In this document: positions 1-64,000 of the stretch, in pieces
How positions within the stretch are numbered: position 1 is the first letter of the stretch
How the letters are laid out: each line of letters opens with the position of its first letter
Source of the DNA: Nepenthes gracilis
Taxonomy: Eukaryota > Streptophyta > Magnoliopsida > Caryophyllales > Nepenthaceae
Direction: 5' to 3'
Length of the DNA: 64,000 nucleotides
Assembly (NCBI GenBank): GCA_033239525.1
Contig: BSYO01000030.1
Coordinates: forward strand, 10,685,030 to 10,749,029
The notes under the pieces: generated by a model
What the model was told of the DNA's origin: nothing
What the model saw: the letters and a program-made list of their open reading frames with translations, nothing else
Database searches by the model: none
Translations under genes and position numbers: made by a program

Positions 1-1460
1 TCAGTATTTGCACTTAGTTGTTTTTTTTTTTTTTTTTGGTTTTAGCTTCCCCTTCCAAGGAGATATTCCTCAAGTTCTAGCATTTTTGTGAAAGCCTCGA
101 GTAAATAAGCCAACAGAAGTTAACCAATCATCTCATCTCTATGTAAACTACTGCAACACTGAACAAAAACTTAATATCAATGGTAGAAACTTTTAAGCCC
201 CCAAGAATGATCAGCTATGTGAATTCCATGCAGCCATCGCAATACAGTTTATATGGCCATTAACTTCTCTTTCAGCATCAAACTTCGATCAATCCAGTTA
301 TATTCCCCATAAACAATCAAACACAAGTACCCAGCTATGAGTTTATGAGACTTAACGAATCATTAGAGAGCTCATTTGTATATCAACATCTTATCCAACA
401 CAACAATTGATATCGAACTCTTGATCATCGATTCAACCGTTACGTCCTTACCAACGTCTTCAGGCAGGTACTAATTTCACTCATCCAGAAAACCAAAAGA
501 ACCCGAAAAAGACAAAACGTTAGGTAAACTAGCAGATGCAAGAGAGTAAGATTCAAATTGCTGGAAACAAGCATTGCAAAGAAATTTTAGATCAAATTAA
601 CACCCATCTGGTAGTAAATAGGCATTAATAAACACAGCTCGCTCATAGGCTCACCAACTAGGGCAAAAAAAAAACAATAAAACCAGACCCAATAATCGAT
701 TAAAGCTGATTTTTCCCCTCCCATCCCCAAAAATAACATAATCGAACCGACGACTTCGCTCATCGTAGAGAATAAATCGAGAGGGAAGGCAGATCCGATG
801 AACTCACCGAATGGATATGGGCAGCAGACTATTACTTGAATGGTAGATTAGACCGAATTTGAGTACGGAATTTGAAGTTTACCAAATGTAAAAATTGACA
901 TCAAATTCCACTGAATTTCATTCAGCCAAGCTCTCTCGTAGTGATTGAAAGTAGCAAGGGATTCAAACTCCCCGTGCACCAGAAGATCTAGTAGCATTTC
1001 CAGACTTACCATTAACACTACGTGTACGCATATTCTGCCTGTTTCCCAAATTTGGGAGCATGCGAATGTGCCATTAATTTATTGGTCGAGCTTTGTCTTC
1101 ATGACCAGCCACCTCGAACAGAGATGCGCTAACGCTGCTTTTTCATAGCAACGTGCCTATAAATTTGACGGTAACAACTTCTTTAAAATAATAATAACCC
1201 ATTTATATTTAATTACGTAGTTTAAAGGAGTCAATATTTGGTCAGCGTGGTATAAAAAAAGAATTTCTAAAAAAAATTATATTTTTTGATTTATTTTTAG
1301 CTCCTCCCTTTCTTTTTTTTAAAAAAAATATTTTTTGACCCTTTTTTAATTTGTTTTTATCTTTTAAAACATATATTTATTATGTTTTTATTTTTAAATT
1401 TTTATAAAATAATAAAATATCAAAAAATATTTTTTATAATTTTCTACATCCTATTAGTAT
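1..1460. other. Intergenic sequence; possible 5' UTR intron of a minus-strand gene
   Basis: No open frame resembles a known protein. On the minus strand, about 805-835 reads as a short exon ending in ATTCG followed by a good donor GTGAGTTC, a common layout for a plant 5' UTR intron in a gene that would run off the left edge. This is inference from one splice-like site. 1190-1460 is AT-rich spacer. Confidence 0.2.
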
Positions 1461-2161
1461 TGTTGGGAAAGAGGGGTGGAATTCTTTTCCTGTTCAATGA
1501 AGCAACAACAGAAGATGAATAGAAAATAAACAATGAACACAAGATTTTACGTGGAATATCCTTCTCAATCGAGGAAAAATGGAATGACAATGGTCCATTT
1601 CAAACGTATTTCACTATCTGAGATTTTTTTTGGCACAATGATGAAAACGGAGAAATCGAAAAGCACTCCTTCACCGTTTTTCTCTCCTTCTCTCATACAT
1701 CAATAATAATCACAATCACAGAAACTAGGTTTTTCTGTCTAATACACACACCACGCCCACACACAGGAAAGAATTAATTCTTTCCTACAATATGAATATT
1801 CCTGCCAGAGTAACCGTCTTCAGCGTAACTGCCTGAGATCACATATCTCCAAGAAATCTGCTGAGTTGGCATCGAACAGAATTTTCAAAACGTGCGGCAG
1901 TGTAGGCCGTGTTGGTTCTTACGACCGGCCAACACTTCTATTGGCCAAATCTTAGTAGTTGTCCTCCGGGATTCTCCAAAGAACCTAAGTTAACTTTAAA
2001 TCGCCATGTAGACCGCCTAATCAAATTGACTCCCCATTGACCGTCTCGAAGGCTTGCTCACCCGGTCGGCCAACATTCCGTTGATCGTCTCGAGCCTCGC
2101 CCCTGCCACCGGTCTAGTTCTCGCTTTACTAGAACTTCTTCACTGGGAGTGTTCCCCAACA
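1461..2161 (-). repeat. 3' LTR of the copia element
   Basis: 701 bp, starting TGTTGGG and ending CCCAACA (TG...CA). It aligns along its length with 6205-6903. Confidence 0.92.
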
Positions 2162-2373
2162 AACTTCCCCACGACCAGTGAGGAAGTTGGATCCATTAGC
2201 CCGCTTTCTTAAGATACTTCATTCTTCCCTCTTGGTAGAATCTTAGTCATCATGTACGCCCCATTATCTTGATCGATGATCTTCTCCGGTGATAATGCAT
2301 GACCTCAAAGACGTCCCTTATCCAATGATACCGTACATCAATGTGCTTGGATCTCGAGTGAAATGAAGAGTTC

Positions 2374-3713
2374 TTACAGAGATGTATTGCACTCCACTAT
2401 CACGAGAATACGAGTGTACTTCTCTGTTGAAGACCCGATTCTTGAACAAATTTCTTCATCCACAACATCTCCTTGCATGCCTTCTGTAATTGCAATATAT
2501 TCGGATTCGATTATGGATAGAGCTACACACTTTTGTAGCTTGGATTGCCAAGAAATCGGCTCGTCCGCAAAGGTTACCAAATAACTCCGATGTAGATTTG
2601 CGTGAGTCAATGTCTCCGCCATGTCCGCATCTGAATATCCCACCAACCGTGGTTTGTCACTTCCAAGACATAAGCACCTCTTGGTGGTTCCTCGAATGTG
2701 TCGCATGATCCATTTAATCTGGACCAATGCTCCTTACCCGGATTCGATAGAAAAGCGATTCTTGATCCCAATGGCATGAGCTATGTCCGTCCCGGTGCAT
2801 ACCTGAGGCATACATTAGACTTCCCACGTGAGAAGAATAGGAACGTCTTTCATGTATCTCTTCTCGTCATCTGAGGACGGACATTGACGAGTGCTTAGCT
2901 TGTAATGATTCGCCAAGGGTGTGTTCACAGGTTTCGACTTATCCATGTTGAATCGCTGAGCACTTTCTCAAGATAGTTTTCTTGAGACAACCACAATCTC
3001 TTTGCCTTCCGATCGCGTACAATTCTAACTCCCATAATTTGTTTCGCCGATCCAAGATCCTTCATGGCAAATGACCGTCCAAGCTGCTCCTTCAGCTTCT
3101 TTATCCGGTCAACATTTCGTCCAACTATTAACATGTCATCCACATATAATAGAAGGATGACAAAATCATCATCAGCAAACCTCTGTACAAATACACACGG
3201 TGATCACGAGTAGTCCGTCGGTATCCTTGTAGGGACATAATGGACTCGAACTTCTTGTACCCTTTCTGAGGAGGAGCTTTAAGCAATATAGACTTTTCTT
3301 CAAGACAGAGACAAATTTGTTCCTTTTCTTTAGCCTCAAAACCCTTGGGCTGTTCCATGTAAATCTCCTCTCAAGTTCTCCATGGAGGAATGCAGTTTGG
3401 ACATCCATTTGCTCCACCTCGAGGTCTGGGCGCGGCCGTGCCCAGTACCACTTGTATAGATGACATTTTCACTAGGAGCAAATATCTCATCAAAGTCAAT
3501 TCCTTTTCGTTGTCCGAATCCTTTTACCACCAATCGAGCCTTGTACCTTGGCTCCTTGATGTTCTCATCCGTTTTCACCCGAAAAACCCATTTGTTTTTC
3601 AGTACTTTCTTCCCCTTGGGAAGTGTAACGAGATCAAAAGTATGATTCTCATGAAGGGAACTCATCTCATCCTTCATGGCCTCCAGCCATTTCTCCTTGC
3701 CTTCTCCGTTCAT
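2374..3713 (-). pseudogene. copia reverse transcriptase and RNase H remnant
   Basis: Read on the minus strand from 3713 downward. Residues such as WLEAMKDEMSSL and NKWVFRVKTDE are the start of a copia reverse transcriptase. MDVQTAFLHGEL (about 3415) and MDDMLIVGRN (about 3143, the YVDD active-site region) follow in other frames. DLGSAKQIMGVRIVRD and then the RNase H part (LVGYSDAD, SIIESEYIA, about 2640-2450) complete the order. At least four frame changes separate these blocks, so no functional enzyme can be made. Family identity is firm; exact breakpoints are approximate. Confidence 0.9.
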
Positions 3714-4159
3714 AGCCTCTTCATAATCTTCAGGCTCACCAAAGATCGGCCAAGATTACATATTCTTTGGAGGACGAGGCAACGGACGGTGCGTGTCATT
3801 TCGGGAGGATCGTCTAAGAGCGACTTCTTGGTGGCCGAGGCATGACTTTAGTCCTGAGTCATCGTCGAGCACCATGTCCTCTCGAGTATTTTCAAATCGC
3901 CCTCATAGCCTTGCCCAGGCCAATTGCTGTTGACCATCTCAACGAGTTTCGATATAGGACGGACATCTTGATACTCACTTTGTCTGCATGCATTTATCAT
4001 TACAGTTTGCCTTTTCGCCGATGTCTTGATCGTCTCATTCTCAAGAATGTGACATCTCTCGACGGACAGATTTCTAGTAACAGGATCATAGAATCAGAAC
4101 CCGATTCGTCCTCTCCATAGCCCGAGGAAAAGACGATTGCATCGTCTTTGGCTCCAGTT

Positions 4160-5139
4160 TCATCCTTTCATCTCTTGGAACATATACGAACGCTTTACAT
4201 CCGAACACTGCAAATGATCATAGGACGGTTCCTTACCCATCCATATCTTCTCTCGCCACTTCGCCCATCGAGGGGCTTGGCCGGGCGACTGCTGATGATG
4301 TAGGCATTTGTCAGGAGAGCTTACGCCCCAAAACGATGCCTTAAGTTTTGCTTCGGTGAGCATACAACGTACTCTCTCTAAGAGCGTATGATTCATCCGT
4401 TTCGCCACTCCATTCAATCGTGGAGTCTTTGGTGGCATTTTCGATGCCTAATACCATGCAACTGGGCATTAGGCATCAAAAGGCCCCAAGTATTCGCCGC
4501 CGTTATCACTACGGACGCCCTTGCCTTCTTCTTCTTCCTGTCGACGCTCCACAAGAGCATGAACCGCCAAAAATACCGAGGACACGATCCTTGGTCTTTA
4601 GTGAGTAAACCCACTTTCTTTCTTGAATCGACACAAAGGAAACAAAATACCGAGCACCACCGATTGACTTTTCTTTTGAGCGGACCACACACGCTGCAGG
4701 TGTACAAGCTCTAAGAGCTCGCCTTTGGGCGGACGAGTCTCCATGAAATGAGACTCTCCTTTGCTTCCTTGGGCCAGGCATTGAGGACATGTTTTTATCC
4801 CGTCCTCTTTCGTTTCCTTTTGATTAGGCCCTTCCGGCCAAATAGGACAAACCCTTTTCACTCATGTGGCCCAACCTCCCGTGCCACAAATCCTGTCTCC
4901 TTACAGTTAGGCGTTTACATCTCCGGCCATGGCACGGACCTCCATCACATGGGGAGCCCGGAGCACTTTTTCCCTCTCGTTGCAACAAAAGACCCTTTGG
5001 TCAACTTCCATTCACCTTCACAGAAGGTGTTGCAATAGCCCTCATCATCCAGCCGACCGGCTGAGATGACATTCAGACGAATGTCAGGAACGTGATGCAC
5101 ATCCTTCAACAACAGTTTCGTGCCATTATTTGTGACCAA
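4160..5139 (-). pseudogene. copia GAG-pre-integrase and integrase remnant
   Basis: At 5139-4945 the minus strand reads LLLKDVHHVPDIRLNVISAG, typical of the segment before integrase. At 4438-4160 it reads TPRLNGVAKRMNHTLLER, the conserved end of the copia integrase core. Between them only broken pieces remain in several frames, and the interval is too short for an intact integrase core. Confidence 0.85.
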
Positions 5140-5148
5140 AATAATATC

Positions 5149-5977
5149 TCATCTGCCTACAACAGGGAAAATTCCTTTGTTACCCATCCTAATTACTCCG
5201 AAATCTCCTGGAGTATAGGATGTATATAGTTCCATCCGAGACGTGACATGTAGAGTAGCACCCGAATCAATCACCCATCCAAATTTCAGATCTGTCAAGT
5301 TTGCCACCTCTCCTTGACACGTCAATAGGAGATCACCACTTGTGACTATTGAGACGGAGGACGTTTCCTCGCCGTGTCCTTTGTCACTTTTCTCCTTCTC
5401 TGCATTTTCTCGCTTCCATTTGAAGCAATGCTTCTTAATGTGGCCCTTTTGCCACATGATGGCACCCGCATTTTGATATCGGATCGTGACTTCATCTGCG
5501 ACTCTTCTCTCCCGTTTTACGGTGGCGACCTTTGCTTCTTCCCCGGATTCGGTCACCGGGACCTCGGAATGAGAAGATGATGAGGTTCCCTTGTGACCTC
5601 CTGGACTCATTCATGAGCGGCGAGGTAATGACCTCATCCAACCTCAAAGTGTCCTTGCCAAACAAAGCCAGAGTTGTAACAATATGGTCATAGGAGGTCG
5701 GCGGTGAAGCCCAGGGACCAGCGCCTTGTCCTCCTCCTTTATCTCTTCATCAAGCGAGACATCTGCGTCGATATCCGATTAAACTCATCCAAGTGTTTCT
5801 CAAAACTCCCTCCTTCGATAGCGTAAGCCATAAAACCGCTTCTTCACGTATAGTCCGGTTGTCGAGGAGATTTGGACTTGTAACGACTTTCCAACTTCTC
5901 CCGGACCTCCGCCGGATCGTTAAGCCAAGAACTTCTTGGAGAGTGTTGTCACGCCGGTTCACGATTTGATGGTGCAA
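5149..5977 (-). pseudogene. copia gag and aspartic protease remnant
   Basis: The minus strand at 5610-5149 encodes a residual zinc-knuckle (KGHIKKHCFKWK) followed by WVIDSGATLHVTSR, the D-S-G active site of a copia aspartic protease. The stretch 5977-5750 is gag-like. Frames are interrupted and the knuckle lacks its full Cys/His set. Confidence 0.87.
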
Positions 5978-6190
5978 TTTGTAAAATCTCTTTTATCTTG
6001 CCATTCATTATCAGTCAGATTTTCAGGTTTCTCGTCCTTCTTCTTCAGCGCCTTCACTGTCCCTTCCCTCGTCAGAATATTCTTCACCCTCTCTTGCAGA
6101 GGAGGATGAAGTTGCCTCGCCTGTTAAATCGCTCGATGTTGAGCTGCATTCTTCGACGACGAAGATGCCGTTGAAACAAAGAATAAAACC

Positions 6191-6202
6191 GATCTGATAC
6201 CA
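6191..6202 (-). other. Primer binding site of the copia element
   Basis: The minus strand reads TGGTATCAGATC immediately after the 5' LTR, matching the initiator-Met tRNA 3' end used by plant copia elements. Confidence 0.85.
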
Positions 6203-6204
6203 CT

Positions 6205-6903
6205 TGTTGGGAAAGAGGGGTGGAATTCTTTCCCTGTTTAATGAAGCAACAACAGAAGAGGAATAGAAAATAAACAATGAACACGAGATTTTACGTGGAA
6301 TACCCTTCTCAATCAAGGGAAAAATCACGGGACAACTGGCCCACCGAAACGTATTTCACTATCTCGAGAGATTTTTTTGGAGACAACAAGATGAAACTGG
6401 AGAGAGAAATCAAAAGCACTCCTTCACGTTTTTTCTCTCCTTCTCTCATACATCAATAATAATCACAATCACGTAAACTAGGTTTTTTCCGTCTAATACA
6501 AACACCACGCCCACACGAAGGGAAAAAATTAATTCTTTTCCTACAATATGAATATTCCTAGAACTGCCTTGGTAAACAGAATCGCTGCGAGATCACATAT
6601 CTCAAAGAAATCATTGAGTTGGCGTGACGTAATTTTTCAAAGCGTGCGGCCGGTTGTAAGCCGTCATGTTTTCTGACCGGTCGGCCAACACTTTGACCGT
6701 CTTAGTAGTTGTCCTCCGTGATTCTCCAAAGAACCGTTAACTTTAAATCGGCCATGTAGACCGCCAACGTCCAGTCAACTCCCGTTTGCCTCGAAGGCTT
6801 GCTGCCGAGTGGGTCAACATTCCGTTGACCGTCCCCGAGCCTCGCCATGAGGGCAGTCTCCAGTTCTCGTTTCTTAGAACTTTCACGGGAGTGATCCCCA
6901 ATA
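6205..6903 (-). repeat. 5' LTR of the copia element
   Basis: 699 bp, homologous to 1461-2161. It starts TGTTGGG but ends CCCAATA, so the terminal CA has mutated to TA. Confidence 0.9.
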
Positions 6904-6906
6904 AAT

Positions 6907-7118
6907 ATAATAATATTTTAAAAATATGTTATTATAAAATTATTATTTTATAAATTTATAAAATATAATCCTCTTTATATAATAATATTTTAATAATATA
7001 TGACTATAAATTATTATTTTATAAATTTATAAAATATAATCTTATTTGTATAATGATATTTTAAAATGTGAAATTATGAGATTATTATTTTATAAATTTA
7101 TAAAATATAAATATAAGT
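6907..7118. repeat. Tandem repeat, about 71 bp x 3
   Basis: Three AT-rich copies start at about 6907, 6979 and 7050, each containing a TTATTATTTTATAAATTTAT core. The array begins at the target-duplication side of the neighbouring copia LTR. Confidence 0.8.
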
Positions 7119-8499
7119 ATTTAATAAATAACAAAAAATTAATCTAATTTATAAATAAATTTATTTATATATTTAATTTTTATATAAACTCATATTTTAT
7201 AAGAATAGGTAAAATATATATAAATTAAACATATAAAAAAAAGGATTAAATAAATTAAAAAATGAAGATTGAAACAGAAAAAAATAAATAATAATAATAA
7301 TAATAAAGAGAGAAATGTCCTGCCAGTTAGATTTAATCCAATGGGAATTGTCTATGTGCCGCGGAACAGCGCCCCTCGTGGCCCTGGGGCCATATACATA
7401 TTTATCACTTCGAAAATAATATGTTCATTTATACAATTTTATTTGCCAAATTACCGAAAAAGTCCACCTGTTTTGATATTTTTACTACTTTCCTCTCTTT
7501 TATTCTCAGGAAAATACAAAATATTTTTAATTTTTCTCAATTTCAGTGTTATTTTTATTTTTTATTATTCACTAAATTATATTTTATCACTAATTTCATA
7601 CTACATAATATTTCCAGCCAAATAACCATATTACCAGCAAAATAGGAGTGACTATACTCGATGGGGAGTGGCTCACTGTGGTTACACTCGGTATGGAGTG
7701 ACTCACTATAAATATATTCGACAAGGAATAGCTCACTATGGATAAGAAAGAACTGTGTCGGAAAAGAGAGCTTAGTTTTTTCCTGGCTCTTGAGTCTTGT
7801 ACATTGACGGTTTTTCCACTAAGAGTTGCTCTTTATTGGGAGTTGCTCCCGCTTGAGAGTTATTTTCAGGAGGACGTCGTTGCTCTCCTCAGGGTTTCTC
7901 TCTCCTCTAAGAGTCTTCTCTCTTATTTTTCTTTTCCCTCTAGGCATCCTCTGTCTTTTTGAGAGTTGCCCTTTCTATCGGGAGTCCCCTTTGATCTCGT
8001 AAACAATAAAGGAGTTTATAGAGCTTCGCGGAGAAAACTTTGGTGCCAAGACGGATGACAAGTGTCCCATCAAGATTCGTAGGCCGTTGGGACGTTGACG
8101 GGAGCTACCGTATCAGACATCGTTTTATTATGATGAGAAGACTGTAAGTAGTTCCCTGATCTAGTCGTCAGACGGCGCTCTACATACGTGTGCTCTAATC
8201 GCTTTGGTAGCTGCCTGTCTGAGGCTTTCCGAATTGGTCCATTTGATTGTGCTGTTGGTTGGGCTACTGACGCTTGCCTTGTATGATATTTCACTCCCTT
8301 AGCCTTATTCTGATCGTCACATTGGTCCGGATCAGATTGAATTCCTTGTTGGGGCTTAACCAGTTCCTTGATGGGTCCTTTGTCATGCTGTTGGTTGGGC
8401 TTAGAATTGTGCTAACCCATGACGCTACCGGACCAATCAATACCATTTTTAATAGCAAGGTTATTATAAAAGAAAATCCAAAATAAATATAATATTTAA
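7119..8499. other. Intergenic sequence with low-copy repeats
   Basis: AT-rich up to 7640, with an (AAT)n run near 7288-7306. It then becomes mixed-composition DNA with a 30-bp array (listed separately). I recognise no coding region. The block at 7650-8110 has the feel of a degraded LTR, but I found no convincing ends. Confidence 0.4.
7656..7745. repeat. Tandem repeat, 30 bp x 3
   Basis: Copies at 7656-7685, 7686-7715 and 7716-7745 share ACTCG...GGAGTG.CTCACT. A partial copy lies just before. The period is exactly 30 bp in all three. Confidence 0.8.
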
Positions 8500-9320
8500 A
8501 AAAAAATAGTCTATATATTGATAAAAGATTTCTAAAACTAGATACATAAAATGTATTTGGTAGACATAATATGTTGCTAGTCTTTAAAATCAATTTAAAT
8601 GTTCCTACAACTTCTACACATGAACGCATATTATTACCTTTTTATAATGTAACGCTCGCTTGCTTTTCATCAAAATTCTTATATTTGGCAATTCTTTTAT
8701 GGTTTGCACATATAGATATTAGTATCAAAATCAATCCATCATGTATTATATAAAATACTTACAAAGTTTAATTCATATCACACAAAAAAAATATATAAAT
8801 TTTTTTTTGAGCCATTTTCTATACTTGAAATAGCTGTTTTTTAAATGTCTATTCTTCTTAAAGAAAAATGACTTCATGAAGTCCCTTTTGCTACTAGAAT
8901 TGGTTGACATTTTCATATTTTTTTATTAAAAATTTATGACTACTTTTATCCTTTTTACTATATCTTGTTTCATTGTAAGAGGCTAAGTGGATACTATCAT
9001 ACATCTATAATTTCAGCCTCTACTTTTTGTCATTACACATGACTAGAAGTTAATTTATAAACCATTTATTTTTATGTGTGTGATATAAAATTTTAAGCAA
9101 GTGCATATTTTATATGTAAAGAATTGAGGACAAAGTGAACAAGAAATGACTCGAATATATCATCTTCAAGTGATTTCATTTGCGTTGTAATATCACGTAA
9201 TTCTATAATGTGTTCGTGTATGCCACTGGAGCCATTATACTTCACGGATGTAAATTTTGATATTAGGGTACTAGTAAGTGCCTTATTAGAAATTGTAAAT
9301 TGTTCCTCAATAGCGGTCAT
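8500..9320 (-). pseudogene. Remnant of a second copia element (gag to pre-integrase)
   Basis: The minus strand at 9320-9093 reads a copia gag segment ending SFLVHFVLNSL, and 8629-8500 reads GTFKLIL...NTFYVSSFRNLLSI, the protease to pre-integrase region. Both pieces align with the element at 45622-51974 (gag near 49920-50050 and pre-integrase near 49300-49390), so this is a fragment of a related copy. No LTRs were found for it. Confidence 0.75.
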
Positions 9321-11097
9321 AAACTCTTTAGCAGTTTTAAATTAAAAATAAAGCCATTTATGTTTTCTAAATATATAATTTTATATGAATAATAAATTTA
9401 GTCGGTTAAAATGCTACACTTTTCTTATAACTTTTTCTTTTCTAGTGTACTTAATTTTGTAGGAATATATGATATGTCTTTACGAAGTTTCAGTTCCATA
9501 TTCATACATCTTACTAAAAATATAATTTTATCTTTTCATTTAACAAAATTTAATTTAGTAAGTGAAAGAATATTAGATGTAGATTAAGATATAATTGTAA
9601 GGAATAATATTTTAAAACAATAATCATGCAATTAATATGTATATTAAAGAAATTACCCAAATTTATTACCCAAATTAAATTTAGTAAGTAAATTAACAGA
9701 TAAAGGTTATAATTTACTTTTCTTAATGGCAAAAAACTAATGAAATTAAATATGATAAGAAAAATAAATTAAAAACATTTGGGTGATAAAAATTTAATTT
9801 AAATATCACGCACAATATCATTGTTTCATCCTATCATAAAACTATAGACAATAACTTTATTTTGGGATTCAGTCATCATTTAATATGATAAAAAATATAT
9901 ATACTTAACAAACATATATTATATTTAACATATATTATAATTTAACAAACATATATTATAAAAAAATAAAAAATTAGCAGAGAAAAAAATAAAAAATATT
10001 TAATAATCTCCCTAATTTAAATAATTATGAGAAATGATAAATAAGAATTAAATTATATGATATTTTTCAATACCAACTAATAAAAAGATAAAGATCAATA
10101 TTTACCTTAATTTATATAATTTATAGTAATTTTTTTAAGAAATTAAATAGAATAATAATATATAATGATCCTTTTTGTGAAAGAAAACTTTATGTGTATC
10201 TCATAGTTTTTATTTATAAACTATTTTTTGAAAACACTAATGGTTATATTTTTTTAATATAAAAAGATATATCCTTCTACCAAAGGTTATATATTTTTAT
10301 AATTATATCCTTTTATGAATAGTCATAACTTTTATTTCATTAGATATATTTTTTTATAAATAGCCACATACTTTCCTTCCTTCCATTAATAAAATAAATT
10401 AAATATTTTTTATTATTTTAAGTTATTTTAATTAAACTATAAATTAAAAATAATTAATATAAACCCAATTTTCAAATATTATTGTTAAGATGGTTCACAT
10501 ATAAAGATCAATTAAAAATTATTCCAACAAAGTAAAGAGGAGAAACAAATTATATACCTAAATAACATTTAAAAAATTATAAAATAAAAAAGGAAGACTA
10601 GCACAAAAGAGGAAAAAAAAAAAAAGCAATGAAATGCCAAAAAAATCTCCAACTAGATTTTTTTATAGCTGTTGCTCATTCTCTTTTTATATACCATTTT
10701 TATTAAAAAAAAAGAAAAAGAGAAATGATAATTATTAAGCATTTTCAAAAGAAAAATGATTATTATTAGGATATTATCTCTAACAACAATAATTTGAAAA
10801 AAGAAAAATGAAAGCAGGTGGTGAATTACAGCTGCAGGTTACTGGTTCTTCAGATTATGGAGGGGTCTGAGGGGGGCAAAAGATGAGCTTTCACTTCAGA
10901 CAAAGCAACTGCAATAATCTCACCTTCCACAGCAAATAGAACAGAAGGAATAATCCGTAGTCGTCTTCTTTACTAAAGAAAAGCCACTTCATTATACATT
11001 CAGAAAAAAGATCAGAAAAAATTAACCACATTTGGAGTTCCTCCTACATAAACCACACTCGAGGCAAATAATGTTATTGCTTCTTCCATAACTCTGC
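9321..11097. other. AT-rich spacer and promoter region
   Basis: Very AT-rich with no recognisable coding. From about 10810 the composition becomes mixed, with CT/AC-rich stretches typical of the promoter and 5' leader of the gene that follows. Confidence 0.5.
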
Positions 11098-11227
11098 CTT
11101 GGTAGCTACTCAAAGAACAGAGCTTCAAGAGATTAATATCTTAGACCCCATAACTCAATCTTCCTCCATTTTTTTCCTTCTTCTCTACACAATAAGAAAG
11201 ATAACCAAAAATCAAACAAAAAAGACC

Positions 11228-11665
11228 ATGTCTTCCTCCTTTCAGGCATTCCCGCCACCGCTGCCAGCAGTGGTTTACCCAGCTTCTGTCACAGGTACTC
11301 AGCCTTCTTCCTACTCTAATGGATCATATGGGGCGGTGTTCATAGCCCTGGCTGTTATCATTGTTGTTTCGGCTATTGCTTGCTTTCTTGGTCGGCTTTG
11401 CAGTAAGCGCCATCAGCGATCAAATCAACCAGAGGGCAAGCACAGTCACGGTCATGGCCCCAGCCACGATCGTAATCACAGCGGCAACAGCAACCAGTAT
11501 CAAAATGGCCGTTCCAAAGAAAAGGGCATCCCCGAGTTTGGTCTTCACACCAACCAGGGAGACATTGAGTTTGGGTTTGACGAGAAAATTTCAACGGTTA
11601 AACCAACTGTGAATGGGGAGGCTAGAAGGTATATGGCAACAGAAAATGGTGAAAACAGTCGTTAA
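11228..11665 (+). CDS. Small single-pass membrane protein, plant-specific family, function unknown
   Basis: Encodes 145 residues. The first in-frame ATG is at 11228; the frame is open upstream to 11099 but has no other ATG, so 11099-11227 is taken as 5' UTR. A proline-rich N-terminus (residues 1-30, SFQAFPPPLPAVVYP) is followed by one hydrophobic segment, about residues 35-55 (GAVFIALAVIIVVSAIACFL). A basic stop-transfer patch (SKRHQR) comes next, then a His/Ser/Asn-rich stretch (72-92), and a conserved-looking acidic motif GDIEFGFD at 111-118. There is no signal peptide, so it is probably anchored with the C-terminus in the cytosol. I recall similar short proteins annotated only as 'transmembrane protein' in other plants; no function is known to me. 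It is intronless here and shows no damage, so it is probably a working gene. Confidence 0.82.
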   Translation: MSSSFQAFPPPLPAVVYPASVTGTQPSSYSNGSYGAVFIALAVIIVVSAIACFLGRLCSKRHQRSNQPEGKHSHGHGPSHDRNHSGNSNQYQNGRSKEKGIPEFGLHTNQGDIEFGFDEKISTVKPTVNGEARRYMATENGENSR

Positions 11666-12023
11666 AGATGGAGAGCTCACTCCATATAACCAAACTATCC
11701 ACAATTGGTTTTTAAGCTCTCTTTTTCTGTTTTCGTTCCTAGATTTGCTGCAGAGTTCCTGAAAATGTGAAACAATATATTACCTTATTATCTGATGGTT
11801 GTGGCATTTTCTCGATGTGTTTGGAGTGGATTCTTGGCATCATCAAGTCATATTTTTCAAGTTTATACTAAATTTTTTTTAGCTGATAGTGACCATGACT
11901 GTGCCGAGATCTTCATGTTCTGACTAATCAATTAAGCCAACCTTAAGGTTACTTATGTTTGGTAGACAGAGAAATGGGGAATGGGAGTGAGTAGTTACTT
12001 TTCTCTCCCATATGGAAATTTCT
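11666..12023 (+). other. Probable 3' UTR and downstream spacer of the membrane protein gene
   Basis: T-rich sequence directly after the stop codon with AATATA-like signals near 11775. The exact 3' end cannot be placed. Confidence 0.4.
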
Positions 12024-12025
12024 AT

Positions 12026-12115
12026 AACAACAACAACAAAATCTCAAGTCCCACTAAGTATTATTGACTACATGGGTCAACTTTCATCATTCCAGTTGAT
12101 TAAATGCAACATCTA
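12026..12115 (-). mobile_element. 3' tail of an RTE-type LINE, degraded
   Basis: Read on the minus strand it has an ATGTAG....CTTAGTGGGA segment followed by GTTGTTGTTG. This matches the common plant RTE LINE 3' end that finishes in a TTG repeat. Only the tail is present. Confidence 0.55.
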
Positions 12116-13441
12116 GCAACTAATTATTTTTATTACCCAACTTTCAATTTATCTCTATCTACATCTTTTTATATTTTCCTTTAACCATAACTAACTTACA
12201 TTTTTTTCATAGTGTTCAATTTGGATTTTACCACGAAGGTGAATGATAATTGGAAAAAACAATGCATGAGGAAAACATGCATATTTATTAATTTATCAGT
12301 AATAAATGTGCATTTATAAGAGAATTGAAAGGTGGTCACTTGCGAAAAAATATTCACTAAAATTTAAGAATGTTTATATAATGACCGATTGAATCTCAAA
12401 TGTGTTGGGTTAAGTTTAAAGAATATTCCCAAATAAAGAAGAAGAAAGAGTAATATGAATATCAGAAAGTATTGATATCACTCAAATCGTACGTTAAGAA
12501 TTTTACCCTTATGAAAAGCTATGCTTAATCCCAAGATAAGATTGCCATCACCTGAAAAGCCATTTCCGAAAACCTTAGAAAGGTTAGAAGGATATGATTA
12601 TCCAAATATGAAGTAATCCAAAACTTGTTCTTATGCATTTCCATGGATATGCAAAAGCAAGGTTCTTTCCATTGCCCCGTTACCTGCACCAGGAGCTCAG
12701 ATCAATCTCATTCACTGAAGTATTTTCTGACCATCAAAGTGCAAAGGGATTACTCAAGGTGAATCGAGAGAGAGTCTAGTAGCCAGTGAACCCATAAACA
12801 CCATAGCAAGACAAATATACAAACCACATATCTTACTAACAGCTAAAGAGTATATCTAATAGTACCTCCAAATAAGTCTCTACCATGGAATTAAAATATC
12901 GGCTGATAAATATCAATCTAAGCCCCCCTAAATAGCAAATTTTTTGATATTATACAAAATCACGATATATTATCCTATCGGCGATATATCGTACTATATT
13001 AACTAATATTTAAATATTAGGGCTTATTTTTCCCAATCTGATTTGCAAAAATAATTTTGCATCCTATACATCCAATACTGATACAAATCACCTAATATAT
13101 TTGTAATTGATGGCTATAACTAATACTGATATCAATATTTTAAGCTATGGTCTTTACTATACCAAGAGAAGGATTTTACAATGAGAAGTACCATGTTCAA
13201 GATTTCCGAAGTTCAATTTTCTCGTGTTCCTCACGTTCAAATGACTTAAAGTTCATGTTCATTATACCATGACAATGAGAATACAAGAGACTAATAAAAA
13301 GAGCTGGTCCTTCAGAAATCACAGGGAATCATTTGTATTTAGGAGAGTGGTTCTTTAACACAAAGGAACCAACTAAGATCTATATGATCCTACATAGAAA
13401 AGCGGCAGAAATACAATTATAGCACATTTGGTTATAAGAAC
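12116..13441. other. Intergenic sequence with an ATATCGATATT-type repeat
   Basis: No coding seen. 12941-13145 holds clustered GATAT/ATATC words (for example CGATATATCG), also found at 27535-27725, 38308-38510 and 38885-39010. Confidence 0.45.
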
Positions 13442-14465
13442 TGTTAGAGACTTTTGTCTAATTGGCATATTCCGTGACCATATGTATTATTTTATTGATG
13501 TCGGGTTGTGAGTTGTCGGTTTAAAATTCATTAAAATTCATTCGGTCCGCCCTCCACGCGCGGGCCCCGCCCAAGGACCGCCGCCCGCTTCATGCTCAAT
13601 GTACGCTCGAGCATGTAATCCAGAATGGGGGCCGCTCGATGCTCGCTCACTAGCCGCTCGAGCCGATAAACCAGAACATAGGCCGCTCGCTGCTCGCCCT
13701 CCACCCGCTCGAGCGGCGGCCCAACGGGCAGAATTTCAAACGCGATTTTTGGCTCCTCTATAAATATTGGCTTATGTTTTTGAAACCTCAAGGACGCCAT
13801 AAATATTCTGGAGAGATTATTTTGAGCCCCCATTTGAGAAGAAAGCTTTACATGCTTCAATTGCTTTAGCTTCTCTTGAGAAAACCAAAAGACATTCTTT
13901 GAGCTTCAAGATCTAAAGAGTTTTCTCACCATTTCTTCTTTTACTTTTTCTATTCAAACTTCCATCCTTCTACCATTGTTGGAGACTTTGGTTCGTGAAG
14001 AAGGAGATCCGTTCGTGATTGGCAATTCAAGTGGCACGAGAGGGAAGAGTGGCAAGAAGGAAGGAAGGTGTCAGGTTCGTTCTTGTGGCAAATCCAAGGA
14101 GTTCCTTGGTAGGGATCACGTGTCGAGTAAGTCGGCTAGGTTAGCGGCGTCGTTACCACCCGGGCCGTAAGTTGATTTTCATAGTGTATTGCTTCACGAC
14201 CGTTGAAGCCGGAGTGTTTTTCTCGATACCGTGGGTATCGAAGCCACTTCGTCACCAAAAATCGGATCTTTTTACTATTGTTTATGCTTGGCTTGATCTC
14301 TATTGCTTGTCAATATTATATTGTGCATGTTTGTTAATCTCGTTATCATCTAGAGTTAAATATCTCTTACGTGTATCGGATATTTAATTTAATTAATTTA
14401 TTTTATTGCTTCCGCTATACTTATAACGGGGTCGAAACACGGTAGCATCGAAACGTGCTTTTTCA
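13442..14465 (+). mobile_element. Solo LTR of the same family as the element at 53041-59586
   Basis: 1024 bp, beginning TGTTAGAGAC and ending GCTTTTTCA, flanked by a perfect target duplication AGAAC (13437-13441 and 14466-14470). It aligns with LTRs 53041-54012 and 58598-59586. U3 carries a GC-rich block full of GCTCGAG, followed by a TATA box (CTATAAATA, about 13758). The solo state implies LTR-LTR recombination removed the interior. Confidence 0.95.
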
Positions 14466-15012
14466 AGAACAAAATAAGGGAAGAACATAGCAACTATAAT
14501 TAAGAAATGTAAGACAAAAATAGAATTAAAAATTAATATTCTTATATTTTTGGTTAGTCGCTCTGAATAGATGGAAAATATACACCTCCAACCAAGAGGC
14601 TAAGGTTGCTTGCTAACTATCTAGTGGCCCATGTTGGGGTTCGACACCCGGATTTACACACAACCGTAACCACCCAATCCCACCATCACAGTGCCACCAC
14701 CGCCTCACCACCATTATGGAGGAAAAATGGTTAGTTATTTGGCCTAAATTGTTATCCCATAAGAACCAAGGATAAGTAAACCTACGGAGGCATTGAGGCA
14801 AAACATATCCTCTTTTTCATTATTGAGTAATTCCCCAAGACGGCTCAATTGATTCATGATTTACCTTTTAAATTTTGTTTCTTTTTTTTGTTTGTTTTAA
14901 GAAAAGAAATAAATATATCAATCAATTCCAAATAAGTCTAAAATTGAATTTCCAACTCAACTCTACCAAACATATTAGTATTTCCATAGAGCTTCTCCTT
15001 AGTAGTTCACAT
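14466..15012. other. Intergenic sequence
   Basis: No gene, RNA or element recognised. Short open frames here have no family resemblance. Confidence 0.4.
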
Positions 15013-15436
15013 TGTTGGGTAACTCTCTAAATCCCATAAATGAGATAAATTTATTTTGTAGGAAAAATCCCACATTGTTTGAGTCTAGACCTAAATCTTA
15101 CAAACTGTGGGAATTGCAAAAGAAATGCAAAAGGTTAGACCTCTATAAATGGAACCTTATATTTGAGTTTATATTTATCCCAAAAGATTGTAAGCATTAA
15201 ACAATAGATATTGTTGTGCTATTGAGATAAGGGTGTGACAACATCTTTTGAGTGAGAGTGTGAGAGAATTTTTACAATTTTTTTCTCTTTTTTTAAAGTT
15301 TTAAGCTGTAAAAATCTAATATTGGATATTTTAGTGGGCTTTAGTCCCATAGTTTTTCTTCTCATTTTGGGGAGATTTTTCATGTAAAAACTCTTGTGTT
15401 GCGGTTGTGCTCATTTGAAATTCCGAAATTCCAACA
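15013..15436 (+). mobile_element. Probable solo LTR
   Basis: 424 bp with inverted ends TGTTGGG...CCAACA, a TATA-like CTATAAATGG near 15142 and the T-rich R/U5 layout of a copia LTR. Flanking 5-mers CACAT and TAGAC do not match, so the ends or flanks have changed. Confidence 0.55.
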
Positions 15437-15920
15437 TAGACTCCACTGCCGAATCTATTCCATTCAAACAGCGATGTTGTCATGATGCCAGATGCCAAGT
15501 GACTCTGCTATATCTACCTTCTATAAATACAGAAGACAGCACACTTCAGATGTTGGGCATTACTACTATAAACAGGGATATATAAAACATAATGAAAGCA
15601 TTATTCACGATCAAACTTCAGAAAAAAGGGCATTTATTTAGTCAATTGCTTCACCAGCTTAGTAAATCATGTATCATGAGTTCGCAGACAGAGACCACAT
15701 TGGCTGCTATATACAGATGCAATATTTCGGGAACTAGAGTGAGAATAACCCAAAACAAAACATCCATGTCAGATAGATATAGACAATATATACTCCAAAT
15801 TTTTTACAGAACTGCATCAGCATGTTAACAGCAATTTATCTTATGACAGGCGGAAGCAAGTCAATTCTTATGCCATGCGTGTTTCGTGAACATTTAACAG
15901 GATGATTCAAGGGCTTCTTC
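15437..15920. other. Intergenic sequence, possibly transcribed
   Basis: Mixed composition with no recognisable protein. It could be the 3' UTR of a minus-strand gene, but nothing proves it. Confidence 0.25.
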
Positions 15921-16675
15921 TGATAGATTTAAATGTTTGTTTGAACCGCGATAAAATACGTGATAGACGATGTCCAACACACACAAACAAGAAAAAGACG
16001 ATTTTTATGTGGAAAACTCCTATAAACGAGGAGAAAACCACGGACACGAAGTCCAAATTTCCACTATCGTGAGTTGATCGGTAATCAAACCCTAAATCAC
16101 AAATAACAATATCAACTAATTGTGGGACAGCCCGCATAAAGAAGTATAAAGAATAAGAGAAGAGATGGAACCGGGAGGCGTTCTTCACTAAAGCAAAAAT
16201 CTCGTGACGTGGGATCACCAAGACCAAACTTGATAAAACCCGAACGGGAGGCTCAATTCTTCCTCTTCTTCTTCTTCTTTCTCTCTTTTTTCTCTTTTTT
16301 TCTTCTCTGGAACGGCGCTCAAAATGATTTCATAACGCTAAAAACAAAAGTCCCACGTTTTATATCACCAGCGCCGCCTCGAGGCGCCAGCTGTCGAGTG
16401 CCGCGGCGACCCCCAGAGCCTAGCGAGCGCCTAGCGAGCGGGCCACATTCTGGAAAATCCGCTCGAGCGCCTCTCGAGCTCACGGCGAGCGGGGCACATT
16501 CTGGAAAATCCGTTCGAGCTCATCTCGAGCGCCCGACGAGCGGCGGACATACTGGAAAAACCGCTCGAGCTTCTGGCGAGCTCAATTTGATCTTTCTCCA
16601 TACGGTGAGGATATGGACCTCCACCCCATCATCAAATGGGTATGGGCCCACACGGAGGTGACCCACAACCCAACA
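15921..16675 (-). mobile_element. Solo LTR, family with GC-rich U3 repeats
   Basis: 755 bp, TG...CA, flanked by a perfect target duplication TCTTC (15916-15920 and 16676-16680). Read on the minus strand it starts TGTTGGGTTGTGGGTCACC, carries three GC-rich 51-bp repeats, then a TATA box (GATATAAAACG, near 16365) and a copia-like R/U5 end. The start is shared with the LTRs at 44458-45314 and 52140-52914. Confidence 0.93.
16436..16577 (-). repeat. U3 tandem repeat, 51 bp x 2.8
   Basis: Copies at 16436-16486, 16487-16537 and 16538-16577 (partial) each hold GAGCGG..CACATTCTGGAAAA and CTCGAG palindromes. The array lies just upstream of the LTR's own TATA box. Confidence 0.9.
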
Positions 16676-17900
16676 TCTTCAACCAGCTCAACTACTCTTT
16701 CAGCTAACTCTTGCGAAGAATCTTTTTAAAGTAGCTATTGGAAGTTCTTTTCAAATGGCTCTAGAAGATGGAAGCTCGTTTTTAAAGTAACATTTAGATT
16801 AATTTGTTTTTGAAGCGGATAACCTTGACTTTAATCAATTTTGGCGAAGCATACAATGATTCAGCATGGTGATGAACCCAACAAGGGCAGATATCTGAAA
16901 AATAAAACCGATCTCGATTCAATTTAGTGGGGGAAATTTCTGACTGAATTAAATGTCCAGAAAGATAATTGATCAACTATTATGCAAACTGATGAATCTC
17001 TCACGGAAAAAAATTACAGATTTCAATAGATCAAGAAGGAGAAATGGGAAAATTAAGGCCAATTTCAAATGAACCAACGTAAAAGCTTACAGATGTTCGG
17101 TTTCACATTTGTGCACATTTGCCGCTTTACTTCTGCGTTCTCTCATCTCTATCGCTAATTGGACCGTGAAAATATTCCGCAGAGTCCTTTCCTGTCGTCA
17201 TTCCTCCCGTACCACTACCAGCGGTCGCCCCACGCGCCTTCATCTAGGGGGAAATCCACAAAAGCTTCCTTATTCATGGCCGCGCATATTCAAAGATACT
17301 GTTATAGTTACCGTCACGCGTGTTTTTTTTTTTCTGAATCATTCGCTGGCCGCTTCCCGGCCACTGTACCGGTACCCCCGTCAAAAAGGGAGGACAGAGA
17401 CAGCAACAGTGGTACAAAAACCTATGACACAACGATTTGATACAGTACACACTCCGATGGGAAAAGGATTGGTCTTGCTTTGCTTTGCTGTATTGGCGTG
17501 AAAATAGCTTTGATGTGGACAACTTTGACACAAGCTCATCTAGTGTTTGCTGAAAAGTCACAGAGAGAAAATGCGTCGTCTGAGCATTGCATTTTTCACG
17601 GCACTGTGGTTCATGATCATGCATTGGCATCCACAAACATGGCGGTCCTATTTCCTTTCTCTGTATATTTGAGCCTTTCTGGAAAGAGTTTCAATAAATG
17701 GTGTTGCTCTGTTAAAAGTAGGGTTGCCGCTGTTGTCGTGCTGATGGAGGAAAAGGGGGACAAGCGGCAGTGCTGTCCAGGGAGTCCACTCCACACCACA
17801 CCACCCAGCAAGGACAAACGCTTGTGAAGCTGTCAGCTGCATACTTACCGCCTCCACATTCTGGGTATCTCTCTCTGTCCTGTTCAACTGTTGATCACGG
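16676..17900. other. Possible 5' exons of an unknown minus-strand gene
   Basis: On the minus strand a short open stretch (about 17142-17086, beginning ATGAGAGAACGC) ends at a good donor GTAAGC. Near 16898 there is an acceptor TTTTTCAG. Between 17150 and 17900 the GC content rises as at a plant promoter or 5' UTR. No protein family is recognised, and joining the two pieces soon gives a stop, so this is a weak gene hint only. Confidence 0.2.
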
Positions 17901-18904
17901 ATCCCTTGGAAGAATGTTAAGTACTCCCAAATTTTTAGTCTTTCACTAAACCCATCATATTTGAAAGTTTGATTGAAAAACTATAAAAATTCCATAATTT
18001 TTTAAATTATTTAATATAATTTTTATCATTTATTTGTTTAATTTTTAATTTTAATCATTAAATTTACATAAAATTTAAATATTTAGGTTTGTATTAACAA
18101 TAATTTTATTTTATAGTCATTTGTATTTCTAATGACAAAAAATTTATTCCAGTAATTTTAACAAACTACAATCATAATATGTAGCTAACACATTAAAATG
18201 CATTGTTATAGTACTACTAGTCTATGTTGACTGAACAATATTATCACCATTGAGGGCCCAAAGAACTATAATGAAATAGAATGAAACAAACATGACTAAT
18301 TTGAAAGACTAAATTTAGGATTGATGGAGAAGTTATAGTTTCTAGTGAGTCTAAATTTGATTAATCATACTTCGTTGAAATTTTTATAGTTGATTTAGTC
18401 ATAATAATTTTGAGTTGTAAAAATATTTGCCTAAATAATATAAAATGACACCAAATATAATACGACTAAAGTGATCTGATATTTTTTCAGACCTGTGTAT
18501 AATTGGAGTATCGTGTAATGAGATATTGCTTTCGCGGAAACTATTACGGTGGGGGCTTTGTGTAAGGAGGCTCTTGCATTATTTGATATGGAGAATGTTA
18601 AATGCATGTCTTATCTCTATAAGACCTCAGGGAAGATTATAAGAATCCGGTCCCTACAAGGAACCTTTTTTTATGTGAAAGATGGAACTTGGGAAAAACC
18701 CGTTCAATTAATAAAAAAAAATGTTTTAACAAAATACTCCAGAATTTATTACATTATCTTTTTAAGATAATATTAATCATTTCGATAATACAATAAAATT
18801 ATAGTGTCCGGTTCCCATTCAATTTATTTGATATTATCCGTTTGTTTTGAGTTAATTTTAGGTATGTTAAAAATAATTATATATTGTAAATTTTGAAGGA
18901 TATT
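17901..18904. other. AT-rich spacer
   Basis: No coding or element signature seen. Confidence 0.4.
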
Positions 18905-19137
18905 TAGAGTAAGCAAGTAGAGTATCGCCTAAGGCACGCCTAATGTGCGCCCATATGCAGGTTCTAGGTTAAGAGCGCCTGAGGCAACGCTCGAACGCTA
19001 ACTCCTGTGGGGGTCGCACTCGTATGCAGTGAAGGTTTGGACGCAACACCTGACATGCGCCCGAACAATGCTCGTGTACCGATATGCCTATATAAAAAGT
19101 AGTGTGCACTGTTTTGTCATTTTGCGTAGGAAAAAAG
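18905..19137 (+). repeat. GC-rich LTR-like promoter fragment, split by the TRIM
   Basis: Contains repeated GCGCC/GAGGC words and a TATA box (CTATATAAAAAG, 19089-19100), like the U3 of the LTR families in this window. It stops at the TRIM and seems to resume after 19971. No ends were defined. Confidence 0.4.
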
Positions 19138-19517
19138 TGTAACGTCCCCGGCGCATCCGCATGTAGATATTGTCCGCTTTGACCTAGGAAGAATTTGTGG
19201 CGTCTCAAACCTACAGGCTGCGGCTGAGAGAGTTTTATGGCATCTCAGCCTACAGCCTCACGGTTTGTCTCGCAGACGGCCTAAGCGCGCCCCCAAACGC
19301 GTCTCTCCAGAGTGGTATAGCGTGACAACTGGCGTTGTGAGATATTGTCCTCTTTAGCCTGGGAAACTTCACGACGTCCCAAGCCAAACACAGGCCTCAA
19401 GGTTTTCTCCTGGTGAACCCTCCACAGGCTCCCAGAACGCGTCTACAAGGAGAGAGGTGTTCATGCCCTTGTAATGACACTTCGTTCCCCTCCCCCAATC
19501 CAATGTGGGACCTTACA
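19138..19517 (-). repeat. TRIM 3' LTR
   Basis: 380 bp, TG...CA, homologous to 19586-19966 with scattered differences. Confidence 0.92.
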
Positions 19518-19570
19518 GTCCACCGCCCTTGGGGACCCAGCGTCCTCGCTGGCACACCGGATCGGATCCC

Positions 19571-19583
19571 GGCTCTGATACCA
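19571..19583 (-). other. TRIM primer binding site
   Basis: Minus strand TGGTATCAGAGCC, an exact match to the initiator-Met tRNA 3' end, three bases inside the 5' LTR. Confidence 0.9.
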
Positions 19584-19585
19584 TT

Positions 19586-19966
19586 TGTAACGTCCCCGGT
19601 GCATCCGCATGTAGATATTATCCGCTTTGACCCGGGAGAATTTCGCGGAGTCTCTAAGCCTCCACGCGGCGCAGGAGAGTTTGCTGCATCTCGCAGCTCG
19701 AGGCCTCAGCCTTCTGTTCGGCAGAGGCGGCCTAAGCCGCCCCCAAAACGCGTCTCCTAGAGTGGCGCAGTGGCGGCACAGCGTGGCGAGATATTGTCCT
19801 CTTTGGCCTGGGAAACTTCACGGCGTCCCAAACCAAACACAGGCCTCAAGGTTTTCTCCTAACGAACCCCCCACAGGCTCCCAGAACGCGTCTACAAGGA
19901 GGGAGGTGTTCATGCCCTTGTAAGGACACCTCGTTCCCCTCCCCCAATCCAATGTGGGACCTTACA
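19586..19966 (-). repeat. TRIM 5' LTR
   Basis: 381 bp, TGTAACG...CTTACA, with the same GATATTGTCCTCTTTGGCC block as the other LTR. Confidence 0.92.
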
Positions 19967-19971
19967 AAAAG

Positions 19972-22803
19972 AGGCATGAAAGAGAAGGAGAATGAAGAGA
20001 TAGAAAGAGGGGAAGAGGTAGTTCGAACTATCCTTTTGTTAGATTTGTTTAGTTAAAAGTTGATATAAAGTATCCTTGTGCCCTACCTTAATCTATTTTC
20101 GTTTTTAATTATTTTTGCTCATGTTTGATGGATTTAGTTTACTTACTCTATTTGACTCATTCGTACATGCATGTCCCTTTTATTGGTTATTTTGGGGTTT
20201 TCCTTCAATCTTGTTAATATTTGGAGATTTCATATGTTTTGTAAAAAGTGAGTAAATATTTTATGAAATTATGTTTATACATAAGTGTATTTGCAAAGAA
20301 AAAATTACGAAAATCTATATATCGGTCGTGCATATGGTATCCATATATTGTTACTCCGAGTCAAGCTCTATTTTCGTTATGTGATTTGATATGTGACTTT
20401 TTTCAAGAAAAAATTTTTGTAATATGACTTTTTTGAGTTAAAGCTTTAAACTTTTTCACCATATAAGAAAAGTTTTATGATATGTGATATAAAAACCCTC
20501 ATAAATTATATTTTTATAATAATCATAGTAAAAATTGAACGAAATTAATATATTCGAATATTCTAATATGTTAGAAAGATTCGAGGAGTGTACCTAACTC
20601 CGCGGGTGAAAAAAGATAGTCACTTCGTTTCCGTCTATAAGAGATAAGTATTAGACGGCTCTACCCAAGTGTCTAAATAGTGGTTGATATAGTTCAAAAT
20701 TATCATGAGTATGTGTAATCCTTTCTCAAATTAATCTTTGATTCTCAGATTTGTGTATATTTTGAATTTTGATATGTTTTATCTGCATTAAAATGTATTT
20801 GAAGGCTATGATTGAGATTCGCAGGTTTCTTCCGCAGTTGGAATTCAATTGGTCTTGTACAATGGGAAATAGTGACTTTCATTTTTGGGTTTGTTTGGAT
20901 TATAGTTATGATTGGAATATATTTTTGAGTACGAGACCATATTCAAACTTTTATTGGTGAGGTTTTGGACTGTTGTTTTACACATTTTGTATATGTTTAT
21001 CGGTTCTTATCCTAATTTTGGACGCATTCATTTGTTATATTATATACTGATATCTATTGAATTTTTGACTTACGTTTTTATTTTGTTATCCTTTTAGATT
21101 AGTATGTTTCGAATACATTATAGGGGTCGTAATAGAAATTGTATTTGACCGCATTTTATATCTAACATAATCAAATATGAATTCTAATGAGATCAGGATA
21201 TTACATGCTAAGAAATTGTTTTCTTGGTAAACAGTTCCTTAAAACATTTGGTCTAATATTTTATTCTATTTTTTTTAGGTATCTCTAAATATCACAAAAA
21301 ATAACTATTACTTTTATAGAATATAAGATAAAAAGAAACATCTATTTATAACACTTGTATCGGTTTGGGTCACTTCTAAATAGTTTTGTGTTACATTTCC
21401 AATACAAGTAGAGAATAATCAAATAATAAATAAACTAAATCAATTTTTTTTCCTTTTAAATTAACAAAATCCCAATTAAATATTCAAAGCCATGTCAAAT
21501 ATAACAAACCCAAAGATCAAAACATAATGACCATAAATCACAATTGAGATAGAATTGGATCGAATTAAATCCTATCTAATCTTTATATAATAATAATAAT
21601 AAAATCTAATTAATCCAAAATCATCTATAAGAAAAGGTATCAATAAAAGCCAAACTATCATGATATAACAACCCCAAATATAAACAATTGTAACAATCAA
21701 ATTATATATCAATCTTTGAATATTAATCTCAAATAGAATTTCTAAAACAAAATTAGATACAAATTCAAATATAAAATATAATTAAACCAAATCGTTAATA
21801 TATAATTAATCTAAATATTATAAGTATCCAATATTCTCTAACCTAAAATGATTAGAAAATAGGACAAAACATGATTTTAAAACTCAATAAATATATATAT
21901 TTGTATGATAACCAAAACAAGTCCATAAAACAGAACAAAGAAATGAAAAATACTAAAACACGTGTGAAGTCTAATATATTAGATGTTCTAATATATTGAA
22001 TGTCCAATAAAAAATGGCCAATTCTAATTTCATATGTAAAATTCATAATATGTATATAAATATTATATAATAGCAAATTATACGAAATCATTCAATATCA
22101 AGTGCCAAATGATTCCAAAGGCATAAAATCTAACATCGGATAATTCCGATGAATGCATTAAAACCTATAATTCTCAAAGTTTAAAATATTAAAAATAATA
22201 TAGGTAAAATCTCAAAATTTTAAAACATGTCAAATTAACAATCAAGGATCAAATGATTAAATTTAAAAAAATGTTACACATACTTTTAATAATTTTAGAT
22301 TAAAATACTACTATTTAGATTTATAATTGAATAGTTTATAAGTTTTTTTCTATAAACGGGATCAAATGCTACTTTCTTTTATCACCCGTGAATAATGTGT
22401 AATCTTCGAGTATATCCAATATATTATGACAACTTGATATATTATTTTTGTTTAATTTTTTTTTACAATGATTTTCATTAAAATATCAAATAGTAAATTC
22501 TATAATAAATTACATATTTTTTTTTCTCTATTAAAAAAGTACAAAATAAAACTTTTCACCTATGGGAAAGGACAAACTCACATAAAGATAAAATAGAATC
22601 TGATTCAAAATACTTATATGAAATACCACATATAATGCTAAATGTACAATGTTTATAAATTTTACTTCACAAATAATTTCATATATAACATATTATCTCA
22701 AATATTTACTTAATATGTAAAAAATAAACTTTTAAATTTACGATGAAACCCAATAAAACTTTAAAATAACATATAAAATTTACATGAATGCAACAATTCA
22801 AAG
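19972..22803. other. AT-rich spacer
   Basis: About 2.8 kb without recognisable coding. 19972-20050 looks like the continuation of the LTR-like sequence split by the TRIM. The rest is unclassified AT-rich DNA. Confidence 0.4.
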
Positions 22804-23967
22804 TGTTGCGTTCTCGGGTTTCAACCACCGTATGGATGAAGATCCAAATGACCGCTCGAATCCTCTTGATGCACTCGGACAGAATCCGTATAATACACAG
22901 ATAATCTGATTATCTTTTCCATTCAATGAATGTGATCTAGGAGGTAGAGAGAGAAGAAGAGAATAACACACGAAATTTTATGTGAAAATTTCTCACTTAA
23001 ATGAGAGAAAAAAATCACGGAACTCTGGGTTCATGAATTTGATTTACTATGATGTGTTTGGCTACAAGGAGTTTATAGAATATGCTCAAATCTCTCTCTT
23101 CTTTTCTTTTCTCTATAATGGCTAGGCCAATGTAAAAATGTAGGATCATTTATTTCGCTGATAATTGATATATTTATAGTGGTTGAATATTTCATTGAAG
23201 GGAGTCTACATGAAGCTGGCGTGTGTAGAGGGTCTTATTGCCAACTCTACCAATCAAGCTTGCCGTGTCAGAAGTATTGCGTGCATGCAAAGTTGCTTTG
23301 TGTGACGTCGTTTCTGCAGTATTCAGACTTACTCTTTAGGTCATCATTTCCTATTAAGATTGCATGTTGTAGAGATTGTGCATGCCTTACGAGAGTCACT
23401 TTCTGAGCTAGTACTTTCGGCTGTCCTGGCCTCCCTTTCTTGCACTCACTTTGCTAGGGATTCCTCAAAGTCCTCATCCACAACGAAGTCTCTTGGCCTT
23501 CATCAAGTCCGCGGATATTTTGGTAACAAATATACTCGGGTTTCAACTAAATGCTTGGTCAGTGAGGAGTCTTCGCGCTTTCAGAGCCGTGTCGTTTGAT
23601 CCATATCCTTGGGGCTTTATTAGAGACTTTGGTCTCTTACGATACTCTCGAGCCTCCCAAGTTAATTAGTCTCTCAGATCTATTTGGCTCTTTAAGCTCC
23701 TTGGGACACCGGCCCGAGTCCTTGGGCTCCTAAGGCCATCTTAACTTCTCAAACCAAATTAGCTCATTGGGCCTTTTGGAGTGTGGACTCGAGTTATCAG
23801 GCCTCTTGGCTAAATTAGCTTCTTTGGCCTCACAGGACGTGGGTCCAAATCCACGGGCCTCTAGTGCCAATTTTGTCTCTTGGATTAAATCAGCCTTGTG
23901 GGCCTCTTGAGATCGTGAACTTAGTTTCCGAGCCTTCTAAATGGATTCTGGGTATCAGTACCCATCA
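22804..23967 (-). mobile_element. Solo LTR, 1164 bp
   Basis: Begins TGTTGCGTTC and ends ACCCATCA (TG...CA) with a perfect target duplication CAAAG (22799-22803 and 23968-23972). The block near 22974-23030 (ATTTTATGTGAAAATTTCTC...) matches the R/U5 motif of the other minus-oriented copia-like LTRs here, which sets the orientation. Confidence 0.9.
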
Positions 23968-26936
23968 CAAAGCAAGGGTTTCAAAAATGGAATCCATGAA
24001 AATAAAATAAGATATGAAAACAAAATCAACGTATTTTGAAATATATCAAAAATTGAGTTTAAAATGTTTGTTTTAAATATTTAATTTAATAGATCTGACT
24101 CTCAAAACTTTTAAAATATCCTTCTTTTTCTTTTTCTCTTATTTTTTTTCTTTCTCTTCATTATATTTCTCTCTCATCTCTCTCCTTATTCCCGCAAAAT
24201 GATCAAACAGTGTGCATGCTCACTTTTCTAACACAATTGGGGAATGATCACTAGAGAACGATGCACTAGACACTGTTCTAAAATCTCATCAATGCATGAG
24301 TGTTATATCAGGCATGATTTAAATATAATATTCTATCTAAAATACGTACAATCATCACATATGCACACATGAGGCTTACATTTTTTATCTCAAATATACA
24401 CAATCGTGGAAATAGGTGCCCTTTTCCGTGATGAAATACTTGTGAAAATAGTTTGTTTGCTTATATTGTCTAAAATAAGCTGATGATTTTATGATTTCTA
24501 CTTTGAAAATTTTTGTAATTCATTTAATTAATGTGATATTTATTTATTTATTTATTATTATATAAATTTATTATTATAAAAAAATAAATAAATAAGATAA
24601 TTTATTATTAAAAATATTTCTATAATAACTATATAAAAAAAAAGATAATATTGGCACCAATCTTTTACATATTCAGTGAAATTTTTGGGAATTCGAGAGA
24701 ATCCCACGCCTGTAGGAAACTCTTGAAAGTTGAAGGCACTTTTACTTAATTACACCTGATAACAAAGACAGCACAAGAAAAGGAAAAATACCTCCAGATT
24801 AGTGATTACTCAACATGTAATATTTAATTGATAAAATAAAATAAAATAATTATTTTCTTAAAAAAATAAAATAAGATAAAAATATAATTTAAGATTAATA
24901 TATATTTTTATTTTATCAGTCATTTAAAATAAGTAAGATTAAATTAAAAATTAATTTTTTAGTATTTGATATAAAGTAATAGAAAGATAAATAATCTAAA
25001 AAATTATATAAAATAACTTTTTTACCCTTACATAAACAAATAATATTTCAATATATAGTAAAATATTTTAAGATAGGCATGATTGGTTCTATAAATCTAA
25101 AATTTTATAAAAATTTGGTCAAAATATATCAGTATTATAGATGAATATAATTAAAAAATTAAAACTGAGTAATTTCTCTAGGCCAAGCATAATTACGGGT
25201 AAAAATGGTCAGTTTGGGCTAATCTAAATCAGATTATATATTTTTTTTTGTAAATATATTATATTATTTCAAACAAATACTAAGTGTAAAAAAATTACTT
25301 TGATAGATCATATTTTTATATAATTAATAGTTATTATGTAAATATTTTTTATTTTAACATATACTTGTGTAGTATTTTAATTTCCATAGTATAAGTTTGA
25401 TATATTTTATACTTTTAGGTATTTTTTATATAATTATAAATATTTAAAAAAAATACATAAAAATAAAAGTATTCATATCTCAATCCAAACTGACATGATT
25501 TGAAAGAACGGTATGATTATAACTTTTGTTATGGGTGACTGAGCTGTATCCAACCTATCCCAATTTAACAGTCATAAATTTTTATTTAAACTCAGAACAT
25601 ATCCAACCCAAATTCGATTTTGGTTAAGATGAGTCAGGAGCAAGGATAAATAAGAATTACGAATTTTTTTTTATTTCTAAATAATTAGGAATTAAAAATA
25701 TAGGAATGATTTTTTTATTTCTTATTTTACAAAAATAATGATTTTTTTTAATTATTATTATTATTTTTGAAGCAACCAAACAATTATTTTATTAAAAATA
25801 AAATAAATAAATTTTTTATACTATCCTGAGAACTTTTCCCATTATACAGCCTTGCAATTTTATTTATTTATTTATTTTCTTGGGGTTGTTTTTCGTAAAA
25901 CATAAAATTATCAATGCCACTTTGGAGAGAACTGAGCAAATACAATCGCAAGGTATTTCGATTTTTACTTTCTTGAGGAATTCGAAGGTGGAATTCAACA
26001 GAATTAGTGGTTAAATTTAGATAAAAAAATATAAATTAAAAAAAATTAAAAATATATATATATTTTTTAGTATAAAAATTTATTTAATATTTCATTATGA
26101 GCCTTCAATGCTTGAAAATTCGAATTATATTCTTTAATAAAATATTATATTTATCCCAACCAAAAATACAGAATAATATTCATAAAAAAAGGTAAAAAAT
26201 ATATTTCCTAATTTTTTTACTTTTAAGGTAAGAAAATATATTTTCAATTTTAAATTGTATACATATTATTCTAAATTTGTTAAATTAGAATAAAAAAATT
26301 TAATTAAAAAATAAAAAAATAAAAATTATAGATGGATAACACAGCAATTATAAATATAAGAACACTTTCCTTAATAAGCAAAATACAGAATTCAATCTAC
26401 AAATTAGAAAAATTCAGATTAGCAAAGAAGAAAGATCATCTCTGCCCAGGAGCATTCAGTATGGAAAGAACATTCATCTTCACTTTCCTAATCAAATGAC
26501 TTATTACTTACAGTATCCACAAAGCATTATAAATAATCAAAAATGATAAATAATATTTGTATACTCACTTATATTAAAATTATCAAAAAAATATGTATAG
26601 ATTTCATCCTATTTTAATTTTTTATTCTCCTCATTCTGCCTCTCTGCACCAATAATAATAATAATTTTGATATAAATAAATGTACAAGTATGTTTATAAA
26701 TAATATTGCTCATGAAAAATACTACTCTTACTATAAATTTATTGCCATTCTATGAAAAAATAACGCATGACACTCATTCAGTGACTTTTTTTTCTTTGTT
26801 TCTTATTTGTTGAGTAAACACACGTAATAGATATCGTATCATTAGTTTCGATAAAACGATAGTAAACTTGTAGTCTACGATGGTGTTCTATGAAGTGTAC
26901 CTATTCAGATGTTGTTGCCTGCGTGGCTCATCCGTG
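23968..26936. other. AT-rich spacer and probable 3' UTR of the AMSH gene
   Basis: No coding recognised. The part from about 26340 to 26936, directly downstream of the AMSH stop on the minus strand, is likely to contain its 3' UTR. The rest is AT-rich. Confidence 0.4.
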
Positions 26937-27114
26937 TCAACAACGAAGATCGAAGATTTCAAATCTGAGATTCGGGTTCATATAAACATGCGAGCAATGC
27001 TCATACAAGGGGCTCCCGTTGATCGGTTCTTCGTGAGGATGGAATCCTTGCTCTCGGCATTCTCGAACAATGCTCATTCCTTCAGAATCAGATAGCCGGA
27101 ATACTCCATAGCTC
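26937..27114 (-). CDS. AMSH last exon
   Basis: 178 bp, acceptor CTTGCAG, starting GAGCTATGG. Encodes SYGVFRLSDSEGM...GFHPHEEP...HVYMNPNLRFEIFDLRC and the TGA at 26937. The conserved Cys and two His of the second zinc site are present. Confidence 0.92.
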
Positions 27115-30100
27115 CTGCAAGAGGTCGAGCATTTCAATCCAAGCTCCAAATTTCATTAGAAAGGTAGCAACACATCCTCAGGGGAGAAAGCAAAAGGGCC
27201 ACCGACTTTAGATAGTCTCTAAGATATCTATAGAAAGTTACATTTTCTTTTCGATCATAGTTGATTAGAAAATCATATTTATTTTCTAATTAATTTAGAA
27301 ATATGACGTCTTGAAATTTTGCTTCTTACTAAATTTCTGATGAATATAAAAGAAAAGAAACACTGAAGAAAACCTTGTCTTGTCAGTTGGGGCCATAACT
27401 ATGGCGATTGCCTCTGGGACCATTACCTTCAAAACAAACGACGAGGTTAGATAATTCTTGGCAAAATAATCACGAAAAAACAATCACTGCATGTCAAAGT
27501 CCAGATCTCACTGGTACAGAAATAATGAGTGCATGAAAATATCAGTATTAATATCTGTCTCGAAAATATCGATATTAGGTATATCAAATAATATATATTA
27601 AATAACACGATATATTATCAATACAACAATATATTGCGATATTATCACAATATCGAAAAATATCAATATCATGGAGTCCAATATTGATAGAATCATTGAT
27701 ATTTTCATCTATATTAAGCACATATGTGATACTGAAAGCCAGAAAAATATCCCGAGTAAAGGCAAAATGATCTGATTAATGGGCAATGAAACAAGTAGGA
27801 TATATGCATGTTTAGATATCTAACATATTTACAATATCAAGGGGGGATTATACATCCCATGAGGCTGGCATAACAGAGCAACTTCATGAGTGGATTATGA
27901 AATGACAGAAAGCCGATGAGTAGGGCCATTACTGAGACAACTCAAGCATTGACCTTCGGGCTAATGAATAACCTTTGGAGGATGGTTAGTGCATAGCCGG
28001 GATGATAAATGGGCTAATGCTATTCCAGTTCTTGTATTCCTCTTTAGGAAACCTAAAAACCGAAATATCAAACCTGAATTGCTAGAACTCAAAAACAAAT
28101 ATTCTCAAAATGCACTCCAAAGGGTAGGAAACACAGCCCATATTTAACTTCGGAAAATGCAAAACCCAAAACAACGTTCTAGCGAGTGATGTTATGATTT
28201 TTCTTGTGAGGAAACTGCCATATTCACCCGATTGTCCTAGTGCATAGCCGGGATGATAAATGGGCTAATGCTATTCCAGTTCTTGGATTCCTCTTTAGGA
28301 AACCTAAAAGCCGAAATATCAAACCTGAATTGCTAGAAGTCGAAAATAAATATTCTTAAAATGCACTCCAAAGGGTAGGAAACACAGCCCATATTTATCT
28401 TAGGAAAATGGAAAACCCAAAACAACAACATTCCTGCGAGTGATGTTATGATTCTTCTTGTGAGGAGACTGTCATATCCACCCAATTGTCAGAATTAAAA
28501 GTTGGGTGGATGACTGTTAAAGATTAAATAGTTACTTAAATTATTTGCTGTAATTTCCATCATTCATCTACCCAATTTCTAATTCTAACTGTTAAATAAA
28601 TATGAGAACTTTTCAACTAAAGGGACCAAAACAGCACTCCATTCTAGCAACTTAAGATGCCAGGAAATTGCAAACTTATCATTCTGCCCCTGCAGAAAAG
28701 AGCAACATTTACTATAGTGACACTCTAGAATTTTTATTTTCCTTGGATTAATCCTTTAAGCCACTGCATCAATTGGCCATGAATTTCTTCCAAAAAAAAA
28801 AAAGAAACCCACCAGAGCTAACATTAAATAGCACAGAGAAAGTTCATATGAACCCTGACAATCCATGATTAGATTACTGTACATGAAAATCAGATATTAA
28901 GCGTGCTGGTTGTTCATATACTCCCATAATCTTTTACAATAACAGTTCAGATGCATACAACTTTTAAGAGAAAGAGAGGCAGTTGTATGAATGTCACGAT
29001 GAAAAGAAATGGTCTGATGGAAGCAAAAGATAAGAAACGAGGAAATAAAATCATTTACTAATTACCTGATATGAATATTGGGTGTGTAGATCTATTGACG
29101 ACATGAAACATCTTTGAGAAGGATGTGTCTGAAACAAGAAACAAGCAGCAAAGTATGGACTAAAGCATATGCCTATATGAAGTAAACCTTTTGATTAGTG
29201 TCTGGGGAAAAAAAATTATCAGCAACAGAATCATCTTTAGTGTTAGCATAACACTTAACTACAAATCAGCAGTCATTACAGAAAAAAATGCACCAAAATA
29301 TGGAAAACTTGCTTGGAGAAAAGGGAATGCCAGCCTTGCTACTGAACAATAAACATGCACCATGACTTGGAAAATAAGGGCTTTATTTCTTCTTAACATA
29401 AGTCTTCAGACTGTACTCTACTTGGTCCACGTGTAAAAATATACAAATCTTTTCGAATTACAAGGCTAATATTAACAAGTAACAAGCAAAAGGAAGGGTG
29501 AGACTCGAACTCACATCAAATATAGATCCATAGGATTAAGTGCTAACAGCACAACTGTTACGGGCCTAAAATTCTGATTTTTTGGTTTTTCTGATTTTTT
29601 CTGCTGTTTCCATTACCTGTTGTTTGCCATGTGAATTGTTATTTTTGTTCGGTTGCTTTTCAACCGAATCAGTTAAGTTTTTGCTTTAAGCTGTCACTGT
29701 GTAGTTGGGGAGAAGGTAATTGGAGTTTACTGTGTCTTTTCTCTCTCACTATCTTGTCTCTCTGCCTTTCCCCCCTGTTACTCTCTCTCTCTCAATCTCT
29801 TTTTCTCTCTTGATCGGTCTTTCCCTTCTGTCTCCCCCACTTCCTTTCCCTATTTCCCCTTTGCTTGATGTCCCTTCCCCTACTTCTTCTCCGTGATTTC
29901 ATCTTCTTCCTTCATTTTGGCGGGTGTCACCGGTGGAGCACGTAACATTGGTGCTTACATTAAGACAAGGCAGATGAAATGGCTTTGATGACTGAAGAAC
30001 AAGCGCTCGACACACTCGAAGCTTCCATCGCCATGCTTGCAAATGCGATGAAGGACTTCCAGCAAGCTATAGACAATCGTCACAAACACTTCCTCCATGG

Positions 30101-33100
30101 CTTCCACCATGGCACAAATCCAGTCTTCCATGGCTGAAATCCGTCAATCGCTCACAAGAATCGAGCAACAATCTATTTCGTGGCCGCCGACCCATTCACC
30201 ATTAGTGGCTTCTCTATCTGTTGGTATCCTTCCTCCACCGTTACTTCCAACCACTATTTCGTTCATGGTGCCTTTGACCATGATGCCACCACCGCAGCCT
30301 CAAATTTCAACCCAAATCTTACCCATAAGGCTACAGTCACAACCGGACACCCAAATCGCTCACCCACTTCATTTACCCCAGCCTGCCATTCCTTCTTGCA
30401 AAGCATACGAACTACCACATGCAGACCACATCACCAGCTCTGCTTCCACCATGGCATCATTCCAGAAACCCCTCACCAAAATCCTTCCTACCGTGAACCA
30501 AACTGACCGAGAATTCTTGCCACCAGCAAATTCGCCTTTGCTTCCAACTCCCTCACCGCTTCTGATTTGTACCACTGATATTTTATCTCAACCGGTTCAA
30601 ACCCTACCCCATGCCTCACCGCCCATATTACCAAAATCTATCGGCATGACAAAATTTGTGGAAAACAAAGCGGATATCAACTGAGCGAGTTCTCACCGCC
30701 CACCACTCACCCAACCCTCTGGTAATTTCGTTTCAATTCTGGCCACAAACCCTCCCCTAAACTGCCGATAAAGACATTGCCACCTACCGCAATGTTCCCT
30801 CATCGAGAACGAGGCTTGTGCTTTGATGGTGAAGAACAGTTTTTATGTATAATGGTTAGGGGAGATAGTCTTCACTATCCTGGAGCCACAAATTCAGAAC
30901 CCCAAATTAACATTGCAATCAGAGTTTACAACACCACAACTCATCTCCTAGACAAGAAATCAATCCCTCCGTTGCAAGACAAATTTGATTGTTGTGCTTG
31001 GAAAATACAGCTTCTGTCAAGAGAAGAATCAACCAAATGGTTTGCAGAAGAAATTCCAGCTATGGCAAACTTGTTATTGAGATCTCCGACATTTTTGGGA
31101 TCACATGATCAAGATGTGGACAGCCGCATTGAAGGGGTTGAAACTCGTCCTCGCTTATTAGCACTACCATAGGCAGGAATTGTTATTCTCAATGAGGAAC
31201 TGGTTGGCTCTATTCTATCTTGTTCATTCTTTTGCTTGTTTCCAACAGCTCAAGGAAGTTCCAAATACCATCCCATGGTCAAATCTGCTCATCTAATTGC
31301 GAGTCTCTCCACAAGCTATCATGAAAATCAGGAAAGCAAAATAAAGTGTTTGATATATTACTTTGAGCAGGTCAATCCTTCGTTACAATCTATTATTCCA
31401 AATCAAGACCATGATGTATCTGTTGTCATGAAATCCTTCAGAGCAATTGCTCTTCTTGGAGCTAGAAGCTCTGGGCTACCGAGTCTTGCAACTAGAGCTC
31501 ATTATTCTGATGAAGCAGAGCATGGTCTAGAGTGTCCAAGCTATCCCTGGCTGCATAAAGGCATTCTCAGCTCATATGACCATGCATCCATTCGTCGAGG
31601 TCACCCGGTTTACCAACAAGTATGTGCATCTTGTTATTCAATGTCACTAATTTCTTATCTAGACCTAGTTGGTGTGGCTTCCGATGCAGACGAAGTAAAG
31701 CCTGTGGCAACTCAAATTAAGGTAGTTGATGGGCCCAATGATAAGGGTGCAATGTTCACTCGCCCTGGCAAGCTAAGTGATAGTTTCCCTCAACCATATG
31801 CAAACGAGCAAGCAGCTAGGTTTGCTACTGGAGGGGTGTATCTTCCTGATCTAATCATTACCAAGGCTAGCCATAATACTGAGCCAGAGATAGAGGAGAG
31901 GAAATTAGTGAGCCACCGGATCCAATCACATAAATGGATGGTTGGGGACTTGTGAAATTTGCTGGTGGACTACTCATCCAAAAGGATGAAAGAAGCAATA
32001 AGGCTCGGTTTTGCTGCCAACAATCCTTCTAAGTGGCTCAAGTATTTGCCGTTGGCTAAAGAGAGTTATAGTACAGCTTGGCGCTCATCTGTAATGATTG
32101 GTTCCTTTGTGGCCATGTATGGAAGCCCTCCCTGTCCCTAATTCACTATGCCCAGGGCACTTCTTTTGTAGCATTTGTAGATGATTAACTATGCCTAGTC
32201 CTGATTTGATTCCAAAAGCTGGCCACCAACGGAGTTAGAGCTTGCCTCGTTTTATTTGCTATTGGAAATGGCTTGTATGCTTGTCGGGTTGCTCAAAGAA
32301 TTGGATCTTGCTCCAAGATTTTGATCAAATCCCTTGGCCGGTATCAAAGTCCTGTGACCAGAATCGACCCACTTATTTAATGCTTGGGGTTAGATTCATT
32401 TGGATGTCTCTATGGATTGTGGCCGTGACTGGAACTTTGAATTTGTACTTTCCACCATTGATTATAATTGCATTATATTGAACTTAGCTAGGACTGTAGA
32501 GGCTATGTGGAATGTTGCTAATTTGACAATGAGTAGGGTGGTTGCTCAGTATTATTTTGAGGGTAATTGTATTACCCTTCATCGCGGAGGTGCTTGTCTT
32601 GGGACTCCCTTTGTGCCTACCATCGAAGCACTGTGGATTTGGGCTCGGGGTTCTATGCATGTTTTCTTATGCTCCTTGCTGCTTGGATATCATACAATCT
32701 GTCTACCGATATGGAAATAGCAAGGCCTTTGTGCAGGTTATAGCATGCACAACAATTTTCACAAGGAGCCTCCAACCAAAAATTATAGACGTTTCGCATG
32801 CGACAGAGAGGTCACTGAATGATGACGGTGTCACAATTTATCAGATAATGACAATTAAAAGATCTTCGCCAGTGATACGGATGCTAATATGCACACTAGG
32901 AACTACGGGGAAACGAATTCGTTGAGTGATATGGGAGATTGTGATAAACCTTGAGGACAATGTTCTTTTAATGAAAATGACAATGTTACGAGCCTAAAAT
33001 TCTGATTTTTTGGTCTTTCTGATTTTTTTTCTGGTATTTCCATTACCTATTGTTTGCCATGTGATTTGTTATTTTTATTTGGTTACTTTTCAACCGAATC

Positions 33101-36100
33101 AGTTATGTTTTTTACTTTAAACTATCACTGTGTAGTTGGGGAAAAGGTAATTGGAGTTTACCACCTCTTTTCTCTCTCGCTGTCTTGTCTCTCTGCCTTT
33201 CCCCCCTCTATTACTCTTTCTCTCTTAGTCTCTTTTTCTCTCTTGATCTGTCTTTCCCCTCTGTCTCCCTCACTTTCTTTCCCTCTTTCCGCTCTGCTTG
33301 CTCTCCCCTCTCCTGCTTCTTCTCTGTGGTTTCGTCTTCTTCCTTCGTTTTTGCAAGTGTTGCCAGTGGAGCATGTAACAACAACCCTTATGCCTCAAAA
33401 TACACATATTTGCATAAATGCATAATAATTCTTTATTAACTTTTTACAAGACTGAACACACCACCTTTGAGGGATTATATTTCTAACAATACCAAGGTTT
33501 GAAGTTCCTCATGAAGGCAAAGTATTCCAAATGCAGCAGCAGAGATCATGGATTTTGTAGAAATATGAGAAAAGAGATAAAGAAATATTTTTTGTATTTC
33601 TCTGTGCATAAAATTGTATAATAAGTTATCTTTTTATAGGAGGAGGTAGCCTGAATTAGAAAAGTTGTAATAACATTAATTATACAAATTACTTAAATTA
33701 GAATATATCAATAATCTAATTTAGGAATAATATAATACAAAAGTAGTCTAAATTAAAATATAGCAATCTTTTAATTTAAGAAGAATATAATATCCTTAAT
33801 AAATAAGGATATTAAGATATTATATTATTAATATTCTCCCTCAAATTCAAAATAGTTTGGAACAGACCAATTGGAGTTTGGAAACTAGATCGACATGGCG
33901 ATCAAGTGGGTGAGCTTTGGTAAAAATATCAACCAATTGATCAATCAAAAAAACCGGGAAAAGTGTCGTCCTTGAGGTGATATCGCACTAAGTAGTAATT
34001 AATCATGATGTATTTGTGCATTCATAAAACACATTATCATGAGTAATTTGAATAGCACTATGATTGTCGCAATAGAGAGGAGTGTTGTGAGGTTGAGAAA
34101 CACCAATATCCCATAAAAGCCAAAAAAGCTCAGATGTAGTATTAATAAGAGCACAATATTCAACCTCAATACTAGAACAGGCAATAATACTTTACTTTTT
34201 ACAGTGTCATAAGATAAGAGAATCCTCTGATAGGCAAAGAAAACCAGAAGTGGACCATCGATCAGTAGGGTCACCTGCCCAATCATATCAAAACATACTC
34301 GGAGCTCCAAGGAGGAGTGAGAGTAGTGTAGTCCAAGAAATAGTGTCTTTGATATAAGAATATGAAGGACAACTGGGTAATGAACAGAACGGGAAACTAA
34401 TATAAACTGGCTGACAATATACACAGTATAAGTAATATCAGGCCTAATAACGTTGAGATATATGAGACTTTTAACCAATTGGTGATAAAGGGTAGCATCA
34501 GAGAGAAATTCGCCATCAATAACACAGAGTTTGACATTATATTTAAGATGATTAGTAGACGTTTTACGGTCAGTGAGCCTAACACGAGAAATAAGATCAG
34601 AAGCATATTTAGTTTGTATCAAATTAAATCATCAGATGTGGTAGTGACCTAAAGGCTAAGAAAGTAGATAAGAAAACAGAGATCCCTCAATTTGAAGTGC
34701 TAACCCAAAAAGTGTTTAAATTTAAGGATATCAGAACTATCATCACCAATAATAATCATGCCATCAATATAAATTAGGAGAATAGTGGTACTGACAAATA
34801 GTGTGACAAGTAAAAAGGGCAGAGTCACGATTATTGGAGGCAAATCCAAGTTATGGAATAATTGAATTGAATTTGGCAAACCAAGCATAGGAAGCCTACT
34901 TAAGACCGTATAATACTTATCAAATGTGATAAACTTATTCAGGATAATAAAGTTAATCAAGAGGAGGCTTCGTGTAGACGTCCTCAATCTAGTCACTATA
35001 TAGAAATGCATTCTTTATATCCATTTGAAATAAGGGCTATTGACGTGCAATAGCAACAACTAATAGAGATCAAACAAAAGTAACGCAGGCAATAGGAGCA
35101 AAAGTCTTCTCATAATCAACAACATACTCTTATGTAAAACCCTTAGCCATAAGACGAGTTTTGTATTGGATTTCCGAACCATTAGAATTTATTTTCCATT
35201 TGTATACTCATTCATTACCTATTGCAGTCTTATTAGGCGGAAGAGCAACCAGATGCCATGTGTGAATCCTATAAAGAGTATCAAGTTCTTAAGACAGCTT
35301 GTTATCATAGAGGGTTAGAGCAAGCTTTACAAAAACTATATGGTTCATAAAGAGCAGTAAGAGCGGAGAAACAGTGATAGTCACAAAAATGTGTAGGAGG
35401 GACACGTATCCAATTGTAGCAATGGAGATCCACTGTGGGAGGGGACTCTAAAGGCATGATGGTGATATCAGAGTCATCAAATGATCCAAATCCGTTAGGA
35501 GTAGGTGAGCTTACAGACTTTGCATCAAACGAGAAAGTAGGAAAAGAATTCACGGTTGAATCAATAAAGATTCGAGAGGAAGCAGAATGGTCTGAAGAAA
35601 ATAAAGAGATATCAATGAAGCCTTTGTATTCTTAGAACTTAACATTTTTAAAAATACAAAGACGATTGGTAATGGGATCATAGCACCAGTAGCCTTTATG
35701 TTTAATAAGTTATCAAAAAAAAAAAAATACTAGATGATGCTGGAAGTCACTAGATGATGCTGGAAGTCACCAGAAGGCTGCTAAAAAATTTATCGGAAGA
35801 TGCTGAAAAGTTACCGAAAAGATGCCGGAGATCAGCGGCAGTGGGCAGCCAGTAGCAATGGTGGCACTAGCAGTGGCTAGCCGCTCAGATGAATAGTGGT
35901 TGGGTATTTGGAGATGGGTAGCATAAATGAGCCCGTTTGATGATTGGGCCTGATCTAAAAATGGGACCATTACACGCATTTGGGCCATGAGGGAGATCCG
36001 GCCTACTCTCAAAATGCCATGTTTTGATTGTTTCCTGTAGTGAAACGCGGCGTGGGGGGAAAATGTGAAATGAAGTGTTTCAACATAAGATAATTTGAAA

Positions 36101-39100
36101 CAGTGTTTTAAGAACAAGTCAAAAACACGGACAAAAGTATTAACGCATGGTTTTAATATCTGAAAATCCACCAAATGATGTGTTCTTGATCTTCTTCTTC
36201 CTAAAATGTCAATGGCTCCAGATACCATCTGGTGTTCGTGGTCAACGATGGCTCCAGATGAACACAAGGATGAGTTGATGAACGTGGTTGGCAATAGCTT
36301 TGGGAGGTGCAATATTGGTATTTGGTGCTGTTGTCATGGAGAGAATACCAGTCTTCGGAAGCCACTGAGACTGGTAAACTGGGGATGGTTCAAAAATTAG
36401 TGCTTGTCTTTGGGAGAGAAGAATGGCAACATTAGGAATCGGTGCCGACGGTAATGGGCAATGAGTGCTAGCTGTCGATGCCGAACCACGGGAGTGATGC
36501 ATAGTTGGAAGAAGAAGTAGAGAAAAGAGATTTTAATGGACAATGCTCAAACATTTCTTTGATACTGCGTATAAATATGAGAAAAGAGAGAAAGAAAGAT
36601 TTTTGCATTTCTATGTGTAAAATTGTACAAGCAACTCTTTTATAGAAGAATGAAGTAACCTAAATTAAGCAAGTTATAATAATGGTAATTACATAAATTA
36701 TCTGAATTAGAATATATTAATTATCTAATTTAGGAAGAATATAATACAAAAGTAATCTAAATTAGAAAATAATAATCTTCTAATTTAGAAAAAATATAAT
36801 ATCCTCAATATAGAAAGGTATTATGGCATGTTTGGTTACTAGAATGAAATAATGTAGGAATAGAACAATTATTCTCAGGTAATGAAATAAGATGGGAATA
36901 GAGAGGGTAATTTATATTTTTATATTTGGTTACTCATTTGGAATAATTATAAATAAATTAAAAATTAGTATTCCAATATTTAGTATGTAATAATAGTATG
37001 AAAAATATGGTGGAGATTTGTGCTAATGACTTTTTTACCGTTAATCAAGAAAAAAAATTCTAGAGGTCGAAGAGTATGAGCAATGTCTACAACAATGACT
37101 GCTAATATTATACACAGCAGAATTTTGGTACTTGTTTTCCTATCCACAGCTTCTAGAGCCTTCTTACTGCAAAGGAAAAATCCTCAACTCACAAGTAGAG
37201 TGCGCAAATAAACAGACCTCCACTTGTAGTTCTTTCCATCTTTACATGCCTTTGTACAGCACCGCACTGGGTAAAGCTAACATTCAAACACTCCATGTGA
37301 AAATTCGCAATAGTCTTCCCTGCTACAGCAGCCTTAAAGGTACTTCAAGCACATAGTGCCAGAGTAGTAGTATTTCCGCGGGTTCCACCGACGGATCTTC
37401 TCGCTAAAGTAAGCAAACGGACAGTCGGTCTAGTCGTAGCTGCAGCTGCAGGCGTAGAAATGGACCTTAAACTCATACGTCCAAGATTGGCCAAAGGAAT
37501 ATGGGTCGTAGTCCGGGTTGAAGTCATCTCTGTGTTCGGACTCACTGTTGTACGGGAAGAATTTTTGCATAAGGGTGGCAGTCTCGAATTTGAACGGCAT
37601 CGAATCGGAGAAAAAAAGAATGATGAACGGCTAAGAGATGAAAGACGAAGGAGGAAGCACCAGGGTTTCAAACAAAAGATAAAATGGCGAAGGGAAAGAT
37701 GGTAATAATTGCGGGAATAGTTATACAAAGAATAAAAAATACCTAAGAAATTTTAGTATTTTTTATTCCTTGAGTTAGAAAAATATTTATTCCTTTAGGA
37801 ATAATTATTCTGCGTAAAAAAGGAATCAAATGCAAGAATAAATATTTCATTGGTAATAATATGGAAATAGAATTTCTATTACCACCAACCAGACATGCAA
37901 TTATGGATATTATATCCTCAATAGATTTGAAGGATGTTAAAAGGAAACTCGGTATTATTACACTGTCTGCCAGTAAAAGTTGCTGACTCTTAAATACCAT
38001 TTTCAAAGACCATCAGTTCACATGCCTTCATCAACGTGCATTTCTGCCTTAAATTGTAAAAATACTGCGTAACTTAGATAAACCTCGCTCTCTGGTTTGG
38101 CCCCTAGCTTTGCTTTGCAGCAAACTCCTCAAAGCATGGTTACATGTTGCCACTCAGCTAAAATGCTCAACAGTATATTTACATGGAATATACAAGAGAA
38201 ACAGCAGTCTTACAACTTCTATGCAGCATTTTCTTCATGAAAGAGAAAAAATTAGGGGCTCAGGTTGCCAAATAAGAGCAACATAAGCAGTTATAAGGCA
38301 TTTAATTATTTGATATCAACTATAATAGATTATATATATCAGTATCAAACGTATCAAAAGTAATTTATTTTTTCCAAATCAGAATCTTAGAGGCAAATAT
38401 CACCCATCATATCAAAAAAATTATATATAAAGCTAACATATAGTCGATATGGCAATATACATGATTTTTGTCATTATACAAGGAAATATTAATATCGGGA
38501 ACCAAATACTAATATTTCATTCGATGGTAGATGCTAATGGAGGACAGAGACAGAGACTTAGGACAAGACACTTTAGATCTAGTTAACTTAGACATATGTC
38601 AGCAGCAAAACAACATGAAACCATAATTTCAACATAATATATCTGCCACAACCTTTACATCGTAAATGCTATATTCAAACACTCTAACCAGCAGAACTGA
38701 GGTAAAGCCAGTTGGTTAAGCCGCCTCCTTCCACCCATCTTGTGCTTCCGTATCTCTGCCCCCACAACTTATAATGAAAGACTAGCTCGTGCTAGTGAAT
38801 ATGACTCTAAAATTTTTAAACTCATGGAAAAACAGAAGCTTATGTATGCATTGTAATTTACGTATTAATGGAAATGGCACTAGATGGAAAATATCAACAA
38901 GCATGCAAAATATCAACTGATATATATTAGTATCAAGCCTTCAATATTAATATTTCTCATAACACAACAAAAGTGTGATATATCACCATATCAACAATAT
39001 ATCGACTAATATTCCCCTAGGTTCCAATCAGAGAAAAAAAAAATTGTCCAATACATATGACACCGATGCAATTGAACCCAATACCGGTACTAACATTTTC

Positions 39101-40726
39101 ATTCATTATCAATAAAAGAACATCCTATGTTGGTAAGAAAAGAAGCAGAAGATAGATGCCATCATGAAATATACTTTCTGAGAAACTTCATGAGATCAAC
39201 TTTCAAAGAAGCCAACGAATAGGAAACAGAATAATATGCATACATGGATCCATCCCACAGGAAAGAGAGAACGCTCATTTTGTATGGAAAAGATCTCCTC
39301 CTCATTTAAAGCCTGACACTGGCAATCAGTATGATAGAATCAAAAGCTTGCAGTAATCTCACAGAAAATAAAGGCAGAGAAACAGTTTAGAAAGATAGAA
39401 AAAAGATTTCAGAATCTCACAGAACCAGATGTTGATTCCTGTTTTGGTACTATTAACGTTGTTGTATAGAAGATTTCATCTTTCTGGATGCATTGATCAA
39501 AAAAGGTCAAGTCAAAAATATAAAGCAAACTATTATTGAAGAATCAGACTGATAACCAAAAAAAAAAAAAAAAAAAAAAGAACAACTAACAAAGATAAGA
39601 GGCAGCTGTTTCATGCCACCCTCTGGTTACTCGGTGTGCCACCATGGCTAGAAATGGTTCATTCGTTATTGTACTGTTACAGGATTTTTCCAGTCAAAAA
39701 GGAGACTAAGACTATACTAAGCAACTTTTTTCCTACTGTACTACGCTCAGATCCTTGCAATAACATAGTAGAACTGCACTCTCATCTCTTGATTTTCATA
39801 GAAATTATCTTCCCAGAGAAAATAAGTGAGCAGAGAATCATCATGGAAGTGCTGTGGACAGCTGCGGGGATAACATCTTTACCTTACAGACCAGAATTTT
39901 TGACGAGTCCCATGCAATAATGCACTCAGCATTGTGCACTTTCAAGCACCTATTCTACACATGACTGCTTAAGGATGTTGAGTACCAAAATGAAACAATA
40001 TAAGGCCTAGTGCTGAAAGAAAATTCTCATAATGGAGCTAGTTAATTCATTAAGTTTCAACTTTTTCAGCTTCAGTTCTTCATAATCGTCTGGAGAATAT
40101 TCACACTTGTCTGGAGGGTTAAAAAAAGGAACATAAATCAGTCTGATAAAAACTGCCAGATGTCAGCCATGAAGTACACTTTTTTCCAATTGCCAAAAAA
40201 GAATTTGGACTAGTAAAAGAAAGATTAAAAGCTAATCCTTGAATACCTAAAATGCAACACGAGATTCCAACAGATCAAAAACTTATTGGCAAGACTAGGG
40301 GGTCTTACAAGGATAGCAGCAAGAACCCCACATGTCTCAAGATCCTTGTCCGTGTTTTCTCTGGCAAGTTGAAGAAAAACCTCCATTAATTCTGCAGACT
40401 GAGAAAAGAAAACCATAATATTACTTCTGGTACAATTTACAAAGGCTCATGCATAAACTTTTATCAAGTTCATTCATCAAAGCACCACAAATGTAAATAA
40501 AAACCTGGCTAAAAGAATATATGATTATGAACGTTATTAGTACATAGGACAGCGCATATTTTTGGAAGCTTACTATATGTACATCTTTGAGGACTCTAGA
40601 AGTAGATTCTGACCATTCATGTTTTGAATCAGCACCAGCTATATGTGAAATTTGTGCAGCATGAGGTGCATTCAGGGTACAGGAGATAGCTGGAGAAGGA
40701 GAATGTGTGACCATGTTATCAACAAC
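26937..40726 (-). CDS. AMSH-type deubiquitinase, catalytic half (7 exons, 5' part not found)
   Basis: Plant AMSH proteins are JAMM zinc metalloproteases that cut K63-linked ubiquitin chains on endosomal cargo, working with ESCRT-III in endocytic and vacuolar sorting. Exons on the minus strand: 40726-40574, 40398-40309, 39483-39421, 39318-39244, 29128-29066, 27426-27374, 27114-26937. All junctions are GT/AG and the joined frame is 225 codons including the stop. The first visible exon has the VLKDVHI linker. Next come the catalytic Glu segment (LETCGVLAA), then GWIH|THPSQRCFMSS..D across two exons (HxH...S..D), VMVPEAIAIVMAP, and the second-zinc Cys/His tail (FHPHEEP). It ends FEIFDLRC. The linker resembles AMSH1/3 more than AMSH2, so an N-terminal MIT domain is expected, but no such exons were recognised upstream. 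It may therefore be a truncated copy or have distant exons. Confidence 0.9.
27374..27426 (-). CDS. AMSH exon
   Basis: 53 bp encoding VMVPEAIAIVMAPTDKT. Acceptor TTTTGAAG and donor GTTTTC; the split codon joins correctly to the last exon. Confidence 0.9.
27535..27725. repeat. ATATCGATATT-type dispersed repeat
   Basis: Dense GATAT/ATATC words inside an AMSH intron, of the same kind as near 12945, 38308 and 38885. Boundaries are not clear. Confidence 0.5.
27987..28487. repeat. Direct tandem duplication, about 251 bp x 2
   Basis: 27987-28237 and 28238-28487 both start TAGTGCATAGCCGGGATGAT and stay aligned throughout with a few substitutions. They lie inside the AMSH intron 27427-29065. Confidence 0.88.
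28488..28589. repeat. Small fold-back element
   Basis: 102 bp with imperfect inverted ends: left GTCAGAATTAAAAGTTGGGT, right (reverse complement) GTTAGAATTAGAAATTGGGT. It looks like a short MITE. No target duplication was confirmed. Confidence 0.5.
29066..29128 (-). CDS. AMSH exon with the JAMM His-Ser-Asp segment
   Basis: 63 bp, 21 codons, THPSQRCFMSSIDLHTQYSYQ split as THPSQRCFMSS and IDLHTQYSYQ. Acceptor GTTTCAG, donor GTAATT. Supplies the second His of the zinc site, the Ser and the Asp. Directly downstream of the 10.1-kb intron. Confidence 0.92.
29556..29947 (+). repeat. 5' LTR of the gene-carrying gypsy element
   Basis: 392 bp, TGTTACGGGCC...GTAACA, with a long CT-rich stretch. Confidence 0.93.
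29948..29965 (+). other. Probable primer binding site of the gypsy element
   Basis: TTGGTGCTTACATTAAG directly follows the 5' LTR. It resembles the TTGGTGCTTTCATTGAG site seen in many plant gypsy elements; I cannot name the tRNA. Confidence 0.6.
29979..30684 (+). pseudogene. gag N-terminal remnant
   Basis: An ATG at 29979 opens a frame with a heptad-like helix (EEQALDTLEASIAMLANAM) that runs to a TGA near 30137. A second frame continues from about 30085 to 30684 with MAQIQSSMAEIRQSLTRIEQQ and a long Pro/Thr/Ser-rich tail. One frameshift between the two explains the break. The layout (coil, then Pro-rich linker) is that of a gypsy gag before its capsid domain, but the capsid domain is not seen. 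Confidence 0.6.
30777..32141 (+). pseudogene. Chimeric reading frame: gag/protease - PARG - cytochrome c1 - PARG - integrase
   Basis: One reading frame runs 30777-32141, broken by TAG at 31170 and TGA at 31956. 30777-31010 reads RERGLCFDGEEQF and a protease-start-like stretch from the element. 31011-31373 matches plant poly(ADP-ribose) glycohydrolase (LLSREESTKWFAEEIPAMAN, AGIVILNEELVGSILSCSFF, NQESKIKCLIYYFE). About 31374-31910 matches cytochrome c1 of complex III (DEAEHGLECPSYPW, ILSSYDHASIRRGH, MFTRPGKLSD, EPEIEERKL). 31911-32015 returns to the PARG C-terminus (SHKWMVGDL, then DYSSKRM). 32016-32141 looks like a gypsy integrase tail (KWLKYLPLAKES). The haem motif CxxCH reads CASCY, and roughly 90 residues of cytochrome c1, including the Met-ligand region, are absent. 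No introns remain, so capture was probably from mRNA. Confidence 0.88.
32142..32983 (+). other. Unassigned 3' interior of the gypsy element
   Basis: Several overlapping open frames (32242-32481, 32400-32720, 32542-32925) show no family I recognise. They could be further captured sequence or decayed element DNA. CCTTGAGGACAA at 32949-32960 precedes the 3' LTR. Confidence 0.4.
32984..33380 (+). repeat. 3' LTR of the gene-carrying gypsy element
   Basis: 397 bp, aligned with 29556-29947; ends GTAACA followed by the ACAAC target duplication. Confidence 0.93.
33556..33832 (-). repeat. 3' LTR of the truncated copia element
   Basis: 277 bp starting TGTAGAAATATGAG. Its AT-rich body aligns with 36568-36820. 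Confidence 0.85.
33999..35720 (-). pseudogene. copia integrase tail, reverse transcriptase and RNase H remnant
   Basis: On the minus strand, about 35690 reads HKGYWCYDPITNRL (the tail after integrase). 35553-35305 reads the variable linker with IRVPPTHFCDYHCFSALTAL. 35011-34700 reads PNSIQLFHNL...LLIYIDGMIIIGDD (the YVDD region as YIDG, active site altered). 34622-33999 reads LSDATLYHQLVKSLIYL...RPDITYTVYIVSQF and then a broken RNase H. Multiple frameshifts and the lost catalytic Asp show it is inactive. Confidence 0.88.
35721..36567 (-). other. 5' interior leader of the truncated copia element
   Basis: Holds no recognisable gag. There is a direct repeat of GATGCTGGAAGTCAC near 35737-35770. 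Integrase core, protease and gag must have been lost between this leader and the integrase tail. Confidence 0.5.
36824..37900. mobile_element. TIR DNA transposon, PIF/Harbinger-like, carrying a CCCH zinc-finger fragment
   Basis: About 1077 bp. Ends are TGGCATGTTTGGTT on the left and, as reverse complement, TTGCATGTCTGGTT on the right. The flank is TTA on both sides (or ATTAT if the ends are read one base shorter), which suits a PIF/Harbinger insertion; other TIR families are not excluded. Subterminal regions repeat GGAATA/TATTCC words. No transposase is encoded, so it is non-autonomous. Its middle is a host gene fragment, which makes it a Pack-type element. Confidence 0.8.
37168..37600 (-). 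pseudogene. CCCH tandem zinc-finger (TZF-type) gene fragment inside the TIR transposon
   Basis: The minus strand from an ATG at 37600 aligns with the plant RR-TZF family (cytoplasmic RNA-binding regulators of mRNA turnover). Seen in order: WTYEFKV, CPFAYFSEKIRRWNPRKYYYS, then CSREDYCEFSHGVFEC, then CKDGKN and near the end HSTCELRIFPL. These match the family's arginine-rich and first CCCH-finger order. Stops at a former Trp position (TAG near 37427), a TAA near 37335 and a TAG at the Trp of FECW (near 37280), plus a late one-base frameshift, make it dead. Plant genes of this type are usually intronless, so DNA-level capture is possible. Confidence 0.85.
37929..39243. other. Intron sequence with ATATCGATATT-type repeats
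   Basis: Rest of the large AMSH intron upstream of the copia element. 38308-38510 and 38885-39010 hold the GATAT/ATATC repeat type. No exon was recognised here. Confidence 0.5.
39244..39318 (-). CDS. AMSH exon ending in GWIH
   Basis: 75 bp, 25 codons: CQALNEEEIFSIQNE followed by RSLFPVGWIH. Acceptor TTGCCAG, donor GTATGC. Carries the first His of the JAMM zinc site. Confidence 0.92.
39421..39483 (-). CDS. AMSH exon
   Basis: 63 bp, 21 codons: KDEIFYTTTLIVPKQESTS and two more residues. Acceptor GCATCCAG, donor GTGAGA; phase 0 at both ends. Confidence 0.92.
40309..40398 (-). CDS. AMSH exon with the catalytic Glu
   Basis: 90 bp, 30 codons: SAELMEVFLQLARENTDKD then LETCGVLAAIL. Acceptor TTTCTCAG, donor GTAAGA. 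The Glu of LETCG is the conserved JAMM general base. Confidence 0.93.
40574..40726 (-). CDS. AMSH linker exon, first one recognised
   Basis: 153 bp, 51 codons, from VVDNMVTHSPSPAISC to SRVLKDVHI. Acceptor TTTTGCAG, donor GTAAGC. The acceptor implies at least one more upstream exon. An internal ATG at codon 5 could serve as a start if the upstream part is lost. Confidence 0.88.
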
Positions 40727-43195
40727 CTGCAAAAGCTGACACAATCCTTTAAGTAACTAAACAAACCTTTCATGTATCAAATAACTAGTACCACTATAAA
40801 ATGGAAAACCAGAATCAACTGAAATTTTGCAAGCACCAACCTTGCCAAAATAGTTAACATGGCACCATGGAGCCAATTACAATATCACATTGGAAACATT
40901 ACACAGGCTGAAAGCTAAGCATGAGCAATTCATTTAGCTTTGTAAGACATCGATGATGTCTTAGTCACCGTCCAATTTTTAAAAGCAACAAGAAGTTCCA
41001 AGATGGTATTATGGTACTTGGATATTCCATAGTGATAAGAAAAACTGGCATCATCTATAGCATATTCAGATGTCTTTACCACCATATAGTATATTAGAAG
41101 ACAATTGCAATGAAGAAACATTAATTTTCTTTAAATTGTTGTGCACTTTTTGTTGTATCTTTCTTTTAGATGGCAATCTAGAGTAGTAATTAGTCCCACA
41201 TCCTGAGAATCCTACAATCTTTTTGTTTAGAGTGGTTAGGTGTCATTAGCGTTCATCTTACAGAATCTAGTGATGACTTGTTTTCCACATCAAAGAGCAC
41301 TATCAATCTTAGAGAAAAGGAATGCCATAAGCAACATGACTTGAATGCAAATTAACATTTGAGTCATTTATCCACCAGTTGTGTTATGGGTTCAAAGCAC
41401 AGGATCTGGCACTTGACGAATACTTACAAACTTTAAGAAGGAATGATGGATAATACAATCTTGAATATAAAAGACTATGAACCATAAGCCAAATTCAGTC
41501 TCACTCTAGAAGCAATAGACTGAACATGAACTCGGAAAGGCAAGCATTTTATAATGCCTTAGCGACAGAAAAATGAGTTGAGCAAGGTTGGAGCTTGCTA
41601 CAGCTGGGTCTCACGTTGAGCCCGAACTTTAAGTGGGATAGGGCTATAATTCTTATAGGCAACGGCTATAGAGATAGTTTTGACGAAACGGTAGAATTGT
41701 CTATGTGACCTTGTAATCACAGGTTTGAATCGTGAAAATGACCTCTTGTATATTGTAAAATAAGATCAAATAATCCAAAGGTGATCTAACCCTCTCCTGG
41801 ACCTCACACATAGCAAAAGCTTTAGACACCATATTGACCTTTTAGCTGACAGCTATGTAGATGGAACTGCCGAAAACACGTAGAATTTTTTATTCTGCTC
41901 TTAAATTATTCATGATTGCTAATACAAAATTCAGTTCAAGATGATTCTTAATCTGTAAGATTCAAGGAGATTTGGTGGGAATGGAACCTGTCATTGGCTT
42001 GCAGGAGGATCGACAATGATTAACCCTTGATTCCAAGTTGTTGAATTCCTTGAAATGTACTCATATAAGATCCATTTTATATGATTATTCTCTCAGTAGA
42101 TATTAAGAAAACTGGCTAATGCAGGCTGCAGCCAAAGAAAATGACTCTTAACTCTGCAGGGTTTGAAGAAAGGCTAATAGGTAGAATGTATGCAGCATTA
42201 ACTCTACATTGCAAAGGCCATAAGTTGCAAAGAGGACATTTTTGCAGGAATACCAGCCCAAAGCAATGCCATTGTAAAGAGAAAATAAGTACTTACATAA
42301 ATCTTGAATATAAGTTGTATAAATAATGCAAAGCTGAAAAAATGATTTACTAGTATCCCAGCCAAAGTAAGTGCTGATAAACAAAAGTAAGAAGAGGTTT
42401 TGTGTGCACTCAATGGACACACTGGGAACCCTTATGCGGTGTTCCATCCTGTGATTTTGAGTAGATCCGCTAGTATGGATAAACTTGATGCTACATCATC
42501 ATCAATAAGTATCCCAATAGTATCCAAAGTCTCCCTCCATCGTCAACTAAAAGTAGATTTTGCTAAAAAATATTTTATCCGAGTCAGATGAACAAGGCTG
42601 AAAGGTCGATACCCCCATTTCCCTCCCACCTTTCCACCTCTCCTAGTTGCAAGCCAGAGATGGAGATATTCAGTTGGAAAAAATCTGGAAAATAACAGAA
42701 CTTACTATTTTTTTCCTAAGGGCATAAAAATTGGAGAATATAAAAGACACCATGCGAACACTTTCGCAGAACCCCAGAAAATTTCAAGGTTTTCATTACT
42801 ATCCTCTCTTTTCTCATAACTATTTGTGTCCAAAATAATAATACACTTGCAGAATCTGAGAACGGTTCCCTAGTGTGTTCCAATGTTTTCATTTCTGCAT
42901 GATTTCGCCTGATTCAAAATTAAACCAATTCAAAGTTCAAAAGGAATAAGAAATAAACATCAAATATTTGCTAAGGGCGGGAGTGGCAGAAAGAAACCTA
43001 GACGATAACTTGGCCTCCTGCGTTCTACTTCCATTTCAATCCAATCAGAAACAGCTTGATGGCCCCTCCATGAATACCGCTTTGCTTCTGGTGGAGGAAA
43101 GAGAGACAAGCACCATGACCAAGTTTCGACTTTTGGCCAAATCTACGGTTTTTGTTGTCGTGGTTACCGGCTACCAGACAAATATGTGATCAGGT
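40727..43195 (-). other. Upstream AMSH intron or leader region
   Basis: Mixed-composition sequence in which I could not find MIT-domain exons. 42960-43195 is more GC-rich than its surroundings and ends where a strongly AT-rich block begins, as at a plant 5' UTR and promoter border. It has no good reading frame. If it is exon 1, the missing coding exons must be short. Confidence 0.3.
41655..41843 (+). mobile_element. Degenerate Au-type SINE
   Basis: A box-B-like GGTTTGAATCG (41722-41732) is followed by the Au SINE pattern: CCTCTTG...CAAA..., then CCCTCTCCTGGACCTCACACATAGC...AGCTTT.GACACC and CCTTTT at the end. tRNA-derived and non-coding. Ends are approximate. Confidence 0.72.
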
Positions 43196-44457
43196 GGAGC
43201 AACGGAGATTATTTTTCTCCTAATTTAAAAAATTAATATTTAAATAATTAATTATAATTTAATTATTTTAAAATATAAAAAAATAATTAAAATTAATTAT
43301 TAATTTATAATTATTTATTTTAAGATATATAATTAAAATATAAAAAAATAATCTCAACCTTTTATAAAAATAAAATTATCCTAACCCAGACAATATACTT
43401 CCTTAATTTCTTAATAATTAAAATTTATTTTTAAAATGATAAAAATTAATAGTTAAGATAATATTTTAACATATAATTATAATTTTATATTTTATATATT
43501 ATGAAAATAATTTTTTTAATTACTTAATATATAGATCAATTATAATAATAACCTAAATTTACTACTTTCACAAGGAAAACTAGAAATTAAATTTGTATAC
43601 AAAAACTAATTATTTTAGCAAACAAACAAAACAATGCTTATTTTCTTTCTTTCTAATGCATTTTTGGAATAAACAAAAATAGCAAATTTTTTCCCGATTA
43701 TCATAATTATATCCATTTATAATTCAAATTGAATTACCATGTGCTAGATTATAAACATTTTCTTTATTATTTAAAAAATTATATTTATCTGAAAAGCACC
43801 TAAAACTATAAAATATGTTAATAATTGTAATATTTAGTTTAAAATATTATCAAATTACATATTTAGATGATAAATACTTATATAAAAAAGTAATATATTA
43901 AAATGATCCTTTCAAACTTAATATTATTTAAAATTAAAAATATATTTATCAAAATTCATAATTCGAGTTGGGCCACGCGGGTTACTTTATTCCATAATCA
44001 TATATAGTTTAAAAAATTAATCTAATCTAATGTTTTAATTATATTTATTATAATATAAATATATATTAATTAAATTCTATAAAATTTTAGATCCAATGAC
44101 CTAATTTTGATAAGGCCTAGGACAAGTTGGTAAATTTGTTTATCTTAAACCAAATAAACTAGTTTATATTATTTAACTTTCATTAATTTATACAATTCTA
44201 CCTATTTTATAATTATTCATATTAATTTACATTTAAAAAAAAAAAAAAAACACAGCATAAGAGGTCAATCTCCTATTGTTGCCTGGGCTCAGTCGTCAAA
44301 ATAATAAGCTTAGAAAATTCACGGCCATCGATAACAAGCCCAATCGTGCTTGTAGTTTAGTTTATAGTTTTTGTTATTAATTTATCATTAATTATAGATG
44401 ACTAATCAATTTTTATGATTAAAATTTTCATATCATAAAATTTTTAGGTGACTAGAT
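43196..44457. other. AT-rich spacer
   Basis: Extremely AT-rich with repeated TAATTA/TTTAAAATA words. Nothing coding seen. Confidence 0.5.
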
Positions 44458-45314
44458 TGTAAAAATATGGGTCACTCCTGTATGGGCTCATATCCGATTG
44501 CCAAGCCGACGGGTTTAACTGAATATACATAGGTGCAATATTGAGGCAAAATATTGTTGTATTCGTTGCACGCTCAAGCGCACGCAGCGATGTGGCCTAA
44601 TGACTAAGTTTGGGTCAAAGTGGTGATACTTGGGCTGAGTAAAATTTGAGTCGGAGTGGTCATACATGGTGGGAGTAAAATATGGGCCGGAGTGATGATA
44701 TTTGGCCGAAGTAAAGTATCAGCCAGAGTGGTGCAGTTGGGACGAAGTGATAAGACCAATATGATCTGTACTAATGTAAAGGTTGGTCGAGGGCGCCATT
44801 ACAAAGGCCAACCAAGGGTACTGATCCGAAGATTGAGGACGGTTTGCTTGGAAAGTTGGTCATCTGTAAACTCCAGTGTACGCAACTAATTTTACAGAGT
44901 AAGTAGTTCACTTTTAAGAGTTTTGTAGTCGATTTTGTAGAGTATGCCACAGACTTTACAGGGTATGTGACCAACTTGCAGAGTAGGCACACCCGGCTAG
45001 AAAGACCCATTTTATATATATATATTGCTATGATTCGTAAAGTGTAAGAAGTAGAAGATATAAAGAGTCATCCATTTGTTATTGTACTCTATTTTTCAAT
45101 AATTTCTATTATCAAATAGTTTTATAATCAAAAAATTTTATATAGTGAGATTTTTTTATGAATTAAGTATTCCGTAATTTTCTCTTATTTATTCATAAGT
45201 GGGTTTTCACATAAATATTATGTGTTTTGTTCTTCCCTCTTTCTTGTGTGTGTGATTGTTGTCATCGTTTTTCCTATCGATTTAACTGTCTGACCGGCGC
45301 CCATTTTTCCAACA
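44458..45314 (+). mobile_element. Solo LTR
   Basis: 857 bp, TGTAAAAATATGGGTCACTC...TTTTTCCAACA. Its start aligns with the start of the LTR at 15921-16675 (minus). Flanks TAGAT (44453-44457) and AAGAT (45315-45319) match in four of five bases. The end holds the usual TTTTCACATAAATATTATGTGTT copia-like R/U5 motif. Confidence 0.82.
44610..44753 (+). repeat. U3 tandem repeat, 36 bp x 4
   Basis: Copies begin at 44610, 44646, 44682 and 44718 with an exact 36-bp period, each with GAGTGGT.ATA..TGG...GAGTAAA. They lie in the U3 part of the solo LTR. Confidence 0.88.
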
Positions 45315-45621
45315 AAGATAATCTGCATATTCATTAATATTCTAATAATATTTAGTCTTTTAATTAATGATCATTATATGTTTTGTACAAAATAACATTT
45401 AAGATGAATTATATATATTGATTTGTGAAAGAAAATGAAAAGAATTGAAAGAATTGGAAAATATTAATAATTTTTGAAAATTAGTTTACTAAATCTTGTA
45501 TTTTTTTTGTTTTTTTTTTTTGTTTTTGTATATATTACACTACATATAAGTTATTTTTAATTAAATTTGTGAGTGTTTTTTTTATTATAATAATAAAATA
45601 ATATTGCTCAAGAGCCTCATC
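45315..45621. other. AT-rich spacer between two LTR insertions
   Basis: About 300 bp with poly-T runs. No feature seen. Confidence 0.4.
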
Positions 45622-46114
45622 TGTAAGATATTTATGTGGCTAAAACAACCACAATTGCGGAATTTAAAATCGATTAAGTATACCTCCGGCCATTTGGTGC
45701 TCTGTTTTCCAACTTGCGATTCGGACGGGCTCCGTGCTTCTCGACACTCCTTCACTCGTTTAGATGGTGTATTGCTTGAGTTGGTGTGGGAGGGACAAAG
45801 CTTAAGAATTCAATTTATAGGCGAAACCATCACCCGCCTCAACCGAGCGTTTGGAACTCAAACCGCCAAAATTGATGAATTAACTTAATGGGAGAGTTAT
45901 CACTACTTAATGGACCACAATTGCTTGACAATTAACCGAGAAAAACGCCAAATGGTTACGAAATTGATCGAGGAAGACGAAACGAGCAATTTTGCTCACA
46001 CTAAACCGGCCGGATCCATTTCGATGAAGTTGTTTGGCTCGGCTCGGCTTGGCTCGATCGGCTCGTGGGCCAGGCTCAGTTAATTGGGCCTGAATTTTGG
46101 GCCTGAAGTTTATA
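45622..46114 (-). repeat. 3' LTR of the copia element
   Basis: 493 bp, starting TGTAAGATATTTATG and ending GAAGTTTATA on the + strand, homologous to 51485-51974 with small indels. Confidence 0.93.
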
Positions 46115-46413
46115 TTCTCCCACTTGGTCCATATTTAACTTGATGTGATAACTAAGATCATCAATTTTTCAAACTTTAAGAAATAAATATATGAATCATG
46201 GCGATAAGTCCTCTAATAATGAGTAATATCTTCCATGTATTACAATATATTAATTTCTCAAGTCATCCGATAACTTTACTTTATGAATAAACCCTATGTT
46301 TATTCTTTGTCCAACTTAATGATATTCTCAAATTAATTAATGTGCACACAATTTTGAGAAACATCACAACAATAAAATAGGAATTTTCAATATCATTGTC
46401 CATACAATGAAAA

Positions 46414-46953
46414 TTACAAAATGGAACTCAATCCCATTTCAGATACAAGATCCTTGAACCTTAATGGTGGCATGCCTTTAGTCAAGGGATCAGCGATCAT
46501 TAATTCAGTGCTGATATGCTCAATAGCAATTTCCTTTCCTTTAATGCGCTCCTTTATGGCTAAAAACTGAATGTCGATGTGTTTACTTCGACTGCTACTT
46601 TTGTTATTTTTAGCCAGAAAAACAGCAGCTGAATTATCGCAAAAAATCTTTAATGGCCTTGAGATGGAATCAACCACTCTAAGCCTAGACATGAAATTCC
46701 TCATCCATACACCATGCTTTGTAGCCTCGAAACAAGCAACGAACTCAGCCTCCATAGTGGAAGTAGCAATCAAAGTTTGCTTTGCACTCCGCCAGATACG
46801 GCTCCAGTGCAAACAAAAATATGTAATCGAATGTTGATTTACGAGAATCAACACACCCAAATAAGTCTGAATCTGAGTACCCCAAAACTTTCGGGGATTG
46901 TTATTAAATACATATGTAAGCATGAAATCTTTGGTACCTTCAAGATACCTCAT
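46414..46953 (-). pseudogene. copia RNase H and pol C-terminus
   Basis: A 179-codon frame on the minus strand reads MRYLEGTKDFMLTY, then RSAKQTLIATSTMEAEFVA (the RNase H E-A-E segment), then LKIFCDNSAAVFLAKNN and SKHIDIQFLAIKER, ending ADPLTKGMPPLRF. This is the usual copia RNase H end. An internal part near WGTQIQTYLG is off-frame, so the domain is damaged. Confidence 0.9.
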
Positions 46954-47410
46954 GACTTTCTTGGCGGCTTTTCGGTGTTCGATTCTGGATTACTCAAATC
47001 TTCCCAACATTCCAACAAATGCTATGTCAGGTCTTGTACATACCGAGCATACATCAAACTTCCAACAACGGAAGCATACGGAATGTTCTTGACATTCCGT
47101 TCCAAATCATTTTTGGACATTGGCTCAAATTGAGCTTATCACCCTTCACAATGGGTGCTACACTTCGGTGAACAATCTTTCATCCGAAATCTCTCTAAAA
47201 CCTTATTGATATAGGTCTCTTGAGACAAACCCGAAACACAACGATGCATGCCTCGATGTATCTTTATGCCAATGACATAAGATGCATCAACCAATAAATA
47301 TCATCCATATAAGACAAGGAAACAAGTCTTACTCCCCATCGACCTTACGGTATATACATTGATCCAAAATATTCTCTTCAAACCGAATGAAGAGATAATT
47401 TCATCAAATT

Positions 47411-47839
47411 TCAAATACCATTTTGGGATGCTTGTTTCAATCCATATATGGACTTCTTTAATTTGCATACCAATTGCTCACCATCACTAGAGGAGAATCC
47501 TTCTGGTTGTTTCATGTAAACCTCTTCCTCTAGATCACCATTCAAAAATGCTGTTTTCACATCCATTTGTTGCAATTTCATATCAAAATGAGCAACCAAT
47601 GCCAAAATTATACGAAGAGAGTCCCTTTTAGATACAGGAGAAAAAGTCTCCTTGTAATCAATTTCTTCTTTCTGAGTGTAACCTTTAACAACGAGTCTTG
47701 TCTTATATCTTTCAATATTACCTAATGAGTCTTTCTTTGTTTTAAAGACCCATTTACACCCTATGGCTTTTGCCCCTTTAGGCAATTCAACAAGATCCCA
47801 AACTCTATTACTACTCATGGAACTCATCTCTTCTTTCAT
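47411..47839 (-). pseudogene. copia reverse transcriptase, N-terminal part
   Basis: The minus strand reads MKEEMSSMSSNRVWDLVELP, GCKWVFKTKKDSLGN, RLVVKGYTQKEEIDY, MDVKTAFLNGDLEEEVYM and LKKSIYGLKQAS. The YVDD part falls in the following broken stretch (about 47400-46960). Confidence 0.92.
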
Positions 47840-47848
47840 AGCATTGTG

Positions 47849-48349
47849 TCATAATTGTGATTCATTACAACTCATGGCTTGTGAAAACGTTTCAGGATCA
47901 TTTTCAACTCCCACATTGTAATCAGACTCTTCCAGATATACAACATAATCACTAGGGATTGCTGACTTTCTCATTCTAGAAGACCCTCTTAATGTTGTAT
48001 CATCATCCTCAACAGGAGCATGCTGTACAACTATTTCAGATAAATCCTGAATTTCATGGTCAACTGGAATAAAATCAACATTTTGTGGAATGACATTGAT
48101 TGGTTGTTCAACACCAAATTGATCTTGAGGGGTGTTGTGTACATCAATCAACCTATCATATGAAGTGGAGGGTTGTGAATTCAAATGATCAGTTCTTGAT
48201 CGTTTTCTCCCACTCATTAAATCATTCTCAAGAAATTTTACATTTCTTGATTCCACAATCCTAGTGGTATGAGATGGACAGTAAAATTTGTATCCCTTAA
48301 ACCGTTCAGCATATCCAATGAAATGCCCACTTATGGTCCTTGGGTCCAA
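47849..48349 (-). pseudogene. copia integrase tail and linker to reverse transcriptase
   Basis: A 166-codon frame on the minus strand: GHFIGYAERFKGYKFYCPSH, RIVESRNVKFLEND, an acidic Pro/Gln-rich linker and RKSAIPSDYVVYLEESD. This is the post-integrase region of copia pol. It is separated from the reverse transcriptase only by a stop. Confidence 0.88.
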
Positions 48350-48559
48350 TTTCTTTTCATGTGGGTTATAAACTCTTACTTCGGATGGACATCCCCATAC
48401 GCGTACATGTTGTAAACTCGGTTTCCAACCTTTCCATAACTCAAAAGGAGTTTTGGAACACTTTTGTTGGGACCCGGTTTAATATGTACACCGCCGTTTT
48501 TAAGAGCTTCACTCCACGAGAGATTTTGAAAGTTCGGAGTTACTAAGCATACTCCTCAC

Positions 48560-49602
48560 CATGTCCAATAATGTTCGGTTTCTTCTTTCCGCTATACCAT
48601 TTTTGGTCCTGGAGAACTAGGCATAGTGTATTGGGCAACAATCCCATTTTCTTGAAAAACTTTACAAATGGACTGCATTTGTCCATCTTGAGATATCTAC
48701 CATAATACTCTCCACTTCTATCTCGATCTCACAATTTTGATATTTTTTCGGTTTGTTTCTCTTACCGCTTTAAACAATTTAAAAGCATCCAAGGCTTCAT
48801 ATTTATTATGAAGCAAGTAAAGATACATATATCGTGAGAAATCATCAATAAAGGTGATAAAATATTTTGGACCATACGAGTTCATATCGGACTACAAATG
48901 TCGGTATGTATGATCTCTAATATGTCCGAACTCCTCTTGGTATTTTTCTTAGTCTTGTTGGTCTCGCTTTCCTTTAATGCACCACACAAGTCTCAAAGTC
49001 AAGAAAATCTAGAGTACTAAGTACTCCATCATTTACCAATCTTTTGATTCTATCAATGGAGATATGTCCCAATCTCCTATGCCACAACATCGAGGAACAT
49101 TCATTCATAACACATCTTTTAATTCCGTTATTAACATGCACAAGATTAAATTGGTATTGTTTTGCAAATTCAAACAATAAAGACCATCGAGAAAGGTGTA
49201 CCATTCCCAACAATATCGACTTATAAGATAAATGAATAATGAGTCCGAAAATGTAAAAGGAATATCCAAATGGTACAAGTCTAGAATGTAAATCAAATTT
49301 CTAGAGAAATTTGGAATATAAAAGGTCTTTTCAAGAGACAAAACAAAACCACTACTCAAAATTAAATTGCATGTCCCAATGGCCTCCACATGAACGCATC
49401 TTGTTTAGGAGAAGATGCATTGTTCATCGCCCACCGGTTTCCTTAGGTTTTGCAAGCCCCAGTAAGGAATTAGAAATATGGATTGTAGAAGCAGAGTCAA
49501 TCCACCATGTGTTATGTGCAACATTAACCATATTAGATTCATAACATACAAAAGAGAATGGATTACCTTTCTTTTCAAGCCAATTTTGATACTTGAAAGC
49601 AA
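48560..49602 (-). pseudogene. copia protease, pre-integrase and integrase core remnants
   Basis: 49389-49105 reads GTCNLILSSGFVLSLEKTFY and IPNFSRNLIYI (protease end to pre-integrase). 49213-48974 reads SSMLWHRRLGHISIDRIKRLVN, the HHCC-type zinc site at the start of integrase. The core that follows is broken into several frames down to about 48560. Confidence 0.85.
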
Positions 49603-49619
49603 TCCTTCTTTACGTGTCC

Positions 49620-50374
49620 CTTCTTTTTACGTAAGAAGCACTTGGACTCCTTCTTGATATCGGTTTGGGAGGTACTTTACCTTTCCCTTTGACTGGGCTT
49701 GCGTCTTGAACCTTTCTTCTTTTTGCATGAAGACGCTCTCACTTTGCTCCATCATGAGTCTTCCTTCCTCTTGTACACACATGGTCATGAGTTCATTGAT
49801 TGACCATTTATCCTTATGTATGTTATAAGAGATTTTAAAAGGCCCATATTACGGTGGAAGCGAATTTAAAATGTAATGCACCATGAAAGGTTCAGACATT
49901 TCCACCTCTAGATTTTTTAGTTGAGCTGCAATATCCCTTATTTGCATTATATGCTCACGCACACCCTTAACACTGGTGAGCCTAATAGATGAAAACTTCA
50001 TTATTAGGGTGCTTGCAAGTGCCTTATATCAAGTCACAAATTGTTCATCTATGGCCTTGGCACTTTTGTATCTTTGGTCGTCGAGAACCACGAATCAATA
50101 GTAAATTTTTGTCTTTATGAACATTAAATTGAGGCGATTAGATCGCTCCCAAAGCGTTCATAAAAGAGTTACCTCATCCGGAGTCTTTGGTAAGGGTAAG
50201 AGCGGTGGTTCGTCTTTCAGGATAAAGATAATCGATATCGAGCCACCCTAAGTGAAGAATTCTCTCCTTCCACACTTTATAGTTGTCACCTTTTAGTTCG
50301 GAAACTTCACATCTAATATCGGAAAGATTCTGATTGAATAAATGCATAAAAATAAATACACGCTTAACATCCAA
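49620..50374 (-). pseudogene. copia gag remnant
   Basis: 50374-50174 reads LNQNLSDIRCEVSELKGDNYKVWKERIL split across the N-terminus of a copia gag (KGDNYKVWKERIL). The rest to about 49620 is gag-like, with frameshifts; near 49650 a Lys-rich zinc-knuckle zone is visible in pieces. Confidence 0.82.
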
Positions 50375-51484
50375 AAAATGAGGCTAACAAATTACAAAAT
50401 TATGTTTTACCAATGTAAAATATACATCATGAATCAATAGACAAAAAATTACCATGGGCTAAATTTTAATTAAGTAGATTCATGTCCAATTTTATGATAA
50501 AACTATTAAATTATATTCATTTCTTAATCCTCGTGGGCAAATTAAGAAAATAATAATTTGACATTTTATCCTCGATTAATTAATTTAATATAATAAAATT
50601 TCTGTGGGATAAATTTTATTATATCAAAATAATTACCACAATTTATGTCTTTATACCATACGTGATAAAATAAAATAAAATAATTTATTAATTAAAGTGC
50701 TGGCTAATCCTCAATTAATTAAATTATTTTAATCACAAGACATTATTTATACATATATACAATTATATACTGGATATTATATTTTATACTTTATATATAA
50801 TAATATAATTATATATATATATAAATATAAATATATACGTATATATATAATATATATATATATTTACAGAATTGTATATAAGCAATTGAAATGCCAAAAT
50901 TGGCGCAAGGCGCTAAGCAGCGCAAGCGGCAACTGCCGCTCCTTCCTTCGTCCGCGTCCTGGGTTCGAAACCCGTCGGCCGCATCAAAATTCTTTTTCCC
51001 CATTGCTACAGTGATGGGCCAGAAGACTGGGCCGCGACAGAAACGGATTTGGGCCGCGAACGAAACGGCCCATAACCGATTTAATTAAATTAAATTTTTT
51101 TAAAATCAGAAGAAACGACGTCGTTTTAATAAATCAATTGCTCCAACGAAACGACGCCGCTCGGAAGACAAAACAATTTATAAAACGACGACGTTCTCTG
51201 CCGCCCGTTATAAAACGACGCCGTTCAAGTCGTCGTCTACCTTCGCTTTCGGTTCGCCGAACCCGACAACGAACGACTTCGACCAATTCCGACTGATTCA
51301 AACAAAGACCATACGAACACCATAAATGATGAAAATATATGGAAATTTGGAAATTTGATTTCCCATCGATTTCAAAGTCTTTCGTTGAACCGAATCTTCA
51401 AAAACGAAGACTTTAAGTTTTTTCGAAAAAAATCGGAAAAACAGAACATCAAAGGCAGAGTTGAAGCCTTCTCTCGATACCAAA
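50375..51484 (-). other. 5' leader of the copia element
   Basis: 1.1 kb between primer site and gag, long for a copia leader. It contains an AT microsatellite (about 50805-50865), a GC-rich patch with GGTTCGAAACC at 50951-50961, and repeats of AAACGACG (51110-51230). Confidence 0.6.
51471..51482 (-). other. Primer binding site of the copia element
   Basis: Minus strand TGGTATCGAGAG, the initiator-Met tRNA complement with one change. Confidence 0.85.
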
Positions 51485-51974
51485 TGTAAGATATTTATGT
51501 GGCTAAAACAACCACAATTGCTGGAATTTAAAATCGATTAAGTATACCTCCCGCCATTTGGTGCTCTGTTTTCCAACTTGCGATTGGATTGCTTCAAGGC
51601 TTCCGGACACTCCTTCACTCGTTTAGATGGTGTATTGCTTGAGTTATTGCGACAAATAACGCTCAATTTATTATAAAACCATCACCCGCCTCAACCGAGA
51701 GTTTGAAACTCAAACTCAAACCGCCAAAATTGATGAATTAACTTAATGGGAGAGTTATCACTACTTAATGGACCACAATTATTTCAAAGAATTAACCGAA
51801 AAAACGCCAAATGGTTTGAAATTGATCGAGGAAGACGAAACGAGCAATTTTGCTCGCCACTCAAACCGGCTCAGGATCCGGCTCGATGAAGCTGTTTGGC
51901 TGGCTCGCTTGGCTCGATCGGCTCGTGGGCCAGGCTCGATTAATTGGGCCTGAATTTTGGGCCTGAAGTTTATA
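51485..51974 (-). repeat. 5' LTR of the copia element
   Basis: 490 bp, homologous to 45622-46114; followed by the TCATC target duplication. Confidence 0.93.
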
Positions 51975-52139
51975 TCATCTCCAAACACAAAGGAGATATT
52001 ATCGACAAGGTGGCAAACAATACTTAAAGCGCATGTATTATGTACATAGCACGAGCTCTAGCACAAGCTTGCAATAGGAACACTCAAGAATAGCCTTGCG
52101 AGATATATTTTAAATATTTTTGGTTACCTTTGAGTGACA

Positions 52140-52914
52140 TGACGGTTGAGAATTGGATCATATATTTAAATTATGAGAAAAGAATTAATAACACATAATA
52201 AATTAATAATAATTATAAATAATAAAAAACACATGATTTTACGTAAAAAATTTTCTTTTTAAATAACAGAAAAAAATCATAAGATTATACGTTCAAAATA
52301 TATCTATTATACAATATATTTGGTTACAAAAATCTTAATAAATATAAAGTCACAATACCTTGCAATGAATAAAACCGAGTAATAATGATTACAAGATAAA
52401 TAAGAAGAAATAAGATCGATAAAATATAATTTTTAAATTTTAAGAATAATATACCCAAGGTCGATAAAGAATAAAATATAATTTAAAACTTAATCGGATA
52501 TTTAAACTTTCCTTTCATTTCTTTTCTCTTTTTCTTCATTTTTCACATAGTAACGGCACTCAAAATTTCACAAATTATAAAAGTGATCATTCTAAAATTA
52601 CATCATATACATTTAGATTAGGAACGGTGCTCAAGCGCCCATAAAGTGCGCATTGCGCGTGAGCCTACCGTAATCAACGTATGAGCGCCCCTTTGGGTGC
52701 AAATCAAATGCTAAATAATATGGAAACCCTATTCGTACACCCATCGCGCACACCTCAGGCGACTCCATTATGGAATCGGCGTATATGTAATCAACAAACG
52801 CCAGTCACGCGACATTCTATATTTTTTTTTAGATTAGTTCAATGCATATACGTGCTACCAAATAACACATTAAATAAGTATGGATCCCACACGGAAGTGA
52901 CTCAAAACCCAACA
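52140..52914 (-). mobile_element. Probable solo LTR, related to 15921-16675
   Basis: On the minus strand it starts TGTTGGGTTTTGAGTCACTT, like the LTRs at 15921-16675 and 44458-45314. It shares the TTTTACGT...TTCTTTTT...AATCATAAG U5 motif and a pyrimidine-rich block followed by CGGCACTCAAAAT. Flanks GTGACA and CTGACA are similar but not a clean 5-bp match, so the left end is provisional. Confidence 0.68.
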
Positions 52915-53040
52915 CTGACATCTATATATTTACTTAAGCTTGGAGTAACATTGTAAAGTATTATGAAATTATAATCATATTTAAGATCAATAAATTACTG
53001 TGTTATTTTATAAAAATAATATAAAAATAAAGATAATGCT

Positions 53041-54012
53041 TGTTAGAGACATTTGTATAATTGGCATATTCCGTGACAATATGTATTATTCATCGATGTC
53101 GGGTTGTGGGTTGTCGGGTTAAAGTCCGTTCCCGCCGCCGCCGCCGAGCCCATCCAAAGCCTCGCCCGCTCGCCATGAGCTCGATTCCCGCCGAGCGTAA
53201 AAACCAAGAGGGTGCCCGCTGGCTCATTGCCGCTAGCCGCTTCAAGCCGAAACCCAAAGAAGTCGCCCGTCTCGCTGCTCGCCCTTTGACCGCTGCGCCG
53301 CGCGCAGCCCCGCTCGAGCGCGGTGCAACGGGCATATTTTTTTGAACGCGTTTTTGGCTCCACTATAAATACTAACCTTATGTTTTGAAACCCTAAGGAT
53401 TCTCGCAGAGTTGATTTGCGTGCCTCTTTGAGAAGAAAAGCCTCTCATGCTTCAAAGTTATTGTTCCTCATCTTAAGAAAACTAACACTACAATATTGCT
53501 CTACATGTTCAAACTAGTTTTCTCACCCACCTTATTTAACCATCGAATCTTTGCCTTCTACCATCGTTGGAGACTTTGATTCGTGAAGAAGGAGACTCGT
53601 TCGTGATTGGAAATTCAAGTGGTTCGAGGGAAGATTGACGTGAAGACCGGAAGGTGTCGGTTCGTTGCTGTGGGTAAATCCAAGGAGTTCATTGGTAGGG
53701 ATCACGTGGCGGGAGTAAGTCGGCTAGGGTTAGCAGCGTCGTTTTCGTAAGTTGATTTTCATAGTGCGTTGCTTCCCTAGCCGTTGAAGCCGAAGTGTTT
53801 TTCTCGATACCGTGGGTATCGAGTTTTCACTTCGTCACCAAAAATCGCGTCTTTATCTTTATTGCTCATATTATTTATATCATGCATGCTTGTTAAACTT
53901 GTTAACATCTAGTATTAAATATCTTTTACGTGTATTAGATATTTATTATTATTTTCGCTTTTAATTTATACTTTTAACGGGTTAAAACATTAGCACAAAA
54001 CGTGCTTTTTCA
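53041..54012 (+). repeat. 5' LTR of the TR-GAG element
   Basis: 972 bp, TGTTAGAGAC...GCTTTTTCA. U3 has a GC-rich Ser/Arg-codon-like block rich in GCTCG words, then a TATA box CTATAAATACTA near 53363. Confidence 0.95.
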
Positions 54013-54014
54013 AT

Positions 54015-54025
54015 TGGTATCAGAG
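54015..54025 (+). other. Primer binding site of the TR-GAG element
   Basis: TGGTATCAGAG two bases after the 5' LTR, an exact initiator-Met tRNA complement. Confidence 0.92.
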
Positions 54026-54055
54026 ACTTACCCTGATCCGCGGCCCCAATCTAGA

Positions 54056-55950
54056 TGTATACGAGTGGATCGCTCTCCGTTCATCCCTTCTTTGATGGGA
54101 GTAACTATACCTATTGAAAGGTTCGGATGAGAGCCTTCCTAAAATCTCTAGATGAGCGTGTTTGGGCACGTACTCAAGTTGGGTGGACTCCACCCACTAG
54201 TTCCTCTGGTAACGAACCAAAAGACTTATCTTCATGGACCAAAGAAGAACTCGATGCATGTAATTGGAACAGTAAGGGGCTACATGCTATTTTTATGGCT
54301 GTATCTCCCGATGAGTTTAAACGTATTTCAATGTGTGAGACTTCTAAAGATGCATGAGACATTTTAGAAATTACTCATGAAGGCACGAAGCTTGTTAAAA
54401 ATTCAAAATTACAAATGCTCACCACTAGATTCGAAGGAATAAAAATGAAAGATGATGAGACCTTTGATGAGTTTTATGCTCAATTAAATGATATTGTGAA
54501 CTCCACATTTAATTTAGGAGAACGAATTCCTGAGAATAAAATTGTTAAAAAAGTTCTTAGGTCACTTCCTGAACAATTTAGACCTAAGGTCACTGCTATC
54601 GAAGAAAACAAAGACCTTGATAAAATGAAGATTGAAGAACTTGTAGGATCCCTACAAACTTATGAGCACACCTTGCCACCAAGGAAAAACAAATCACTTG
54701 CTCTAAAATCAAGTAGGAAGAGCGAAATCGGGATTCGATGAAGAATCGTGTAGTGATGATAATTTTCCTTATTTCTCAAGAATTTTAAAAAGTTTTTAAA
54801 GACAAATAAATCTTCCTCGAAAAAATCTGATGTGAGCTCAAAACGTTCAACCAAATTTGAGAAGAAAGACCAACGTGAATTTAAGGATTCCAAATCAAAA
54901 ATGACTCAAGGAGTTCAATGTCATGAATGCAAAGGATTTGGTCACTATCGAGCTGAATGCCCAAACCTTAAACGCAATAAGGTCAAGCTTTTAAAGCTAA
55001 TGTGACTTTAAGCGATGACGAAGAAGAAGATGACGAAAAATGCTCTGAAAATGGCCCTGTCAAATACATAGCGTTTATGACTCAATGTGTGATAATGCTG
55101 TAGAGAATATTAATCAATCTGATAGCTCTGAGGCTAAGTCAGAAGCAGAATTTGATGGCCTTCAATAAGCCTACGATAAACTATTTAGGGAATGTTTGAA
55201 AGTAAAGAAATTAAATAGAACCCTAAACGGTAGGATCATCGATTTGGAAAAAGAAAACTTATCTCTACAATCCAAGGTAAATACTAAAAGTCAAGAAACT
55301 GAGAATCTGAAAATCTCATTTTCTAAACAAATCACAACCTTGGAATCTGAACTTGAGGCCACGAGAAAAGATTTGAAACAATTCATAAATGGGTCAACAA
55401 AACTTGATCATATACTTGGGTTGGGTAAAAGTGGAAAAATTAAACATGGGTTGGGATATGTTGAGAATATGTTCCCAAATGACGTGAAACCTAAAATAAT
55501 TTTTATTCCCACCAAGAAAATGCCACACCAATACATTAACACATCAAAAGTCACTAAGCAACCGGCTCGACGTGTGGCTACTCAATTTGACTCAACTCAT
55601 TTGCAAAATTTACCTAATCAAAAAATGGTGAACAAATCATCAAAATCGGTCAAGTCTTCTATCAACATAAATCAAAGATCTATGAACCGTTCCACCGTTC
55701 CTAAGTTTGTACCTATTTGTCATGCGTGTGGAAAAGTAAGCCACATTCGTCCTTGATGCTACACTGTGAATTCTTTGTACAACGAAAGAAAATGGCCAAG
55801 AGTGAATAAACTCCTTGATCATATTCAAAAACTAAATGAACAAGTACAAAGATTAAACCAGAAAGTGAATTCGTGGAGAAGCATTTGGGTTAAGAAAATT
55901 GAGCTAAATTTTCCTACGGTAAATTCCGGATAAATGGGTCCTACACTGTT
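54056..55950 (+). pseudogene. gag of the TR-GAG element, with stops
   Basis: The frame opens at the ATG at 54056 (MYTSGSLSVHPFFDGSNYTY) and hits TGA where copia gags have Trp. It continues MRAFLKSLDERVW...GNEPKDLSSWTKEE, and a second Trp-to-TGA change lies at 54355. ILEITHEGTKLVKNSKLQML and MKDDETFDEFYAQLNDIV follow. After frame changes a zinc-knuckle CHECKGFGHYRAEC is intact at 54919-54960. Next come an acidic zone, a coiled coil (IIDLEKENLSLQSKVNTKSQ, 55196-55400) and a second knuckle CHACGKVSHIRP-stop-C near 55720-55760. A gag binds the RNA and builds the particle; this copy is no longer intact. Confidence 0.9.
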
Positions 55951-56803
55951 CTAAACAAGAATAAATAAAAATAAAAATAAAAAAAATAAAATGGTGAAAT
56001 TGAGCACTCGCTCGCTGGAGGCTCGAGCGCCCGCTGCCTGCCTTTATCTTCGAGCACGCAGCGGGCGCAGCACATAAACCCTCACCCGTCTTCGTTGCTC
56101 CTGCCTTTCTTCTTGTGTCGGCCGCATCTCTCCCTTTACCTCATCACCAGGTCGGCTAGATCCACACTCCTTCTCGATTCCGGGCGCTCTCAAGGTAAAC
56201 TCAACCCTCGTCCCTCTCTGTTTTTGGTTCTGTGCAACCGCCACCGTTCTTGGTGGAATCGGCCTAAAATTTGCCAATTTTTGGTCGGCTGACTTCACAG
56301 GTACACATCGCTCTCCTCATTCCTTCAAATCCACCGGTTTTTGCATGGATTTTGAGCGTAGTACGTGGATTCGTGCGTTCTCGCCGCCGTTCATAGTGTC
56401 GGTCCTCACTTGCCCTATTTTCTTTCGTTGGCTGACTTCGTCGGCCTCCCAGTACTCACCTCCTTACTCCAGATCCCCCGTTTCATACGTGAATCTTGAC
56501 CGTAGACCTTGGATCTGTGAGTCGTCGAGTGTTGTCGCCCCGTTCATGGCGGAGTGCCGATTTCCTCACCTCACCGGCCGGACGCCCGATTCGGTGTGTG
56601 GGTGCGTCCTGCTGTCAATCGGCGGAACCGTGCGTGCGGCGGTGTAACTCGGTGGGCCTGCTCTCGCGCTGCGTTCGTGGGACTCGCCGGCTGCCCCCGT
56701 GCCGTCCGTATCCCTTCTTCGCGTCGACCGTGAACGACGCACTGCTTTATTCCGGCGGCGATCGCGTCTGCACGGCATTCCCCACCAAACACTTCCAAAA
56801 TAT

Positions 56804-56852
56804 ATAAATAAATAAATAAATAAATAAATATATATATATATATATATATATT
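56804..56852. repeat. AAAT/TA microsatellite
   Basis: (AAAT)n then (TA)n directly upstream of the second ORF's splice acceptor. Confidence 0.9.
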
Positions 56853-56884
56853 CCACACTTTTATATTTAAATTGTGGTGTTCAC

Positions 56885-56896
56885 TTTTCTTTTCAG
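56885..56896 (+). promoter_or_regulatory. Candidate 3' splice site of the second ORF
   Basis: TTTTCTTTTCAG ends exactly at the ATG at 56897. A good plant acceptor, suggesting the ORF is made from a spliced transcript. Confidence 0.6.
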
Positions 56897-57688
56897 ATGT
56901 CTGCTCCACGTAAGTCTATGTCACGCAAGTCGAGTGGCAAACGCACTCGACCGAGTGGAATCTCCGCTCCTGATCGCTTTATTAGTCCCGAGGCTGAGAC
57001 TCTTTTTCAAACCCGTATGTCTCATCGGCAACTCTCCCTCGAACAGGAAGTCTGCCTTGACTCTGTCGACCCTTCCATCTCGTCTCTTTTCCTTGACCGT
57101 GGTTGGTCGTCGGTCATCACATGTTTGATTGCTCCGTCGCTCATTCTTATTCAAGAATTTTATTCAAATATTCATGCAATCACTTACAATTCTTTCTCCA
57201 CTTTCGTGCGCGGGGCACAACTGTACATTACTGCTGATATCCTTGCCCGCATTATTGATATCCCTCGGGTGGCCAATCCACCCTACCCTTACTCTTCGGC
57301 GCTCACCCGGCCTAGTTTTAATGAAATTGCCACCTTTCTTCATGGTGCCCCTCTGGAGTGGAATGGCAAAACGTTCCAAACTTTGTACCTCTCCTCTCGG
57401 CGACTGGTCGTGAGCCGTATCATGCTCACGAATATGTTTCCCGTCTCCCACTCCTCGTCCCTTTCAGAGGAGAAGGCATTATTTTTGTATGCTCTGCTAA
57501 GTGGTCAGCCCATTGACTTACCATCTCATTTTATCACTCATATTATTGCCAACTTCTCCGGTCGGAAAGAGGCCAACCTACCTTTTGGGTGCCTTATTCA
57601 GCGACTCATTGCTGAGCTCAGTCACCCATTCGCGGACTATCCTCGCCTACCGCTCGGCCGACCGATCACCTCCACCTCTTTTGCCTAG
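56897..57688 (+). CDS. Second ORF of the TR-GAG element, 'putative plant transposon protein'-like
   Basis: 263 residues, ATG directly after a splice acceptor. A basic Ser/Lys-rich start (APRKSMSRKSSGKRTRP) precedes a globular region (RFISPEAETLF, SLFLDRGWSSVITC, IQEFYSNIH, VRGAQLYITADILARIIDIP, LPSHFITHIIANFS). This pattern recalls the helical domain known only as 'putative plant transposon protein' in plant genomes. It has no enzyme motif, membrane span or zinc site that I can see. Codons are GC-rich at the third base, unlike the AT-rich gag. After the TAG at 57686 the same frame stays open in a Pro/Arg-rich stretch (DPEELFNEPLPAVPPPR) to about 57897, so the protein was longer once. Its role is unknown; it may bind RNA or gag. 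Confidence 0.72.
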   Translation: MSAPRKSMSRKSSGKRTRPSGISAPDRFISPEAETLFQTRMSHRQLSLEQEVCLDSVDPSISSLFLDRGWSSVITCLIAPSLILIQEFYSNIHAITYNSFSTFVRGAQLYITADILARIIDIPRVANPPYPYSSALTRPSFNEIATFLHGAPLEWNGKTFQTLYLSSRRLVVSRIMLTNMFPVSHSSSLSEEKALFLYALLSGQPIDLPSHFITHIIANFSGRKEANLPFGCLIQRLIAELSHPFADYPRLPLGRPITSTSFA

Positions 57689-58073
57689 AGTCGGTCCCAC
57701 GCACGTCGCTTTGCTGTCGACCCCGAGGAGCTGTTCAATGAGCCTCTCCCTGCTGTGCCTCCTCCTCGGCCTCGGACGAAGCCCCCTCGGGCTCGCCTCG
57801 TCCTTTCCCGACCCGTCGGCTCCCCGGGACCATCCACCTCGATCGGCACTCCACCTCCTCCTCGGCCCGCTCGATGGGTCGATGTCTCGCATTGTTGACC
57901 GTTTTGAGCGTCTATTCTCTTCCCAAGAGCGGATTCTTACATCCCAATCTCAGCTCCAGTCCCAAATGCTTGCTTGCTTTGATCCGTTGGATACTCGGTT
58001 AGACACTCAGGAGGCTGCGTATCAACGCTGGCGGCGACATTATGGCACTCCTCCTCCCAACGATTCTGAGTGA
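57689..58073 (+). pseudogene. 3' continuation of the second ORF, frameshifted
   Basis: A Pro-rich linker in the original frame, then after a frame change near 57890 a helical tail reading RIVDRFERLFSSQERILTSQ and LDTQEAAYQRWRRHYGTPPP to a TGA at 58071. The heptad pattern suggests a C-terminal coiled coil. Belongs with 56897-57688. Confidence 0.65.
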
Positions 58074-58098
58074 TCCCCTCTCTTTGGCTCTTCGTGAC

Positions 58099-58111
58099 AA
58101 AAAGGGGGAGA
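58099..58111 (+). other. Internal polypurine tract
   Basis: AAAAAGGGGGAGA, 25 bases after the second ORF's end and 490 bases before the true 3' purine tract. Resembles the terminal purine tract of copia elements. Confidence 0.5.
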
Positions 58112-58597
58112 TCATGGTTTCCTTTTGGCGCATGCTGATAGGCGGAGCTTGGGCGAGATGTACTTCCTTGTGTTATGGGGAGTTAGACTTGATGTACTTC
58201 TTTCTGTTAAGGGAGTTCGATTTGATGTATTTCTTTTTGGTACTTCTTTTGTGATCCGTGCTATCTATATTATCTGGTGCTTTGTTATTAATGTTATCTA
58301 CTCTCTTTGTTGTACCTTAGTATTGCATGCTGTATCTATTCTTGCCTACATATTTGTTGTTGGTACTAACCTTACTTGACCAAGAAACTGAAGTTACACA
58401 GGCAGTCAAGCATGTTTTCATCTCATCGCCTCAGCAGCTCTCGTATAGCTATTTACATTTTTTTTATGTATCTCTTTTGTATCACTAGGCGTAGGTTTTT
58501 ATGTACACGGATTCTATCTCGGTGGTGTATGAACCCGTGATTCACTTGTATTTATTTATTTTTTGAGTTTTGTTACGGAATTGCCAAAGGAGGAGAT
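58112..58597 (+). other. 3' untranslated interior of the TR-GAG element
   Basis: T-rich with short repeats of GTTAGACTTGATGTACTTCTTTCT type (58185-58250). Ends in the purine tract AAAGGAGGAGAT (58586-58597). Confidence 0.6.
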
Positions 58598-59586
58598 TGT
58601 TAGAGATATTTGTATAATTGACATATTCCGTGACCATTTGTATTATTGTATCAATGTTGGGTTGTGGGTTGTCAGGTTAAAGTCCGTTCGGTTCGCCCTC
58701 CAGTCGCTCGAGCCTATCCAAAGCCTGCCCGCTCGCCAAGAGCTCGATTCCCGCTCGAGCGCAAAAACCAGTAGGGTGCCCGCTGGCCTGTCGCTCGCTA
58801 GCCTCTCGAGCCGAAAAACCAGTAAGTCGCCCGCTCGCTGCTTGCCCTCTGGCCGCTCGCCGCGCGCTTGAGCCCCGCTCGAGCGCCGGTGCAACGGGCA
58901 TATTTTTTGAACGCGTTTTTGGCTCCACTATAAATACTAGCCTTATGTTTTGAAACCCTAAGGATTCTGCAGAGTTGATTTGCGTGCCTCTTTGAGAAGA
59001 AAAGCCTCTCATGCTTCAAAGTTATTGTTCCTCATCTTAAGAAAACTAACACTACAATATTGCTCTACATGTTCAAACTAGTTTTCTCACCCACCTTATT
59101 TAACCATTGAATCTTTGCCTTCTACCATCGTTGGAGACTTTGGTTCGTGAAGAAGGAGACTCGTTCGTGATTGGAAATTCAAGTGGTTCGAGGGAAGATT
59201 GACGTGAAGGAAAAGGTGTCCGGTTCCGTTGCCGCGGGCAAATCCAAGGAGTTCCTTGATAGGGATCACGTGACGGGAGTAAGTCGGCTAGGTTAGCGCG
59301 TCGTTATTACCCGGTCTGTAAGTTGATTTTCATAGTGCATTGCTTCCCTGGCCATTGAAGCCCGGAGTATTTTTCTCGATACCGTGGGTATCGAGTTTTC
59401 ACTTCGTCACCAAAAATCGCGTCTTTATCTTTATTGCTCATATTATTTATATCGTGCATGCTTGTTAAACTTGTTAACATCTAGTATTAAATATCTTTTA
59501 CGTGTATTAGATATTTATTATTATTCACTGCTTCCGCTATACTTTTAACGGGGTCGAAACACGTTAGCACAAAACGTGCTTTTTCA
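58598..59586 (+). repeat. 3' LTR of the TR-GAG element
   Basis: 989 bp, closely aligned with 53041-54012. The GC-rich U3 block is preserved better here, with CTCGAG palindromes and AAAACCAGTA repeats, then CTATAAATACTAG. Confidence 0.95.
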
Positions 59587-59927
59587 ATGCTCTTTTCTTT
59601 CTCTTTTCATTTTTCTCTTGCTCTCTCATTTCTTAATATCTTCGGGAAAAAGGAACCAAAACTAGGTTTACACATTTAAATACACATATCGTCATACAAA
59701 AGTCAGTCGTGTGCCATCAGGCATGAGGCCTACATGTAAAGACACGTTACACACGACTTTAGGCCTAGAGTTGATGCTATCGACTCATAAGAACTGCATA
59801 AACGTATATCATGCACCCTTTGCCATTATCAACTCATGACAACTAAATTGATGCCTATCAGGTGCCAAATCAAATATCATTCGGTATTAAGTTTCTCATC
59901 TTCTCCAATCTTATTTAATAGTACAAT
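59587..59927. other. Intergenic sequence
   Basis: Starts with a CT-rich stretch; nothing recognised. 59587-59591 is the ATGCT target duplication. Confidence 0.4.
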
Positions 59928-60277
59928 TGTTATGTAGCATAAATTAGACTAGAACATAACTAAAAGAAGAAGAAAAGCAGAAGATTAGAGGGAGAACTTG
60001 ACGGAATGGGGCTGGGAATGTAGAGGAAAGAAAGGAAAATAGAATGGGATTCAAGAAAAAATCAAACCTCAAAAGGATTAGGAACTCATCACATTACTTC
60101 ATTCATCATCTACACAACACTGATTATTACAAGAAAAATAGGGTTATATATAGGCTAAGGATCTTCCGAACTTCTATTATCATAATAATTCTTATGGCTA
60201 ACACCTCTTCATTCTTGATAGATTACTCTTCTACTATTATGAGATGACCTGCTAAATGCTAGTATGATTACGTTACA
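59928..60277 (-). mobile_element. 3' LTR of a decayed gypsy-like element
   Basis: 350 bp; on the minus strand TGTAACGTAATC...ATGCTACATAACA, with a TATA box CTATATATAACCC near 60160. It is preceded in element orientation by CCTTGAGGACAATG and GGAAGAAGTAT (60278-60320), as before the 3' LTR of plant gypsy elements. No partner LTR was found to the right. Confidence 0.65.
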
Positions 60278-60938
60278 ATACTTCTTCCATAAGAGCAGCA
60301 TTGTCCTCAAGGATGGTATGAAGACGGTTATTTGTTTCTTTTGTCCTAAGTAATACCCTACCATACTAGCCACTAAGATTACACCACTATACTAACAAGA
60401 TGTGGTAGCTTCCTTTTGAAATAAGATTGTAGGCTCATAATTAAATCTGCCCATCTTTTGAAGACAATGTAGTTGGACATGGCTTGTAACTATTCTGTTA
60501 TGAACACCCGACCTTTTAGTTTGCAATGTTGGAGGAAGAGTAAGCTGAATTTCCCTTTGCCTTTCCTCCGTTGATAGAGAAAGTTGTTGACATTCAATTC
60601 ATTTTCTGTGATGCTGTTTGCTGCAATGCTGGAAGGGATTAAAGTTGTCTATTATGCCATCAGTTTGTGTGACACGATCTGGTTAATGATGTGACTTCAT
60701 GTCTTCCTAAGCTGTTGGGCTGGCTCTTGCTGATTGTGGTGCTTTTGCCAAGTAGCTGCATATATAATTTAATCTGGTCTATAGTAGAAAGGGCCTAAAT
60801 TTGCTGGTCTACCTTTTGCTCATTCACATCTGAGGTACTGTTATTTGGGTTATGTTTAAGCTAATTCATATATAATTGTTATGTTATTATTTGGGCATAT
60901 GATTTTAATGATAATGATAATAAGAATAAGAAGACTTA
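60278..60938 (-). pseudogene. Interior remnant of the decayed gypsy-like element
   Basis: Carries the purine tract and the CTTGAGGACAA motif at its left end. The rest gives no recognisable domain on either strand; right boundary unknown. Confidence 0.35.
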
Positions 60939-60987
60939 GAAGAAGAAGAAGAAGAAGAAGAAGAAGAAGAAGAAGAAGAAGAAGAAG
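60939..60987. repeat. (GAA)n microsatellite
   Basis: About 16 uninterrupted GAA units. Confidence 0.95.
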
Positions 60988-61371
60988 ATGGAGGTAAAAT
61001 TTAAAAAAGAGAAGGAGAAGGCATTTGAAAAACAGAGGAGAAATAAAGGATTAAATAACAAATTTAAGTAATTTATTAATCTCTTATTATTCTTTGATCC
61101 TTGGCTACTCTAATATTTTAAATGTTGATGCTTTTGTATCAAATCTTCCTTATATGGTCAAATTTGAGAGAAATTCAAAGATAGTGCAAAAACAATAGTT
61201 CATTATGAAATCAAAGATCAATTGATAATATTTGGTATGTAAATTTAGTTCTAATAGATGTTTAAATATCATATATGATAATTTTTAACAAAAATAATTC
61301 GAATTTGAGCAAAAATTGAACTCGGCGGCGTTGAGGCAACAAAAACAGGGGCATGATCACTGTTAGCGTTC
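60988..61371. other. AT-rich spacer
   Basis: No feature seen apart from the flank CGTTC (61367-61371) of the following LTR. Confidence 0.4.
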
Positions 61372-62222
61372 TGTTGGGGTCACTCTCTTGTGGTGTTTAT
61401 GTCCGCGGACCAGTGGAGACAAATGCACGAGGACTCCTCAGATGTTCATTCCCGAGAGGTTGACATGGACGAGGACGTTTGGAGAAATCCGGAAATGTAA
61501 AGGGCACTGGATGAATTGGAGGAGGACTACTCAAAGGTATCATGTCCGAGACGTGGACATGGACGGTGACGCTCGGAGCCCAGGCGTTGACTTTCTCTCG
61601 TCTCGCAGTTCTGCGGCGGCGTGTTGCAGTGGGCGATTGACCCACTCCGATTGGACATTCGAGTGGCTTCAATTTCCAAGGTGGCGGGCCTCGCCATTCG
61701 ACACGCAGAGGCGTGCGCGGCCATGGCAGCCCTGGGGGCCGCGACCACCGCCACCCTAGTCACGTGGCCCTCCTGGGTATTATAAATAGGTGCGTGAGAT
61801 TGAGAGAGTGCTAGAGGGAGAGCTTGAAAAGCTGGTGAGTGCAAGTGAAAGCAAAAGGACTTTGTGAAGAGAGAAGAGGAGTGCACCACCGGTGAGAGAA
61901 GGGAGAAAGAGAAAAATAGAGTGAAGAGAAAAGAGAGTGCTTTTTTCGGTTTGCTCAGGAATGTTTTCCTCTTTACTTCTTGGGTGTGTAGCGGATACTC
62001 CCTCTTGGAGGTTTGTAACCTATTTCACATAGTGGATTTGTTGTTATCTCTACTTCAAGTGGTTTTTCCTTCGGTTCAGGAAGGGTTTCACGTTAAATCT
62101 AGTGTATTTCTCTTTCCTTGTTGGCTGTCCGTCCGAGTGCTGTCCCTCTGACCGAGTAATTTGTCCTCTCAGTCATTGCGCTCGGGAACATTTTGTCCGA
62201 GCGCCCGTGTTGTGCCCCAACA
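61372..62222 (+). mobile_element. Solo LTR, 851 bp
   Basis: Inverted ends TGTTGGGG and CCCCAACA, with a perfect target duplication CGTTC (61367-61371 and 62223-62227). GC-rich U3, TATA box TATTATAAATAGG (61777-61789) and a copia-like U5 (GGTTTTTCCTTCGG...GGTTTCACGTTAAATCT). Short open frames here, such as 61388-61759, are chance frames in U3. Confidence 0.94.
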
Positions 62223-63299
62223 CGTTCTTCGTGGTTCACTGTTCACAGCTGGGTTAGCTGCTGTGACATGGGGAGCGCCTCCTTCGCACTATTGTGTGCT
62301 TTTGAACAAGAAAAATAAATATATTTTTGGTATTTTGATATGTTATTTGATGAAAATAATTAATTATTCGGCTATAGCAAAATACTTTGGTGATTATTTA
62401 AAATATTGAGTATATAAATAATTTTCTATGGATATATTTTGAATAAGTCAATATATTGGTTTTTACTTGTTTAATTGTGAATTTAATAAATAATATTATG
62501 TTAAGTATTGTGATAAATTTTGATTAATAAATTTAGAGAATGTATTTAATATTGATATTTAAAAAAAAAATAAACGACACATTAGACTGTATTGAAATAT
62601 CTATTTAATTATTTAATAGACATTAATATGTTATATTAATATTTAATTTTATTCACGTTATGTTATTTCTTATTCATGCTTCTACTTTTAATGCTTAATT
62701 TTAGTAGGACAGGATAAATAACTATACATTAAGATATTGGGTGATTGATGAGACTAGAAACATTAATAGGACACACTTGGCATTGGATGATGAAGTGATG
62801 AAAAAAAGCCTGGGTATGAAGTAATTTACCTAACTAAACGATGTGTAAATAAATTAATTTTAAGTTTACAGTGGTAGAAATATAATCTTATAGATTTTTT
62901 TTTAATGAAATCTCTTTTAATGAAATATATCATTATCATACATAATATTATCAGTTATTATATTTTGGATTTTATACATTATGTTGTTTTTTACAATTGT
63001 TGTATTTCCGATTAGAGAATTATTTATTAGTCATTCAATCCATATATTTTTCTTTTAACCTTCCAAATTGATAATCAGGCAATTACATTTTTAAGTAGTA
63101 ATTATACTGCAAGACTTAGATATGGATGTTTCATATGTCGTGGTGGAGTGTGATGGCTATGTGCAGATCACTTTTGTATTAATGGTTTACATAATTTATA
63201 GGGTGTATTACAAAATGTAAAAATTTCATTGAAATTATAGCTATATAAAAGTAAAATGTTTTTTTTTTTGAAAAAAAAAGATAATGCTACGTCGTAATT
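62223..63299. other. AT-rich spacer
   Basis: No coding or repeat signature recognised. Confidence 0.4.
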
Positions 63300-63370
63300 A
63301 TAAATATATATGATGTAATTATAGATTAATTTCAACATCATCAATAGAGCTCTTGAAGAATATAATCGGG

Positions 63371-63902
63371 TTATGACATGTTGTGTAGTCTACCCACGGG
63401 TTTGTAAGATATGTCCATCTGATTGTCATCTGCTGCGTAATGGATGGATTGAGGGGTAAGGAATCTGACAGTCTGGTTTATGTTCTGATCATTTCTCTTG
63501 CTTGGGCGAGTGATAGTTGAAGATTGTTGATCGCAGAATTGAGAATGTAGATCAAGCAATTGTCCTTCATCGAAAGAAGAACGAAGGAGGGCTGGCAGAT
63601 TTGATTTACGACCCAAGATGATGATCTGTTTGACATAACCAATGAGGACAAGCATCTGAAAACCAACATTGCATATTGTAGGAACGGCATTGCCAATAAA
63701 TTATTCAACACAACATACTTCTGTCATATCTTGCTTCATGTGGGCTCTTATAACCAGTGATAATTGGCTTATCCACCTGTGAGCATACATGCATGTATGA
63801 AATGCTGCCATGAGGTCTAAAGGCGTCTTCCACTTGTTGATCATTCAACCTTTGTGGGCCATGGTGGTTTTGAAAGGCTAGCAAACTGGTTGGTGTGCCC
63901 AA
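63371..63902 (-). CDS. Probable exons of an unrecognised minus-strand gene at the right edge
   Basis: The minus strand at 63902-63720 is open, with plausible coding (NHHGPQRLNDQQVEDAFRPH, then ISYMHVCSQ), and meets a donor GTATGT at 63714. A second open stretch begins after an acceptor GTTTTCAG near 63655 and runs to a TAA at 63371 (SNLPALLRSSFDEGQLLDLH, then QTVRFLTPQSIHYAADDNQM). Composition and codon use look genic compared with the AT-rich DNA to the left. Joining the two at these exact sites breaks the frame, so at least one boundary is wrong. I do not recognise the protein family. The gene would continue past the window's right end. Confidence 0.4.
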
Positions 63903-64000
63903 GCTATCAAAACATTGAAGTGTTTATGGAAATTTGAGGATGCTAATAGCCTTTGCTTTGTGGAGTTTCGAGGAACTCAGCTTTGTAGGACAAGAAGGAA

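Follow-up and report, generated by a model that had tools for sequence, protein, structure and literature searches.

Positions 29556–33380 of the DNA analyzed here, a 64,000-nucleotide stretch of Nepenthes gracilis contig BSYO01000030.1 (the window), form an LTR element that carries pieces of the genes for poly(ADP-ribose) glycohydrolase (PARG) and cytochrome c1 (CYC1) without introns. CYC1 exons 2–6, minus an internal segment bounded by GT..AG, sit exactly between the last two exons of PARG. The reading that we consider fairly probable is that the element's family grew stepwise, splicing having placed CYC1 exons between PARG's penultimate and last exons and the resulting RNA having been reverse transcribed.

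The element is bounded by two direct LTRs with TG..CA ends, starting with TGTTAC and finishing with GTAACA. They are 88.1% identical over 396 aligned sites (K2P 0.132), in an alignment that includes up to five bases beyond the LTR limits. ACAAC is found on both flanks, so that the captured genes lie within the mobile unit, as the earlier note had proposed. In a script survey of 18 LTR pairs, TG..CA ends together with a 5-bp duplication were found in three (the window element, L021 and L035). No element domain reached the Pfam cut-off in seven frames of the window, and a scan of the window for polymerase and integrase motifs gave no match; the element is therefore non-autonomous. Remnants of element coding sequence surround the captured genes, again in line with the note. 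On the 5′ side is a proline-rich, gag-like stretch with what we take to be a zinc-knuckle-like motif (RERGLCFDGEEQF, near 30805), followed by a presumed protease-like part. The 3′ remnant includes WLKYLPLAKESYS...MYGSP, presumably an integrase-like motif. Motifs in the copies (YPQTDGQIE and LPLAK/LLLAE) are assumed to resemble those of Ty3-type elements, and copy L010 has a Ty3_capsid match below the cut-off (E 0.024). The family is best explained as a degenerate, non-autonomous LTR retrotransposon of N. gracilis, probably of Ty3 type.

Features of the LTR element and its captured host segments (window coordinates)
Feature	Position	Strand	Basis or remark
Target-site duplication ACAAC, left	29551..29555	.	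Sequence read and LTR comparison
5′ LTR (TG..CA)	29556..29947	+	392 bp, read from sequence
Element coding remnant (proline-rich gag-like part, then protease-like part)	29990..31010	+	No Pfam match above cut-off
PARG helical-domain segment, about residues 80–195	31012..31370	+	Profile match and host alignment
CYC1 exon 2	31371..31588	+	Host gene alignment
CYC1 exon 3	31589..31865	+	277 nt in window, 280 in host
CYC1 exon 4, first 13 nt	31866..31878	+	GT..AG-bounded deletion joins exon 4 to exon 6
CYC1 exon 6, last 29 nt	31879..31907	+	Host gene alignment
PARG last exon	31908..32011	+	Host gene alignment
Integrase-like remnant	32012..32194	+	Presumed motif; no Pfam match
Choline transporter-like (CTL/PNS1) fragment	32195..32769 (about)	+	Frame broken in window copy
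3′ LTR	32984..33380	+	397 bp, read from sequence
Target-site duplication ACAAC, right	33381..33385	.	Sequence read and LTR comparison

Both host identities first proposed from the sequence are borne out. The PARG_cat_N profile matches in two pieces that flank a stop, a weaker one that falls short of the curated cut-off (E 0.002) and a stronger one at E 1.6e-12. The Cytochrom_C1 Pfam profile matches at E 7e-36, and the mitochondrial cytochrome c1 chains of solved structures match with a best E of 1.5e-68, others being weaker. The pieces are indeed intron-free: all three exon boundaries checked (one in PARG, two in CYC1) are crossed without a break when the window is compared with the host genes in this assembly. 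The number of captured genes has to be raised from two to three, since the order of the pieces is PARG, CYC1 and PARG again, with a CTL fragment behind. PARG does precede CYC1 as first described, but the border lies at 31370/31371 rather than 31373/31374, and PARG resumes at 31908. The first PARG segment finishes with the final bases of the penultimate exon, the catalytic part having been deleted at a GAGC repeat. Nor is the chimera a single open frame from 30777 to 32141, as had been thought, as it is interrupted by TAG at 31170–31172 and TGA at 31953–31955.

The CYC1 source lies on contig C18 and is 85–93% identical to the captured piece over the two main exons; a second cytochrome c1 gene, on C29, is out as a source, with 70–78% identity over the same exons. 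The CTL host gene is C20:2512788-2517208, and the window fragment corresponds to about residues 205–414 of Nepgr_020851; candidates on C6, C3, C4, C36:12601600 and C5 were ruled out by comparison. In host PARG, GGATCAG|gtact marks the end of the penultimate exon and aaacag|GTGAGCC the start of the last, with an intron of 260 nt between them. The exon encoding PARG residues 80–135 had no match in 3 kb of additional host sequence. In host CYC1, exon 2 starts ttgcag|GTCAATCC and exon 6 ends GAAATTA|gtaagt.

The same block is repeated elsewhere in the genome, as the note had suggested might be checked: at least 22 loci in the assembly carry PARG and CYC1, and at least 11 carry PARG without CYC1. 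The joints were scored by aligning the 22 CYC1 copies, which are spread over 15 contigs, to a fused host reference. At the 5′ joint none of the 22 shows a gap, 21 of them matching at 10 or more of 16 bases, and in eight copies the penultimate PARG exon is long enough to show this joint away from the later deletion. The internal GT..AG joint is likewise without a gap in all 22. The 3′ joint is ungapped in 21 and absent in L023; in the window copy, 16 of 16 bases match. Phase 0 is kept at both joints and through the CYC1 cassette. Since the copies share descent, these splice-exact joints go back to a single event and do not count as independent observations.

LTR-mediated capture is usually attributed to template switching by reverse transcriptase, described for LTR-mediated retrocopies in the available portion of PMC5408686 and named among the capture routes in plants in that of PMC13317346. 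Here, the enzyme would have switched between element RNA and a spliced CYC1 mRNA packaged along with it, and the agreement with exon borders would be due to chance or microhomology. The 5′ joint would allow for this, with an AG/GT overlap on both sides, and the GAGC deletion and the CTL joint look like such switches. The 3′ joint, however, has zero overlap, cannot slide and falls exactly on the exon ends of both genes. A hand estimate, taking PARG as 1199 nt with 8 junctions and CYC1 as about 1000 nt with 6, puts the chance of this joint alone at about 4e-5, and we regard template switching as quite unlikely for the CYC1 step. Because random switching rarely strikes splice-exact points, a spliced chimeric RNA that was subsequently reverse transcribed is inferred instead. 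The CYC1 joint thus points to splicing, not polymerase slips, as the joining step.

Such splicing might also have acted on the transcript of a PARG copy or proto-element whose last intron had come to hold a genomic CYC1 segment (exons 2–6), two cis-splice forms then giving rise to the PARG-only and the chimeric elements. Ordinary splicing would yield exactly the joints and phases seen. This arrangement is nevertheless unlikely: two separate captures would differ, but the PARG end points in the element are common to both forms, no such locus occurs among the matches listed, and the last PARG intron of the host is 260 nt long. Nor do the same matches include a fragment of PARG within the C18 CYC1 gene, so that they offer no intermediate for the preferred scheme below, which counts against it.

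In the stepwise scheme that we prefer, a stretch of spliced PARG mRNA would first have been inserted into an element's integrase region, a state shown by the PARG-only copies, whose PARG start and end points are identical to those of the chimeras where readable. A chimeric RNA would then have formed in which CYC1 exons 2–6 were joined by splicing to the penultimate PARG exon on one side and to the last on the other, in phase 0 at both, either through cis read-through or by trans-splicing, to be packaged, reverse transcribed and inserted. In the window lineage, the PARG catalytic part would later have been lost between short GAGC repeats and the CTL fragment joined at an AGATG overlap, presumably by template switching.

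The spliced PARG joint reads CAG|GTGAGC and might have served as both donor and acceptor, letting the cassette enter an already intron-free PARG; GGATCAG|GTGAG is kept in two PARG-only copies (L059 and L017). The joint has the AG|GT form of dual-specific splice sites, in which one AGGT is usable as a 5′ and a 3′ splice site, as reported for human sequences in the part of PMC10809524 drawn on here; such dual use in Nepenthes would be by analogy. Its acceptor side has no evident pyrimidine tract. It is conceivable, and we put it forward tentatively, that captured AG|GT joints inside LTR elements more generally act as donor and acceptor, trapping phase-compatible exon cassettes from host pre-mRNA that are then fixed by reverse transcription. 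If true, LTR elements would build chimeric genes by exon trapping, splice-exact and in frame.

Splicing accounts for the CYC1 step only, as neither the joint of the CTL fragment nor the deletions in PARG lie at splice sites. The CTL fragment is also present in sister elements with the same backbone. At sister loci on C2, C7 and C22, the CTL match starts near residue 108–110, about 15 residues within host exon 2, although divergence could conceal a few residues at this edge; a CTL capture starting at an exon border is unsupported.

In retroviral oncogene transduction, read-through chimeric RNA brings host exons into an LTR element; the Nepenthes case differs in being a plant element with a cassette that is splice-exact at both borders. 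The LTR-mediated retrocopies share the intron-free host pieces inside an LTR element, but their joints lie at microsimilarities, as far as the excerpts of PMC5408686 go, whereas the CYC1 3′ joint has none. The closest known system is maize Bs1, an LTR retroelement whose hybrid frame includes segments from three host genes, according to the excerpted account in PMC13317346. Like Bs1, the Nepenthes element encloses intron-free fragments from several host genes within its LTR pair, though the genes in that account are other than PARG, CYC1 and CTL. The earlier note had called the double capture rare and undescribed. No description of the PARG, CYC1, choline transporter and retrotransposon combination was found in the open-access literature searched, but multiple capture as such has a precedent in Bs1. 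What sets the Nepenthes family apart is that its chimeric loci and PARG-only relatives display successive states, and that one capture is splice-exact on both sides, Bs1 having been compared by gene content. Such a series of states, still present in one genome, traces the build-up of host genes in a mobile element, and the fusion of exons from unlinked genes by retroelements becomes open to testing through RNA reads and the genomes of relatives.

In the CYC1 tree, the 22 element copies form a single clade separate from host CYC1 (support 98/94), with a nested clade of 18 (100/99), 16 of which have the CTL part. The CYC1 bearers still do not fall together in the best PARG tree, where L031 and L033 overlap with those large-clade members compared over only 370–510 columns. 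L015, which contains a 41-nt CYC1 match, is decisive for the AU test: one clade of bearers on the PARG tree is not rejected with L015 as a bearer (p 0.076) or with it omitted (p 0.088). Scoring it as lacking CYC1 gives p 0.0011, a rejection ascribed to that scoring. Several separate clades of bearers were dropped as an explanation, one clade not being rejected once L015 counts as a bearer.

Finally, the chimera might be a functional fusion protein under selection, as the CYC1 frame is free of stops in eight of the 22 copies and L024 has an open frame of 560 residues. This is highly improbable, given the two stops in the window copy, the CYC1 stops in the other 14 copies and a dN/dS of 0.90 among the element copies (231 pairs). 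CYC1 in the copies looks to be evolving near-neutrally, and the captured frames are passengers rather than maintained proteins. Between the two host CYC1 genes, dN/dS is 0.06.

The captured genes lie inside an element that carries ACAAC on both sides and whose LTRs are 88.1% identical, which bears out the LTR-bounded unit with an ACAAC duplication described in the earlier note. The LTR divergence corresponds to 5.1 million years at a rate of 1.3e-8 substitutions per site per year, and to 9.4 million years at 7e-9. Between the LTRs are a gag-like remnant, poly(ADP-ribose) glycohydrolase (PARG), cytochrome c1 (CYC1), PARG again, an integrase-like remnant, which we take to be such from its motifs, and a choline transporter-like (CTL) fragment. 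The proposed identities of PARG and CYC1 are supported by two matches to PARG_cat_N, with E values of 0.002 (below the cut-off) and 1.6e-12, and one to Cytochrom_C1 (E 7e-36). Beyond CYC1, the frame goes on into the PARG C-terminus, which matches Fragaria PARG at residues 451-507 (E 7e-06). The single reading frame claimed for the two genes does not hold, as two stops interrupt it in the window copy.

Features of the window and of related loci (window positions, or contigs C of assembly G000)
Feature	Position	Remarks
Window	G000:C30:10685030-10749029	
5' LTR	29556-29947	K2P 0.132 to 3' LTR over 396 sites
3' LTR	32984-33380	
CTL piece	~32195-32769	
189-nt repeats	27987-28516	two, 95% identity, start-to-start spacing 251 bases
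214-nt direct repeats	33601-36823	3.0 kb apart, 78% identity
Second LTR-type pair	53405-59525	241-nt and 164-nt direct repeats ~5.6 kb apart, 98-99% identity
Transposase_32 frame	56828-57688	E 1.1e-19
CTL from ~residue 98-110 on	G000:C2:10666350-10667332; C7:3310906; C22:14070164; C20:15629960	
Element copy L034	G000:C14:18631500-18638500	
Other PF05028 pieces	G000:C15:16588383; C7:7283725; C12:20296705; and others	

A search of the 752.5 Mb assembly with a 783-base query gave at least 50 matching pieces. CYC1 is found at 22 loci of the family (that in the window, L019-L038 and L060), every one of which was inspected, and the remaining matches were host CYC1 genes on C18 and C29, host PARG on C36 and ten PARG-only loci, with three weak PARG matches (~66% identity) on C8, C33 and C15. 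PARG-only here means that no CYC1 match was present within the stretch compared or at the locus in the matches listed; several of these stretches end short of the 3' LTR. A second search, by PF05028 matches, added one PARG-only locus, L014, and also L015, which holds PARG, CTL and a 41-nt CYC1 match. More pieces of the PARG catalytic domain (PF05028), some in long open frames, may represent further PARG-bearing elements or genes. L031 and L033 retain the PARG catalytic part together with CYC1 and are without the helical part, and short PARG stretches before CYC1 are kept in L027, L032, L034, L035, L038 and L060. In the other 14 CYC1 copies, including the window copy, the helical part adjoins CYC1; the contact, read in the window copy only, is at a GAGC repeat.

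As the earlier note had held, the captured pieces are free of introns. The window copy is continuous across one PARG and two CYC1 exon boundaries. In host CYC1, an intron of about 5 kb separates exons 2 and 3. L051, a PARG-only locus, is continuous through eight host PARG intron positions, one with 72 nt that have no match in the compared host stretch, perhaps a small exon, and the last with a 4-base gap. Since these PARG and CYC1 intron positions are run through without introns, the source was spliced RNA.

The joints between the genes lie at host exon borders. In host PARG, the penultimate exon ends at GGATCAG/gtact and the last exon starts at aaacag/GTGAGCC, with a 260-nt intron between them; in host CYC1, exon 2 starts at ttgcag/GTCAATCC and exon 6 ends at GAAATTA/gtaagt. 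In the elements, the penultimate PARG exon leads directly into CYC1 exon 2 and CYC1 exon 6 directly into the last PARG exon. At an internal joint, exon 4 (...CATAATG) is connected to exon 6 (CTGAGCC...); the host sequences at these two points are ATG/GTCAGA and GGGCAG/CTG, a GT..AG pair that is ambiguous by a single base. The CYC1 cassette keeps frame and all its borders are phase 0.

The 22 CYC1 copies, which are related by descent and are not independent observations of the joints, were aligned to a fused host reference. The 5' joint was gap-free in all 22 (at least 10 of 16 bases matched in 21, and 9 in L026), as was the internal joint, and the 3' joint in 21, being lost in L023; exons 2/3 and 3/4 were joined without gaps in 19 and 21 copies. 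Next to the 5' joint, the penultimate PARG exon is reduced to a few bases in the 14 copies with a later deletion, and a longer piece of it survives in the eight others (L027, L031-L035, L038 and L060). The 5' joint can be slid by about 2 bases either way, AG and GT being common to both sides, while the 3' joint cannot be slid. Counted by hand, PARG has 8 junctions over 1199 nt and CYC1 has 6 over ~1000 nt, which gives a probability of ~4e-5 for the 3' joint alone to arise by chance. Because this joint matches the exon ends exactly, does not slide and is so improbable by chance, we conclude that splicing probably made it.

The spliced PARG joint is readable in five of 11 PARG-only loci: it is exact in L059 (GGATCAG/GTGAGC), reads GGATCAG/GTGAGA in L017, is diverged and gap-free in L014 and L058, and has a 4-base gap in L051. 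Its CAG/GTGAGC is a good donor by the usual consensus. An excerpt of PMC10809524 describes AG/GT sites as usable as both donor and acceptor. Element RNA may have used the PARG CAG/GTGAGC as donor and been spliced to CYC1 exon 2, and in the same or another element RNA, the CAG/GTGAGC would have been the acceptor after CYC1 exon 6; both uses together would give the observed PARG/CYC1/PARG order. Two routes would each be sufficient: trans-splicing, or cis read-through from one element to another if CYC1 introns 1 and 6 each held an element. No trace of either arrangement was present among the genome matches listed.

The CYC1 tree separates all 22 copies from the host CYC1 genes (98/94); 18 of them form a clade (100/99), and L032, L031, L033 and L027 fall outside it. 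The best tree of PARG and flanking blocks groups L031, L033 and L015 (100/100), eight PARG-only copies (100/100) and 20 chimeric copies (97/93), and does not resolve L010, L011 and L059, which sit close to the host gene; L031 and L033 overlap three compared members of the large clade by 370-510 columns. One clade of CYC1 bearers was rejected when L015 was scored without CYC1 (AU p 0.0011). The test was repeated because L015 holds a CYC1 piece, giving p 0.076 with L015 as a bearer and 0.088 with L015 left out. A single CYC1 gain is not rejected and would be compatible with the PARG-block AU test; the best tree itself does not have one bearer clade.

A CTL part of more than 200 nt is found in 16 of the 22 CYC1 loci and in none of 11 PARG-only loci, within the stretches compared. 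The 560-residue open frame of L024 matches Choline_transpo with an E value of 4.4e-5 (below the curated cut-off), and a protein search with it gave 56 matches, among them N. gracilis Nepgr_020851 (E 1.2e-66), with 128 of 210 aligned columns identical. The host exon on C20 is 100% identical to the Nepgr_020851 protein; in copies such as L023, the CTL piece reaches residue 434, crossing the host exon end near residue 406. Three-gene copies start CTL at about residue 205, and AGATG at the start point is common to PARG-only copies and the C2 copy. Longer CTL stretches lie at loci on C2, C7 and C22, and in the C2 and C7 loci are preceded by the backbone of the PARG/CYC1 family. Because AGATG is shared and this backbone precedes the longer CTL, the three-gene copies probably acquired their CTL through template switching with a sister element. 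In L034, the integrase remnant and the CTL part lie about 1.2 kb apart, perhaps owing to a nested insertion.

CYC1 dN/dS is 0.90 among the copies (231 pairs) and 0.06 for the host paralogues, for which dS, at 1.45, is close to saturation. The CYC1 frame is stop-free in 8 of 22 copies. Both halves of the PARG signature GGG...QEE are readable in 10 copies, and in every one of these the signature is altered; in L059, only the first half is readable, and it is unaltered. The sequences give no sign of a maintained protein from the captured genes.

In the open-access literature searched, splice-exact capture by plant LTR elements was not found by title, and no paper joined any three of glycohydrolase, cytochrome c1, retrotransposon and choline transporter, in keeping with the earlier note's view that the PARG and CYC1 pair is undescribed. 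Maize Bs1, which according to the review PMC13317346 acquired parts of three host genes, is similar to the N. gracilis element in having pieces of three host genes inside an LTR element.

The surroundings contain other repeats. The 214-nt repeats, which start about 220 bases past the element, are perhaps an old LTR element, and the second LTR-type pair, with the Transposase_32 frame between its repeats, is perhaps a young insertion.
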